NCBI GenBank assembly: GCA_024279255.1
Contig: JAJRRT010000045.1
Span: 1 to 32,898, forward strand
Source: Deltaproteobacteria bacterium
GTDB lineage: Bacteria; Desulfobacterota; Desulfuromonadia; Desulfuromonadales; Geopsychrobacteraceae
Length of the DNA: 32,898 nt
Direction of reading: 5' to 3'
This document shows positions 1-32,898 of this stretch, one piece after another (the first letter of the stretch is position 1; each line of letters opens with the position of its first letter). Below the pieces are notes generated by a model that saw only the letters and a program-made list of their open reading frames with translations, was not told the DNA's origin and did no database searches. The position numbers and the translations under genes were made by a program.

Positions 1-975
1 AATGTTAGAACGCGCTGCTGTGGCTTCGATCCCCTTTTCGCCACCCATTCTTCCCGAGTTGACATCAATGGCGACCAAGGCTTCGGTCTGGTCGATGACG
101 ATCGACCCGCCCGAGGGGAGTGGCACCTGATTGCGTGCCAGTGACTCAATCTGTTCTTCTATCTGATAGCGAGAGAAAATCGGGCGTTTTTCGCGGTGCT
201 GCTTCACCAGTCTTAACTGGTCCGGCATCACCAGTGAGAAGAAATCTCGAGCCTGCTGGTAGACCTGGTTGTCATCAATCAGGACCTCGTCCATGTTGGT
301 CGAAAAATAATCACGGATACTGCGGATAACGATATCTGATTCCTGGTAGAGCTGGGCCGGGGCTTTGACCTTCTCTTTGCGGGCGAGGATACCGTTGTAG
401 AGGCTGACCAGATAGTTGAAGTCACGTTTCAGCTCGACTTCGTCCTTACCAATGCCGGCGGTGCGTACGATGTAACCCATTTCGTCTGGCAGATCGAGTT
501 GCGCCATGGTCTTTTTGAGAGTTTTACGCTCTTTGTCGTCTTGAATCTTACGTGAAACGCCCTTGGTGTCACTGTCAGGCATCAATACCATGTAGCGACC
601 GGGTAAGGAGAGGAGTGTGGTTAAAGCCGCTCCTTTGGTGCCACGCTCACCCTTGACCACCTGAACCAGAATCTCTTGACCGCGATGGAGGATCTCATTG
701 ATTCGTGGGTATTCTTTGGAATCGGATTTCTTAGGAGGGTGAAGATTGGGATGTATCTCTCCGGTTTGTAAAAAACCGTGTCTCTCTGCACCATAATCGA
801 CGAAGGCGGCCTGTAGCCCAGGTTCAACCCGGACGACAACCGCCTTGTAGATATTACCCTTTGTCTGTTGTTGCCCGGCGATCTCGATGTCGAGTTCGCT
901 GAGGATTCCGTCAACAACAATTGCAACCCGGTTTTCCTCCGAGTGCGATGCATTGATCAGCATCTTCCTGCTCAT
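1..975 (-). CDS. Ribonuclease E/G, N-terminal 325 codons (cut by window edge)
   Basis: Endoribonuclease of the Rne/Rng family, which cleaves single-stranded AU-rich RNA in mRNA turnover and rRNA/tRNA processing. The minus frame is open from ATG at 975 to base 1. Residues about 35-125 form the S1 RNA-binding domain, with FVDYGAERHGFL and the RNase E-like KGERGTKGAALTT stretch. The Mg-binding segment EALVAIDVNSGR lies at about 304-315, with its Asp matching catalytic D303 of E. coli RNase E. The start follows GAGAAAGG at a good distance. The Zn-link and any C-terminal scaffold lie outside the window, so RNase E and RNase G cannot be separated. The S1 insert resembles E. coli RNase E more than RNase G. 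The gene is divergent from the metal efflux operon. Confidence 0.93.
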   Translation of the reverse strand, partial: MSRKMLINASHSEENRVAIVVDGILSELDIEIAGQQQTKGNIYKAVVVRVEPGLQAAFVDYGAERHGFLQTGEIHPNLHPPKKSDSKEYPRINEILHRGQEILVQVVKGERGTKGAALTTLLSLPGRYMVLMPDSDTKGVSRKIQDDKERKTLKKTMAQLDLPDEMGYIVRTAGIGKDEVELKRDFNYLVSLYNGILARKEKVKAPAQLYQESDIVIRSIRDYFSTNMDEVLIDDNQVYQQARDFFSLVMPDQLRLVKQHREKRPIFSRYQIEEQIESLARNQVPLPSGGSIVIDQTEALVAIDVNSGRMGGEKGIEATAARSNI

Positions 976-1192
976 AAACTTAACCTTTCTCAGGTACCCC
1001 CCGGTACCAATCCACAAGTACATATGGACCGCACCGTCTAGGGAACGGGGTCCGCCGTATCTGTGTGGATTTAATGTGTCGTTCCCCTCAAAGAAAGAGG
1101 GGAGAGCCCTGAAATAGGGCGGCAAACCGGCGGCCTCAACGCCTGGGGGCAGCGGAGGTCGATCCGGTAAAACTCGTGTCTCGTAAGTGCTG
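976..1192 (-). promoter_or_regulatory. Highly structured 5' leader of the RNase E/G gene
   Basis: Several perfect inverted repeats are packed between the probable promoter and the start codon. GGTACC/GGTACC with a 4-nt loop spans 993-1008, just upstream of the ribosome binding site. AATCCACA (1009-1016) pairs with TGTGGATT (1064-1071) and encloses GGACC/GGTCC (1026-1030, 1049-1053) and CCGT/ACGG (1034-1037, 1045-1048). A 7-bp CCCCTC-type hairpin lies at 1083-1103 and GCCCT/AGGGC at 1106-1120. The region around 1121-1185 is GC-rich with further partial pairings. It is known that the E. coli rne 5' UTR carries hairpins that recruit RNase E to its own mRNA. A similar autoregulatory role here is inference. 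Confidence 0.6.
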
Positions 1193-1201
1193 ACTATAGC
1201 A
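1193..1201 (-). promoter_or_regulatory. Extended -10 promoter element for the RNase E/G gene
   Basis: On the minus strand the sequence reads TGCTATAGT, a TATAGT -10 hexamer with the TGn extension. No good -35 hexamer is present 16-18 bp upstream, which is tolerated by extended -10 promoters. Transcription from here would give a leader of about 210 nt covering all the hairpins. Confidence 0.4.
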
Positions 1202-1327
1202 GAAAGTCATGAGAAGGAAAGAAAAATCCCTTTATGGCTTGTGCCTTGGACAGGCAAGCAACTCTAGCAATGGGCTTTTAAAAGGTGAAAATGGATGAAT
1301 TTTAAAAAATTAGTTTAGTTCCTCTCT

Positions 1328-1363
1328 GTAGAATATCCCACGCGTTGCTGTATTATATTCTAC
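1328..1363. promoter_or_regulatory. Dyad upstream of the metal efflux operon, candidate operator
   Basis: GTAGAATAT (1328-1336) and ATATTCTAC (1355-1363) are perfect 9-bp inverted arms separated by 18 bp, in an AT-rich stretch about 125 bp upstream of the first efflux gene. A smaller dyad, CATAG-TCG-CTATG, follows at 1363-1375. The arrangement suits a dimeric regulator or looped half-sites. It does not resemble the CusR or CueR boxes I know. I could not place a convincing sigma-70 promoter in 1200-1470. The rest of this non-coding stretch shows only AT-rich sequence. Confidence 0.35.
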
Positions 1364-1486
1364 ATAGTCGCTATGCAATTTATATCTTTGATAAGTAAGT
1401 ACCTTGATTTGTTGAGTTAATTACTTTGGCATGAGTTCTGATAGTAGACTGTCAATGTTCTTGACCTGCGTATGGAGTTTTATGTC

Positions 1487-2800
1487 ATGAAGTTGTTACT
1501 TGCCATTCTTGTTTTGTTTCTGGGATTGATCCTGGCTTCTCCGGCGTTCGCTGAGCGACCAGTTGATTCCCTGCCTCTTGCGAACTTGCTGAGAGAAGCG
1601 GTCCAGAATAATCCGGCGCTGCTTGCTGCACACGATCAAATTGAGGTTTCGGCGGCCCGAATTGATCAGGTCTCCGCGTTGCCCGACCCTCAGTTGTCTA
1701 TCAGTCTGTTGAATTACCCGGTTGATAGCTTGAGCAGCAGTAAGACTCCGATGACCGGAAACGATCTTAAACTCTCACAGAAGTTCCCTTTTCCAGGAAA
1801 ACTATCCACGAAAAAAGAACTCGCTCGACAGCAGGAACTCTGGGCTCAGGCTAAATATGCTGATCTGACACTGCAGGTTCGTCAGCAAGTTCGTGATAAC
1901 TGGTACAAGCTGAGCTTTCAACAGCATGCGATTGAATTGACTCAAACTCATGTCGGTTTAATGGACGATCTAAGCCGTCTTGTCGAAACCCGCTATCAGG
2001 TCGGCAAGGGGATGCAGCAGAATGTTCTGAGGGCTCAGGTTGCACGTTCGCGGCTTTTCGATCGCTTGCTGCGCTTGCAAAAAGAAGCAGAGATCAGTCA
2101 GGCGAGGATTAACAGCCTGCTCGGACGTGCGACAGATATGACACTGGTTGATATACCAGAACCGAATGAAACCAGCTACGCACCGACCCTGGCCAGCCTC
2201 CAGCAACAGGCCCGTGAAAATCGCCCGATGTTCAAAGCTTTTGATGCGCTGATCGGTCAGAACGAACAGAAAACAAGGTTAGCTGAGCTGGATTACCGTC
2301 CTGATTTCAATGTCTGGGCTGGCTATCGCTTCCGCAATGATGACCTGGCAGATGGCGGAACAGATTTTGTCAGTGGCGGCATCAGCATTAACCTCCCTTT
2401 CCCGGTCGCTAAACGCAAGGCTGCTGTGCGCGAGGCCGACGCCGGTTTGCGTATGGCTAAGCAGCAACGTAACGAATTTAGCCGTCAGGTTGATCTTGAG
2501 CTGCATAGCAGCCTCACCGAATTTCAACAGGCTCAGAAACTGGGAAATTTGTACGGCAATGGAATTATTCCCCAGGCCGAACAGGCCTATAAAGCGACCT
2601 TGGCCGCATATCAGGTCGACAAAGTCGACTTTCTTGCATTGCACGATTCACTGATGACGCTCTATCAGTACCGGGTTGATTTTGCCCGAGCCCTGTCAGA
2701 TGTTCAGCGCAGTCTGGCGCGTCTGTGGGCTATTACCGGTCTTGACGACATTCCCCAAACTCTGCCCAGCCTGATTGAAAAGGACATCCCCGATGCGTAA
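1487..2800 (+). CDS. CusC/CzcC-type outer membrane efflux protein (TolC family)
   Basis: Outer-membrane channel of a tripartite heavy-metal RND pump, 437 aa. The signal peptide is MKLLLAILVLFLGLILASPAFA, with predicted cleavage after AFA (22). The rest is the usual pair of OEP repeats: long amphipathic helices with Leu/Gln/Ala heptads, and the typical segments NNPALLAAHDQIEVS, ALPDPQLSISLLNYP and LGRATDMTL. No lipobox Cys is seen, unlike E. coli CusC. I chose ATG 1487 over the in-frame ATG 1472 because GGAG lies 9 bp upstream of 1487, whereas 1472 has no Shine-Dalgarno and would put MEFYV before the signal peptide. It is the first gene of the efflux operon and overlaps the next by 8 bp. Confidence 0.9.
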   Translation: MKLLLAILVLFLGLILASPAFAERPVDSLPLANLLREAVQNNPALLAAHDQIEVSAARIDQVSALPDPQLSISLLNYPVDSLSSSKTPMTGNDLKLSQKFPFPGKLSTKKELARQQELWAQAKYADLTLQVRQQVRDNWYKLSFQQHAIELTQTHVGLMDDLSRLVETRYQVGKGMQQNVLRAQVARSRLFDRLLRLQKEAEISQARINSLLGRATDMTLVDIPEPNETSYAPTLASLQQQARENRPMFKAFDALIGQNEQKTRLAELDYRPDFNVWAGYRFRNDDLADGGTDFVSGGISINLPFPVAKRKAAVREADAGLRMAKQQRNEFSRQVDLELHSSLTEFQQAQKLGNLYGNGIIPQAEQAYKATLAAYQVDKVDFLALHDSLMTLYQYRVDFARALSDVQRSLARLWAITGLDDIPQTLPSLIEKDIPDA

Positions 2801-4151
2801 ACTACTTTTTTCTCTCCTTTTGTATCCGCTGGCGGCTGCCTTGCTCTCCGGGGTGTTATGGCTGGCCGATTCGGTAGTTAACGACGAGCTTGCGGGTTTT
2901 AGTTTCGTAAGCCAGGCTTTTTCTGCTGAGAAAAAAATCAAGTATTGGGCCGCTCCGATGGACCCGACCTATATCCGCAATGGGCCGGGTAAATCGCCAA
3001 TGGGGATGGATCTGATTCCGGTCTATGAAGATGATGCCCAGAGTGGTTCAACAATCAGTATTGATCCGGTTACTGCTCAGAACATGGGGGTGCGCACGGC
3101 ACCAGTCGTCAAAGGTGTTATCTCGCGGCGGATACGCACAGTCGGTCTTGTCGGTTTTGATGAACCAAAGCAGTTTTCAGTGAATTCCAAGATCGCCGGC
3201 TGGGTCGAAAAACTCTATGTCAATGAGACCGGACAGCAGGTCAAAAAGGGGCAGCCCTTGCTCGAAATTTACAGCCCGGAACTGGTCACTGCTCAGCAAG
3301 AGTTGCTTCTCGCCAAAGAGAATCTCGACGCTTTGTCAAAGACCCAGTTTCCAGAGATAGCCGATGGTGCAAGGCGGTTACTTGATGCTTCCCGCCGGCG
3401 CCTTGCTTTGTGGGATGTTTCAGCGAAACAAATTGATCAGATTGAAAAGAGCGGGCAGGTCCAGAAACTTGTGACCCTTGAAGCGCGGCATAGTGGCATC
3501 GTGTCGATGAAAATGGTCACTGAAGGGATGTATATCAAACCGGGTGTTGCCTTATTTGAAATCTCGGACCTCTCTCATGTTTGGGTTTATGCGGATCTCT
3601 ACGAAAACGAACTTCCTTTTGTCAAAGTCGGGCAGCAGGCGAGTGTGACCTTGCCTTATGCGGGCGAACAACCCCGGGTTGCAAAGGTGACCTATCTTTA
3701 CCCCTATGTTGATGCCAAGACCCGTACGGTTAAGGCTCGGATCGAATTTGCCAATCCCGACCTGAACCTGCGGCCTGATATGTATGTAAACGTCGAGATT
3801 CAGGCTAACCAACGTGCTGCAGTCCTCACAATTCCGGGCGAAGCTGTTTTGAATTCAGGTGAAAGAAAGACGGTATTTGTTGCTCTGGGTGAGGGGAAGT
3901 TTGAGCCACGAGTGGTACAAACCGGCGCTCAGGGGGATGATGGCATGCTGGAGATCGTTGAGGGCGTGGCTGAAGGGGAGATGGTCGTCACTTCGGCGCA
4001 ATTTATGTTCGATTCCGAAAGTCGTCTGCGCGAAGCGATTAACAAGATGTTGGAACCGAAAGTTGAAGCTGTCGAAGATGACGGTGCTGCTGCTGACCTG
4101 TTCGGGGATGAGGAAACCCCGAATAAAGAGAAGCTTGAAGATCTGTTTTGA
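2793..4151 (+). CDS. cusB: CusB-type periplasmic adaptor (membrane fusion protein) with N-terminal metal-binding motif
   Basis: Periplasmic adaptor linking the RND pump to the outer-membrane channel, 452 aa. An N-terminal membrane anchor or signal (1-25) is followed by a CusB-like metal motif at about 51-78: YWAAPMDP, then PGKSPMGMDLIPVYED, with M56, M70 and M72 matching the Met-rich Cu(I)/Ag(I) site of E. coli CusB. Barrel-sandwich and alpha-hairpin segments follow (VNETGQQVKKGQPLLEIYSPEL, about 140), then the beta-barrel and membrane-proximal domains. The C-terminal 30 residues are acidic. ATG 2793 is preferred because AAAAGGA lies 8 bp upstream. An in-frame ATG at 2775 has poorer context. 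The start overlaps the stop of the preceding gene, suggesting translational coupling. Confidence 0.9.
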   Translation: MRKLLFSLLLYPLAAALLSGVLWLADSVVNDELAGFSFVSQAFSAEKKIKYWAAPMDPTYIRNGPGKSPMGMDLIPVYEDDAQSGSTISIDPVTAQNMGVRTAPVVKGVISRRIRTVGLVGFDEPKQFSVNSKIAGWVEKLYVNETGQQVKKGQPLLEIYSPELVTAQQELLLAKENLDALSKTQFPEIADGARRLLDASRRRLALWDVSAKQIDQIEKSGQVQKLVTLEARHSGIVSMKMVTEGMYIKPGVALFEISDLSHVWVYADLYENELPFVKVGQQASVTLPYAGEQPRVAKVTYLYPYVDAKTRTVKARIEFANPDLNLRPDMYVNVEIQANQRAAVLTIPGEAVLNSGERKTVFVALGEGKFEPRVVQTGAQGDDGMLEIVEGVAEGEMVVTSAQFMFDSESRLREAINKMLEPKVEAVEDDGAAADLFGDEETPNKEKLEDLF

Positions 4152-4178
4152 TCCTACTGCCTGTTAAAGGACTGCCTC

Positions 4179-7100
4179 ATGCTTGAAAAGATCATCACCC
4201 TCTCTTTGCGCAACAAGTTCATGGTCGTGTTGGTTACGATCTTTCTGGTCATCGGTGGACTCTACGCGATTGTAAACACACCGCTTGACGCTATTCCCGA
4301 CCTATCTGACGTTCAGGTTATTGTCTTTACCGAATATCCAGGACAGGCCCCTCAGGTGGTTGAGGATCAGGTCACCTATCCTCTGACGACTCAGATGCTG
4401 GCTGTTCCCCATGCAAAGACGGTCCGAGGTTACTCCTTTTTTGGACTTTCGTTCGTCTACATCATCTTTGAAGATGGCACCGATATGTATTGGGCGCGCT
4501 CTCGGGTGCTTGAATACTTGAACTACGCTGCCGGAAATCTGCCTGCCGGAGTCACTCCGAGTCTTGGCCCAGATGCGACCGGAGTCGGTTGGGTCTATGA
4601 ATATGTTATCGAGAGCGACAGGCACGATCTGCAACAACTGCGTTCAATCCAGGATTGGTATCTGCGGTATGAGCTGACCTCGGTTGATGGGGTGTCCGAA
4701 GTCGCGAGTATCGGCGGGCACGTCAAGCAGTATCAGGTCAAGGTCGACCCGAACCGCCTTTCGGCCTATGGCATTTCACTGGCACAGTTGCGCATGGCGA
4801 TCAAGCGCAGCAACAATGATGTTGGTGGGCGTCTGGTCGAGATGGCCGAGACAGAGTTTATGGTGCGTGGCTTGGGCTATCTGAAATCGATCTCAGATCT
4901 TGAGCATGTGGTGGTCGCCACTGACAAGCGGGGGACGCCGGTACTGATCAAAGATGTGGCTCGGGTCGAAATCGGCCCGGAACTGCGCCGTGGGCTGGCT
5001 GAGCTGGATGGCCTCGGCGAGGCAGTCGGTGGCGTCATCGTCATGCGCTACGGTGAGAACGCGCTGAAGACAATTGAGAATGTAAAGCAGAAACTGGAGC
5101 AGTTGAAAGCGGGCTTGCCTGAAGGGGTGACCATCAAGGCGGTCTATGATCGCAGTGGGCTAATTGAAAGTGCGGTTGAAACCCTGAAGGAGAAGTTGCT
5201 CGAAGAGAGTATTGTTGTCGCGATTGTTACCGCGATCTTCCTCTTTCACTTCCGCAGTGCCCTGGTCGCAATTTTGACCCTGCCCGTGGCGATCCTGATC
5301 GCGTTTATGATTATGTACGCCCAGGGAATCAATGCCAACATTATGAGTCTCGGTGGCATTGCTATCGCTATCGGAGCGATGATCGACGCGGCGATTATTA
5401 TGATCGAGAATGCGCATAAGCACCTTGAGCATAAAAGGCCGGACGAGGCGCATTGGGATGTAATCCTGAAGGCTTCTAAAGAGGTCGGTCCTTCGCTCTT
5501 CTATTCCTTGTTGATAATCACCGTCTCTTTCGTGCCGGTCTTTACCCTGACCGGACAGTCTGGCCGCCTCTTCAAACCGCTGGCCTATACAAAAACTTAC
5601 GCTATGGGGGCCTCGGCTTTTCTGGCGATCACCCTTGTTCCGGTGCTGATGGGGTGGCTGATTCGTGGAAAAATCCCGTCTGAAGAGGCTAACCCGGTTA
5701 ATCGACTGATGATTCGGGTTTATCATCCGGTTGTCGATTTTGTCCTCAAATGGCGCAAGCTGGTGTTGGTTGGGGCGGTATTGATGACGCTCTCGATCGC
5801 TTTTCCGCTCAATAATATGGGTTCCGAGTTCATGCCGCCACTCTACGAAGGCGACCTTCTCTACATGCCGACCACCTTGCCCGGAGTTTCGATAACTAAG
5901 GCACGCGAGATTCTACAACAGACCGATCGTATTATTGCCACCTTCCCTGAGGTTGAACATGTGTTTGGCAAGGTGGGTCGCGCTAAGACGGCAACTGATC
6001 CGGCACCTCTGTCGATGCTTGAAACCACGATTATGCTAAAACCCGAGGATGAGTGGCGCAAGGTGAAAACTGAGCGTTTCTACACGAGTTGGGATGAGGG
6101 CCTTGACTGGTTAAAGAGCCCACTGCGCTTAGTCTGGCCTGAAGAAAAAACCATTGATGTTGAGGGTTTGAAAAGGGAATTGGATCAGGCGATAAATTTC
6201 CCCGGTTTGACAAACGCCTGGACCATGCCGATTAAAACTCGAATCGACATGCTTTCCACCGGGATTAAAACCCCGATCGGGATCAAGATCATGGGGGATG
6301 ATCTCACTATTCTAAGCCGTCTTGGGGAAGAGGTCGAAGCGGTCATGCGCAATGTGCCCGGCACCCTCTCGGCGTTCTCCGAACGTGTTGTCGGCGGCAA
6401 TTACCTTGATTATGAGATTGATCGTTTGGCGGCAGCTCGTTACGGCTTAAGCGTTGGCGATATTCAGGATGTGATTCAGACTGCTATTGGTGGCATGAAT
6501 GTCACCCAGACCGTCGAAGGGCTCGAACGTTATCCGGTCAATATTCGTTATGATCGTGACTTCCGTAATGATCTCGATTCACTTAAGCGGATCCTGATCA
6601 CCACTCCACAGGGGGCACGCATTCCGATTGGTCAAGTGACCAAAGTCAGCATTAAAAAGGGCCCGCCAGGTATCAAGAGCGAAAATGCCCGCCGAACTGC
6701 CTGGGTGTATGTTGATATGACTGGCAGTGATATCGGCAGTTTTGTCAAGGCCGCTCAGCAAGCTGTGACTGAACAGGTCAAGTTGCCCTCAGGCTACAAC
6801 CTGATCTGGAGTGGGCAGTACGAATATATGCAGGAGGCGAACAAACGTCTGAAGTTGGTCATCCCGCTGACGATCCTGGTGATCTTTGTCATTCTTTATA
6901 TGAGCACCAAGTCACTGGTTAAAACCGGGATCATCTTTATTGCGGTACCCCTGTCGCTGGTTGGTTGTTTCTGGTTCCTCTGGTTCCTCGGTTACAACAG
7001 TTCGATCGCGGTCTGGGTCGGGGTCATAGCCCTGGCCGGTATTTCGGCTGAGACCGGCGTCGTCATGCTGCTCTATCTGGATCTGGCCTTCAAGCTTTGG

Positions 7101-7481
7101 GAGGATAAGGGGCGCATGAAGACACGCGGTGATCTGGTTCAGGCGATTCACCATGGCGCCGTTAAGCGAATCAGACCAAAGATCATGACAATCGCAGTCA
7201 TCATCGCCGGGTTGGTCCCCATTATGTGGAGCCATGGGGCCGGAGCTGACGTCATGAAGCGCATCGCCGCACCGATGATAGGCGGTGTGGTGACCTCGGG
7301 AATTATGGAGTTGATGGTCTTCCCGGTCATTTACTTCCTCTGGCGTGGAATCGGTCTGGATAAGGATTTGACCCCGTCCTCAACGGTGGAACTTAATGAG
7401 ATTGAAACTTATATCGAACGGCCTAGTCGTCATAGGCAGGAATATGATTGGGAAGTTGATCCAACCGATTCTCAAATTTAA
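4179..7481 (+). CDS. cusA: CusA/CzcA-type heavy-metal RND efflux pump
   Basis: Inner-membrane proton-driven pump of the HME-RND family, 1100 aa (family about 1030-1050, with a short hydrophilic C-terminal extension here). Twelve membrane segments with two large periplasmic loops are evident. TM4 carries the proton-relay motif AIGAMIDAAIIMIEN (D403, E410). Metal-site region: M613 in DPAPLSMLETT and M691 in RIDMLSTGIK match two Met residues of the CusA three-Met cluster. The third position (RYGM in CusA, M672 by my recollection) is Leu (L757, RYGLSVGDIQ). This is a Cu/Ag-like frame with a mixed signature, so substrate could be Cu(I)/Ag(I) or a divalent metal. AAGGA lies 7 bp upstream of the start. 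It follows the adaptor gene after 27 bp. Confidence 0.9.
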   Translation: MLEKIITLSLRNKFMVVLVTIFLVIGGLYAIVNTPLDAIPDLSDVQVIVFTEYPGQAPQVVEDQVTYPLTTQMLAVPHAKTVRGYSFFGLSFVYIIFEDGTDMYWARSRVLEYLNYAAGNLPAGVTPSLGPDATGVGWVYEYVIESDRHDLQQLRSIQDWYLRYELTSVDGVSEVASIGGHVKQYQVKVDPNRLSAYGISLAQLRMAIKRSNNDVGGRLVEMAETEFMVRGLGYLKSISDLEHVVVATDKRGTPVLIKDVARVEIGPELRRGLAELDGLGEAVGGVIVMRYGENALKTIENVKQKLEQLKAGLPEGVTIKAVYDRSGLIESAVETLKEKLLEESIVVAIVTAIFLFHFRSALVAILTLPVAILIAFMIMYAQGINANIMSLGGIAIAIGAMIDAAIIMIENAHKHLEHKRPDEAHWDVILKASKEVGPSLFYSLLIITVSFVPVFTLTGQSGRLFKPLAYTKTYAMGASAFLAITLVPVLMGWLIRGKIPSEEANPVNRLMIRVYHPVVDFVLKWRKLVLVGAVLMTLSIAFPLNNMGSEFMPPLYEGDLLYMPTTLPGVSITKAREILQQTDRIIATFPEVEHVFGKVGRAKTATDPAPLSMLETTIMLKPEDEWRKVKTERFYTSWDEGLDWLKSPLRLVWPEEKTIDVEGLKRELDQAINFPGLTNAWTMPIKTRIDMLSTGIKTPIGIKIMGDDLTILSRLGEEVEAVMRNVPGTLSAFSERVVGGNYLDYEIDRLAAARYGLSVGDIQDVIQTAIGGMNVTQTVEGLERYPVNIRYDRDFRNDLDSLKRILITTPQGARIPIGQVTKVSIKKGPPGIKSENARRTAWVYVDMTGSDIGSFVKAAQQAVTEQVKLPSGYNLIWSGQYEYMQEANKRLKLVIPLTILVIFVILYMSTKSLVKTGIIFIAVPLSLVGCFWFLWFLGYNSSIAVWVGVIALAGISAETGVVMLLYLDLAFKLWEDKGRMKTRGDLVQAIHHGAVKRIRPKIMTIAVIIAGLVPIMWSHGAGADVMKRIAAPMIGGVVTSGIMELMVFPVIYFLWRGIGLDKDLTPSSTVELNEIETYIERPSRHRQEYDWEVDPTDSQI

Positions 7482-7540
7482 ACGACACTAATTGAAAGAC
7501 TGATGATCAGTCGATAACCAGAAGAAACAAGGAGAAAGAA

Positions 7541-7978
7541 ATGAAAAAATTACTAGTTCTGGCCCTGATGGCACTCTTGGTCCCGGCATCTGCTATGGCG
7601 ATGAAGGGGATGGATCATGATTCCAAGAAAATGGATCATGGCAGCATGGGGATGGAGGGTGTGGTCATGCTGCAGGATGAGGTGGTCGATGGCGTCAAGG
7701 CTTCTGCCCACCTGATGGAGATGGAGGGCGGCATGGGTCAGATGATTATGGTCATGTTTACCGAAGTAGATGGTGGCAAGATGATCACCAAGGGGAGAGT
7801 CGCTGTCAAAATTGAATCACCGGATGAAAAAGTCAGCGAAGCAAAGAAAATGAAGAAGAGTAAGGGGATGTTCGGCACTGGTGTCAAGTTCGATCAGAAG
7901 GGGATGTACCACTTCAAGGTTGGCACCAAACTGGCCGACGGCGAGAAACGCACCTTCCATTTTCATCACGAAAATTAA
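7541..7978 (+). CDS. Met/His-rich periplasmic protein, probable metal-binding partner of the efflux pump
   Basis: 145 aa with a clear signal peptide (MKKLLVLALMALLVPASAMA). The mature protein begins with a Met/His/Asp-rich segment (KGMDHDSKKMDHGSMGMEG) and ends HFHHEN. There are about 19 Met in the precursor. The middle (40-140) looks like a small beta-sandwich of the YtkA-like type (GVKASAHLMEMEGGMGQMIM, then GMYHFKVGTKLADGEKRTFHF). I infer it binds soft metal in the periplasm and hands it to the pump, taking the role CusF plays in E. coli, although it is not a CusF homologue by sequence. A GGAGAAAG ribosome binding site precedes the start. It lies 59 bp after cusA and closes the operon. Confidence 0.7.
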   Translation: MKKLLVLALMALLVPASAMAMKGMDHDSKKMDHGSMGMEGVVMLQDEVVDGVKASAHLMEMEGGMGQMIMVMFTEVDGGKMITKGRVAVKIESPDEKVSEAKKMKKSKGMFGTGVKFDQKGMYHFKVGTKLADGEKRTFHFHHEN

Positions 7979-7986
7979 GTTGTAAC

Positions 7987-8029
7987 CAGACCAGTCATTT
8001 ACCCCGGAGGCGGGGAGATGACTGGTCTG
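7987..8029 (+). terminator. Hairpin ending the metal efflux operon
   Basis: Perfect 12-bp inverted repeat, CAGACCAGTCAT / ATGACTGGTCTG, with an inner CCCC/GGGG pairing. The following sequence has only a weak T content, so it may work as an mRNA 3' stabilising hairpin as much as a terminator. The 214 bp from here to the next gene show no coding sequence; I see no clear promoter in it. Confidence 0.55.
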
Positions 8030-8243
8030 TTCAGAAAACTCGAAAAAGATTAGCGCAGTGGCTACTGTCTGAGATCAGTATTGTCCCGTCCCAAGCAACA
8101 TTTCATAAACCACTTCTTCCGTTAGGCGATAGAGTCCACTCGTCAGCATGAAAATGATTAAAAATATGTTGTAGGCTGGTTTTTGAAGCGATAATTAGAT
8201 AGGCTAGTGTCCACAATTCCCTAAACCTGCTAACGAGGATGAC

Positions 8244-9389
8244 ATGGACAAAAAACTAAAATATTTCTCTCTTACTTTAGTGATAGGTGTGGTTGCATTG
8301 CTTACCGCCTGCGGTGGTGGTGGGTCAACCGATGCGACACCCGTTGTTCCCCCGGTAACAACCTACATGGAGTTCGCTTATGTCGGTAACGCGGGAGATA
8401 ACAATGTCTCCCAGTATCTCATCGATTCGACGACCGGGGCTCTAAGCCAGAACACTCCAGCGCAAGTTGATACTCTGGAGACTCAGAACGGGATAGCCGC
8501 GACACCGGATGGAGAGTTTGTTTACATCACCCGTCCCGGTACAACTGATGAGGTTTCACAATATAGTATCAATGATGATGGGACCCTGACCTGGGTTGCA
8601 GACACCGCGACAGGTGATGATCCCTGGGGGGTTGTTGTCGACCCATCAGGTTTGTACGCATATGTTGCTAACTCAACCGCCAATACAATTTCTCAATTTA
8701 CGATTACTTCTGGAACCGGCCTGCTTGTCGCAAACACACCGACAACAGCACCTATCCCAACCGGAGCACCGGTGCAGCCGACAGTTATGGTGATTGATCC
8801 GTCTGGAAGTCATCTCTATGTGGCCTATTTCGTCACTGATGTCCTTGTCCATTATTCAATCCAGACCGGGGGGACACTGCAGTATGAAAGTACTATCACT
8901 TCAAATATTGCGGAACCGATCGCTTCGCCGACATCGATGGCCATCACGCCTGACGGTGCCTATCTCTATCTTGCCAACCAGGCTGCCAGTGGTGTTTCGA
9001 TCTACAGTATTGATGCGAATGGAAATCTGGCTGGGGTTGGTAAACAGAATACTGGTGCCGGTACTGTTCCTGATTCCGAGCCGGCCTCGGTTGTGATCGA
9101 TCCAACGGGGACTTATCTGTATGTCGCTAACAATCTTGAGGAGACTGTAACAACGTTTAGCATTGATACGGGGGGCACCTTGACGCAGATCGGTACAGAG
9201 ACCTCTGCCGTTGGCGCTTTTGCTGCAACCATCAATCCTTCAGGTGGGTATTTGTACGTGACAGATGATTTTAACGATCAGGTTCGTCAATTCAGTATTG
9301 GTACAAATGGTGAATTGACAGCTTTCGGAACCCCTGTCAGTGCGGTCAGCTTGCCCTGGGCCATAACCTCTGTCGGCATCACACGCTAA
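8244..9389 (+). CDS. Seven-bladed beta-propeller lipoprotein (YVTN/lactonase-like fold)
   Basis: Putative lipoprotein of 381 aa. The lipobox LTAC, with the modified Cys at about 23, is followed by a GGGG and Pro/Thr linker typical of exported lipoproteins. Seven repeats of about 45-50 residues carry a core of aromatic-xYVxN, a short gap, then VSQYSIdxxTGxL: FAYVGNAG, FVYITRPG, YAYVANST, HLYVAYFV, YLYLANQA, YLYVANNL, YLYVTDDF. This is the fold of 6-phosphogluconolactonase-like and YVTN surface proteins. Without catalytic residues I can vouch for, I would not call it an enzyme, and a binding or surface role is as likely. GAGG lies 5 bp upstream of the ATG. It stands alone between two hairpins. 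Confidence 0.8.
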   Translation: MDKKLKYFSLTLVIGVVALLTACGGGGSTDATPVVPPVTTYMEFAYVGNAGDNNVSQYLIDSTTGALSQNTPAQVDTLETQNGIAATPDGEFVYITRPGTTDEVSQYSINDDGTLTWVADTATGDDPWGVVVDPSGLYAYVANSTANTISQFTITSGTGLLVANTPTTAPIPTGAPVQPTVMVIDPSGSHLYVAYFVTDVLVHYSIQTGGTLQYESTITSNIAEPIASPTSMAITPDGAYLYLANQAASGVSIYSIDANGNLAGVGKQNTGAGTVPDSEPASVVIDPTGTYLYVANNLEETVTTFSIDTGGTLTQIGTETSAVGAFAATINPSGGYLYVTDDFNDQVRQFSIGTNGELTAFGTPVSAVSLPWAITSVGITR

Positions 9390-9392
9390 TCT

Positions 9393-9441
9393 CAAACAAC
9401 AACGGCCCCGCTGAAATGACAGGTGGGGCCGTTGTTGTTTG
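9393..9441. terminator. Strong intrinsic terminator after the propeller lipoprotein
   Basis: Perfect 17-bp inverted repeat. The left arm at 9393-9409 (CAAACAACAACGGCCCC) pairs with 9425-9441 around a 15-nt loop. The GC core flanked by A/T-rich outer arms gives a T-rich 3' side within the stem. It begins 4 bp after the stop codon and could act in both directions. Confidence 0.8.
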
Positions 9442-9524
9442 ATCCTCCAAAGCAGGCATATTTTTTTATCTGCACTCGCCGGGCAAAACCTTGCTTCTCC
9501 TCTCTTTTTCTAACCCTCAGTTTG

Positions 9525-9533
9525 TGCTATAAC
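9525..9533 (+). promoter_or_regulatory. Extended -10 promoter placed for a leaderless or nearly leaderless mRNA
   Basis: TGC-TATAAC ends 7 bp before the ATG of the ABC-F gene at 9541. With the normal 6-8 bp from -10 to start site, transcription would begin at or just before the start codon. There is no Shine-Dalgarno in the few bases available (CCACGCC), which agrees with a leaderless message. No good -35 is seen. Confidence 0.45.
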
Positions 9534-9540
9534 CCACGCC

Positions 9541-11463
9541 ATGTTGCAACTACGTGGAGTCAATAAATTTTTTGCTGATCGACGCATTTTTGATGCTATC
9601 GACTGGCATGTCCGACCGACTGACCGCATCGGTCTCTGTGGTGAGAATGGTGCTGGCAAGTCGACTCTTCTCAAGCTGCTTGCAGGTAAGGTCGAAGCAG
9701 ACGGGGGCCAGGTCCAGTCAGCGAAGGGGACGACCTTTGGTTATCTTCCGCAGGATGGACTTGAGTATAAGGGCCGAACTCTCTTTGCCGAGGTGCACAG
9801 CGCTCTTGAAGAGTTGCTGGCAATTCAGTCTGAGTTAAGCGCCCTGGAAGTCACCCTGGCCGGAAGCCATGAGCCTGCCGACCTTGATCGCTATGCAGAA
9901 TTGCAGACCCTTTTTGAAGATCGCGGTGGTTATAGTATGGAGGCCGAGGTTGGTAAGGTTCTGGGTGGACTCGGCTTTGCGACCAGCGACTTTGAACGTC
10001 CCTGTGAACAGTTTTCAGGTGGTTGGCAGATGCGGATTGCGCTGGCCAAGTTGTTGCTGCAGCGCCCGACCCTGTTGCTGCTCGATGAGCCGACCAACCA
10101 TCTCGATCTACCAGCTCGTGACTGGCTGGAAGATTATCTGTGTAACTATCCCTATGCCGTGGTTCTGGTCTCTCATGATCGCTTTTTTCTTGATAAGGTG
10201 ATCGGTCGCATCGTTGAAATCTGGAACGGCAAGTTGACCGAATATCCTGGTAACTACAGTAAATATTTGACCACGCGTGATGAGCGGGTCAAGGCACTGC
10301 GAGCGGCCAAGCAGCAGCAGGATGATGAGATCGCAAAGACTGAGGCCTTTATCAGTCGCTTCCGTTATCAGGCGAACAAGGCGGCCTTGGTGCAGAGCCG
10401 GATTAAGCAGCTGAATAAAGTTGAACGGATCAGCTTGCCACCGGCACGAAAGAAAATTGCCTTCAGCTTTCCGGTGCCGCCGAAGGGTGGACGGATCGCT
10501 CTCGAGCTGAAGAAGGCCGGACAGAGCTATGGCGATCTGAAAGTCCTTGAATCCGTTGATTTGATCGTCGAACAGGGTGAGCGGATTGCGTTGGTTGGCC
10601 CGAATGGCGCCGGTAAATCAACTTTGATGCGTCTGATGGCCGGAGTTGAAGTCCCTGCCAGCGGAGAGCGGATTGCGGGGCATAATCTGGCTCAGGCATA
10701 TTTTGCACAGAATCAGGCTGAGGAACTTAGCCCGGGCCGAGATGTTCTCGCTGAGATCTCTGCTGATTCGCCTTATGATATGGTTCCAAAGTTACGCAAT
10801 ATCCTCGGTAGCTTTCTCTTTTCTGGTGACGAAGTTGAAAAAAAGGTCCGGGTTCTCTCTGGTGGGGAGCGCAATCGCTTAGCGCTGGCCAAGTTGTTGT
10901 TACGGCCAGCCAATTTATTGCTCCTCGATGAACCGACAAACCACCTGGATCTGCAGTCAAAACAAGTGTTGCTTGATGCCTTAAAGGGCTACAAGGGAAC
11001 GATCGTTTTTGTGTCACACGATCGTTACTTTGTCGATCAATTAGCCAGTCGGGTGCTCGAAGTTGGTGCCGGTCAGGTTGAATCCTATTTTGGCAATTAT
11101 GAAGATTTTCTGCGCGCCAAGCAGGAGGTCGGTGATGTCAGTCATAGCAGCCAGCGAGTTGAACAAATCATTACGGAGTCGTCAGTCGAGGTGCCTCAGT
11201 CGAAGGATGACCGTCTGCAATCGCATACGGAGCGAAAGCAACAGCAACGGCAGCAGCAAAAACGTGAAAAAGATCTGTCGAAAATAGAATCAGAAATTGA
11301 AAAACAAGAGGCCGAACTGACTGCGATAGAACAGCAGATGGCTGATCCGCAGTTATATCAGGATCAGGAAAAGTGGCGTCTGACCAGCAAGTCTCACCAG
11401 AAAATTAAAGAACGCCTCGAAGAGACCTACGCGCGCTGGGAAAAATTGCAGGAGCCTGTATGA
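9541..11463 (+). CDS. ABC-F family ATPase (ribosome-associated translation factor type)
   Basis: Soluble protein of two fused ABC domains without membrane segments, 640 aa. First domain: Walker A GENGAGKST (34-42), signature FSGGW (158-162), Walker B LLLLDEPTNHLD (178-189), H-loop SHDRFF. Second domain: GPNGAGKST (353-361), LSGGE (439-443), LLLLDEPTNHLD (459-470). The interdomain linker (about 245-300), rich in Arg/Lys/Gln, is the P-site tRNA-interaction region of the family. A Gln/Lys/Glu-rich coiled coil (about 555-636) ends the protein, as in YheS/Uup-type members. Such factors bind the ribosomal E site and relieve stalling. The exact subgroup is unresolved. The gene overlaps the next by 4 bp (ATGA), so the two are translationally coupled. 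Confidence 0.9.
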   Translation: MLQLRGVNKFFADRRIFDAIDWHVRPTDRIGLCGENGAGKSTLLKLLAGKVEADGGQVQSAKGTTFGYLPQDGLEYKGRTLFAEVHSALEELLAIQSELSALEVTLAGSHEPADLDRYAELQTLFEDRGGYSMEAEVGKVLGGLGFATSDFERPCEQFSGGWQMRIALAKLLLQRPTLLLLDEPTNHLDLPARDWLEDYLCNYPYAVVLVSHDRFFLDKVIGRIVEIWNGKLTEYPGNYSKYLTTRDERVKALRAAKQQQDDEIAKTEAFISRFRYQANKAALVQSRIKQLNKVERISLPPARKKIAFSFPVPPKGGRIALELKKAGQSYGDLKVLESVDLIVEQGERIALVGPNGAGKSTLMRLMAGVEVPASGERIAGHNLAQAYFAQNQAEELSPGRDVLAEISADSPYDMVPKLRNILGSFLFSGDEVEKKVRVLSGGERNRLALAKLLLRPANLLLLDEPTNHLDLQSKQVLLDALKGYKGTIVFVSHDRYFVDQLASRVLEVGAGQVESYFGNYEDFLRAKQEVGDVSHSSQRVEQIITESSVEVPQSKDDRLQSHTERKQQQRQQQKREKDLSKIESEIEKQEAELTAIEQQMADPQLYQDQEKWRLTSKSHQKIKERLEETYARWEKLQEPV

Positions 11464-12716
11464 GACAGACCTCGCCCTACGTGATCGTGTTGGCCGCTGC
11501 GGCTAGCCGGGTTGGGCGATCGACTCTGGCGGGTAATCTGGCCGTTTATCTGAAGGGGCTGGCTGAGGATTTACCGGTAGCGGTGATCTCTTTTGATCCC
11601 GGCTATGACCCTGCGCAGACGTTTGCCTTGCCTGATTGTCCGGCGACGAGCCTTGATGATTTATCAGTCGGACTCGGCTTGGAGGCTCAACTGACTCTTG
11701 GTCAGTTTGGTGTCGAATATATGGCGGCAGGTCTTCTTCCCCCCATAACCGCACCGCAACTGCGTCGCTTGTTGCTTGAAAGCAATTTTCCTGGAATTCT
11801 GATTATTGATGCTGGCCAGTTGAATAAAGCCCCGGCAGCATTAGCATTGCAGGCTGCTGATCTGGTTTTTGCGCCGGTCCGCGATGCCGCAGGGCTGGCA
11901 GCTTTGTCTGGAATTCGCCGTGAACTCAGGGCTGGTGGGGGCAACGACCAGATGCTCTGGTTGATACCTTCAATGGTCTCTGATCCACAGGAGCAGGCTC
12001 GTCAGCTTGAGTTCTTGCGATTTGCGGCCCACGAACGAAGTTGCCAGGTCTTGGATGCTGAGTTTGTGGTTGATGAGCGGTTGCCGCTGCTTACACGTGG
12101 TTCAGGAGGGTCGGTGTTGACCCGGATGCCTGACAGTCAGGCACATCGGTTGCTGCACCGTCTAGCACAGTTGGCGTTACAGCAATTTGAAGCCGGTGCT
12201 GATTGTGCTTGTCAGTTGCAGCGTCTGAAGCTTGACGGAACATTGCCTCAGAGATTTCGTCGGGTTGAGTTGGTTTGTCCGTTGTGTAACGAATTGGCCT
12301 GTTTTTCTTCAGCACATTACTGCGAATCATTGCCGCAACGTAGCCGCTGGTTAGTTCATGCTGACTGCGTGACTGAGTTGATGGCAGGCCGCAAGCTTCA
12401 GCCATTCTGGCAGACCGATCAAACCGCCGTTTTGCGCATGGGGGTTGAATCCTCTGGTCTCTTGCCCCAGATCAGACTGTTGTTGGCGGATAACGATGGA
12501 AAGCTTGTTGAGTCAGAACTTTTTCAACCAGCGCCTGACAGCGGGTGGCAAACGCTGGTCCGTCAAGCTACCGGGCTCACACTTGCAGAACAGCTTCCGG
12601 CTCTAATTATTCTCTATCCGGCGCAGGCTGGCCAAGCTGTACTGGGTGAGAGTTGGTATCGTAAATGTGTTAGTCTGCGCAAGATTCTGCGTGACGGACT
12701 TGTTGCAGAATTATAG
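11460..12716 (+). CDS. Degenerate ParA/MinD-like P-loop protein with Cys-rich C-terminal part
   Basis: Unrecognised 418-aa protein. The N-terminal 240 residues follow the ParA/MinD (SIMIBI) plan. The deviant Walker A position reads AASRVGRST (14-22), in which both conserved lysines of KGGxGKS/T are lost (Ala15, Arg20) and the glycines are only partly kept. A switch-like VISFDPGYD follows at 42-50, then a Walker B-like ILIIDAG (113-119, D117) and a helix-rich LQAADLVFAPVRDAAGLAAL. From about 265 a second part contains CPLC (273-276) plus Cys at 281, 288 and 303, a possible metal-binding cluster. Hydrolysis of ATP is doubtful. The start codon overlaps the ABC-F stop, so a functional link with that translation factor is plausible but inferred. 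Confidence 0.6.
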   Translation: MRQTSPYVIVLAAAASRVGRSTLAGNLAVYLKGLAEDLPVAVISFDPGYDPAQTFALPDCPATSLDDLSVGLGLEAQLTLGQFGVEYMAAGLLPPITAPQLRRLLLESNFPGILIIDAGQLNKAPAALALQAADLVFAPVRDAAGLAALSGIRRELRAGGGNDQMLWLIPSMVSDPQEQARQLEFLRFAAHERSCQVLDAEFVVDERLPLLTRGSGGSVLTRMPDSQAHRLLHRLAQLALQQFEAGADCACQLQRLKLDGTLPQRFRRVELVCPLCNELACFSSAHYCESLPQRSRWLVHADCVTELMAGRKLQPFWQTDQTAVLRMGVESSGLLPQIRLLLADNDGKLVESELFQPAPDSGWQTLVRQATGLTLAEQLPALIILYPAQAGQAVLGESWYRKCVSLRKILRDGLVAEL

Positions 12717-12737
12717 AGTCGTCTCGAGAATTATTAT

Positions 12738-12766
12738 TTGACAGTTGGAACTCTATATCTTTTAAT
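12738..12766 (+). promoter_or_regulatory. Sigma-70 promoter of the 12810 gene
   Basis: Consensus -35 TTGACA at 12738-12743, a 17-bp spacer, and -10 TTTAAT at 12761-12766. It lies 22 bp after the ParA-like gene and predicts a leader of about 37 nt with GAGG 5 bp before the ATG. The next gene is therefore at least partly independent of the ABC-F unit. Confidence 0.7.
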
Positions 12767-12809
12767 TTCTAGGTTTAATAGTTTTTGAGTCGTATGAGAT
12801 GAGGATTGC

Positions 12810-13757
12810 ATGATTCTTTTACCCAAGGGAAGTCCAGTTAAAGAGAGGGTCAATCCGGCCCGAGTTAATCTTCCTGAAGCGATGGAGAAGCTCGTAGAGA
12901 GTGGCTTTTCAGGCTACCTGCGTTTTGATTCTCCTATCGGGACTGGAATTATTCTCTTTACCGATGGGCACCTGATCAGTGCTCTGATGCAGGAAGTCGA
13001 TGTTGAGAGGCAAGTGATTGCATACGATGCAATCACCCGAATTTTTGAGATATCAATCCTCGGCAATGCTGTTTTAAATATCTACCGTCTCATTCCTGAG
13101 GTTGCCATGAGCATTCATGCCTTGTTGCATGGAGAATATATTTACCAGGGGCAGGATATTAACCTGGTAGACATAAAGGGGCTGTTAGGACAGATCGTCA
13201 GGGACAGGTTGACTGGTTGCCTGCGGATCTATGCAGAGAATCGTGTGACATTGATATTCTACGAACTAGGGAATGCCCTTGGTTTTTTACATGAAGGCTC
13301 TATTGAGTTAGAAACCACTGCAGAAATCTCAATGTCTGTCGCCTCTCTTCCAGGAGCGAAGCTTGACCTGCTTTCGACTGTGACCGCCGAAGGAACAAAG
13401 ATGGCTGATTTGATGGCGTCAGCCGACCTCGGACCAATGTGGACCAAGGCACGCAACAGGCTGATGGCAGAACGCCAACAACGTGACGCGAATAATGGGG
13501 AATTGAATGACGCCGAGCTTGCGGCCAGGCGTGAGCGGTTTTATGCTTTGATGCGTGGCGTCGCTGAACGCCATATTGGACAATTCGGTGTGACTCAAGT
13601 CGAGAAGGCTTTTAAAAAAATCAGTCCTTTGATGTCAGATAGCGAAATCGATCATTTTTTTACTGACTTTACTCGATTGGCACAAAAGGTCGCAGCTGCT
13701 ACGAAGGTTAAAGAGATGATCGATGAAATGCGGAGAGGCGCCAAGGCGCTGCGTTGA
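12810..13757 (+). CDS. Conserved hypothetical protein, weakly DUF4388/PATAN-like
   Basis: 315-aa soluble protein I cannot name with confidence. Residues about 20-115 (LPEAMEKLVESGFSGYLRFDSPIGTGIILFTDGHLISALM) and about 120-200 (IKGLLGQIVRDRLTGCLRIYAENRVTLIFYELGNALGFLHEG) look like two copies of a module in which a helix is followed by G-x-L-R-F/Y and a strand pair. That pattern is reminiscent of the DUF4388 (PATAN) domains found in signalling proteins. The C-terminal 100 residues are charged and helical and end in DEMRRGAKALR. There is no signal peptide, no membrane segment and no enzymatic motif. The resemblance is by eye only. Confidence 0.55.
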   Translation: MILLPKGSPVKERVNPARVNLPEAMEKLVESGFSGYLRFDSPIGTGIILFTDGHLISALMQEVDVERQVIAYDAITRIFEISILGNAVLNIYRLIPEVAMSIHALLHGEYIYQGQDINLVDIKGLLGQIVRDRLTGCLRIYAENRVTLIFYELGNALGFLHEGSIELETTAEISMSVASLPGAKLDLLSTVTAEGTKMADLMASADLGPMWTKARNRLMAERQQRDANNGELNDAELAARRERFYALMRGVAERHIGQFGVTQVEKAFKKISPLMSDSEIDHFFTDFTRLAQKVAAATKVKEMIDEMRRGAKALR

Positions 13758-13868
13758 TTGGGGGGTTGCTTTAACCTGAATCGGCTGGCTAATTTTCGCC
13801 TCAATTGGTGGCATGGCGCCGCATGGAGGGTTGTTCAGGCTGCATTTTGACTGGAGTTGGCTTTATTC

Positions 13869-13897
13869 TTGACCGAACAGATCGATTCAATTATATA
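13869..13897 (+). promoter_or_regulatory. Promoter of the first liv operon
   Basis: TTGACC at 13869-13874, a 17-bp spacer, and TATATA at 13892-13897. The predicted leader is about 60 nt and ends in TTGGAGGT. I see no attenuator in it. The stretch 13758-13868 before it holds only weak partial repeats. Confidence 0.65.
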
Positions 13898-13962
13898 CTG
13901 TTTCAAGTAATATCAAACATTGTTTTCATATCAACTAAATCTTTAGCTTGGAGGTCTCTTCG

Positions 13963-15078
13963 ATGAAACGTTTCAGTACTCTTCTGACCGTACTTGTGGC
14001 TGTACTTGGTTTGGCAAGCCCATCACTGGCTGCCGATACGATCAAGCTCGGCGTTGCTGGCCCTCACAGTGGCGATTTGGCTCCTTATGGAATACCAGCC
14101 ATGAAAGCCGCTCAACTAGTCGTTAAAAAGGTCAACGCTGCGGGTGGTGTTCTTGGCAAGCAGGTTGAATTGTTGATTCAGGATGATCAGTGCAAGCCTG
14201 AAATCGCGACCAATACTGCAACCAAGCTGGTTACCCAGGGCGTCAACGTCGTTCTCGGTCACATCTGTTCAGGTGCTACCAAGGCTGCGATGGGCATTTA
14301 TAAAGATGCCAAAATCCCGGTCATGTCCCCTTCGGCAACCAACCCAGGTCTGACCCAATCTGGTGACTATCCTAACTTCTTCCGAACTATCGCTTCCGAT
14401 GATATGCAAGCCAAGATTGCAGTCGATTTTGCCATTGAAAAACTCGGAGCAAAAAAGATTGCGGTGATTCATGACAAAGGTGATTACGGTAAAGGTTTTG
14501 CCGAGTTCGCCAAGAAATTTGCTGATGAGTCGGATAAAGTCGAAGTGGTTCTGTTTGAAGGGGTCACTCCCGGTGCAATGGATTACTCTTCGATCATTCA
14601 GAAGGTTCGCAGAGAAAAAGCCGATGTCCTGATCTTTGGCGGTTACCATCCTGAAGCGTCTAAGCTTGTTTCCCAGATGAAGCGCAAGCGTATGAAGACT
14701 GCTTTCTTGTCTGACGACGGGGTAAAAGATCCGACCTTCATCAAGGTGGCTGGCGCCGCTGCCGAAGGTGCTTACATGACTGGTCCTCGCGATCTGTCGT
14801 CAATTCCGCTCAATGCTGCTGCGACTGCCGAATTCAAAGCGGCTTATGGCGAAGATCCAGGCGCATTCTTTCAGGAAGGCTACTCTGCTGCACTGGCACT
14901 GCTGAACGCTATCGAAAAAGCCGGTTCAACTGATTATGCAGCTGTTACCAAGGCACTTCAGTCCCAGTATGTAGATACCCCGGTTGGTCAGATCAAGTTT
15001 GACAACAAAGGCGATGCCGAAGGCGTAGGCTTCTCGGTCTACCAAGTCAAAGATGGAAAATTTATCGAGCAGAAGTAA
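13963..15078 (+). CDS. livK: Branched-chain amino acid ABC transporter, substrate-binding protein (LivJ/LivK type)
   Basis: Periplasmic type I binding protein of 371 aa that captures Leu/Ile/Val-type substrates for the LivHMGF complex encoded downstream. Signal peptide to about residue 23 (ASPSLA|ADTIK). It aligns well with E. coli LivJ by eye: GVAGPHSGDLAPYG, then QDDQCKP and GHICSGAT (the disulphide pair and the ligand Ser/Thr segment), PVMSPSATNP, IAVIHDKGDYGKG, and FGGYHPEASKLV. The true start is ATG 13963, 9 bp after TTGGAGGT. An upstream in-frame TTG at 13948 falls inside that ribosome binding site. A hairpin follows the gene and probably limits read-through into the permease genes. Confidence 0.92.
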   Translation: MKRFSTLLTVLVAVLGLASPSLAADTIKLGVAGPHSGDLAPYGIPAMKAAQLVVKKVNAAGGVLGKQVELLIQDDQCKPEIATNTATKLVTQGVNVVLGHICSGATKAAMGIYKDAKIPVMSPSATNPGLTQSGDYPNFFRTIASDDMQAKIAVDFAIEKLGAKKIAVIHDKGDYGKGFAEFAKKFADESDKVEVVLFEGVTPGAMDYSSIIQKVRREKADVLIFGGYHPEASKLVSQMKRKRMKTAFLSDDGVKDPTFIKVAGAAAEGAYMTGPRDLSSIPLNAAATAEFKAAYGEDPGAFFQEGYSAALALLNAIEKAGSTDYAAVTKALQSQYVDTPVGQIKFDNKGDAEGVGFSVYQVKDGKFIEQK

Positions 15079-15136
15079 ATATTAGCAGGCTGCTCTTTTG
15101 CATGCCGTATCACTCGGCATGATTCTGTTCAGCCCC

Positions 15137-15180
15137 GCTTCAGGGGATCGGCACTGGCTGGTCCCCTGAAGCTTTATTTA
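15137..15180 (+). terminator. Partial terminator between livK and livH (first operon)
   Basis: GCTTCAGGGGA (15137-15147) pairs perfectly with TCCCCTGAAGC (15162-15172), followed by TTTATTTA. A second, 7-bp hairpin (CATGCCG/CGGCATG) lies just upstream at about 15101-15121. No promoter was recognised between this point and livH, so the hairpin probably acts as a leaky terminator or 3' processing barrier that keeps binding-protein mRNA in excess. Confidence 0.7.
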
Positions 15181-15277
15181 AGCTCCAGCATTGTACAGAT
15201 TTTTATGTCAGTTTAAAGTTTGTTTGTGTCGTATATGGCGCACGTTTCCGTTTGCTTTTACATTGGTCTGAATCTCC

Positions 15278-16180
15278 ATGGAATATTTTATTGAACTTTT
15301 TCTCAGTGGTCTGACCCGGGGAAGCATCTATGCTTTGATTGCTTTGGGCTACACTATGGTCTACGGCATTATCCAGTTGATCAATTTTGCCCACGGCGAA
15401 ATTTATATGATCGGTGCTTTCGTTGCTTATATTGTCTGTGGTGTGATGACGATCTACGGCTTTCACGGGGTGTCGGTCCTGATCATCGCCGGGATGCTCG
15501 CAATTATCTATTCCTGTGCTTATGGCTATACGCTGGAGAAAGTCGCTTATCGCCCGTTGCGAGGGGCTCCGCGTCTGTCTCCCTTGATCAGTGCCATCGG
15601 CATGTCGATCTTCCTGCAGAATTATGTACTTCTGGCTCAGACTTCCGATTTTCTCCCCTTTCCAGCCCTGATCCCCGATTTTGAATTCATGGAGCCTGTC
15701 GCCCATATTATCGGTTCGGCGGAGTTGGTGATCCTTATCACGACCTTGGTGACGATGATTCTGCTGACCCTGTTGATCAAGTACACCAAGATCGGCAAGG
15801 CGATGCGTGCGACTCAGCAGGATATGAGCATGGCGCGACTGGTTGGTATTAATGTCGACCAGGTCATCTCGGTGACCTTTATTATTGGTTCGGCTTTAGC
15901 CGCTATCGGTGGAGTGCTGGTGGCTTCCTATATCGGGCAGGTGAACTTTTATATCGGATTTCTCGCCGGGGTTAAGGCCTTTACCGCTGCTGTTCTGGGT
16001 GGCATAGGTTCTGTTCCTGGAGCAGTCATTGGTGGTTTGGTTCTTGGGCTGACCGAAAGCTTTGCCGCCGGTTATATTTCGAGCGATTATGAAGACGTCT
16101 TCGCCTTCGGTCTGCTGGTGCTGATCCTGATTCTGCGACCATCAGGTATTATGGGCCGAACGACCAAACAAAAAGTTTAA
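15278..16180 (+). CDS. livH: Branched-chain amino acid ABC permease LivH
   Basis: Inner-membrane permease subunit, 300 aa and about eight hydrophobic segments. The family signatures are clear: GSIYALIALGYTMVYGIIQLINFAHGEIYMIGAF near the N-terminus, AMRATQQDMSMARLVGIN (the EAA-like loop facing the ATPase) at about 180-200, and KAFTAAVLGGIGSVPGAVIGGLVLGLTE at about 235-265. It pairs with LivM to form the channel. The start has no obvious Shine-Dalgarno (TCTGAATCTCC upstream), but the N-terminus matches LivH proteins exactly where they begin. The gene is separated from livK by about 200 bp that include a hairpin, and is followed after 23 bp by livM. Confidence 0.92.
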   Translation: MEYFIELFLSGLTRGSIYALIALGYTMVYGIIQLINFAHGEIYMIGAFVAYIVCGVMTIYGFHGVSVLIIAGMLAIIYSCAYGYTLEKVAYRPLRGAPRLSPLISAIGMSIFLQNYVLLAQTSDFLPFPALIPDFEFMEPVAHIIGSAELVILITTLVTMILLTLLIKYTKIGKAMRATQQDMSMARLVGINVDQVISVTFIIGSALAAIGGVLVASYIGQVNFYIGFLAGVKAFTAAVLGGIGSVPGAVIGGLVLGLTESFAAGYISSDYEDVFAFGLLVLILILRPSGIMGRTTKQKV

Positions 16181-16203
16181 GCAGCTATCCACAGGCATAA
16201 TCG

Positions 16204-17427
16204 ATGAAAAATTTAAAACAGTCCCTTGCGGTGTCTCTCTGGTTTATTTTTTTGACCTTTCCACTCATGGTGATCAAGGTCAACACCACCGACCAATTTG
16301 TTCAGTGGCGCTGGATGAATATGCTCTGGGTCGGACTTACGATCTTTGTCCTCTCATTTGTCTGGCGTTATGCCTTGAATCGCAAAGAGGCACGTCAGAT
16401 GGCTGCCATGAGTGGGCAGGATGATCAGGATAAACCATCGAAAATACAGGTGCTCTTCGAAAATCAGGCCCTGCGCACCAAACTGTTATTCGGTCTGTTG
16501 GCGTTTGCGCTGGTTTTCCCCTGGGTTTTTGATACCTACCAGAGCACGATCATGATTTCGGCGTTGATCTACGTGGTTCTGGGGCTTGGCCTGAACATCA
16601 CGGTCGGTCTGGCCGGTTTGCTTGATCTGGGTTACGTCGCCTTCTTTGCGGTCGGTGCATATGCTTACGCCCTGCTCAATTACCATTTTGGACTCGGGTT
16701 CTGGACCATCCTGCCGGTTGGCGGCATTCTCAGTTGCCTCTTCGGCGTTATTCTCGGATTTCCGATTCTGCGCCTGCGTGGCGATTACCTGGCAATCGTG
16801 ACCCTTGGTTTCGGGATGATTATCAAGGTCGTGCTCGAAAACTGGAGCGCGTTTTCCTTCGGTCCCAGCGGTATCGCCAATATCGACAAACCCGGCCTGT
16901 TCGGTCTGGATATGGACATCGCCGCATCGACAACTTACATCTATTACATCATGATCGGCCTGGTGATCCTGACCATCGTTGTCACCGGGCGACTCAAGCA
17001 CTCGCGGATCGGTCGCGCCTGGATTGCCCTGCGTGAAGATGAAATCGCCTGTGTCGCCATGGGGATCGATATTGCGCGCACCAAACTGTCGGCCTACGCT
17101 CTCGGTGCTTTCTGGGCAGGAATGGTCGGGGTTATGTTTGCTGCCAAGACCACATTTATCAACCCGGCGAGCTTTACCTTCATGGAGTCGGCGATCATCC
17201 TCTCGATTGTCGTCCTCGGCGGTATGGGCTCGATCCTCGGTGTCATTATCGGGGCGATGATCCTGATCCTGATGCCGGAGTATCTGCGAGCTTTCTCCGA
17301 GTACAGAATGATTATTTTCGGTGCCGCCATGGTGCTGATGATGATCTTCCGGCCGCAGGGGATTATCAGCAATATTCGCCAGAAATATGAATTCAAAGGA
17401 TTAAAGGAAAAGACCGATAATGTCTGA
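16204..17427 (+). CDS. livM: Branched-chain amino acid ABC permease LivM (long form)
   Basis: Second permease subunit, 407 aa, with an N-terminal extension of about 100 residues. The extension holds two extra hydrophobic segments and a charged linker (NRKEARQMAAMSGQDDQDKP), as in E. coli LivM (also over 400 aa). The LivM core follows: LGLGLNITVGLAGLLDLGYVAFFAVGAYAYALL, LRLRGDYLAIVTLGFGMIIKVVLEN, and GRAWIALREDEIACVAMGIDIARTK (the coupling loop). The C-terminus overlaps livG by 8 bp. The paralogue at 22451-23530 lacks the extension. Only a weak AGG precedes the start. Confidence 0.92.
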   Translation: MKNLKQSLAVSLWFIFLTFPLMVIKVNTTDQFVQWRWMNMLWVGLTIFVLSFVWRYALNRKEARQMAAMSGQDDQDKPSKIQVLFENQALRTKLLFGLLAFALVFPWVFDTYQSTIMISALIYVVLGLGLNITVGLAGLLDLGYVAFFAVGAYAYALLNYHFGLGFWTILPVGGILSCLFGVILGFPILRLRGDYLAIVTLGFGMIIKVVLENWSAFSFGPSGIANIDKPGLFGLDMDIAASTTYIYYIMIGLVILTIVVTGRLKHSRIGRAWIALREDEIACVAMGIDIARTKLSAYALGAFWAGMVGVMFAAKTTFINPASFTFMESAIILSIVVLGGMGSILGVIIGAMILILMPEYLRAFSEYRMIIFGAAMVLMMIFRPQGIISNIRQKYEFKGLKEKTDNV

Positions 17428-18223
17428 TACCGAAAAACACGTATTGCTAGAGGTCAAGGGTCTGACCATGGATTTCGGTGGTCTGCGCGCTGTTGATTCG
17501 ATTGACCTGAGTGTCTCCGAAGGCGAAATCGCGGCCCTGATTGGTCCGAATGGTGCTGGTAAGACGACATTTTTCAACTGCGTCACCGGTATCTACACCC
17601 CGACTTCCGGAGATATCCTGATTCATCCCAAGGGCAAACCAACCCGGCGCGTCAACGGTAAGAAGCCGAACATAGTGACCTCGCTGGGGATGGCGCGGAC
17701 GTTCCAGAATATCCGTCTTTTCCCCGACATGACAGTGCTTGAAAATGTCATGATCGGCCGTCATTGTCGAACCCGTACCGGCTTGACCGGGGCGATTCTA
17801 CGCGGTGCTGCGGCGCGCAAGGAAGAGCAGCAGATCGTCGAGTCCAGCTATCAACTGCTTGAGCAGGTTGGCCTCGCTGAGTTCGCCAATGAATATTCAA
17901 AAAACCTGCCCTACGGTGCGCAACGGCGTCTTGAGATCGCTCGCGCCATGGCGACCGAACCTTTCCTGCTGCTGCTTGATGAGCCGGCCGCAGGAATGAA
18001 TCCGCAGGAAACAGATGACCTTGATGCTCTGATCTGTCGTATCCGTGATGAAGTGAAAATTGCCATCCTGTTGATCGAGCATGACATGAAGCTGGTCATG
18101 AATATTTCAGATAACATCCACGTTATGGAATATGGCAAGAAGATCGCTGACGGTACCCCGCTGGAGATTAAGGACAACCCGAAGGTGATCGAAGCCTATC
18201 TCGGAGAAGAAGTCGATGCTTGA
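17420..18223 (+). CDS. livG: Branched-chain amino acid ABC transporter ATPase LivG
   Basis: Cytoplasmic ATPase subunit, 267 aa. Walker A GPNGAGKTT (42-50), Q-loop MARTFQNIRLF, signature variant LPYGAQRRLEIARAMA, Walker B FLLLLDEPAAGMNPQE, H-loop LLIEHDMKLVM, and the C-terminal AYLGEE typical of the LivG/LivF family. AAAGGAAAAG precedes the start, which lies inside the livM stop region. A 145-bp gap containing a possible dispersed repeat separates it from livF, whereas the matching genes of the second operon overlap. Confidence 0.92.
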   Translation: MSDTEKHVLLEVKGLTMDFGGLRAVDSIDLSVSEGEIAALIGPNGAGKTTFFNCVTGIYTPTSGDILIHPKGKPTRRVNGKKPNIVTSLGMARTFQNIRLFPDMTVLENVMIGRHCRTRTGLTGAILRGAAARKEEQQIVESSYQLLEQVGLAEFANEYSKNLPYGAQRRLEIARAMATEPFLLLLDEPAAGMNPQETDDLDALICRIRDEVKIAILLIEHDMKLVMNISDNIHVMEYGKKIADGTPLEIKDNPKVIEAYLGEEVDA

Positions 18224-18266
18224 TGGCGACGCATAAATTTATACTGAACTGCGTTGTCATGTAATT

Positions 18267-18338
18267 GCAGGATTTCGACATACAGTCGTATGTCTTCGCC
18301 CCTGAGAAAAACTCCGCCTTGGGCAGCGAATTTTTTGC
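18267..18338. repeat. Palindromic intergenic element within the liv operon, possible dispersed repeat
   Basis: The gap between livG and livF contains an inner perfect hairpin GACATAC-AGTC-GTATGTC (18277-18294). An imperfect outer inverted repeat also lies between GCAGGATTTCG (18267-18277) and CGAATTTTTTGC (18327-18338). The block is out of place between two genes that usually abut. It looks like a small REP- or MITE-like insertion, though only one copy lies in this window. Confidence 0.35.
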
Positions 18339-18368
18339 TTAACCATCTACTGTTTTAGAGAGTCGAAT

Positions 18369-19076
18369 ATGCTTAGACTGCAGAATGTCCAGACTTATTA
18401 CGGAAATATCCAGGCACTTAAGGATGTTACTATCGATATCGAGGAGGGTGAAATTGTTACCCTGATCGGTGCCAACGGTGCGGGTAAGACGACCACCCTG
18501 ATGTCGATTTGCGGAATCACCCCGCCGCGCAAAGGTGAGATTGCCTTCAAGGGGAGCCGTATTCATCAGCTCAAGCCCGAGCAGATTGTCAAACTCGGTA
18601 TCTGTCAGGTCCCCGAAGGGCGCCGGATTTTTCCTGGTATGACGGTCGTTGAAAACCTTGAAATGGGGGCTTTTCTGCGCAACGACAAGGCCGCGATCAA
18701 GGGGGATCTTGATATGGTCTTCGATCTTTTCCCGATCCTTGAACAACGCCGGACTCAGCTAGGTGGTACCCTGTCGGGTGGCGAGCAGCAGATGTTGGCT
18801 ATCTCACGCGCATTGATGGCCCGGCCGCGTCTGCTGTTGCTTGATGAACCCTCGCTCGGACTTGCGCCGTTGATCATTCAGCAGATCTTCGAAATTATCA
18901 AAAAAATCAACAAGGAGAATGGGACTACCATCTTCCTTGTCGAGCAGAATGCAAATCAGGCATTGAAGCTTGCCGATCGTGGTTACGTTATGGAGAACGG
19001 CCGGATTACTTTAGTCGACAAAGCATCTGCCCTGCTCGCCAATGATGAAGTTCGAAAGGCTTATTTAGGTCTGTAG
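18369..19076 (+). CDS. livF: Branched-chain amino acid ABC transporter ATPase LivF
   Basis: Second ATPase subunit, 235 aa, which forms a heterodimer with LivG. Walker A GANGAGKTT (34-42), the LivF-type segment QVPEGRRIFPGMTVVENLEMGA, signature LSGGEQQMLAISRAL, Walker B RLLLLDEPSLGLAPL, H-loop FLVEQNANQAL, and C-terminal RKAYLGL. It is the last gene of the first liv operon and is followed by a strong terminator. The mRNA before the start offers only a weak AGAG motif. Confidence 0.93.
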   Translation: MLRLQNVQTYYGNIQALKDVTIDIEEGEIVTLIGANGAGKTTTLMSICGITPPRKGEIAFKGSRIHQLKPEQIVKLGICQVPEGRRIFPGMTVVENLEMGAFLRNDKAAIKGDLDMVFDLFPILEQRRTQLGGTLSGGEQQMLAISRALMARPRLLLLDEPSLGLAPLIIQQIFEIIKKINKENGTTIFLVEQNANQALKLADRGYVMENGRITLVDKASALLANDEVRKAYLGL

Positions 19077-19105
19077 AGATTCGAATCATCTTTGATATTT
19101 ACTGA

Positions 19106-19139
19106 GTCAACCTTTGTTATGCGGAGGTTGGCTTTTTTT
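19106..19139 (+). terminator. Rho-independent terminator of the first liv operon
   Basis: GTCAACCT (19106-19113) pairs with AGGTTGGC (19125-19132) with one G-U pair, followed directly by seven T residues (19133-19139). This is a textbook intrinsic terminator 30 bp after the livF stop. Confidence 0.85.
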
Positions 19140-19229
19140 GTTGACTCTGTCGATTCCTGTCCGGTCATGAAATTGAGGTACAATAGTTTGAAACAGTAGC
19201 GTCAAAATCGATAAGCCGGGATTAAACTT

Positions 19230-20912
19230 ATGCAGAGACTCAAAGAGATTCTGTCTCGAATTGAGGGCAAAAGCTACAGGGACTACAAGCAGTTGAAGGG
19301 CAGTTATCGCTTCAATCATTTCTGCTTACATATTGATCATGTTCAGGGCGACCCCTACGCTCTACCATCGCGTATCAGCCTCGAGATTGACGCTGCAAGT
19401 CACGGTTTGCCAGAAGAACTCTGGGCCACCCGTATCCGCAAAACTGCTCTCGAAGATTTTCTGGGACGTGCAGTTGGACAAGCGATTTTAAAATATGTTC
19501 GGGGACAAAGAGGCACTGGTCATAGCGGACAGATCCGTATTTCAACCAGCGGCCAGCAGGTGTTGCGGCGGAACGCCGTGATTATTGATGGTGCGGTCAT
19601 TGAGGCACGCCTGCTCTTTGCCCTCCCTGCAGATGGACGTTCAGCACGTGTTGACGATGCGCGTGCCATGTTTTTTGATGAATTACCTGAGGTGACAGCA
19701 GCAGGTCTGGTTTATCTGGAGCGTGATCTGACTGAAATCTACCAGCAAGTTGAGCAGGTTGAGGATCAGGACTATCTGCGTCACTGGTTGCGTAAAGAGC
19801 ATGCGGTGGCTTTTGTTGCTGATAAGTCTCTTTTGCCGCGCCACAGTGGTATCGATGATCGACCTCTGGCCGATGCTATTTTGTTCGACTCACCCGCAAG
19901 CTTGCGTCGCAGAGTCACTCTACCGAACCGGGGTGAGATCAGTGGCATGTTGGTCCCGCGCGGGGTGACACTGGTTGTTGGCGGCGGTTTTCATGGCAAA
20001 TCAACACTTTTGCAGGCGTTGGAACGTGGAATTTATAACCATCTTCCTGGTGATGGGCGCGAACTTGTCGTCACGACTGAGTCTGCGGTAAAAATTCGCG
20101 CAGAAGATCATCGAGCCATCTATCAGGCCGATATCAGTCCCTTTATCGGAACCTTGCCCGGTAACCGTAGCACCGAAAATTTTTCGACAGAAAATGCCAG
20201 CGGTAGCACTTCTCAGGCGGCCAATATTATCGAGGCCCTGGAGTGCGGGTCCGATTGTTTGCTGATCGATGAGGATACCTCGGCAACGAACTTCATGATC
20301 AGAGATAAAAGGATGCAGCAGTTGGTCAGCTCCGAGCAGGAACCGATAACCCCGTTACTTCACAGGGTCCGCGAACTCTATGAAGATGAAGGGGTCTCGA
20401 GCATTATCGTGACAGGCGGTTCTGGTGATTACCTGGCCGTTGCCGATCGAGTGATATTGATGGACAATTATTGTCCGCAAGATGTCAGCACGCGGGCAGA
20501 AACCCTGGCAGGGGAACCACCAGCTCGTGACTCGGGCAAGGTTCCGTTTCACTCTGCAAAAAAACGTTCATTCGATGTCGCACGGTTTAATTCTCGACGG
20601 AGTGATGGCAAGATACGCATCGATGTCAGAGAACCGAGATTGATCGATTTTGGCTGCCACCGGATCGATCTGAATCGGGTCGAGCAGCTAGTTGACCGTG
20701 GGCAGACTGAAGCGATTGGACGATTGCTCGACTATTGTGCCCGCAAGTATGGTGGGCATCCCGATGGCTTGATCAAAGGCCTACAGCAAGCGTTGGACGA
20801 TGTTGAAACTCAAGGGTTGGATCTCCTCTTCCCCTGGAAAGTTGGTCATCTGGCGATGCCACGCCTCTATGAATTGGCAGCAGCAGCTAACCGTATGCGA
20901 GGAGAAGGGTAG
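19230..20912 (+). CDS. Predicted ABC-class ATPase (COG3044 type)
   Basis: Soluble 560-aa P-loop protein matching the poorly studied 'predicted ATPase of the ABC class' family. An N-terminal domain (1-235) is followed by the family-specific Walker A variant GGGFHGKSTLLQALERG (251-267). Then come TTESAVKIRAEDHR, the motif DISPFIGTLPGNRST, the signature-like FSTENASGSTSQAANIIEAL (318-337) and Walker B CLLIDEDTSATNFM (343-356). A small C-terminal helical domain follows. No partner or substrate is known to me. It sits between two converging liv operons but has its own upstream terminator and probably its own promoter (TACAAT at 19179-19184 with a poor -35), so a transport role should not be assumed. 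Confidence 0.8.
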   Translation: MQRLKEILSRIEGKSYRDYKQLKGSYRFNHFCLHIDHVQGDPYALPSRISLEIDAASHGLPEELWATRIRKTALEDFLGRAVGQAILKYVRGQRGTGHSGQIRISTSGQQVLRRNAVIIDGAVIEARLLFALPADGRSARVDDARAMFFDELPEVTAAGLVYLERDLTEIYQQVEQVEDQDYLRHWLRKEHAVAFVADKSLLPRHSGIDDRPLADAILFDSPASLRRRVTLPNRGEISGMLVPRGVTLVVGGGFHGKSTLLQALERGIYNHLPGDGRELVVTTESAVKIRAEDHRAIYQADISPFIGTLPGNRSTENFSTENASGSTSQAANIIEALECGSDCLLIDEDTSATNFMIRDKRMQQLVSSEQEPITPLLHRVRELYEDEGVSSIIVTGGSGDYLAVADRVILMDNYCPQDVSTRAETLAGEPPARDSGKVPFHSAKKRSFDVARFNSRRSDGKIRIDVREPRLIDFGCHRIDLNRVEQLVDRGQTEAIGRLLDYCARKYGGHPDGLIKGLQQALDDVETQGLDLLFPWKVGHLAMPRLYELAAAANRMRGEG

Positions 20913-20935
20913 GCTGAATCCGCAGGGGCTACCCT
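20906..20935. terminator. Short hairpin shared by two converging genes
   Basis: AGGGTAG (20906-20912) and CTACCCT (20929-20935) are perfect 7-bp inverted arms. The left arm contains the TAG stop of the COG3044 gene. The right arm contains the TAG stop of livF on the other strand. The two genes are only 16 bp apart. There is no T-run, so termination strength is uncertain. Confidence 0.45.
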
Positions 20936-21654
20936 CCTAGATAGGCTTTCTTGACTTCAGGATTTCCAAGAAGTTCTTCGCCGGTCCCTTCGGCGACAAT
21001 TTTTCCGGTATCCAGTACGTAACCTCGATGCGCGAGATGTAAAGCCAGGTTGGCATTCTGCTCGACAAGCAGAATGGTCATGCCTTCGTCGTTGAGCTGT
21101 TTCAATTTGCGGAACAGTTCATATTTCAGCACCGGCGCCAACCCCATAGAAGGTTCGTCGAGCATCAGAAAGTTACAGCCGGTCAGCAGGGCACGGCCAA
21201 CCGCCAACATCTGTTGTTCACCCCCTGAGAGGGATTCACTCCGCTGCTTACGGCGCTCGTGAAGACGTGGGAACAGATCAAATATCCGTTGATATTCTGG
21301 CTCAAAATCTGTCCCTTTGGCACGTGCATAGGTCGCTAGTTGCAGATTTTCCATAACCGTCAGATTACCGAAGATGTGTCGTCCCTCAGGAACCAGGGCG
21401 AGATGCAAATCCTTGACGACTTGATCCGGTTTAGTCTTCAGGATTGATTCACCATTAAAGCGGATATCACCAGCAATTACGCGCGGAGCTTCTGGTGGAG
21501 GCAAGCGCGAGATGCTATGAAGGCTGGTGGTTTTGCCCGCCCCATTTGCGCCGATCAGGGTGACAATCTCACCTTTATTGACATGAAAGCTGATCCCGTG
21601 AAGCGCCTGGATATTGCCGTATTTCACCTCTAGATTTTCAATAGACAGCATCAT
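20929..21654 (-). CDS. livF: Branched-chain amino acid ABC transporter ATPase LivF, second operon
   Basis: ATPase subunit of 241 aa. Walker A GANGAGKTT (35-43), LALVPEGRHIFGNLTVMENLQLA, signature LSGGEQQMLAVGRAL, Walker B FLMLDEPSMGLAPV, H-loop LLVEQNANLAL, and C-terminus VKKAYLGG. It carries an insertion SRLPPPEAPRVIAGD between Walker A and the Q-loop that LivF of the first operon lacks, so the two are paralogues rather than recent copies. The start overlaps the livG stop (TGATG), with a second ATG immediately after that could be used instead. It is the last gene of the second operon. Confidence 0.92.
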   Translation of the reverse strand: MMLSIENLEVKYGNIQALHGISFHVNKGEIVTLIGANGAGKTTSLHSISRLPPPEAPRVIAGDIRFNGESILKTKPDQVVKDLHLALVPEGRHIFGNLTVMENLQLATYARAKGTDFEPEYQRIFDLFPRLHERRKQRSESLSGGEQQMLAVGRALLTGCNFLMLDEPSMGLAPVLKYELFRKLKQLNDEGMTILLVEQNANLALHLAHRGYVLDTGKIVAEGTGEELLGNPEVKKAYLGG

Positions 21655-22451
21655 CAGATTACATCATCTCCGAGATATGCGGTCATAACCGCGGGGTCGT
21701 TACGGACTTTTTCAGGATTTCCTTCGGCGATGGTCTGGCCGAAATCGATAACCTTGATCTGGGTGCACAGCTCCATCATGACATCCATGTGATGCTCGAT
21801 CATCCAGATAGTGACATCGAACTTGCCATGGATCCAGCGCACTAGTCGGATCAACTCTTTGACGTCGGCCGAGTTAAGTCCTGCGGCCGGCTCATCAAGC
21901 AACAACAGTTTGGGATGGCTCGAAAGGGCACGCGCAATTTCCAGCTTGCGCTGGGTTCCATATGGCAGGTTCTTCGGAAAGTCATTGGCGTAACGTTGCA
22001 GGTCGAAAACCTCGAGAAGCTCCGCAGCTTCCTGGGCTATTTCTTTCTCGCGTTCCTGGTAATGTTTGCTGCGAGCGATCGCATGGAAGAGGCCATATCC
22101 GAGTCGATAATGTTGGGCGACACGAATGTTGTCGAGCACCGTCATGTCGTTCCAGAGGCGAATATTTTGGAAGGTACGGGCAACACCGAGTGCAGTAACT
22201 TTGTGTGGTTTGAGCTCCGCGGTCGGAATTCCGTCGATCAGAATTCGACCTTCGCTCGGCTGATAGAAGCCACTGACCAGATTGAAGACGGTCGTTTTCC
22301 CCGCACCATTGGGTCCAATCAGTCCTGAGAGTTCTCCCGGCATCAACTTGACGTTAAAGTCATTGACCGCTGTCAGGCCCCCAAAATGTTGGGTCAGCCC
22401 GCAGATTTCGAGGACCGGCGCGTTATCTGTCTCTACTTGAGTCTGTGCCAT
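21654..22451 (-). CDS. livG: Branched-chain amino acid ABC transporter ATPase LivG, second operon
   Basis: ATPase subunit of 265 aa. Walker A GPNGAGKTT (46-54), VARTFQNIRLWNDMTVLDNI, signature variant LPYGTQRKLEIARAL, Walker B LLLLDEPAAGLNSAD, and H-loop MIEHHMDVMMEL (the usual D after EH is H here). It ends TAYLGDD. The start overlaps the livM stop by one base (TAATG) and the stop overlaps livF (TGATG), so livM, livG and livF are tightly coupled. Confidence 0.92.
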   Translation of the reverse strand: MAQTQVETDNAPVLEICGLTQHFGGLTAVNDFNVKLMPGELSGLIGPNGAGKTTVFNLVSGFYQPSEGRILIDGIPTAELKPHKVTALGVARTFQNIRLWNDMTVLDNIRVAQHYRLGYGLFHAIARSKHYQEREKEIAQEAAELLEVFDLQRYANDFPKNLPYGTQRKLEIARALSSHPKLLLLDEPAAGLNSADVKELIRLVRWIHGKFDVTIWMIEHHMDVMMELCTQIKVIDFGQTIAEGNPEKVRNDPAVMTAYLGDDVI

Positions 22452-23530
22452 TATTTAAACCTGTAAAATTTCTTCAGCCGGGGGAAGATATCTTTCAACT
22501 CACGGTTGCCCATAATTCCTTCGGGACGGAACTGCATCAGGATGATCAAGAGTAATGGAATTAAAACCCATCTCCACACCGGACTGATATCATAGCTATC
22601 GGGAATAAGGTGTACTTGATGAGCAAAATCGTTGACCAGAGGGATAATAAATCTGAACCCTTCCAACATGAATGTAAAAAGAACTGCTGACAATATAGAA
22701 CCGGTGAGTGAGCCCATGCCGCCCAGATAAACCATGACCAACACTTCGGTTGATTTCATGATGTTGAAACTGCCCGGATTGACATAGCCGAGGATATAGG
22801 CAAATAGCCCACCAGCGATACCCGCCAGACCTGCAGAGAGCATGAAGGTAATGGTTTTCATCTTGTTGGTGTTGACACTCATGATCTCGGCGGCAACTTC
22901 ATCCTGACAGATGGCGGAGACCCCTTTGCCGAAGGTCGATGAGACGTAGCGACGAATCAACCAGATGCTAAACACCGTGAAGATAAATACCCAGATCGGC
23001 ATCCAGGGCAGTTCGATAATATCTTCCATCGAGTTGACCAGGCGTTTCATGCCCATGAAACCACGTGAACCGCCGATGGCACCGATATTTTCGATGGCGC
23101 TGATGATAATGTAGTTGACGGCGATGGTGATGATCGCCAGGTAGTCGCCGCGGGTCTTGTAAGAGGGTACGGCAACCAGCAATCCGGCTAGTGCCGCTGC
23201 GATACCACCCGCGAGGATGACAAATGGAAAGGCATAGAGAGCGTACTCAGGGTTGAGCAACGCCGCGCCAAAAACCTTATCCTTAGCGAACAGCCAGACG
23301 CCGAGCAGCGAGGATACATAGGCTCCGACGCACATGAATCCGGCATGGCCACAGGAGAACTCGCCCATATAGCCATTGACCAGATTGAGGCTGGCAGAGA
23401 GGATCACATTGACCCCCATGAACATCAGGACCGACATGGTGTAAAGGCTGAGATACTCTTGATCGGCCAGGTAGACAAGTAGGCCGCCACTCAGAGCCAG
23501 AATCAGGTGGACGGAATAACGTTGTAACAT
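22451..23530 (-). CDS. livM: Branched-chain amino acid ABC permease LivM, second operon (short form)
   Basis: Permease subunit of 359 aa that begins directly at the core membrane domain, unlike the 407-aa paralogue. Signatures: LSASLNLVNGYMGEFSCGHAGFMCVGAYVSSLL, YKTRGDYLAIITIAVNYIIISAIEN, GKGVSAICQDEVAAEIMSVNTNKMK (coupling loop), and VMVYLGGMGSLTGSIL. A strong GGGGGA lies 6 bp upstream of the ATG. It follows livH after 9 bp. Confidence 0.92.
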   Translation of the reverse strand: MLQRYSVHLILALSGGLLVYLADQEYLSLYTMSVLMFMGVNVILSASLNLVNGYMGEFSCGHAGFMCVGAYVSSLLGVWLFAKDKVFGAALLNPEYALYAFPFVILAGGIAAALAGLLVAVPSYKTRGDYLAIITIAVNYIIISAIENIGAIGGSRGFMGMKRLVNSMEDIIELPWMPIWVFIFTVFSIWLIRRYVSSTFGKGVSAICQDEVAAEIMSVNTNKMKTITFMLSAGLAGIAGGLFAYILGYVNPGSFNIMKSTEVLVMVYLGGMGSLTGSILSAVLFTFMLEGFRFIIPLVNDFAHQVHLIPDSYDISPVWRWVLIPLLLIILMQFRPEGIMGNRELKDIFPRLKKFYRFK

Positions 23531-23539
23531 ATCGTCCCC

Positions 23540-24451
23540 CTAAATCTTGGTGGTCTGGGCGATGCCGAACAGACCGGTAGGTTTCCAGGTCAGTATCGCC
23601 AGTAGGACGCTAAAAGAGATCAGGTCGCGAAATGTCGAAGGGAAAAAGGCGACAACCATAATTTCCACTGCACCGAGCAAAAAACCGCCGATAAATGCCC
23701 CTCGAATATCACCGATACCACCGACAACGGCTGCGATAAATGCCTTCCAACCGATCAACGCGCCCATGTAGGGTTCCAGCACCGGGTAGCTCATGGCAAA
23801 GAGCAAACCTGCCAGGCCAGCAAAACCTGAACCGAGAATAAAGGTAACGACTATAATCTGATCTAGCGGAATTCCCATCAGGGGAACTGCGAATTTATCG
23901 TAAGAAATTGCCCGCATCGCCATGCCGATCCTGGTTTTCGTTACCACCCAATGGAGGAATAAAAAGGACAGGAAAGCGGTCACAATGACGGCAATTTTCA
24001 GATTTGTAAAAGTCACTCCGCCAATATTGTAAACCTGAACTTCAATAAGGACCGGAAAAGCTTTGCGACTGGCGCCCAAAATAGCCAGGTTGGCGTGTTC
24101 GAGGATCAAACCACACATCAGGGCGGTAATGACCACGTAGAGGCGATGAGCGCCCTTTTTGCGCAATGGTCGATAGGCGATCCTCTCAAGGGTAACGCCG
24201 ACCAGAGAGGTCAGAATCATTGTCAGTGGAATGACAAGGATCAGCGCTACCCAACCCGGCAAGCCGAGAACCGTGAGGCAGAAGGTTGCCACAAAAAAGG
24301 CAATATAGGCTCCGACCATGAAGACATCGCCATGGGCGAAGTTGATCAGGGTCAGAACTCCATAAACTAGAGTGTAGCCAAGAGCAATCAGGGCATAAAA
24401 GCTACCCCACTGCAAAGCGTTAATAATATTTTGAATGAGACTCTCTAACAT
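23540..24451 (-). CDS. livH: Branched-chain amino acid ABC permease LivH, second operon
   Basis: Permease subunit of 303 aa. Signatures: GSFYALIALGYTLVYGVLTLINFAHGDVFMVGAYIAFF, GMAMRAISYDKFAVPLMGIPLDQ (coupling loop) and GWKAFIAAVVGGIGDIRGAFIGGFLLGAVE. ATG 24451 is preferred over the in-frame TTG at 24457 because AAAGG lies 6 bp upstream of the ATG. A hairpin lies between this gene and the binding-protein gene. Confidence 0.92.
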   Translation of the reverse strand: MLESLIQNIINALQWGSFYALIALGYTLVYGVLTLINFAHGDVFMVGAYIAFFVATFCLTVLGLPGWVALILVIPLTMILTSLVGVTLERIAYRPLRKKGAHRLYVVITALMCGLILEHANLAILGASRKAFPVLIEVQVYNIGGVTFTNLKIAVIVTAFLSFLFLHWVVTKTRIGMAMRAISYDKFAVPLMGIPLDQIIVVTFILGSGFAGLAGLLFAMSYPVLEPYMGALIGWKAFIAAVVGGIGDIRGAFIGGFLLGAVEIMVVAFFPSTFRDLISFSVLLAILTWKPTGLFGIAQTTKI

Positions 24452-24486
24452 GAACAACCTTTGGTTCTTGTATCGCTGGCAAGGAA

Positions 24487-24513
24487 GGAGGTCGGAGAAA
24501 ATCCCCGACCTCC
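24487..24513 (-). terminator. Partial terminator between livK and livH (second operon)
   Basis: GGAGGTCGG and CCGACCTCC (24487-24495, 24505-24513) are perfect 9-bp arms with a 9-nt loop. Read on the minus strand they are followed by TTCCTTG, a weak T-tract. It occupies the same place as the hairpin in the first operon, although the sequences differ. Confidence 0.65.
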
Positions 24514-24545
24514 CAGTTGCCTAGTTTACAAAATAAACTCTTACT

Positions 24546-25712
24546 TTATGGACAGACAGACTCTTTAAACGCAAACTCACCGGTATCGGTAATCTTAACC
24601 ACAACAGCACACTTGACGGGGTCGCCCTGCTCGTCAAACTTCATGCTGCCGGTAATTCCGTCAAAGCTGCTGATCGCCTCCATGCCTTTGCGAACGGCTT
24701 TACGATCCTTCTTCAGTTTGCCGGTGATTTTCCCGGCATTTTGGATTGCCAGCAGAACAACGCGGGTTGCATCCCAGGTTAAAGCCGCCACGTCATCAGG
24801 AGTGGCGCCATATTTGGCACTGAAACGATCGATAAACTCTTTAGTCGCACCAGTCGCACCAGAAGCCGCGTAATGTGTCGAGAAAGAAAGGCCATAGCAA
24901 GCCTCGCCACAGAGAGTTATCAACTCAGAAGAACCCCAAGAGTCAGAACCCATGAACTCGCCTTTGAAACCAAGCTGGCGTGATTGTGGAACAATAAGAG
25001 CGACCTGGTTGTAGTTGTCAGGGACAAAAATGAAGTCAGGCTTGGTCGCAATGATCTTGGTCAGTTGGGCCGAAAAATCCTGGTCTTTGGTGCCGTGGCT
25101 TTCGAATGCCTTAACGGTACCGGCGCCCATTTTTTTTTCGAACTCGGCCTTGAAGATTTCTGCCAGGCCCTTGGAGTAGTCGTTAGAGAGGTCATAAAGA
25201 ACTGCTGCGGTCTTGGCGCCAAAAGTCTTGACGGCATAGTTTACGGCAACCGGACCCTGGAAGGGGTCGAGGAAAGCAGCCCGGAATACCCAGGGTCGAT
25301 CGAACGTGGTATCGGGATTAGTCGACCATGGAGTGACCATAACAACGCCGTTATCATCGGCAATCTGACCAGCAGGAACTGCCTGTTTGGATGAGTTAGG
25401 GCCGATCATGGCGATGATTTCATCTTTTGTAATCAACTTAAGAGCAGTGGTAACCGCAGACTCGGCCTTTGCTTCGTTGTCCTCATAGATAAACTCGAGC
25501 ATATATTTTTTGCCGCCAACTTCGAGACCACCGGCACCGTTGATGTCGGCTTTAAGCATTTCGGCTGACTGTTTGGACATCTCACCGACCTTCGGAATGT
25601 CACCGGTCATCGGAATGTTGAAGCCGATTTTGATGGTGTCATTTGCCAGCGCGGGAAATGCCAACAGCAGGAACAGGCCGATGAAAACAAGACTCTTGAT
25701 CACTCTTTTCAT
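24546..25712 (-). CDS. livK: Branched-chain amino acid-type ABC transporter, substrate-binding protein, second operon
   Basis: Periplasmic type I binding protein, 388 aa. Signal peptide to about residue 23 (LLLAFPALA|NDTIKIGF). Family segments: GFNIPMTGDIPKVGEMSKQSAEM, IYEDNEAKAESAVTTALKL, AMIGPNSSKQAVPAGQIADDNGVVMVTPWSTNP, and AAVLYDLSNDYSKGLAEIF. It has a Cys pair (LCGEACYG, about 270) and a C-terminal Cys not found in the first-operon protein, and is clearly divergent from LivJ. The ligand may be another amino acid or small amide, although the leader suggests branched-chain control. AAGGAGAAGAAC gives an ideal ribosome binding site. Confidence 0.88.
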   Translation of the reverse strand: MKRVIKSLVFIGLFLLLAFPALANDTIKIGFNIPMTGDIPKVGEMSKQSAEMLKADINGAGGLEVGGKKYMLEFIYEDNEAKAESAVTTALKLITKDEIIAMIGPNSSKQAVPAGQIADDNGVVMVTPWSTNPDTTFDRPWVFRAAFLDPFQGPVAVNYAVKTFGAKTAAVLYDLSNDYSKGLAEIFKAEFEKKMGAGTVKAFESHGTKDQDFSAQLTKIIATKPDFIFVPDNYNQVALIVPQSRQLGFKGEFMGSDSWGSSELITLCGEACYGLSFSTHYAASGATGATKEFIDRFSAKYGATPDDVAALTWDATRVVLLAIQNAGKITGKLKKDRKAVRKGMEAISSFDGITGSMKFDEQGDPVKCAVVVKITDTGEFAFKESVCP

Positions 25713-25767
25713 GTTCTTCTCCTTGGTTGATTGGGATGGAATACTTTGCGATTAAAATGTTTGCCGA

Positions 25768-25812
25768 AAAACGTAAAAACCGCCAGTAGGTTTTTTGCCC
25801 TACATTGGCGGT
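25768..25812 (-). terminator. Intrinsic terminator in the leader of the second liv operon (attenuator)
   Basis: On the minus strand ACCGCCA (25812-25806) pairs with TGGCGGT (25785-25779) and GTAGG (25803-25799) with CCTAC (25790-25786). The two helices are separated by a 2-nt bulge and the loop is 8 nt. The hairpin is followed by TTTTTACGTTTTT. It lies after the promoter and before livK, about 65 nt from the livK ATG, so it can control entry into the operon. The neighbouring 26051-26962 gene has its own terminator at 26004-26036, so this one is not needed for it. Confidence 0.8.
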
Positions 25813-25836
25813 AGTGTCTTACATCTGGATCACATT

Positions 25837-25878
25837 TCAGTGGCAACTCCTGAGATGTAAAAGGATTTGGACTTTCAT
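25837..25878 (-). CDS. Candidate 13-aa liv leader peptide, MKVQILLHLRSCH
   Basis: ATG at 25878 to TGA at 25837, placed between the predicted promoter and the intrinsic terminator. Five of 13 codons specify branched-chain amino acids (Val3, Ile5, Leu6, Leu7, Leu9), with Ile-Leu-Leu consecutive. The codons TTA-CAT-CT are part of an 8-nt segment (25860-25853) that pairs perfectly with 25826-25819 just after the stop codon, immediately before the terminator stem. This is the order expected of ribosome-stalling attenuation. The ribosome binding site (GAGG) is 12 nt upstream, longer than ideal, and may overlap the start site, which is the main weakness. Confidence 0.5.
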   Translation of the reverse strand: MKVQILLHLRSCH

Positions 25879-25897
25879 TTTATATTTAATCCTCGCG

Positions 25898-25927
25898 AAG
25901 ATACCAATAAAACATAGACGTGGTCAA
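25898..25927 (-). promoter_or_regulatory. Promoter of the second liv operon
   Basis: On the minus strand TTGACC (25927-25922), an 18-bp spacer, and TATCTT (25903-25898), with a TGG extension before the -10. The predicted start near 25891 gives a leader of about 180 nt containing the leader ORF, an 8-bp pairing and the terminator. Confidence 0.6.
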
Positions 25928-26003
25928 AATTTATCTTGATTGGACTACATTCAAGTCTCAGGGATGCGTCTTAGCATGGCACAATCCATTTAGTTGTATA
26001 TAC

Positions 26004-26036
26004 AAAAGCCGCCTCCTGCGATGCAAGAGACGGCTT
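26004..26036 (-). terminator. Terminator of the outer-membrane protein gene
   Basis: AAGCCG (minus strand, 26036-26031) pairs with CGGCTT (26011-26006), extended by CTC/GAG and TGC/GCA pairs with mismatches, then TTTTGTATATAC. It is 14 bp after the 26051 stop. Confidence 0.75.
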
Positions 26037-26050
26037 ATTATTTCTGAATG

Positions 26051-26962
26051 CTAAAAATGATGCACAAGACGCAGTAGATAGCGATCACCCTCAGGGCGAT
26101 TCTCTGCTTGTGATTCAAAATAGGTATTGAAGAAGATATGGGTATCCTGTGACAGGCTGAAAATTGCACCGGGACCGATGGCGAAGACCTTTTCCTTGGC
26201 AGGGCTGTCACTTCCATCAGCCTGAGAGTTGCCGATCTGGTTCATGAAGTAGCCATTGAGGCCGAGGCGTAATTTTTTTGGAATAACCTCGTATGCTACT
26301 GCAAAGTTGCCATGAATAGCCTGGCCAGCTTGAGTCTCCCCTGCACCGCTACCGATAAACGGGTCATCGTTCTTGGCATTCCACAAATAATGCAGCCGCC
26401 AGGAAGTGGTCAGTTGTGGTGTGACGAACAGAGTCGCTGCCCAATAGGGATTAAAGGAAAAAAAGTTACTCCCCGGGTTCAGAGCCTTGCTGTTGTCGTA
26501 CCGTCCGGTCGGGAAGATCGTCTGCAGTTCGACCCGTTGCATGAAACGCGGACCATTTTTGCCCATGATCGGATCCCATTGCAGATAAGGTCCGACCAGA
26601 ATGTCCCCAATTCCGGTACTGTTGGCTGGCAGGTCGCTGTTGAAATCGACGATAGGTACGATTACGTCCAGACCCCATTTGCCACCCAGGAGCAGAACTT
26701 GATCAGACTGGTAGATGAGTTGATTCAGGCTGACGGTGACATCGACAGTGGCGTTGGGGGCCGGGTGGTTGGCAAGTTTGTCAGCAGAGTAATACTGAAG
26801 ATACTCGGTGAAGTACAATCCTGGCCCGGCGGGGGGGCCGCCATCAAGAAAACTGGTAAAACCAAGGTTGACCGCAGGCTGATCGTAGGCAATGACAGGA
26901 CTGGTTATTAACACAGAGAACACACAGGCAATGGACAGGATAAACAATTTACTGGTTTTCAT
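26051..26962 (-). CDS. Outer-membrane beta-barrel protein, MetA-pathway-of-phenol-degradation type
   Basis: Probable outer-membrane channel-like protein, 303 aa, with a signal peptide [25 protein letters not shown]. The sequence alternates short amphipathic strands and ends LLRLVHHF with a terminal Phe, as barrel proteins recognised by the BAM machinery do. Segments such as [29 protein letters not shown] and [27 protein letters not shown] match the family often named 'phenol degradation protein meta' or SphA-like. Uptake of a hydrophobic compound is possible but the family name should not be taken as function. ATG 26962 is preferred over the longer frame because GGGAGGT lies 4 bp upstream. 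A TATACT -10 is at 27059-27054. Confidence 0.7.
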
Positions 26963-27053
26963 CGATACCTCCCAAGGATAGATTTCAAAAAAAGAGAGCA
27001 AGGCTTATCGCCATAATTTACTGGGATCGTTGCTGATTTGTGCGAACCGGCTA

Positions 27054-27059
27054 AGTATA
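27054..27059 (-). promoter_or_regulatory. Possible -10 element for the outer-membrane protein gene
   Basis: TATACT on the minus strand, 92 bp upstream of the ATG at 26962. No recognisable -35 hexamer stands at 16-18 bp, so this is tentative. The remaining sequence from 26963 to 27139 shows nothing else I can name. Confidence 0.25.
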
Positions 27060-27139
27060 GACAGAGTCTTGGGTGAAAAGGCCAACAAAAATTTCAGGAT
27101 TGAACTAACTGCAAACGTCACGCTGGGGTTAGCAAATAT

Positions 27140-27200
27140 AAAAAGGGGTCCGCACTCAATTATTTACCAGCGGTAAATAATTGAGTGCGGACCCCTTTTT
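27140..27200. repeat. Perfect 29-bp-arm palindrome (REP/RAYT-like), also usable as bidirectional terminator
   Basis: Arms at 27140-27168 and 27172-27200 are exact reverse complements with a 3-nt loop (AGC). The outer ends are AAAAAGGGGTC and GACCCCTTTTT. The inner part contains CGCACTCAATTATTT. It lies 55 bp after the sulP stop. The AAAAGGGGTC end is familiar from palindromes found near IS200-like REP-associated transposases in many genomes. No transposase is in this window, so the copy would be mobilised in trans or be a relic. With A5 and T5 at its ends it would also terminate transcription from either side. Confidence 0.7.
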
Positions 27201-27254
27201 GATTCGGGAAGTTGTACGTGCGTCAAACGTTGAACAGGCGCTCAGGTCGTCCTG

Positions 27255-28784
27255 TTATGCCAACTCGTCGACCGCCACCCGGTAGCGTGGATCTTCAATA
27301 ACATTGACTTCGATCATACTGCCTGCATTGTCGAGCAGTGATCGGCATTCGGCACTCAAGTGTTTGAGTCGTAGTTTTTTGCCTTGTCCCAGGTAGCGTT
27401 CAGTGAGGCTATTCACTGCTTCAAGGCCCGAATGGTCGCAGACCCGTGAGCCGCGGAAGTCGATTACGACTTCATCGGGGTCTTCGGCTGGTGTGAACTG
27501 GTCATGAAAGGAGCGGACCGATCCAAAAAAGAGAGGTCCATTCAGTCGGTAAATCTTGGTTCCGATCTCGTCAATGGAGATTTCGGAGTAGATACGCCGC
27601 GCATTTTGCCAGGCGAAGACCAGCGCTGAAACGATTACGCCGACAGCGACAGCAACAGCCAGGTCTGTGAAAACAGTGACTGCTGAAACCAGTACCAGCA
27701 CCAGGGCATCACTTAAGGGGATCTTGTGTAGAATCCGCAGACTCGACCAGGCAAATGTGCCGACCACCACCATGAACATCACGCCGATCAGTGCAGCCAG
27801 CGGGATCATTTCGATTAAACCTGAGGCGAAGACGATAAAGCAGAGCAGGCAGAGGGCCGCAGTTATACCTGAGAGGCGGCCACGACCGCCGGAGTTAATG
27901 TTGATGATGCTTTGGCCGATCATCGCGCAACCGCCCATGCCACCGAAGAAGCCGGTAACGACGTTGGCAACTCCCTGTCCGATACATTCACGGTTGCCGC
28001 GGCCACGAGTTTCAGTGACCTCATCAATCAGAGTCAGGGTCATCAGTGACTCAATCAGGCCGATGGCCGCAAGGATCATCGAGTAGGGGAATATGATTAA
28101 AAGGCTATCCAACGACAGTGGAACCATCGGGATGTGAAAGGAGGGGAGTCCACCGGCGACCGATGCGAGATCGCCGACGGTGCGGGTGTCGAGGTTGAAA
28201 CCATGAACCAGTGCGGTGACCACGATGATTGCCGCCAGCGCCGAAGGGAAAGCTAAAGTCAGTTTTGGGAGGAATGCCATGATTGCCATGGTGAGTGCGA
28301 CAAGACCGAGAATCAGGAAAAGACTCGGGCCCTGCATCCATTGCATAACCCCGTTGGCATCGGCGACTTTGAACTGGCCGAGTTGAGCAAGAAAGATGAT
28401 AATCGCCAGGCCGTTAACAAATCCGAGCATGACCGGATGTGGGATCAGGCGGATAAATTTACCAAGACGCAAAACCCCGGCGCTGACCTGAATGATCCCC
28501 ATCAACACGACCGCCGCGAACAGGTATTCGACGCCATGATCGGCAACAAGAGACACCATAACGACAGCAAGCGCACCCGTAGCGCCGGAGATCATCCCCG
28601 GACGACCGCCAATGACGGCAGTGATCAGGCCGACCATGAATGCGGCGTAAAGACCGACCAGAGGTTCGACTCCGGCGACAAAGGCGAAGGCGACAGCCTC
28701 AGGCACCAGGGCCAAAGCGACGGTCAGACCAGAGAGCAGGTCATCTTTATATGAGGTACTTTTTCTAACAAGAAATTCGAACAT
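27255..28784 (-). CDS. SulP/SLC26-family anion transporter with STAS domain
   Basis: Inner-membrane transporter, 509 aa. About twelve hydrophobic segments (20-390) carry the family motifs: [69 protein letters not shown], and [27 protein letters not shown] cytoplasmic STAS domain (about 405-505) contains [19 protein letters not shown]. The substrate may be sulfate, bicarbonate or another anion; the sequence does not decide. ATG 28784 is chosen over the in-frame TTG at 28787 because AAGGA lies 7 bp upstream of the ATG. It is a single-gene unit with a strong promoter and a palindrome downstream. Confidence 0.9.
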
Positions 28785-28839
28785 CAACTATTCCTTAAGC
28801 GGGGAGATTAAACTGGATGTAACGAGGCAAAAGACGCAG

Positions 28840-28868
28840 ACTATAGTCGTCCTCTGTGCTGGAGGCAA
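28840..28868 (-). promoter_or_regulatory. Promoter of the SulP gene
   Basis: On the minus strand TTGCCT (28868-28863), a 17-bp spacer, and TATAGT (28845-28840). The predicted leader is about 50 nt. Confidence 0.65.
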
Positions 28869-28950
28869 GTTATAAAAGCTCTATGATGTCGTGATCAGAT
28901 AATGATTGAAGAATCAGGGGTGATGTCGCGTGTTTTGTTATGGTACTTTT

Positions 28951-28979
28951 TTGAAAAGATGGTGTTTTCCCGGTTTATT
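28951..28979 (+). promoter_or_regulatory. Promoter of the GIY-YIG gene
   Basis: TTGAAA (28951-28956), a 17-bp spacer, and TTTATT (28974-28979). The leader would be about 22 nt and includes GAGG 8 bp before the ATG. Confidence 0.5.
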
Positions 28980-29008
28980 TAATGGCTTGTTAGAATGAGG
29001 ATTTTGAT

Positions 29009-29299
29009 ATGAACTGGCAGGTCTATATGATCCTCTGTGTGGATGATTCTCTTTATACCGGGATTACGACTAACGTTGATCGGCGGTTTGCACAACATGT
29101 TGCAGGGAGAGGAGCCAGGTACTTTCGTGGTCATACGCCTCTTCGACTGGTTTACCTTGAGGAAGGGCATGATCGCAGCAGTGCGAGCAAACGGGAGGCC
29201 GAGATAAAAAAATTGCGTCCCGTGGATAAGCGGGGCTTGCTGGTTATGCCGGTTAATCGGCTTCGGGAAATCGCGATCATTCGTGCTGTCGAGAACTAA
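29009..29299 (+). CDS. GIY-YIG nuclease-like protein, UPF0213 (YhbQ) family
   Basis: 96 aa, a bare GIY-YIG domain. Motif positions: VYMILC (GIY equivalent, 5-10), SLYTGIT (YIG equivalent, 14-20), the conserved Arg in DRRFAQH (R25 or R26) with His30, and the Glu in SKREAEIKKL at about 63-65. Close in length and pattern to E. coli YhbQ, whose biological role is not settled; some relatives nick or degrade DNA. A bidirectional terminator separates it from the converging pseudokinase gene. Confidence 0.85.
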   Translation: MNWQVYMILCVDDSLYTGITTNVDRRFAQHVAGRGARYFRGHTPLRLVYLEEGHDRSSASKREAEIKKLRPVDKRGLLVMPVNRLREIAIIRAVEN

Positions 29300-29300
29300 C

Positions 29301-29342
29301 CACAAAAAAAGGCTCTGCGACAAGTTTGCCGGTTTTTTTGTG
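29301..29342. terminator. Bidirectional terminator between converging genes
   Basis: CACAAAAAAA-GGC and GCC-GG-TTTTTTTGTG pair with a 2-nt bulge around an AT/GC mixed loop, giving a T7 tract on the plus strand and a T7 tract on the minus strand. It serves the GIY-YIG gene and the 29356 gene. Confidence 0.7.
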
Positions 29343-29355
29343 ATTTCGGGTGAGA

Positions 29356-31296
29356 TTACCCCCCGATCATATCGTTGCTCGCCCCGATGCTGTAGGTCGC
29401 CCCAAGAGAACGTTCCATCAGGATTCGCCATTTTCCGTTCTCTTTGACCAAATTGAGGGATTTCATGATTTCGTCTTGATAATAGTTTGAGCTGTAACTC
29501 TGCTTCAATTTCACCTGGACAAGGTCTTTGCCTACAGAACGCAGTTGCAGGTCGTGCAATATAACTTTGATCCATTGCGGCCGGGTGAGACGAGAGCGGC
29601 GCATAGAACGCCACTCTTCCTGAGTCTGTCCGGGTTCAGGACGGTACTCGGAGCTATAGTAGGAAAAGTAACTGCCCTGGTCTTGGTTTGACCAGGCATT
29701 GGCCCAATTTTGTACGACATTTAATATAACCTGATCACTATCTGAATCTGTTTGTCCTGTTTCAGATACCCTGTCAAATTCGTGCCCGATCGACAGCCAG
29801 TTTTCTGATCCCATTTTTACAAGCTCTATCTGCTCTGATTCTGCTTCAGCAGGAGATGGCAGCGTAACATTGACACTTGGTGCCTGGAGATTCCGAGTGT
29901 CTGCCAGAAGTGTCTCTGGGGCTAATATGACAGGGATTGCTGTTGTTGCATCAAACTCACCACCGATCGGCCACCAGAGCTCTGCCTCTTCCTGAGTCGG
30001 TGAATCTTGAACGGTCAATTTGAGTTCGGCAACTTCTGGATGGTTGCCAACTGTTGTCAGCTGAGGTGCCGTGGCTGGCGTCAATAAAGGTGCAGTGTTT
30101 TCTGGAGAACTCTGTGCTTGAAGTTTGTTTTGTGGTGCCGCCTGGTTGAAATGATAGTACCCACTGGTTAGAAGGGATCCGACTAAAAGGCCACCAACCA
30201 TCCAGACCGCCTGATTCCAACGCGTTTGGCGTTGCCCTGTCGTTTGGAAGGCCGCCATCTTGAGTCTATTTTTTGCGTCGGTTTCAGCTTTTTGTGCAGC
30301 TTTTAGTGCTTCAGCCCCTGCCGTAAGTTTGAGCTCGGTCGTCTTCTTATAAGTGGAGGCCCTGCGCAAGACTTCCTGAAGTTTGCTTTTCTCCGCAACT
30401 AAGCGGCGGATTTCACCTTTGGCATAAACCTCTTCCTTTATTTCCAATTGCCGTTGAGATGGAGTGACGAACGGTTTCAGTGTTTTACAGACAGTGCTTG
30501 CCGAAGGGATGTGCTTTTGTTCAACATACTCAACATATTCGTCGATTCCCACTTCAGAGCCCAGGACCGATAATTCAATAAGGCGTTTTTGAAGTTCATC
30601 GAAATTGTTGATTTCCCGCTCGCTCTCACCGAGAAGGTCTGTCACCAGAGCAAATAACAACTCACTATGAGATTGTCTGATGATGGCTGTTGATACCGCA
30701 TCCGGCTTGGCGCCTGGCCCGAGTAACAGCTTGATCAGGATCTCACCCAGGCTCTTTAGTGTTTCAATCCTGAGGCCTTCTGGTGCCAATGAACTGATCT
30801 TGTTATTGCTTTGCTTTAATCCTTCAATCGTCACAGATATCCCAAAGTCGGTGATAACTGCATGACCGTCGTTTGAGAAGAAGATATCTTTTAACGCCAA
30901 TTTTCCGTGCTCAAAACCCTCGTTGTAGGCGTAAGCCAAACCGCTGCTGAGTTGCAGGATGATCCGCAACCCTTTGCCAATGTTCATTGGTTGTGATAGC
31001 TGATCTGCCAGACTGCCACCTGTGTAAAATGCTCTGGTGAAGTAGCAGGTTTCGCCTTCAATTCCGTTGTCATATATGGGAGCTATGGCGGGGTGTTCAA
31101 GCTCTGAGATCGATTCCAGATATGGATTAAGGCGATTCAGATTTTCATGACCGCCAACCGCCAACGGGCTAACAAGTTTGATGACCACATCACGGTCAAA
31201 GAAAGGATCTTCAGCCTTACAACTGGCAGTCGTTTCGTCAATTGCCAACTGTTCCTGAATGACATAAAGTCCAAATTGTCGATCTATTTTCAGCAC
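29356..31296 (-). CDS. Membrane-anchored pseudokinase with C-terminal NTF2-like domain
   Basis: 646 aa, starting with GTG after GGAG (9-nt spacing). Residues about 8-245 follow the Ser/Thr kinase fold: K40 in VVIK and D150-F-G-152 in ITDFGIS are kept. The catalytic loop reads HGKLALKDIFF (130-140) where kinases have HRDLKPxN, so the catalytic Asp is Lys and the metal-binding Asn is Asp. The glycine-rich loop is absent. It is therefore probably a catalytically dead kinase that may still bind nucleotide. A charged coiled coil (about 283-345) precedes one membrane segment (363-381). The periplasmic part has a low-complexity linker with two W-x-I-G-x-E-F-D motifs (442-449, 500-508), then an NTF2/SnoaL-like domain (520-632) of the kind seen in Cds6-type proteins. 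Partner unknown. Confidence 0.75.
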   Translation of the reverse strand: MLKIDRQFGLYVIQEQLAIDETTASCKAEDPFFDRDVVIKLVSPLAVGGHENLNRLNPYLESISELEHPAIAPIYDNGIEGETCYFTRAFYTGGSLADQLSQPMNIGKGLRIILQLSSGLAYAYNEGFEHGKLALKDIFFSNDGHAVITDFGISVTIEGLKQSNNKISSLAPEGLRIETLKSLGEILIKLLLGPGAKPDAVSTAIIRQSHSELLFALVTDLLGESEREINNFDELQKRLIELSVLGSEVGIDEYVEYVEQKHIPSASTVCKTLKPFVTPSQRQLEIKEEVYAKGEIRRLVAEKSKLQEVLRRASTYKKTTELKLTAGAEALKAAQKAETDAKNRLKMAAFQTTGQRQTRWNQAVWMVGGLLVGSLLTSGYYHFNQAAPQNKLQAQSSPENTAPLLTPATAPQLTTVGNHPEVAELKLTVQDSPTQEEAELWWPIGGEFDATTAIPVILAPETLLADTRNLQAPSVNVTLPSPAEAESEQIELVKMGSENWLSIGHEFDRVSETGQTDSDSDQVILNVVQNWANAWSNQDQGSYFSYYSSEYRPEPGQTQEEWRSMRRSRLTRPQWIKVILHDLQLRSVGKDLVQVKLKQSYSSNYYQDEIMKSLNLVKENGKWRILMERSLGATYSIGASNDMIGG

Positions 31297-31410
31297 TATT
31301 AATCTCTCCGTTTTCTACGGTTTTTTACATTGTAATCTTTTAGCTTTAGAGATTCTAGCAATATTTATTCCAGCATTCTAATCTTGTGTTTTTCACAATT
31401 GACTGGCGGC

Positions 31411-32634
31411 TTACAGCTTTTGTGTAGATCTGATTTTTGGTTTCTTTGGTTTCTTTGGTTTCTTGGGGCGCTGCTTCATCTGACGAGTCAATGGAACCTT
31501 ATGGGCCGGATCGAAGTCAGGCTCTATTTCTCGAAAAAGAGTCTGGCCGATCAGGGTCTCGATACTCGCAAGCAGTTTGACCTCGTCGGCACAGACCAGA
31601 GAGATTGCCGTTCCTTCTGAATCCGCGCGCCCGGTTCGGCCGATGCGATGGACATAGTTTTCTGAAATTTTCGGCAGGTCGAAATTAACAACCAGTGGGA
31701 GACCATCGATGTCGATACCACGCGCTGCCAGGTCTGTTGCAACCAGAACGTTGATTTTATCTGATTTAAAGTTGTTAAGCGCGCGCGTACGAACAGCCTG
31801 ACTTTTGTCCCCATGGAGAGCTTCAGCTGAAATGCCGTCGCGGACTAATTTTTTAACCAGATTGTCCGCGCCGTTTTTAGTTCGCATGAAAACAAGGACG
31901 TTTTGCCAACCTTTTTTACGAATTAAATGGCTAAGAAGGGCAGACTTCTTTTCTTTGTCAACTGCATAGGCGCACTGTTGAACTGTTGTAGCCGCAAGCT
32001 GTTGCGGACTTATATTGATCATGGTCGGTTTCTTAAGCAGGTCAGCTGTAAGTGTCTGGATATCATCTGAAAAGGTTGCCGAAAAAAGCAGATTTTGTCG
32101 CTTTTGTGGCAGTAAAGTGAGAATTTTATGAATATCGTTGGCAAAACCCAGACCAAGCATTCGGTCGGCTTCATCAAGGATTAAAGTTTCAACTTGATAA
32201 AATTTGATAGCGTTTTGACTGAACAGATCGAGCAAGCGCCCTGGCGTCGCTACCAGAATATCGGTACCACTGCGCAGCTTCATCATCTGCGGGTTGATCT
32301 TTACCCCGCCATAGACAACGCTCGATTTTAAGGAAAAATACTTCCCATAGGTCGTCACAGCTGCGGCGACCTGTATTGCCAATTCACGAGTCGGTGTTAG
32401 CACCAGGGCACGAACGTGGTTCGGTTTGACCTTGGGTCCGCCGGAAAGCAACTGCAGCAATGGCAGGACAAAACTGGCGGTTTTTCCGGTGCCCGTTTGT
32501 GCCACGGCCATTACATCACTACCGGTAAGAACGGCGGGAATCGCTTTGACTTGCACCGGTGTCGGACTGAGGTACCCGACTTCTTTGGTCACACGGAGAA
32601 TGGGCTCAGAGAGGCCAAGGGATGAAAATGACAT
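31411..32634 (-). CDS. rhlE: DEAD-box ATP-dependent RNA helicase, RhlE type
   Basis: RNA helicase of 407 aa acting on structured RNA in ribosome assembly or mRNA decay. Motifs in order: F-aromatic/Q motif (SFSSLGL, PTPVQ), I AQTGTGKT (45-52), Ia PTRELA, Ib TPGR, II DEAD (154-157), III SAT (185-187), then in domain 2 [12 protein letters not shown] and HRIGRTGR. The N-terminus and lack of a long extension place it in the RhlE group. The C-terminus is a short basic tail made of KKP repeats ([19 protein letters not shown]), likely to bind RNA. The gene lies 44 bp after the preceding small ORF. Helicases of this group often cooperate with RNase E, whose gene is at the other end of the window; no physical linkage is implied. 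Confidence 0.9.
31436..31462. repeat. Three tandem 9-bp units coding for the KKP repeats of the helicase tail
   Basis: TTTGGTTTC is repeated three times without error on the plus strand, giving Lys-Lys-Pro units in the helicase frame on the minus strand. The exact nucleotide identity suggests recent slippage. Copy number changes would stay in frame. Confidence 0.8.
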
Positions 32635-32678
32635 AATTCCGTTTCTGTTCAGCTGTTGAGGGCCAGGAGAAGAGGGCT

Positions 32679-32897
32679 CTATACCTTGCGCTTGTTACCT
32701 GGATCCTGAATCGCCTGTGCTGCAAGTTTCAGAACCTGGTCCAGTGGCAGCCGCGTGTGGGTTTTAGCCAGAAATCCGTTGGCATGCACGAAGCGGATCT
32801 CGGGATGATCGGCGATCTCCAGAAAATTCACCGCAGCGTGGTCATCAAGTCGCAGCAACTCCCAACCCGCACCGCGCACCGATGGGGTAATACTCAT
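32679..32897 (-). CDS. Short unknown protein, possibly partial at the window edge
   Basis: 72 aa from an ATG at 32897. Because the window ends one base further on, the true start may lie outside. The sequence ([47 protein letters not shown] split by eye into strands and helices) shows no signal peptide, membrane segment or motif I recognise. The end is basic (DPGNKRKV). It is on the same strand as the helicase, 44 bp upstream, and may share its transcript. Confidence 0.45.
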
Positions 32898-32898
32898 C

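Follow-up and report, generated by a model that had tools for sequence, protein, structure and literature searches.

What controls the livKHMGF operon at this locus, and is its leader an attenuator? The region ahead of livK was examined within the window, by which we mean the whole 32,898-nt stretch of DNA analysed. A first-pass annotation had recognized here the architecture of leader-peptide attenuation: a promoter, a short ORF rich in Val, Ile and Leu, a segment of its Leu codons with a downstream complement, an intrinsic terminator and then livK. The letters and coordinates of all these elements proved right when checked against the sequence. The features considered below are as follows.

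25898..25927, minus strand: promoter-like site TTGACC-18-TATCTT, 9 of 12 consensus matches
25837..25878, minus strand: short ORF MKVQILLHLRSCH, judged incidental (near chance, unconserved)
25773..25854, minus strand: match to leader model R1, including AGGAG (25851-25847) and the terminator; 21.9 bits, E = 0.03
25779..25812, minus strand: intrinsic terminator hairpin ACCGCC...GGCGGT, -18.8 kcal/mol, and a T-rich tract reaching to about 25767
25724-25719, minus strand: SD-like AAGGAG of livK, from the sequence
24546..25712, minus strand: livK, substrate-binding protein; NF011933 match of 162 bits, below the cut-off of 477
20929..24457, minus strand: livH, livM, livG and livF ORFs; LivH, LivG and LivF matches all below curated cut-offs, livM assigned by position

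On one side of the leader is a gene of the Phenol_MetA_deg family (26051-27001) with a terminator of its own (26036-26006); on the other is livK (25712-24546), with which livKHMGF begins. The genome (G000) comprises 3.53 Mb in 108 contigs. By LivK, the closest named relative is L049, a metagenome genome of Geopsychrobacter, at 96% identity. Elsewhere in the window, a 640-codon ORF (9541-11463) matches the ABC-F family (ribosomal protection-like) with 470 bits, over the cut-off.

The promoter-like site and the terminator

The promoter-like site consists of TTGACC (25927-25922), an 18-nt spacer and TATCTT (25903-25898), with transcription predicted to start near 25891. Sites of this quality occurred twice in the 501 bases scanned, against 1.2 expected. 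Five genus-mates have a livK match, and four of them (L023, L027, L028 and L033; L034 was left out) could be compared by alignment; over the promoter stretch (25930-25896) their identity to the window is 63–74%.

The terminator hairpin, located about 66 nt before the livK ATG (25712), exceeds chance: the stability of the whole leader has a z-score of -3.45, and one of 200 shuffles was as stable. A simple terminator scanner missed it because its stem has an internal bulge, and listed only the hairpin of the upstream gene. Counterparts are common in the family. A same-strand intrinsic terminator ending 45–85 nt before the livK ATG was found in 15 of 26 same-family livK leaders (26 of 27 loci, L047 being omitted because its sequence begins within livK; the later model-search finds G022 and G015 are not included). 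The same scan found none on the reverse strand of the 26, and in other livK leaders it returned 3 of 78 versus 4 of 78 for the reverse strand. The stem of 13 of the 15 family terminators begins with ACCGCC or GCCGCC, while inner stems and loops vary. The scan found no terminator in the other 11 leaders, including that of L023, the nearest relative, where by eye a hairpin remains but no T tract. Among the five genus-mates it found a terminator only in L027, leaving L023, L028, L033 and L034 without one. The first liv operon, as had been remarked, lacks such a leader: there was no leader-model match there and no such hairpin in the stretch inspected by eye.

Three further observations concern livK leaders. 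In two metagenome genomes outside the family (L072 and L073), a perfect hairpin of 13 bp with TTTCC directly after it lies about 81 nt upstream of livK and may represent an independent terminator of that leader. In two Desulfobulbaceae genomes (L062 and L067), hairpin-like stretches carrying CGGCATAAGGAGCCGTAA and its complement recur 300–120 nt before livK. Finally, a TTYATCACCA-like block (25740-25725 in the window) precedes the livK SD in many family leaders, terminator-less ones included.

The short ORF and leucine as a possible signal

We next consider the putative leader peptide. The ORF MKVQILLHLRSCH runs for 13 codons from ATG 25878 to TGA 25837, and five of the 12 residues after Met are Leu, Ile or Val. 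An ATG ORF of 8–30 codons at least as rich in these residues arose in 3.2% of 5000 dinucleotide shuffles of 25927-25713, or in 8.0% (5000 shuffles) if GTG and TTG starts were counted. The noted complementarity of the Leu-codon octamer TTACATCT (25860-25853) to AGATGTAA (25826-25819) is indeed present, but an 8-bp complement arose in 50 of 1500 leader shuffles, and in the predicted fold 25860-25855 pairs with a nearer stretch instead. Neither the ORF nor the complement convincingly exceeds chance. By eye, there is no usable ribosome-binding site for the ORF: the predicted transcription start is about 13 nt ahead of its ATG, and the sole GAGG precedes that start.

The ORF also fared poorly in comparison with relatives. 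In the four aligned genus-mates its start codon is not kept at its position, and identity is 26–43% over the ORF region and 22–44% over the Leu-codon stretch, versus 68–93% over the stretch before the livK start. Among the noted leader parts, only the promoter-like site and the terminator appear conserved. A single comparative observation speaks for the ORF: in L028 an ATG shifted by a few bases precedes CTTTTACAT (Leu-Leu-His), which the window's ORF also has, and by eye its frame remains open into the hairpin. More broadly, an ATG ORF with at least five Leu, Ile or Val residues was present in 5 of 17 terminator-bearing leaders, a share similar to the 25% of window-leader shuffles. These five ORFs (window, 5/12; L048, 6/10; L038, 7/18; L030, 7/22; L032, 6/32) differ in both sequence and position. 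Another candidate, the micro-ORF GTG-AGC-AAC-GAC-GCC-GCC, was rejected by eye, having neither an SD at a fitting distance nor a shared stop.

In attenuation as in the enterobacterial ilv and leu operons, ribosome stalling at the MKVQILLHLRSCH Leu codons would alter the fold and block termination. Folding of the window leader revealed no antiterminator, whether the Leu codons were masked or the terminator was forbidden, and found no upstream partner for the 5′ arm of the terminator. A stalled ribosome would therefore not stop termination, which removes the central step of the mechanism.

Is leucine nonetheless the signal? The T-box linked to leucine in Desulfuromonadales is a terminator/antiterminator attenuator whose antiterminator also uses the 5′ arm of the terminator. 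The genome has a single T-box match (115.6 bits), on another contig (C72 9587-9820, equivalent to L220 1988-2221, minus strand), so a T-box was dismissed as the livK leader. By eye, the gene behind it reads as leuA, and our own reading of the alignment gives CUC (Leu) as the specifier codon. The T-box family (RF00230) has no match in the window, nor in the leader stretch at E ≤ 5, while matches occur in 39 of 44 family genomes, 36 of them over the cut-off. Moreover, LivK of this operon scores only 162 bits with the branched-chain binding-protein model, whose cut-off is 477, compared with 310 for LivK of the first liv operon, so that leucine is not a safe guess as the signal.

Taken as a whole, control by a leader peptide appears very improbable. 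The order of promoter, ORF, terminator and livK fits it, as do the share of Leu, Ile and Val residues and the L028 codons; however, the ORF is near chance, unconserved and by eye without a usable ribosome-binding site, masking its Leu codons uncovers no antiterminator, and the same genome reads leucine at leuA through a T-box. Of the architecture initially proposed, the promoter-like site and the terminator ahead of livK are retained, with counterparts in relatives, and the peptide is not.

A proposed leader RNA family ahead of livK

If not a peptide, what do these leaders share? Seven relatives align with few gaps from a GGAGG to the T tract, with 30 invariant columns. The GGAGG, invariant in all seven, lies 32–33 nt before the 5′ arm of the terminator, and RNAalifold places a small hairpin at it (five pairs, two with changes on both sides). 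From these seven sequences, the window being excluded, we built the covariance model R1. Searched against 277 genomes of the class, R1 gave 11 matches above 28.2 bits, all preceding livK (seven are the model's own sequences). At E ≤ 0.01 there were 26 places, of which 14, chance matches, do not precede livK; of the 15 places below the top 11, only that in G016 does. A search of 44 family genomes, run with stricter filters that lost some weak matches, added G015 (35.2 bits), whose livK is cut by the contig end. Among 32 sources, R1 also matched L029, L030, L039, L063 (Desulfobulbaceae) and L031, with weaker rows for L118, L027 and L023.

R1 matches the window directly ahead of livK, at 25854-25773 (21.9 bits). 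This is the only match at E ≤ 1 in the genome and the only one at E ≤ 10 in the window. The upstream half of R1 alone falls in register in the window but ranks no better than 18th of 65,712 positions, and G006, G010 and G018 have matches that score above 21.9 bits and are not at livK (for G010 and G018, judged by contig). Since the score is weak and undistinctive, the window would hold at best a diverged member of the family, and placement is the stronger argument.

Known families do not account for the leader: Rfam 15 scans of these leaders returned no match, only weak rows at chance level, and literature searches yielded no paper on this livK leader among the matches listed. The leaders would represent a livK-specific attenuator RNA family that appears undescribed. 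We also considered GNGCAAYGANGCCGCC as a motif at other genes. It occurs at 38 places in 34 of 136 order genomes, of which 34 places were inspected; 7 of the 30 fetched precede livK, and the other 23, together with four more, look like chance matches in coding DNA, so this idea was dropped.

The leader is found with two versions of the operon. In the LivK tree (37 rows) two groups are separated by a long branch with full support, and LivH follows the split (73.9–77.6% versus 84–98% identity to LivH of the window). L046 and L048 are outside the tree, and their clade B label is by default only. Both deeply different versions of LivK and LivH are present at the family (f1) livK loci L022–L045; each genome has a single copy, and the two versions share genera and the kind of leader that precedes them. 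For example, one genus (g6) holds both versions with the leader, one in L032, L035 and L045 and the other in L024 and L025. Leaders of this genus that precede different versions are 0.59–0.69 identical, while same-version leaders across two genera are 0.56–0.60 identical; even within one genus and version, those of L024 and L025 are only 0.57 identical. Judging from these sequences, the operon may possibly have been exchanged behind a resident leader.

A proposed mechanism and its rivals

When nascent RNAs were folded up to the 5′ arm of the terminator, an upstream hairpin, GGUG.GC-AANGAN-GCCGCC, took the arm in 8 of 18 leaders (L032, L035, L045, L024, L037, L038, L029 and L039) with a mean probability of 0.97–1.00. 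Leader by leader, such occupancy was reached by 1.3–6.8% of 400 shuffles. L029 and L039 form the hairpin with altered pairs and bulges, and L032, given 80 nt of upstream sequence, prefers another partner for the arm. The hairpin is weak in L025 and L030; L031, L041, L063, L195 and L219 show weak or other pairings at the arm, and in the window, L026 and L027 folding found no local hairpin there. In the window GGUG.GC-AANGAN-GCCGCC is absent, and occupancy of the arm is 0.20 versus 0.34 in shuffles. On the LivK tree, leaders with the antiterminator are not grouped apart from those with the terminator alone.

The upstream hairpin would explain the near-invariance of GGUG, GC and CCGCC, although no covariation was seen in its helix in the seven model sequences. 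Being kept in 8 of 18 leaders only, it is not claimed as a defining feature of the R1 family. An initial guess paired GGUG with the first CGCC; it lacked covariation and gave way to a better register three columns on, which led to the foldings above. A long-range pairing between the stretches preceding the terminator and the SD was tested in 17 leaders and is unsupported as a common feature: only the window fell below 0.05 of 200 shuffles (0.04), by a peculiar pairing of its own.

These foldings suggest a possible mechanism. In the best-kept relatives, the nascent RNA would first form GGUG.GC-AANGAN-GCCGCC, the 3′ side of which is the 5′ arm of the terminator, so that read-through would be favored. 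A signal, perhaps acting on the stretch from GGAGG to GGUG, would undo this hairpin, and the freed GCCGCC could then pair with the later GGCGGU and end transcription before livK. The window retains the promoter-like site and the terminator, as well as GGAG and the spacing of about 33 nt, but not the antiterminator hairpin, so that, as far as RNA alone is concerned, nothing is predicted to oppose its terminator; the latter may act as a steady brake or as one relieved by a bound protein or ribosome. What we observe are the sequence of the leader, its conservation, its placement ahead of livK and its foldings; from these we infer termination in vivo, the switch and its signal. On balance, we consider it somewhat probable that the window leader is an attenuator of an undescribed, livK-specific RNA family, with a terminator predicted to end part of the transcripts and an ORF that likely plays no role. 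More tentatively, the leaders might constitute a new class of attenuating RNA in which GGAGG, about 20 nt and a switch hairpin sharing its 3′ side with the terminator sense an amino acid or a partner directly. Such leaders have been seen so far only at liv operons, in a single family of Desulfuromonadales and a single genome of Desulfobulbaceae, and the RNA would have stayed in front of two quite different operon versions.

Other readings of the hairpin deserve weighing. The terminator may be the relic of an ancestral switch that lost its antiterminator and now simply lowers livK expression as a fixed damper. The missing antiterminator and the decay of leader elements in the genus, where the scan left L023, L028, L033 and L034 without a terminator, speak for this, but the hairpin and T tract of the window are still strong, and we regard it as rather unlikely. 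It is less likely still that the hairpin terminates a small RNA or shields livK from transcription coming from upstream, the livK promoter lying downstream of it. The roughly 66 nt between terminator and ATG would leave room for that arrangement, and the promoter-like site and hairpin alone would give an RNA of about 120 nt; yet the upstream gene has its own terminator, and between the hairpin and livK the scan listed no promoter-like site on the minus strand.

As to the sensor, the invariant GGAGG of the seven model sequences and a CsrA match in the genome of the window bring to mind CsrA, bound at the leader GGA and the livK SD, as the common sensor of the family. However, 6 of the 12 genomes with a leader match of at least 34 bits have no CsrA match, including G014, G022 and G029, listed as 99–100% complete. 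CsrA was accordingly discarded as the common sensor, a role that we consider extremely unlikely.

If the attenuator reading is true, a liv-type transporter of a Desulfuromonadales family is under the control of an uncatalogued leader RNA of about 85 nt, and the terminator with its competing hairpin in relatives would make a compact switch, testable in vitro. The diverged leader of the window resembles a leader-peptide attenuator, and it is the comparison that reveals the peptide as the part not kept.

Comparison with known systems

For the E. coli liv genes, reports from decades ago describe premature termination and control linked to leucyl-tRNA or rho. With the ilv and leu leader-peptide attenuators of enterobacteria, the window leader shares the order of promoter, short ORF, terminator and operon, but its ORF is unconserved and the window has no antiterminator. 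The leucine-linked T-box of the order Desulfuromonadales likewise attenuates through a terminator and an antiterminator; livK, however, has no T-box match, and the T-box of this genome sits on another contig before the leuA-like gene.

The remark that no such case was known for liv transport needs amending, since leader motifs have been published under the names livK (Pseudomonadales) and livJ (Streptomyces). The livK motif, RF01744, is described as a candidate structured RNA named after livK (PMC2864571). It resembles the present leader in these respects, but no Rfam scan of these leaders matched it, and Pseudomonadales, given as its host, represent another phylum-level group. A Pelagibacter motif sometimes lies ahead of livM and livK (PMC2704228). 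The livJ motif is a leader RNA found mostly in Streptomyces before genes for LIVBP-like proteins and proposed as a riboswitch candidate; it differs from the leader studied here in that its described action is at the SD rather than through a terminator, and in belonging to a distant group (PMC11109978).
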